Positions 1 to 14,819 of a stretch of 14,819 nt of DNA are shown here, one piece after another. Numbering within the stretch: the stretch's first letter is position 1; the number at the start of each line of letters is the position of its first letter. Location of the stretch: assembly GCA_022360105.1 (NCBI GenBank), contig JAKSDL010000822.1, forward strand, positions 1-14,819, in the 5' to 3' direction. The stretch comes from Pseudomonadota bacterium (GTDB taxonomy: Bacteria; SAR324; XYD2-FULL-50-16; JAHJRI01). The notes under the pieces are model-generated. The model was not told the DNA's origin. It made no database searches and saw nothing but the letters and a program-made list of their open reading frames with translations. Both the position numbers and the translations under genes were made by a program.

Positions 1-508
1 CCGGAACACCATCGCTAAACTATCTGACTTTTACCCATCTGAAAGATTTATGCCAAATATTATTCAGTGCGCTTTGATGGTCAATTCCATGACCATCGGC
101 TATGGGAGATTAAGCCAATCCCAAAATTTGTGTTTTGCATAAAAACGTTTTCTCTAAAAATGGAATCCCGTTTTGTGACAAAAAAGAATTCGGTACAAAT
201 CCCCAATTTAAGCGTGCCGTTGACTTTCAAAGGGTGGTGTAATACAATACAGGCAAAGGAATCTCGGGACTTTAGGGCTGGTCCGGGAAAATCGGAAGTA
301 CCTAGGCCCTTTTTTATAAGATGTTATTCGCCTGTCTATGTTCATGCCTTGCCTGAACAGTAAATCGACAATTGTTTGATCAACATAAACCCAATTTCTT
401 TCATTTGCTAAGACCATACTGGCTTGCGGAGATGTCTGGTCGCATGTGGGAAGGTTTTAGAAATATCCTTTTTTGATAATTCAATTCTTTTAGAGAGGAG
501 GTAGATTT
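1..508. other. Intergenic / left edge, no convincing gene
   Basis: No reading frame here resembles a known family and none has a good ribosome binding site. The only clear structure is a perfect 8-bp inverted repeat, GATGGTCA (76-83) and TGACCATC (90-97), with a 6-nt loop. It has no following T-run, so it could be an operator or an RNA hairpin. The last part must hold the promoter for the acetyltransferase gene at 509. A GATAAT hexamer at 475-480 could be its -10 element, but no good -35 goes with it. Confidence 0.5.
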
Positions 509-1105
509 ATGGGGAAAAAATTGAAGTTAAAAGATGGAACCAGTGTTGTGATTCGACCGTTGACCGCTGGAGACCTTGAGAAATCCTTAGCTTTTTTTAG
601 AAACCTTCCTCCCGAAGACCGGCTATATCTTAGGGTTGATGTTTTGGATGAAAAAGCCGTTGAAAACCGGATTAATAATGATGGAATCAGGAATTACAAA
701 AGAATCATTGCAGAAGTAGACGGAGAAATCGTTGCGGATGGGGGCCTGGAGATGCGACCTCATGGATGGGAGCGACATCTTGCCGACTTTCGTTTAATAG
801 TGGGTCCGGAATTCAAACGCAAAGGCCTGGGAATGTTGATGGCTGAAGAACTTTACGAGATGGCCCTTAAAGAAGAAGTTGAGGAAATGGTTGTAGAGAT
901 CATGGCCCCTCAGCAAGATGCCAAAAAGATCTTTGAACGCCTGGGATTCAAGCAGGATGTAGTGATCAAAAACTATGTGAAGGATATTAACGGGCAGAAA
1001 CAGGACCTGGTTCTTATGCGATGCAACCTGGAAGAGATTTGGGATAAAATTGAATCCTATTTTCAAGAGATGGAACATCGAGAAATGCGTGAAGAGAATC
1101 ATTAA
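509..1105 (+). CDS. GNAT-family N-acetyltransferase
   Basis: This is a 198-residue protein of the GNAT (Gcn5-related) acetyltransferase fold, which moves an acetyl group from acetyl-CoA to an amine; the substrate cannot be told from sequence. The N-terminal motif (IRPLTAGDLEKSLAFF) is the usual first strand and helix. Motif A, the CoA pyrophosphate loop, is at residues 97-108 and ends in RKGLG, followed by a helix and the strand EEMVVEIM. FERLGFKQD at about 142-150 is the usual GNAT motif B. The C-terminus (about 175-198) is a charged helix beyond the core. The start is set by a strong Shine-Dalgarno AGGAGG at 496-501, seven bases before the ATG. It is a single gene, convergent with the FmdB-like gene. 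No membrane segment or signal peptide is seen. GNAT assignment is secure; function is unknown. Confidence 0.88.
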   Translation: MGKKLKLKDGTSVVIRPLTAGDLEKSLAFFRNLPPEDRLYLRVDVLDEKAVENRINNDGIRNYKRIIAEVDGEIVADGGLEMRPHGWERHLADFRLIVGPEFKRKGLGMLMAEELYEMALKEEVEEMVVEIMAPQQDAKKIFERLGFKQDVVIKNYVKDINGQKQDLVLMRCNLEEIWDKIESYFQEMEHREMREENH

Positions 1106-1111
1106 GAACCA

Positions 1112-1138
1112 TTCTCCGGGCCTAAACAACCCGGAGAA
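1112..1138 (+). terminator. Hairpin between convergent genes
   Basis: A perfect 9-bp stem, TTCTCCGGG (1112-1120) with CCCGGAGAA (1130-1138), and a 9-nt loop lie seven bases after the acetyltransferase stop. There is only a weak T content after it on either strand, so it may end transcription from both sides or need Rho. It is also on the 3' side of the FmdB-like gene and its SECIS. Confidence 0.6.
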
Positions 1139-1244
1139 AAGGTCTTGCAAAGACAGTTGTCTTTCCCTCCAACCAATCTGTAAAAGTCGGCTCTTGGTTT
1201 AGTGATCAGCCGCCTCCACAGCTTATCTTTCCCTGCCTTTTTGT

Positions 1245-1261
1245 TTTCCCAACCTGGGAAA
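1245..1261 (-). promoter_or_regulatory. Putative bacterial SECIS element of the FmdB-like gene
   Basis: On the minus strand the RNA reads TTTCCC-AGGTT-GGGAAA: a perfect 6-bp stem with a five-base loop. The loop starts 19 bases after the UGA at 1276-1274. The E. coli fdhF SECIS has a comparable layout, with its loop AGGUCU starting 18 bases after UGA and with a G in the first two loop bases. Here the second and third loop bases are GG, followed by U. The hairpin lies just beyond the following TAG, in the 3' UTR, and no U-tract follows, so it is not a simple terminator. Confidence 0.75.
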
Positions 1262-1477
1262 CTATCCAATTGCTCAACCGCCCGGTGAACATGCCGGAGC
1301 GGGAGAAGGAGCTGATGCTGCTGTGTTTCCGCCGGATTTTATGCTACCGGCTGACACCAGTTTTTTGACATCACTATTTTCGCATTTCGGGCATTTCTCA
1401 ACTATTTTGGATGACGACGAAACCAGCTCCTCAAACCTGTGGTTACAGGAATTACATTCAAATTCGAACAAAGGCAT
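1262..1477 (-). CDS. FmdB-type zinc-ribbon protein, probable selenoprotein (C-terminal Sec)
   Basis: This is a small FmdB/CxxC-ribbon regulatory-type protein. The N-terminus MPLFEFECNSCNHRFEEL with CPKCENSDVKKL gives the four zinc ligands Cys8, Cys11, Cys29 and Cys32. A flexible Gly/Ser/Ala/Pro tail follows. The frame meets TGA at 1276-1274 after ...ACSPGG, then reads Ala-Ile-Gly and stops at TAG (1264-1262). Read as Sec68, the C-terminus becomes CSPGG-U-AIG, a Cys-x4-Sec pair, in a product of 71 residues. A strong SECIS-like hairpin follows at the right distance. If UGA is a plain stop the protein is 67 residues and still an intact zinc ribbon. The start ATG has GGAG eight bases upstream on the minus strand. 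The role of the family is poorly known (proposed regulatory). The zinc ribbon is certain; Sec insertion is inferred from position, Cys context and the hairpin. Confidence 0.8.
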
Positions 1478-1866
1478 ATCATAAACTCCGCTACTGATAC
1501 AAATTTACTGTGTACAAGCAAATGTTAATCCATGGATCAAAATAGAACCGGACTGCAAGCTCAGGGCACCCCGGTATAGTCATTGAAAAAACAATCAAGC
1601 TTTTTGAAAAATCTACCTTCAAATACCAGACCATCTTACAGGCCAAACAATCCGGTGATCCCCAATCCGGAATATCCAATCGTGCCTATGATGTAACCAA
1701 CTGAAATATAAACAAAAGTGATCGTGTTCTGGTTGAATGATGAACTCATTATGACACCAAACGAAAAAAACGGAAACTTGACAGCCAATCCAGGGTAACG
1801 TTACATTTAAATTAGGTAACGCTAGATTTAGTTCACAATATTCGCAACTAACTTCAAAAAGGCAAT
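1478..1866. other. Divergent intergenic region between the FmdB-like gene and the PAS-sigma54 activator
   Basis: No gene is supported. An open frame without a start codon runs through 1546-1704 and could be a remnant. CAATCCGG occurs twice, 17 bp apart (about 1647 and 1664). The right end holds a candidate promoter and two operator-like GTAACG sites, listed separately. Confidence 0.55.
1778..1824 (+). promoter_or_regulatory. Promoter with two operator-like sites before the activator gene
   Basis: TTGACA at 1778-1783 matches the sigma-70 -35 consensus; TACATT at 1802-1807, 18 bp on, could be the -10. The perfect palindrome GTAACGTTAC (1795-1804) overlaps the -10, and TTAGGTAACGCTA (1812-1824) lies just downstream. 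Both share GGTAACG[T/C]TA, with their starts 21 bp apart, two helical turns. A 16-bp sequence, 1809-1824, recurs exactly in inverted orientation before the HesB-like gene at 3321-3336. The arrangement suggests a dimeric regulator controlling this gene. Which regulator binds is unknown. Confidence 0.55.
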
Positions 1867-3276
1867 ATGGCAACGTTTAGTGATATCAATCTCGATGAAA
1901 ATTTTATCAATTTGATCCTGGATTCCATGGCAGGAGGTGTATTTGCGCTGAACGAACAGGGAAAGATCAGTCTCTGGAATCATTCAATGGAAAAGATCTC
2001 GGGTTATAAAGCGGAAGATGTTTTGGGAAAAGGTTGTGACTTGCTTAATTTCGACCTTTGAGTAGGTAAACAATATCCCCATAGTTTTGGGGACTGTGGA
2101 ATTTTTCAACGAGGGTCAGTAGATGGAGTGGAATGCCATCTCAAACACAAAGACGGCTACAGCGTGCCGGTATTAAAGAATGCACGTTTAATGAAAAACA
2201 GTGAAGGAAAAGCTGTTGGTGTTGTTGAAACAGTCACCGATCTTACCGAATTGGACAAAACCAAGAAGCAGGTTGAAGAGATCGGACGAAAACTTGGTGA
2301 AGTCCATCACCTGGACAGGATCATCGGGAAAAGTCACATCATGCAGCAGGTGTTTCAGGCTGTCAAAGCTGCTGCTGCCAGTGAAGCTACCATCCTTATT
2401 CAGGGCGAAAGCGGCACCGGAAAAGAGCTGGTTGCCGGGGCCATCCATTTCAACAGCAACAGGGTTACAAAACCCCTGGTCACTGTTAATTGCAGCGCAC
2501 TTTCCGAATCGTTGCTGGAAAGCGAGTTGTTCGGTCATGTAAAAGGAGCCTACACAGGTGCCATCAAAGATAGAAAAGGACGATTCGAAGAGGCAGACGG
2601 GGGCACCATATTTTTGGATGAAATTGGTGAGATCAGTCCGTATATACAGGTTAAGCTGCTGAGAGTCCTGCAGGAAAAAGAAGTGGAACGGGTAGGTGAG
2701 TCAAAGCGTCGCAAGGTGGATATCCGAATTATCACCGCAACCAACAAGAATCTCTACGACTTGATCCGAAAAGGAACCTTTAGGGAAGATTTATACTACC
2801 GGCTTAAAGTATTCCCGATTTCCGTGCCTTCCCTTAGGGAAAGGAAGGAAGACATCCCCCTCCTGGCTGCGCATTTTATCAAACAACAGAATGGCAAAAC
2901 AGGTAAAAATATCAAAGGATTCACCAAAGCAGCCACCCAGATATTAATGGATTATGACTGGCAAGGTAACGTTCGCGAACTTGAGAATGCGGTAGAGCAT
3001 GCTTTTGTGTTATGCAATTCTGAAGAGATAGATACGTTCGATCTGCCGGTTGAGATAAGAAAAACTCATTTTATGCCTCCTGCGCCATTTCAAATGACGC
3101 CTCCAAGAAGTCATTCTCAACCGGGACGAACATTGACCCAGGAAACGTTACTTGAGTTACTTCATGACAGTGATTGGAACAAGGCAGAGGTGGCAAGACG
3201 ACTTGGTGTTAGTCGAACAGCTGTATGGAAGTATATGAAAAAATGGAACATTTCATTGCAGAAACCATTTGAATGA
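1867..3276 (+). CDS. PAS-domain sigma-54-dependent activator, probable selenoprotein (Sec in PAS domain)
   Basis: This is a 469-residue NtrC-type activator if the TGA at 2059-2061 is read as selenocysteine (residue 65). Residues about 10-130 are a PAS sensor domain ([22 protein letters not shown]) with a Cys-rich insert holding Cys57, Sec65, Cys77 and Cys90, followed by [18 protein letters not shown] and the PAS-ending [11 protein letters not shown]. The AAA+ domain follows: Walker A GESGTGKE (180-187), GAYTGA sigma-54 contact loop (227-232), Walker [12 protein letters not shown] (245-255), and an arginine-finger region FREDLYYRL (305-313). A Fis-type helix-turn-helix (about 433-459, [18 protein letters not shown]) ends it. 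It lacks a receiver domain, so the signal enters through PAS. The frame, PAS homology and spacing continue without shift across the UGA, and in related activators this insert carries Cys residues. A SECIS-like hairpin follows. Without Sec only a 64-residue fragment would form, or an internal GTG start at 2128 would remove most of the PAS domain. It lies upstream of the HesB-like selenoprotein and may control it. Confidence 0.85.
2076..2093 (+). promoter_or_regulatory. Putative SECIS of the PAS-sigma54 activator gene
   Basis: TCCCC (2076-2080) pairs with GGGGA (2089-2093). A2081 and T2088 can extend the stem to 6 bp, leaving loop TAGTTT, 21-26 bases after the UGA. This is inside the usual window for bacterial SECIS loops. 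The loop has a G, but as its third base; it would be second only if a U-U mismatch closes the loop. The match is good but less ideal than for the FmdB-like and HesB-like genes. Confidence 0.55.
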
Positions 3277-3281
3277 TGATT

Positions 3282-3297
3282 TGGTATACCCTCTGCA
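3282..3297 (+). promoter_or_regulatory. Sigma-54 (-24/-12) promoter candidate for the HesB-like gene
   Basis: TGGTATACCCTCTGCA keeps the GG and GC doublets exactly 10 bases apart, and agrees with TGGCAYR-N4-TTGCW except for one base in each half. It would start transcripts near 3308, about 57 bases before the HesB-like ATG. It begins six bases after the stop of a sigma-54 activator gene, which makes control of hesB by that activator plausible. The inverted operator at 3321-3336 lies downstream of it, which is unusual for an enhancer site. Confidence 0.5.
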
Positions 3298-3320
3298 ATT
3301 TTAAGGAAAAGCCCACAGTG

Positions 3321-3336
3321 TAGCGTTACCTAATTT
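3321..3336 (-). promoter_or_regulatory. Inverted copy of the activator-gene operator, before hesB-like gene
   Basis: TAGCGTTACCTAATTT is the exact 16-bp reverse complement of 1809-1824 in front of the activator gene. Nothing else in the two non-coding regions is alike over this length, so a shared protein-binding site is the simplest reading. It lies 29 bp before the HesB-like start codon. Confidence 0.55.
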
Positions 3337-3364
3337 TACTTAACTTATTCATATTAAAGAAAAA

Positions 3365-3658
3365 ATGGCTAATATACAAGTAACGGATAAAGCCAGCAAA
3401 GAATTGCTGACGGTTTTAAAGCAACATGAAAAAAAGATGATTCGCCTTTATATACAAGGTATTGGTTGAGGCGGGCCAAGATTAGGACTAGCTCTGGATG
3501 AGCTAAACGAGCAGGATGAAACCATAACAGCCAACGGGATTGAGATTATTTTTAACAGCAACGAAAAGGACTACTACGATCACAGCATCATCGATTTTGA
3601 AGATTCATTTCTGGGAAGTGGATTTGTCGTCCGCTCGATGTTGCCCGGCAGTTGCTAA
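3365..3658 (+). CDS. HesB-like (IscA/HesB fold) selenoprotein
   Basis: This 97-residue protein reads through TGA at 3467-3469 as selenocysteine 35. Frame and homology run unbroken on both sides: an IscA/HesB-type start (MANIQVTDKASKELLTVL), then YIQGIG-U-GGPRLGLALDE, then NGIEIIFN and a C-terminus ending GSC with Cys97. HesB-like proteins with Sec at this place are a known bacterial selenoprotein family, and the position corresponds to the first cluster-ligand Cys of IscA. The family is related to Fe-S cluster carriers, but this branch lacks the usual C-terminal CxC, so a redox or alternative metal role is possible. If UGA stopped translation only 34 residues would be made. A perfect SECIS-like stem follows. 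The ribosome site is weak (AAAGAAAAA). The gene follows the Sec-containing activator, and a sigma-54 promoter and an operator copy lie between them. Confidence 0.92.
3489..3505 (+). promoter_or_regulatory. SECIS element of the HesB-like gene
   Basis: TAGCTC-TGGAT-GAGCTA forms a perfect 6-bp stem with a five-base loop. The loop lies 26-30 bases after the UGA and has G as its second base. This fits the general bacterial SECIS pattern (short upper stem, G among the first two loop bases, loop roughly 16-37 bases after UGA). It lies inside the coding sequence over the codons for LALDEL. Confidence 0.78.
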
Positions 3659-3732
3659 TGGCCGGATTCATCATTCGTGTCAAGGTCGTTAATTGTCAGT
3701 CCTGTGCAACAGGCTTTCCCGATGATCATTAA
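3658..3732 (+). CDS. Small overlapping reading frame, 24 residues, doubtful
   Basis: An ATG overlaps the HesB-like stop codon (TAATG), an arrangement that allows coupled translation. The 24-residue product (MAGFIIRVKVVN, then CQSC, ATGFPDDH) has a CxxC pair and a short beta-like start. I do not recognise a family. It could be a tiny accessory protein, the remnant of a longer gene, or chance. The frame stays open after the TAA to 3975, but that part looks like nothing known. Confidence 0.25.
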   Translation: MAGFIIRVKVVNCQSCATGFPDDH

Positions 3733-3795
3733 ATTGCCCCATACTGCTTAACGGCCATTCATGTGGCGAATCTAAACCGCGATCGATCTGATATT

Positions 3796-3801
3796 TATAA
3801 T
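3796..3801 (+). promoter_or_regulatory. Possible -10 element for the small membrane protein and trxB
   Basis: A perfect TATAAT lies 34 bases before the start of the small membrane protein. No good -35 hexamer is found 16-18 bases upstream, so it would need an activator or be a chance match in AT-rich DNA. Confidence 0.3.
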
Positions 3802-3835
3802 CTAATAGGATTCAATCTAATAACAGATAGTTGCA

Positions 3836-3994
3836 ATGGAAATATTACAATTATTGCTTTTTATAGTCATCTGGTTTGTCGTTCAAAAATGGTTGTTACC
3901 AAAATTGGGAATCCCCACTTGACTATCGCCGAATGGATGCCGCGTGCCGGATACCCAGGACAAGACGACAGATGAAAAAGAAAAAAACGACTAA
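3836..3994 (+). CDS. Small single-helix membrane protein, candidate selenoprotein
   Basis: This 52-residue protein exists only if TGA at 3920-3922 is read as selenocysteine 29. Residues 1-21 are a hydrophobic helix (MEILQLLLFIVIWFVVQKWLL), probably one membrane span. Then comes PKLGIPT-U-LSPNGC, with Sec29 six residues before Cys35, and a strongly charged Lys/Asp/Glu tail. The sharp change from helix to redox-looking motif to soluble tail is what a real small protein would show and is not expected from chance readthrough. It ends 12 bases before trxB, whose Shine-Dalgarno overlaps its stop, so the two are probably co-transcribed and TrxB or thioredoxin could reduce the Sec/Cys pair. Weak points: no clear ribosome site before the ATG, and only imperfect pairing for a SECIS (around 3935-3948, loop with G second). 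With UGA as stop only 28 residues would be made. Confidence 0.6.
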
Positions 3995-4006
3995 GGACAT
4001 AAATTT

Positions 4007-4939
4007 ATGGATGCAGCACACAAAAAGATCATTATTTTAGGCTCCGGACCGGCGGGATATACTGCTGCCATTTATGCTGCAAGAGCCAATTTAAAACCAA
4101 TGATTTTAACTGGTTTCCAAAAGGGTGGTCAGTTAACTACCACCACCGACATTGAAAATTTTCCGGGGTTTCCGGAAGGTATTGATGGAAACCTGTTGAT
4201 GAGTCAAATGGAACAACAAGCTGCCAGATTCGAAACTGAAATAGAATTTGGAGAAGTATCACAAGTAGATGTTTCGGAAAAACCAATCAAGGTCTACACT
4301 ACCGACAAGCTTTTTACGACAGATGCCCTGGTTATCGCCACAGGTGCCTCGGCACGTTATTTGGGGATAGAAAGCGAAACCAGGTTCAAAGGCCGGGGCG
4401 TGTCCGCCTGTGCCACCTGTGACGGTTTCTTTTATAAAGGCAAAAAAGTAGCCGTGATCGGAGGAGGGGATACCGCTTTGGAAGAGGCTTCCTACCTGGC
4501 TAATTTTTGTGAAAAAGTCTTTGTGGTTCATCGTCGCGACGAATTTCGTGGCAGCAAAGCCATGCAGAACAGAGTTCTCAAAAACGAAAAGATCGAAATT
4601 GTCTGGGATTCGGTTGTAGAAGAAGTTGTCGGTGACGATAGCGGCATGACCGATTTAAAAGTAAATAATGTCAAAACAGGTGAATCAAGGCTGTTAGGAA
4701 CAGAAGGCATGTTTGTTGCGATTGGGCACACGCCGAACACCAGTTTGTTTGATGGTATCTTGGAAATGGATGACAAAAACTATTTAATAACTCAACAGGG
4801 CACCACAAAAACCAATGTTGAGGGTGTTTTTGCCTGTGGTGATGTGACAGACAGCGTATACAGACAGGCTATTACCGCTGCAGGTACAGGTTGCATGGCT
4901 GCCATGGATGCCGAACGGTGGTTGGCGGAACAGGAATGA
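4007..4939 (+). CDS. trxB: Thioredoxin reductase (NADPH, FAD)
   Basis: This is a typical low-molecular-weight thioredoxin reductase of 310 residues. It carries electrons from NADPH through FAD and a disulfide to thioredoxin in the cytoplasm. Residues 12-17 give the FAD loop GSGPAG. The redox-active CATC is at 135-138, followed by DG. The NADPH domain has IGGGDTALEE (151-160) and HRR (175-177). The C-terminal FAD motif is GVFACGDV (273-280). The active site uses ordinary Cys, not Sec. The start has AAGGA at 3993-3997, nine bases before ATG. It lies directly after a candidate small membrane selenoprotein and near other Sec genes, so it may supply reducing power to them. It ends with TGA used as a real stop, facing a strong terminator hairpin. 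Confidence 0.96.
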   Translation: MDAAHKKIIILGSGPAGYTAAIYAARANLKPMILTGFQKGGQLTTTTDIENFPGFPEGIDGNLLMSQMEQQAARFETEIEFGEVSQVDVSEKPIKVYTTDKLFTTDALVIATGASARYLGIESETRFKGRGVSACATCDGFFYKGKKVAVIGGGDTALEEASYLANFCEKVFVVHRRDEFRGSKAMQNRVLKNEKIEIVWDSVVEEVVGDDSGMTDLKVNNVKTGESRLLGTEGMFVAIGHTPNTSLFDGILEMDDKNYLITQQGTTKTNVEGVFACGDVTDSVYRQAITAAGTGCMAAMDAERWLAEQE

Positions 4940-4946
4940 CATGTAT

Positions 4947-4966
4947 GACCCGGTGAAAACCGGGTC
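4947..4966 (+). terminator. Bidirectional terminator hairpin between trxB and the Crp/Fnr-type gene
   Basis: GACCCGGT (4947-4954) and ACCGGGTC (4959-4966) form a perfect 8-bp GC-rich stem closed by a GAAA tetraloop. It lies between two convergent stop codons (4939 and 4970). The T content after it is modest, so termination may be partly Rho-dependent. Confidence 0.72.
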
Positions 4967-4969
4967 TGA

Positions 4970-5665
4970 TTAATCACCATTAAATCTTCCGCTTTCCGCC
5001 AAATATTCAAGTTCCTCCAGATTGCTAATAACGATCTGCTTGCCGTTCACTTCAATCAGCTTTTGGGTTTGCATTTTGGCAAGAATTCGGGAAAGGGTCT
5101 CCGGAATAGTCCCCAGCATACTTGCCAGTTGACCCTTGGTAATGGTCAACCTGATATTTTCAGAGGATTGCTGCTCTTCTGTCAGATAGAGAAGGTAATG
5201 AGCCAGCCTGGCAGGAACTTCTTTCAGGGAAAGGTTTTCAATTTGATCTGCAAATTGTTTCAGACGTTGGGTTAGCAAGGCCATCATGTTTAAGGAAAGA
5301 GACGGATTGTCAGAAATCACCCTGATGAACTCTTGTCTTGAAAAAAAAAGAAGCGAGGTTTGCATCAGTGCTTCGGCATTGGCAGGAAAGCTTTTGCCGG
5401 AAAAAACCGCAACCTCACCAAAGGGCTGGCCGGGTTCTATAATATGGAGTATTTTCTCTTTTCCTTCCGAGGAGTTTTTAAAAACTTTAACTCTGCCTGA
5501 ACAAACAGTATAAAATCCGTTACCTTCATCTCCTTCAAAAAACACCATGCTGCCTTTGGAAAACTCTTTCGGTATTGTGATTGCAGCAAGCTTATCCAAG
5601 TGAGCCTTATCCAGTCCTTGAAACAGGGGTGTTTTTGAAAGGGTTTCGAGAATTTTATCCATCAT
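4970..5665 (-). CDS. Crp/Fnr-family transcription regulator (HcpR/Dnr-like)
   Basis: This 231-residue protein has the standard two-domain layout. Residues about 12-130 are the cyclic-nucleotide-type sensor beta roll, with FFEGDEGNGFYTVCSGRVKVF and FGEVAVFSG. A dimer helix follows, then a winged helix-turn-helix (about 180-205, TKGQLASMLGTIPETLSRIL). The recognition helix ETLSR has the Glu-x-x-Ser-Arg pattern of FNR-like regulators, which read TTGAY half-sites. The FNR N-terminal Cys cluster is absent (only one Cys in the sensor domain), so oxygen sensing by an Fe-S cluster is unlikely; nitrosative or redox sensing as in HcpR/Dnr is more likely. ATG codons at 5665 and 5662 are both possible starts. 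A perfect palindrome lies just upstream and may serve autoregulation. The divergent neighbour is a ferredoxin-type protein. Confidence 0.9.
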   Translation of the reverse strand: MMDKILETLSKTPLFQGLDKAHLDKLAAITIPKEFSKGSMVFFEGDEGNGFYTVCSGRVKVFKNSSEGKEKILHIIEPGQPFGEVAVFSGKSFPANAEALMQTSLLFFSRQEFIRVISDNPSLSLNMMALLTQRLKQFADQIENLSLKEVPARLAHYLLYLTEEQQSSENIRLTITKGQLASMLGTIPETLSRILAKMQTQKLIEVNGKQIVISNLEELEYLAESGRFNGD

Positions 5666-5673
5666 AATGCTTC

Positions 5674-5687
5674 TTGACTTAAGTCAA
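5674..5687. promoter_or_regulatory. TTGAC-N4-GTCAA palindrome, likely binding site of the Crp/Fnr-type regulator
   Basis: TTGACTTAAGTCAA is a perfect 14-bp palindrome that agrees with FNR-like sites (TTGAT-N4-ATCAA) except for the fifth base of each half. It lies nine bases before the regulator start and about 105 bases before the divergent Fe-S protein gene, so one site could act on both. The ETLSR recognition helix of the regulator fits such a half-site. Confidence 0.7.
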
Positions 5688-5791
5688 ACCGATTGCTTTG
5701 TATCCGTGAGTTAATAGTAGTCAGATAAGAGTTAATATGTATCTGAAAATTATTGTAGGTTATTCCGGACCGATTGAACATAGGAGTTATC

Positions 5792-6544
5792 ATGAAAATA
5801 AAACGAAAAATAATCGAAATTGACGAGGAGCTGTGTGATGGTTGCGGCGACTGTGTTACAGCTTGCGAAGAGGGAGCTATTCAAGTAATTGATGGTAAGG
5901 CAAAGGTTATCAATGATGTTTTCTGTGACGGTTTGGGTGCCTGCATTGGCGATTGTCATGTCGATGCTTTAAAGATTGTTGAAAGAGAAGCTGAACCTTT
6001 TGATGAAGCAGCTGTTAAAGAGCATTTGACCCAAATTGCTCATGCCAACCTTGCTCCGCCAATGAAGGCAGGCTGCGGTTGCCCTTCTGCTGCCATTCAG
6101 CAGTTTACAGACCCGGTAGCATGCGAAGATGCCAATAAGCCGGTCAGCAGACCTGAAAGTCCATCGGCCTTGGCACAATGGCCGATTCAAATTGCTTTGA
6201 TTCCGCCGACGGCTCCTTTTTTAAATAATGCTGACATACTGGTAGCTGCTGATTGCGTTCCCGCAGCCTGCCCTGATTTCCACGAAGGATTTTTGCGGAA
6301 CAAAATTCTGATGCTGGGCTGTCCTAAATTTGATGACGGACAAGCCTACGTTGATAAATTCGCCGCAATCTTCCGGACCGCCAACGTTAACAGTGTGACT
6401 ATTGCCATAATGGAAGTACCCTGTTGTTCCGGTTTACCTTTGATGGTAAAGAAGGGACTTGAGCTTTCCGGGAAAAACATCCCCCTGGAGGAAGTGATCA
6501 TAAGCATTAGGGAAGGAAAAGTTCTGGAAAGACTGAAAAATTAA
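5792..6544 (+). CDS. Ferredoxin-type multi-Cys Fe-S protein
   Basis: This is a 250-residue cytoplasmic protein. The first cluster motif is complete: Cys15, Cys18, Cys21 and Cys25 (CDGCGDCVTAC), a [4Fe-4S] site. The second, CDGLGACIGDC (Cys45, Cys51, Cys55), has Leu where a Cys is usual, as seen in this protein family. Further Cys lie at 95/97 (CGCP), 155, 160, 177 (LGCPKFDD) and 211-212 (MEVPCCSGL), which could hold another cluster. The family is common in anaerobes and is often found with Crp/Fnr-type regulators of the HcpR group; electron transfer in stress defence is likely but the partner is unknown. The ATG at 5792 is chosen because AGGAG (5782-5786) precedes it; a TTG six codons earlier is in frame but has no such site. 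It is divergent from the Crp/Fnr-type gene, with the palindrome between. Confidence 0.85.
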   Translation: MKIKRKIIEIDEELCDGCGDCVTACEEGAIQVIDGKAKVINDVFCDGLGACIGDCHVDALKIVEREAEPFDEAAVKEHLTQIAHANLAPPMKAGCGCPSAAIQQFTDPVACEDANKPVSRPESPSALAQWPIQIALIPPTAPFLNNADILVAADCVPAACPDFHEGFLRNKILMLGCPKFDDGQAYVDKFAAIFRTANVNSVTIAIMEVPCCSGLPLMVKKGLELSGKNIPLEEVIISIREGKVLERLKN

Positions 6545-6705
6545 ACCCGGGAATTTCCTGCGTTTTCTGCGGAAAAATTGCAATTGATGTCGATTCTGCC
6601 ACCATGCGGAATGCACCACAATGCTTGAAATAGTCCTTGCCAGAGCAAGAATTCAATAGCATAATGTTTATTGGCATTGTGAACATTTAGCTATAGACTG
6701 TGTGA

Positions 6706-6800
6706 GGTTTTAGGAGAGATTATCCACCTCCTGAAACCGGACCAAGTGTTTTAAAAAATCTGAGCTCGGACTCCCGGGCAGAATGCGCCTGTGATGCGCA
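6706..6800 (+). ncRNA. Structured leader of the Rrf2 gene (three consecutive hairpins)
   Basis: Three stems follow each other within 95 bases just before the Rrf2 start. Stem 1 is GGTTTTAGGAG (6706-6716) with CTCCTGAAACC (6728-6738), 11 bp with one G-U pair and an 11-nt loop. Stem 2 is GCTCGG (6764-6769) with CCGGGC (6774-6779), 6 bp with one G-U and loop ACTC. Stem 3 is TGCGC (6784-6788) with GCGCA (6796-6800), 5 bp. An A/T stretch lies between stems 1 and 2. Stem 3 ends ten bases before the ATG and could affect ribosome access. I recognise no known riboswitch class; no SAM riboswitch consensus is present. Confidence 0.45.
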
Positions 6801-6810
6801 AATTACTGCT

Positions 6811-7245
6811 ATGAAACTTTCAAGTAAATGCAGATATGGCATTCGGGCCGTTATCGAAATAGCACGCAATTATCAACAAAGACCGACGAAAAGGAAGGAA
6901 ATTGCTGCAAGTCAAAATCTGGATGATTCTTATCTGGAAAATATCCTGATCGACCTTAAAAACAAAAATATCGTAAGTGCTTTGAGAGGAGCCAAAGGTG
7001 GGTTTGTATTGAAAAGAGCACCCGAGGAAATTACCTTGCTCAATGTAATTGAGTCGCTGCAGGGTGATCTTTCACCAGCCGAATGTCTGTCCACTCCGGC
7101 CGTTTGCGATCGTGTAGAAAATTGTGTGACCAGGCCAGTCTGGCAAAAGATGAAAAACGCCCAGGAAGACGTACTTAAAAATGTCACTATCAAAGATTTG
7201 CTGGAAAAGGAAATGAGCGGTATTCCACTTACTTTTGACATTTAA
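6811..7245 (+). CDS. Rrf2-family transcription regulator with three-Cys Fe-S motif
   Basis: This 144-residue protein is an Rrf2-type winged helix regulator. The start MKLSSKCRYGIRAVIEIA is typical. The helix-turn-helix (about 27-50) and wing GAKGGFVL (60-67) follow. Cys92, Cys99 and Cys105 (spacing x6, x5) resemble the cluster-binding Cys triplet of IscR, so an Fe-S cluster may be its sensor; CymR-type relatives sense cysteine supply instead. The next two genes are for methionine and homocysteine synthesis, which fits a role in sulfur or Fe-S homeostasis. The ribosome site is poor and an unusual hairpin-rich leader precedes it, so translation may be regulated. It starts 266 bases after the Fe-S protein gene. 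Confidence 0.9.
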   Translation: MKLSSKCRYGIRAVIEIARNYQQRPTKRKEIAASQNLDDSYLENILIDLKNKNIVSALRGAKGGFVLKRAPEEITLLNVIESLQGDLSPAECLSTPAVCDRVENCVTRPVWQKMKNAQEDVLKNVTIKDLLEKEMSGIPLTFDI

Positions 7246-7313
7246 GCCCCTGGAATAGATCGAGAGTATCATTTCAAGTTCTGTAATACCCTCCTGCCAT
7301 CTATTATTACTCT

Positions 7314-7329
7314 AATCAGAGACCTGATT
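7314..7329 (+). terminator. Weak hairpin after the Rrf2 gene
   Basis: AATCAG (7314-7319) pairs with CTGATT (7324-7329) around loop AGAC, followed by only two more T. An 8-bp stem with one mismatch lies just before it (7262-7269 with 7286-7293). They may weaken transcription between the Rrf2 and methionine genes. Evidence is limited. Confidence 0.35.
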
Positions 7330-7456
7330 TTACAAACTTATGTAATTGCTGCCTTGTATTGGATCTCGAATTGGGTCTTGTTTTTAAAGTACTATCTTGG
7401 GAGAATAGGAAGCTTAAGCAAACGATAAAACATACAGGTCAACCAGGTTGCATGTC

Positions 7457-8365
7457 ATGACGATTATTACTCCGGAGCACTACCACGCAAAAGCAGCACT
7501 CGAATCCACCAATATCACCTGCATTTCAGAGGCCGATGCGGCCAGGCAGGATATCCGACCGCTAAGAATCGGCATCTTGAATATTATGCCCAACGTTCAG
7601 ACCTATGAATTCAATCTGCTGTATCCACTTGGAAAATCGATCTTGCAGATAGTACCTGTCTGGATAAAACTAAGCACCCATCAATACAACTCATCAAGTC
7701 AGAAACATCTTAACGATCTCTACATTACCTTTCGTGATGCCGTTTATGACAAACCCCTAGATGGTTTGATAATTACCGGCGCTCCGGTTGAAGAACTGGA
7801 ATTTGATAAAGTGCAGTACTGGGACGAAGTACAAAGCATTGTTCAGTTTGCCCGGAAAAATATTATTTCCACCTTGGGAATTTGCTGGGGAGGAATGGCA
7901 TTGGCCAAAGCGATTGGTATTGAGAAAATAACCTATGATACCAAGCTGTTCGGAATATTCGAGACCAAGAATCTGGTGAAGAGTCACCCTGTCACCGGGG
8001 ATCTTGATGATGTATTCCGATGTCCCATCAGCCGGCATTCAGGCTATTCTGATGAAGTTCTGGAAGCTGAAAGGGACAAAGGCAATCTAAGGTTATTGGC
8101 ACATTCCGAGGCAGCAGGATATGTCATATTCGAGACCACGGATATGCGCTTTTTAATGCACCTGGGACATCCAGAATACAACTCGGGCAGGTTGGTCGAA
8201 GAAACCAGGCGTGATCGGGATAAACAGCGAACCGATGTTAAAGACCCTGTTAATTTTGATCTATCCAATCCGGTTAATTGCTGGCGTTCCCACCGAAACG
8301 AGTTTTTTGGTCAATGGATCAAGAATATCTATACGGAAACCAGCTACAATTGGTCGAGAAGCTAA
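7457..8365 (+). CDS. metA: Homoserine O-acyltransferase, MetA family (probably O-acetyltransferase)
   Basis: This 302-residue MetA-family enzyme activates homoserine for methionine synthesis. The core has QDIRPLRIGILNIMP (32-46), the catalytic Cys143 in LGICWGGMAL, and the His238-x-Glu240 pair in GHPEY. Glu112 in TGAPVE occupies the position where Glu is linked to acetyl-CoA use and Gly to succinyl-CoA use in MetA enzymes, so acetylhomoserine is the likely product, in line with the O-acetylhomoserine sulfhydrylase that follows. The region 48-85 is more divergent than usual for the family. ATG 7457 is preferred over a TTG three codons earlier because the N-terminus then matches the family; the ribosome site (AGG, nine bases upstream) is weak. 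It lies 84 bases before the next gene and probably forms an operon with it. Confidence 0.9.
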   Translation: MTIITPEHYHAKAALESTNITCISEADAARQDIRPLRIGILNIMPNVQTYEFNLLYPLGKSILQIVPVWIKLSTHQYNSSSQKHLNDLYITFRDAVYDKPLDGLIITGAPVEELEFDKVQYWDEVQSIVQFARKNIISTLGICWGGMALAKAIGIEKITYDTKLFGIFETKNLVKSHPVTGDLDDVFRCPISRHSGYSDEVLEAERDKGNLRLLAHSEAAGYVIFETTDMRFLMHLGHPEYNSGRLVEETRRDRDKQRTDVKDPVNFDLSNPVNCWRSHRNEFFGQWIKNIYTETSYNWSRS

Positions 8366-8440
8366 ATCTGGTCAATTCATTGATCTTATTTGACTTTTTC
8401 GATAAATCTCACCGTTTCCCCCTAACGACACTCTAGATGA

Positions 8441-9730
<1,290 letters not shown>

Positions 9731-9747
9731 CAAGTCTATCAACTGGG

Positions 9748-9782
9748 AAAGACCGACCATTCAAAATGAATAATCGGCCTTT
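9748..9782. terminator. Bidirectional terminator between metY and the ArsR-type gene
   Basis: AAAG-CCGA-ATTC on the left pairs with GAAT-TCGG-CTTT on the right, giving three 4-bp blocks separated by one A-C mismatch and one two-base internal loop; the apical loop is AAAAT. A T-run is part of the right arm, and the left arm gives T-run on the minus strand. It lies between two convergent genes. Confidence 0.6.
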
Positions 9783-9822
9783 CCTGTTGTGTCTCAAATC
9801 TGGGGGTTATGAGACTCACCTG

Positions 9823-10155
9823 TTACATCATCGGCGCGTTCATTTTTTTTAGATTTTCAGCAAATCCCTGGACCAGTCCAAAATAGCTCTCAAGTTTGTT
9901 CCAGTTTAGTGTATAGCAGGATTTGGGTCCGTCGATTTCACTACTGATCAATCCGTACTTTTTCAATTCCTTCAAATGCTGCGAAACGGTTGATTGCGCC
10001 AGTGGCAGCTTCTCCACGATTTCACCGCAAATGCAGGTCTCCTGTTTTGCCAATGTCTTCAGAATTTCAAGCCGAGCCGGGTGAGATAGCGCTTTGGTAA
10101 ATTCTGAAAGGCGAAGATTCGCATCTTCGAAGTATTGCAGTTTTGATAACGCCAT
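9823..10155 (-). CDS. ArsR/SmtB-family transcription repressor
   Basis: This 110-residue winged helix protein has the ArsR signature SHPARLEILKTL (24-35) and recognition helix AQSTVSQHLKELKKYGLI (53-70), with wing SSEIDGPKSCYTLN. Cys41 and Cys43 (ETCICGEIV) form the CxC of the metal- or arsenite-sensing alpha-3 position, and Cys80 lies in the wing. It may therefore sense a thiol-binding metal(loid) or redox state; no transporter or arsenate reductase is adjacent, so the effector is open. AAGGAG precedes the ATG by five bases. It stands alone, convergent with metY, with a large non-coding region upstream. Confidence 0.92.
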   Translation of the reverse strand: MALSKLQYFEDANLRLSEFTKALSHPARLEILKTLAKQETCICGEIVEKLPLAQSTVSQHLKELKKYGLISSEIDGPKSCYTLNWNKLESYFGLVQGFAENLKKMNAPMM

Positions 10156-10887
10156 TTTTACTCCTTATCGCAATCGTTCATTACAATTATGTGATCTACT
10201 CATTAATCTTCAAACAGACAGATCGAAATTTGAACTTCAACCATTTAACAACAATTACAAGCAGATGTTTCCCAGCGTTCAACTACCTCTTGTATATAAT
10301 GTTTCAAATCTATCCTTGAGTCCTCATATTCACCGGACAATTCACCTGCGAACTATCAACTATTTACATCTCCACTACTTTGCTTCAGCAAGATTATGGA
10401 GATTATCCTTGGTTCCGAAAAAGACATCTGGGCCTAACTAGCTGATAATACTGAAATAAATGCTGGTCAGAAAACCTCTAAAGCTAGTCACCCTTCTTAC
10501 TTAGACAGCACCATTTCATATTTTTTTTCTTTAAAATATCTTTTTTATTTTTTTAAAGTAAAAATTGCACTTTTTTAGTATTTCGACTTGTGCATCGATG
10601 GGTTCAAGTCATAGAAAATAGTGGGCTAACTATTTGTAATATAATAATTAACACTCGAAGTTGAAATGAACAAAACACTTCATTCTAAAGAAAAAAAACG
10701 CATGATAGTAATAAAATTCATCAGGTTGAAATGTGCTAAAGCTTGGTGAATTAATTTGTAGAATTACCGAGGTGTTTGAAGTAAGGAAAAGAAGTGGCAA
10801 TACCTTACTAATCATCGATTTAATAAATGAATTTTGGAAGTGAACTTGTTGTGAAATGGCTTGTTTGTACCGGGATCTTATTTAGCC
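10156..10887. other. AT-rich non-coding region
   Basis: About 730 bases with no supported gene. It holds the upstream region of the ArsR-type gene on one side and the 3' side of the hybrid kinase gene on the other. The stretch 10518-10580 is rich in T-runs of 6-8 bases. Just after it, GACTTG (10585-10590) and CAAGTC (10605-10610) flank the 8-bp palindrome CATCGATG (10593-10600), a nested repeat that could be a binding site. Short open frames here look like chance. Confidence 0.6.
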
Positions 10888-11943
10888 TTAACGCATCGGA
10901 ATAGATATTTTGAATGTCGCTCCCTCATTGACGGTGCTTGATACGGTGATGTCTCCGCCATGAATTTCAAGAATGTGTTTTGTAGTAGCTAAACTGAGAC
11001 CTTGCCCTTTTTGGTGGTGAACAATATCTTTGACAGAAAATTCATTAAATATCTTATCGATCCATTCCGGTGGAATACCTTCCCCATGGTCAGTAATCGT
11101 CAATACCGCCGTATTCTCTTCCTTTGCCAAGCTGATTTCCACCATGCCCTTCTTTTTGGAAAATTTCACGGCATTATCCATGACATATCGAACTGCCTTT
11201 TCCATCATTATCCACTCAGCTTCAAAAGCAAATTCATCGTTACACTCAAAATTGAGTATCACTCCTTTTTCTTTCGCAACAGTTGACAACGATTCAATGA
11301 CATTTTTGACCATTTGTGTGTAAGACTGCTTAATCATTTTCAAGCGCGGCATACTTTTCAACTCGCACAAAAACATGGTTTTATCGATGAAGTCCAATAG
11401 ACGTTGACCACTTTCGGATATCAATTGCACGGTTTGATGGATGGACTCATCCAGAGAATCATCAAGCAGCAACAAGTCTGATCCTCCAATAATTCCATTG
11501 AGCGGCGTACGTGTTTCATGGGCGAACAGCACCAGTAGATCTGTTTTCAATTGATCGATTTCCTGTGATCGTTTTAAATTCAAAAACACTTTAATTTTTG
11601 CTTCCAGTTCTCTAATCACAAATGGCTTGGTCACATAATCATCCGCACCAACCTCATACCCTTTCAGCCTCTCGTCAACCAGTGCTTTTCCTGTGACTAG
11701 AATTATCTTTATGTAGCTTAAATGCTCATTCGCTTTAATTTTGCGGCAAACCTCATACCCGTCGATTCCCGGCATCATGATATCCAGCAAAATCAAGTCA
11801 GGGCGGAAAGTAGGTATAATTTCAAGGGCTTCTTCACCGCTGCCGGCTGTAGCCAGGATATATTTATCTTCAAGAGAGGTTTCCAATATTTCCACGTTGT
11901 GGGGAATATCATCCACTATCAGAACACGGTAGTTTGTCTGCAT
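10888..11943 (-). CDS. Receiver-histidine kinase hybrid, soluble
   Basis: This 351-residue signalling protein has a receiver domain first: acidic pair Asp11-Asp12, phospho-acceptor Asp54 (LLDIMMPGIDGYEV) and Lys106 (DDYVTKPF). A short helix leads to the dimerisation/phospho-acceptor domain with His142 in FAHETRTPLNGIIGG. The ATPase domain has the N box (VMDNAVKFSKK, Asn257), G1 DHGEGIPPEWIDKIF (285-299) and GQGLSL (313-318), ending ISIPMR. No membrane segment or PAS domain is present, so it probably receives a phosphate or partner signal through the N-terminal receiver and passes it to an unlinked regulator. AGGA precedes the ATG by only four bases. It stands alone with long gaps on both sides; its target is not visible here. 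Confidence 0.93.
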   Translation of the reverse strand: MQTNYRVLIVDDIPHNVEILETSLEDKYILATAGSGEEALEIIPTFRPDLILLDIMMPGIDGYEVCRKIKANEHLSYIKIILVTGKALVDERLKGYEVGADDYVTKPFVIRELEAKIKVFLNLKRSQEIDQLKTDLLVLFAHETRTPLNGIIGGSDLLLLDDSLDESIHQTVQLISESGQRLLDFIDKTMFLCELKSMPRLKMIKQSYTQMVKNVIESLSTVAKEKGVILNFECNDEFAFEAEWIMMEKAVRYVMDNAVKFSKKKGMVEISLAKEENTAVLTITDHGEGIPPEWIDKIFNEFSVKDIVHHQKGQGLSLATTKHILEIHGGDITVSSTVNEGATFKISIPMR

Positions 11944-12051
11944 GAATTCCTATTGGTGAATCGTGTTTTGCACCCCGAAAATGTCTGATATTGCTGCTGC
12001 TTTAATACTTCACCACTAAAACAACTTTTGCGGGGATGGGGTTAATCGTCG

Positions 12052-12097
12052 ATCCAGGATTCTAACACTCCATAAAATCTGGATTCATACAGTGTTA
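12052..12097 (+). repeat. Interleaved inverted repeats, pseudoknot-compatible
   Basis: ATCCAG (12052-12057) pairs with CTGGAT (12079-12084), and TAACACT (12063-12069) pairs with AGTGTTA (12091-12097). The pairs cross, as in an H-type pseudoknot with 6- and 7-bp stems and connecting segments of 5, 9 and 6 bases. GGATTC also occurs twice (12057-12062 and 12081-12086, the latter within the second arm). This may be a small structured RNA, two overlapping protein sites, or chance. Confidence 0.35.
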
Positions 12098-12359
12098 AGT
12101 ATAGTTTATATTCAGTTGGTCGTCAACGTTTGGATAAAAAGGCAAAATCGATGCTTTCCGGCTTTCATCTTGACTTTGATATTTAATTTCCTCCAGTTTG
12201 AGGCAATCCTGGAAGATTTAAATGCAGCACTTTGCTATCCATCCAGTTTAAGCTGTAGATAGTCAATTTCAAACAATGTTGCCAACAAGCACCAACCAAT
12301 GATTTCAGGCAAATGGTGTTGATTCATGAATTGCATTGTCCAACCACAAAACTAACATC

Positions 12360-12390
12360 TTTTAGGTAATACTTTGAATATTACCTAAAA
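12360..12390. repeat. Perfect 12-bp inverted repeat, operator or hairpin
   Basis: TTTTAGGTAATA (12360-12371) and TATTACCTAAAA (12379-12390) are exact inverted copies separated by seven bases. It lies about 125 bases before the cNMP-domain gene. The half-site TTAGGTAA also forms the left part of the operator-like sequences at 1812-1824 and 3321-3336. The lack of a T-run right after it and its AT content make a terminator less likely than a regulator site. Confidence 0.5.
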
Positions 12391-12513
12391 TTGGGCTATT
12401 ATTACGTTATGATCCCATGATTTAAATTTGCTCAAAACTAGTTCCAATAAAAGACCTACTTTCATTAAGACCACTAAAACAATTAGCGATCGGTTTAAGA
12501 CGACGATGCAGTT

Positions 12514-13344
12514 ATGGCAGAAAAATACAGCATAACAAAAAAGGAAGAAGTTTATAACTTGCTGAAAAACAAACGTAATTTTGAATATATGAGCGAATCC
12601 TTGTTGCGTCAGCTGATCGATGTGATGAAAGTTGTTCGCTTCAGAAAGGAAAGAATTTTGATCAAGCAGGGCGCTGAAAACGCCTTTTGCTATATTATCA
12701 TCAGGGGAAGTGTTTCTGTTTACGTTGATGGGAAATTCCTATACAAGCTTCGACGTACAGGAGATGTATTTGGAGAAATCAGTTTTGTGACCCAAAGTAT
12801 CTCTACAGCAACAATTAAAGCTGAGAAAGACCTTGGTGTTATGGTTATTTCATATAGTTTTTTTAACAAGCTTAAAAACATTGAGCTCGCACTTTGGATC
12901 GCAAGAGTCATTGGTGAAAAACTAGTTAGAACTTCAAAGATTAAAAGCGAAGGAGCGGCTCCAGCCGTTAATGAACCTGTCATTCCGGTTGAAGCGCCTC
13001 TGTCCGAAGCAGATTCAACAGAAATAGTTGATGAGACTGCATCTGAAGAAGATGAAAACATCACCGAACCGGAAACTGAAGCAAGTGAGCAAATTGAACC
13101 TGCAGATTCAGCCGTAGAACCGACTTCTGATCCGGAAACGAATGTTGAAGAATCACCTGACTATCTCGAAATCGGTTCGTCTAGCAAACAATCGGAAGAA
13201 GATGAGTCAATTGAGTCTGAGACCGAGGAAATACCTGCTGAAGAACCTTCCGATGATCAAAATACGGCTCTTGTTGACAATGGTGAAGTTGAAATCGGAC
13301 CTGCTTCTGAGGAAGTTATTGATCTTGATCTTGATCCCGAATGA
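12514..13344 (+). CDS. Cyclic-nucleotide-binding-fold protein with long acidic tail
   Basis: This 276-residue protein begins with a helix and a cNMP-binding beta roll (about 25-140): ILIKQGAENAFCYIIIRGSVSVYV, then the phosphate-binding cassette region FGEISFVTQSISTATIKA (86-103). The Arg that normally binds the cyclic phosphate is replaced (Ser-x-Ser-Thr before ATI), so cAMP binding is doubtful. No helix-turn-helix follows. Residues about 150-276 are a low-complexity, strongly acidic tail rich in Glu, Asp, Ser, Thr and Pro, without Cys and predicted to be disordered. It might be a scaffold or regulatory subunit. The ribosome site is weak. It is convergent with the cytidylate-kinase-like gene, only 27 bases apart. 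The fold is secure; role unknown. Confidence 0.85.
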   Translation: MAEKYSITKKEEVYNLLKNKRNFEYMSESLLRQLIDVMKVVRFRKERILIKQGAENAFCYIIIRGSVSVYVDGKFLYKLRRTGDVFGEISFVTQSISTATIKAEKDLGVMVISYSFFNKLKNIELALWIARVIGEKLVRTSKIKSEGAAPAVNEPVIPVEAPLSEADSTEIVDETASEEDENITEPETEASEQIEPADSAVEPTSDPETNVEESPDYLEIGSSSKQSEEDESIESETEEIPAEEPSDDQNTALVDNGEVEIGPASEEVIDLDLDPE

Positions 13345-13371
13345 TCCAACATTGCTAGCCAGTTGCCCCTT

Positions 13372-14058
13372 TCAGAATTCCAACAAGTTAAGTATCGAAC
13401 CTGCAATTGATTCTATGGGGAGCTTGCTGTTGTTATATACAACATGAAAACTTTCCTGATCGAACTTGCAATTCAAAAAATCACTTAGAAATCCGGCCCT
13501 GTCTTTTTCTTTTTCAGCGATAATACCACGCGCTTTCTCTTCAGCAATTCCCGTCCGACGGGCATATGAATTCACTCGATAGTCTAACGGTGCTACCAGC
13601 CTGAAGTGAAAACAATTTGGCAGATCTTTGGTTATGGCGAATGCGCCTCTCTCCAGTATGATTGCATTTCCCTGCTGAGCGATAGAGTAGATCGCTTCGA
13701 TCATCAGCCTGAAGGCGTCAGGCTCGGATTTCCAATTTGGCAGCAAGGTTGCTGTGATGTAATCCAGATATTTCACCCTGTCTCCAAATGATTTTACCAG
13801 ATGTTTGGAAATCTCTTTATCCTTGATTAATCGATCAACAAATCGATTATCAAATATAGTCCAAGACTGACCGGTTATAGAAACCAATCTGGACTCGAGC
13901 TCAGCTACCAAGGGGTAGCCCTCACAACCAAACTCCCGGGATACAGTTATGGTTGTCTTTGGCTCTTCACCGGCCATATCCTGTTCCTGACGTTTTTTCT
14001 GAATTTCAATCCAGGATGATACTCTTTTTTCAACGGAAGGGATCAGTTGATGTGGCAT
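13372..14058 (-). CDS. Cytidylate-kinase-like family protein
   Basis: This 228-residue protein resembles the cytidylate-kinase-like P-loop family common in anaerobes. The nucleotide loop region is TITVSREFGCEGYPLVAEL (36-54). The family usually has SREfGsGG, so here the P-loop Lys/Gly pattern is altered (GCEG). FDNRFVDRLIKD (69-80), NAIILERGAFAI (131-142) and the Arg-rich lid YRVNSYARRTGIAEEKA (160-176) match the kinase layout. Whether it phosphorylates CMP or another substrate is unknown. The ATG at 14058 is chosen because AAGGAGG lies five bases upstream; an in-frame ATG 16 codons earlier has no such site and gives an N-terminus unlike the family. It ends with a normal TGA. The first 30 residues are a charged helix. 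Confidence 0.8.
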   Translation of the reverse strand: MPHQLIPSVEKRVSSWIEIQKKRQEQDMAGEEPKTTITVSREFGCEGYPLVAELESRLVSITGQSWTIFDNRFVDRLIKDKEISKHLVKSFGDRVKYLDYITATLLPNWKSEPDAFRLMIEAIYSIAQQGNAIILERGAFAITKDLPNCFHFRLVAPLDYRVNSYARRTGIAEEKARGIIAEKEKDRAGFLSDFLNCKFDQESFHVVYNNSKLPIESIAGSILNLLEF

Positions 14059-14548
14059 GTCATCCTCCTTATCAAAAGGTTTTAACCCAAGATTGAAGGA
14101 AGGCACTACCCTCAGACGCTATTACCACTACCTTCAACCAAAATACGAACATGATTTACGGCAGCTTGCAAAAGCAAGTGGCGGATAAATAATAAAAACG
14201 GCTGAACACCAATATTCATCGGCAATTAGCAGTCAACATGTTTGTGGTTATTCTCTCATAAAAAGCAGTGGTTTTCCACTTAAAACCAACAATTACTTTC
14301 GGATTGATAAAGCCTTATAAACTAAAGAGTTATGGAAGTTTACCAGGTGACGAGCTTAACTACTGGCCTAGGCAGATCAATTGTAGTAAATCCAAAGTGA
14401 CAACACACATTTTAGGATTCAATGCTACCTTGCCTGGTTCGCAGGCAAACTGCATGGACGATGATATGGTCACATTTTGATAACACCCTGAACTGTGTGT
14501 TAAAACAAAAGAACTTTTCACTGAAATCTTAAATAATTGCATTCCGCC
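14059..14548. other. Intergenic region before the right-edge gene
   Basis: No gene is supported. It contains a perfect 7-bp stem TTGCCTG (14430-14436) with CAGGCAA (14442-14448), loop GTTCG, without a T-run, and a 6-bp inverted repeat TAACAC (14481-14486) with GTGTTA (14497-14502). These lie 50-120 bases before the right-edge gene and may be regulatory. Confidence 0.45.
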
Positions 14549-14819
14549 ATGAAGTTAAAAACCTCTGTTTTACCGGAAGGTCGTTTTTGTTATGGAATCC
14601 ATAAACCGAGTTTTGAAGTCAGAAACCTTCTTAAAAACAAAACAATTCGAAAATTAGGATCCACCGAGGGTCAAACTGACGTCAACAACCAGGTAAATTT
14701 TCCGGATGGGAGCGTTGAGGAGCCCCAGGCCGACTGGATCTTTGAAATACCCAATCCGTTTCCCTTTCGAGGAACCACTTTTATAGCCAGAAGATGGGCT
14801 GAACAGAAAGTCAACCAGC
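14549..14819 (+). CDS. Hypothetical protein, 5' part, cut by the window edge
   Basis: A frame from ATG 14549 stays open to the end of the window (90 codons). The visible part begins MKLKTSVLPEGRFCYGIHKP and contains a polar middle and a segment rich in Phe and Pro (DWIFEIPNPFPFRGTTFIARRW). No signal peptide or membrane helix is seen. I recognise no family. The ribosome site is weak, so the start may be different. The even amino-acid use and the open frame support a real gene. Confidence 0.55.
   Translation, partial: MKLKTSVLPEGRFCYGIHKPSFEVRNLLKNKTIRKLGSTEGQTDVNNQVNFPDGSVEEPQADWIFEIPNPFPFRGTTFIARRWAEQKVNQ

Follow-up and report, generated by a model that had tools for sequence, protein, structure and literature searches.

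The activators NifA, PrdR, NorR and ZraR, whose NCBIfam models score highest against the protein described here, have in common with it a PAS domain, an AAA+ domain with the GESGTGKE and GAYTGA motifs and a Fis-type helix-turn-helix (HTH) domain. Every score lies under the cut-off of the respective model (NifA 384 of 529, PrdR 372 of 795, NorR 356 of 476 and ZraR 346 of 760; the PrdR model NF041552 gives 371.6 bits against 795) and the protein is therefore none of the four, from which it is further set apart by a predicted selenocysteine (Sec) in its PAS domain. A different likeness, known here from sequence alone, is to the Fe-S PAS sensors of the NreB type, which also combine several cysteines in one PAS domain with a transcriptional output; these are histidine kinases and are not known to contain Sec. 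The selenoproteins tabulated in two catalogues from 2022 and 2026 are mostly redox enzymes, carriers and transporters (PMC9312934, PMC13188914), and neither table includes a PAS protein or a sigma-54 activator, while a histidine kinase is among the putative selenoproteins named in a further report (PMC8318568). A literature search covering titles and the beginnings of abstracts likewise recovered no Sec-containing activator; most subscription journals lie outside its coverage, and this leaves absence unproven.

The locus was recovered in a stretch of DNA of 14,819 nucleotides (hereafter the window). The gene at 1867-3276 on the forward strand forms a single frame of 469 residues if its sole internal TGA (2059-2061, codon 65) is read as one residue, and it terminates with a TGA at 3274-3276. 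Domain analysis of the read-through product with Pfam recovered PAS (residues 14-55), PAS_9 (25-128), Sigma54_activat (152-318; PF00158, 240.9 bits), the AAA lid (324-401) and HTH_8 (428-460; PF02954, 28.3 bits with a cut-off of 22), and both of the above AAA+ motifs are conserved. The first-pass annotation had proposed that one complete activator spans the TGA, with Cys57, Cys77 and Cys90 surrounding a Sec at residue 65. The frame is indeed unbroken except at 2059-2061 and carries the full set of domains, and the three cysteines are present at these positions, where they lie with residue 65 in a loop of the PAS domain that is rich in Cys. A sequence search of the PDB returned AAA+ matches and weak matches to phytochrome PAS domains, and the 50 matches listed by a fold search are sigma-54 activator chains, with nothing on the PAS loop. 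A tRNA scan of the window found none, and an Rfam scan gave zero matches up to an E-value of 5. A gene for sigma-54 itself (rpoN) is present in all six of the relatives' genomes searched.

The decoding of the TGA was examined by comparison of its column across homologs. Among the best 80 of 213 genome loci the column is readable in 50 (the other 30 lack it), and is occupied by a Cys codon in 48 and by TGA in two, L001 and L002, the former being the nearest relative in this set with 94% identity to the window activator. Of 120 listed database proteins (7998 were scored) 111 cover the column. The first residue of the other nine corresponds to residue 66 or a later one, and P0003 among these nine is recorded as a product of the window. 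The earlier annotation had named homologs without Cys at this column as an observation that would speak against Sec; the outcome (Cys in 48 of 48 non-TGA loci and in 111 of 111 database proteins) favors Sec. In the nearest family, i.e. the 10 genomes of the family to which G001 and G002 belong, a full-length ortholog with exactly one internal stop, a TGA, was found in five genomes, and in all five it lies at codon 65. These orthologs, which include L001 and L002, are 65-94% identical to the window activator. The alignment also includes twelve further members of the activator family from these genomes; their codon at this position is TGC or TGT, with L104 being poorly aligned. A search of the phylum at 1e-140 gave matches in 6 of 52 genomes, namely the five with TGA and G003, which has Cys. 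A phylogenetic tree places the six TGA genes in one clade (support 98/95) together with three database entries that are truncated and with P0002, a Cys form, and as P0002 (78% identical) is nested in this clade (support 97/88), Sec and Cys were exchanged inside it. A search of 395 Desulfobacterota genomes (with at most four candidates scored per genome) gave 14 matches in 13 genomes and no TGA-type activator among them, the codon itself being read in 5 of the 14; the single TGA recorded in this search, in G293, was rejected as an internal TGA, as it is the ordinary stop of that gene.

A TGA is one base away from the Cys codons TGC and TGT, and gene callers report the downstream part only, as in the nine listed database proteins mentioned above. 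Both facts are what one would expect if the TGA stemmed from a simple nonsense mutation or a mistake in assembly, or marked the decay of a Cys gene. This reading is nevertheless highly improbable: the presence of TGA at the identical codon in five other genomes, at identities down to 65%, contradicts sequencing error as well as gene decay, and the retention of TGA in five other assemblies makes a local sequencing error in particular very unlikely. Moreover, comparison with the closest ortholog, that of G001, yields dN/dS values of 0.029 for codons 1-64 (dS 1.17) and 0.022 for codons 66-469 (dS 1.48). The recurrence of the TGA in five genomes, at a codon that is otherwise Cys and is flanked on both sides by regions under purifying selection, is thus more than chance, and the Sec proposed for residue 65 is upheld by these same observations.

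A second alternative takes the UGA for a true stop, with two products arising from the gene, a PAS fragment of 64 residues and an AAA+/HTH activator that lacks PAS and is restarted at the GTG at 2128. Such a GTG-started reading frame exists and short forms of this kind are present in the databases. The segment between the TGA and this GTG (codons 66-87) would be untranslated under a restart, yet relative to the closest ortholog it shows nine synonymous and no non-synonymous codon changes, and it also harbors the hairpin described below. This argues against decay as well, and leaves two separate products an improbable explanation. The beginning of this segment is itself unusually unchanged at the level of codons: codons 65-76 differ from those of G001 in a single codon, a value as low as this being reached in only 5 of 458 windows of the gene (mean 5.3). 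Finally, in-frame TGAs in several genes of the window could be taken to mean that the organism generally reads TGA as an amino acid. Such a different genetic code has a negligible probability and was rejected, given that the activator (3274-3276) and trxB (4937-4939) both end at the usual place with TGA, and that relatives possess the dedicated Sec machinery: tRNA-Sec is above cut-off in all 10 genomes of the nearest family, selA in 9 of the 10 (it is missing in G004, an assembly of 3.3 Mb) and selB in both of the relatives' genomes searched. Taken together, these comparisons make it close to certain, in our assessment, that 1867-3276 encodes a sigma-54-dependent activator with Sec inserted at the UGA of codon 65.

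Folding of the region downstream of the TGA, which had been suggested earlier as a check, recovered a SECIS-like hairpin of 6 bp at 2076-2093 (forward strand), 20 nt after the TGA, with the loop UAGUUU. The hairpin departs from the published bacterial SECIS model, which places a G within the first two positions of the loop (PMC13188914): here the G is third. In all six TGA genes, as against none of 54 Cys genes, a hairpin with five or more base pairs and an early GU in its loop is seen 20-21 nt downstream of the TGA (one of the 54 passes if GU is not demanded), these limits having been chosen after viewing the TGA genes, which are themselves related to one another. The published rule, as coded, is passed by 4 of the 6 TGA genes, but also somewhere by 10 of the 54 Cys genes, and was rejected as an unspecific discriminator. 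With the same hairpin the genes of G006, G002 and G004 pass it, that of G005 falls short by 0.1 kcal/mol and that of G001 fails; the window activator passes only with a different hairpin, which is absent in G001.

The activator is embedded in a setting of selenium-related genes, with three neighbors that contain an in-frame TGA (an fmdB-like gene, a hesB-like gene and a gene for a 52-residue membrane protein) ahead of trxB. The hesB-like gene (3365-3658, forward strand; TGA at 3467-3469) encodes a protein with a Pfam PF01521 domain above cut-off. In the known HesB-like selenoproteins (TIGR01911, NF038090) the motif is given as UxGP (PMC13188914); the window protein would have its Sec at the same place (GxGUGGPR), but scores below both NCBIfam cut-offs (47.7 of 66.35 and 62.7 of 85, respectively). 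The TGA recurs in five other copies read, from G001, G005, G006, L102 and a second contig of G002. The gene at 4007-4939 (forward strand) encodes a thioredoxin-disulfide reductase, TrxB (TIGR01292, 407.6 bits with a cut-off of 343.45), and trxB lies downstream of the TGA-type activator in all six loci. In four of these (the window, G001, G005 and G006) hesB and the small gene are situated between the two, and in G002 and G004 trxB directly follows the activator. On the other side of the activator, and on the reverse strand, is an FmdB-family zinc ribbon gene (1262-1477; TIGR02605, 57.5 bits with a cut-off of 31.3), in which a TGA at 1274-1276 is followed by three codons and TAG (CSPGG-TGA-AIG-stop). 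An FmdB-family predicted selenoprotein is listed in the 2022 and 2026 catalogues (PMC9312934, PMC13188914), and shares with it the zinc ribbon and an in-frame TGA; it has a UxxU motif, whereas the window TGA is three codons before the end. FmdB proteins in which the end contains a TGA are also encoded in G001 (AUAIG; here the first 18 residues are unmatched in the TGA-containing frame), G005 (GUGIR), G003 (GUGI) and G002 (GUGF), and fmdB adjoins the activator in 3 of the 6 TGA loci. The window TGA is a candidate for a C-terminal Sec, but may also be an ordinary stop.

The third of these neighbors (3836-3994, forward strand; TGA at 3920-3922) is a candidate for an unannotated selenoprotein family delineated by comparative analysis. 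Its 52-residue product has one hydrophobic stretch followed by the signature LP..GI.TU (LPKxGI[SP]TU in the window copy and in L131-L170). A later Cys is conserved in all 16 aligned sequences and is absent from the G001 copy, which is outside the alignment. A model built from this alignment had 13 matches, with one TGA each, in 12 of 15 chosen genomes, and it also matched 142 of 395 sampled Desulfobacterota genomes, with at least one TGA in every match listed there. No matching Pfam or NCBIfam family was found, a search of a protein database gave zero candidates, and the family does not appear in the 2022 and 2026 catalogues (PMC9312934, PMC13188914). Among 53 distinct sequences, for whose selection the pattern itself included the TGA, a hairpin located 16 nt after the TGA has all five pairs in 35 and is not seen, even by looser limits, in 7, one of which is the window copy. 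At two of its pairs both sides have changed, one being UA in 32 and CG in 14 sequences, and the other CG in 41 and UA in 4. The protein possibly represents a new and common selenoprotein family, and this may be as important as the activator itself; that so many genomes encode it while neither Pfam nor NCBIfam has a model for it suggests that selenoproteins of wide distribution continue to be missed.

Several features of the intergenic DNA bear on the potential targets of the activator. Upstream of its gene, a palindrome GTAACGTTAC (1795-1804), proposed by comparison of conserved sites to be the activator binding site, is overlapped by a sigma-70-like promoter read by eye (TTGACA-17-TTACAT, 1778-1806, forward strand), and is followed by a second, imperfect site, GGTAACGCTA (1815-1824). 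Between the activator and the hesB-like gene a strict pattern search detected a sigma-54-type promoter, TGGTATACCCTCTGCA (3282-3297, forward strand), with another imperfect site, TAGCGTTACC (3321-3330), located 3' to it. Sites of the GTAACGTTAC type occur upstream of the activator in the window, G001, G004, G005 and G006 and also in G003; none was found on the activator contig of G002, where 265 bp of upstream sequence are available. By the strict pattern, 4 of the 6 TGA loci have a sigma-54-type site ahead of the next gene (0.006 expected by shuffling), and the other two have one by a relaxed pattern that also matches unrelated places. The upstream palindromes of the window are at an unusual distance, ~1.45 kb, from the sigma-54-type promoter, and one imperfect site is downstream of that promoter. 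A search of four genomes for a double-site pattern of the window type returned nothing beyond the known sites of G005 and G006. On the second contig of G002 two TAACGTTA sites (5192 and 5224) are succeeded by a relaxed sigma-54-type site (5523) and hesB (5590), the order expected of an enhancer, a promoter and a target. The set of genes in question (G002:C346; L171, 4487-6517) consists of fmdB, the two TAACGTTA sites, the sigma-54-type site, hesB with its TGA, trxA and the small selenoprotein gene. No activator gene was found beside it, and it is likely to be a member of the regulon in trans.

Comparable sites are associated with an orthologous Cys-type family from Desulfobacterota, annotated as PAS or HydG-like regulators and 57-68% identical to the window activator, of which 48 loci (those with a Cys codon among the best 80 of 213) were analyzed. 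This family shares with the window activator its Cys pattern and the upstream palindrome, whose core TAACGTTA is present within 750 bp upstream of 28 of these 48 activators. It is the commonest palindromic 8-mer in this position (28 loci, with the next at 11), with 35 sites in 36,480 bp of upstream sequence as against 10 in 422,292 bp of other sequence from these loci. The palindrome and the sigma-54-type promoters together suggest a regulon. The Cys-type family differs in having Cys in place of Sec and a thioredoxin gene beside it in place of trxB: 29 of the 48 loci from the best 80 of 213 contain a gene of the thioredoxin family, which in 27 of them is divergently oriented within 800 bp. Thus, genes of the thioredoxin system accompany both forms of the activator. 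The 48 loci from this best-80 set also encode a RACo-like protein (16), a disulfide reductase with a rhodanese domain (12) and an SBF permease with Usp (12), and at least 17 of them have the small membrane protein gene; the thioredoxin, RACo-like, reductase and permease assignments are based on Pfam analysis of one representative each. In the 27 divergent pairs a strict sigma-54-type site is directed away from thioredoxin in 12 (0.06 expected) and towards it in one, and in L024 such a site immediately precedes the small selenoprotein gene. From these directions of the sites, the side of the small selenoprotein and the activator is the better-supported target in the Cys-type loci, rather than thioredoxin. 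In G003 (L124 and L094), a Cys-type activator is accompanied by an fmdB gene with TGA and two TAACGTTA sites, and L094 additionally contains the small selenoprotein gene.

These contextual observations provide clues regarding the potential mode of action of the activator. Judging from the conserved sites, it probably binds GTAACGTTAC-type sites and would act with sigma-54 RNA polymerase at the promoter at 3282 to induce trxB together with the genes of the HesB-like protein and the small membrane selenoprotein; it may also tune its own sigma-70-like promoter. The conserved sites and the gene order make this binding and the activation of the three genes probable, and the more general reading, which joins Sec decoding to the action of a sigma-54 activator on the neighboring operon, is likely to be correct. 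What is sensed is a more tentative matter. Based on the chemistry of the residues and the thioredoxin-system neighbors, the Sec/Cys cluster might respond to the thiol redox state, or else to metals or metalloids that react with thiols, a proposal that we hold with somewhat less than even confidence. There is also a reasonable, if lesser, chance that the decoding is as proposed here and the cluster is instead a set of ligands for a metal or an Fe-S center, rather than a thiol redox switch. The four or five conserved Cys/Sec residues in a single loop, the adjoining HesB-like gene (of the Fe-S biogenesis type) and, among the 48 Cys-type loci (best 80 of 213), the RACo-like genes of 16 and the SBF permease genes of 12 are consistent with such a ligand set, whereas the commonest partner being thioredoxin or thioredoxin reductase points to thiol chemistry. 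Furthermore, 4 of the 6 TGA genes have Tyr in place of Cys at residue 70 and hence an incomplete Cys cluster, which is again less expected of a ligand set. The structure model of the activator (mean pLDDT 66.7) is unreliable over the PAS loop, residues 66-80 being below 50, and for this reason does not decide the sensor chemistry.

As the activator needs Sec and several of its presumed targets are selenoproteins, selenium supply would limit the whole set, and we suggest tentatively that it limits both activator and targets. A mixture of read-through and stop at UGA65 is possible as part of such gating by selenium, and by ending translation at residue 64 under shortage the gene itself may serve as a selenium sensor, as the first-pass annotation had suggested. 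It is also conceivable, though doubtful, that the protein is a coincidence detector, which is completed only with selenium, reads redox state or metals through its PAS loop and switches on genes for selenoproteins, the widespread small membrane family included, and for the thioredoxin system. If true, a shortage of selenium would shut down the regulon through the activator itself. A Sec in the sensor of an activator would link the supply of selenium to thiol chemistry and transcriptional control within one protein. The natural Sec and Cys orthologs, together with the proposed DNA site, render the activator directly testable. Two further observations concern genes in the vicinity of those considered above. 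In two loci from Desulfobacterota (L161 and L167) FmdB-like frames ending in FSU are situated shortly upstream of the small selenoprotein gene. In the window, the segment 6811-10155 encodes Rrf2, MetA-like, MetY and ArsR-like proteins, and this gene order is kept in G005 and G006.
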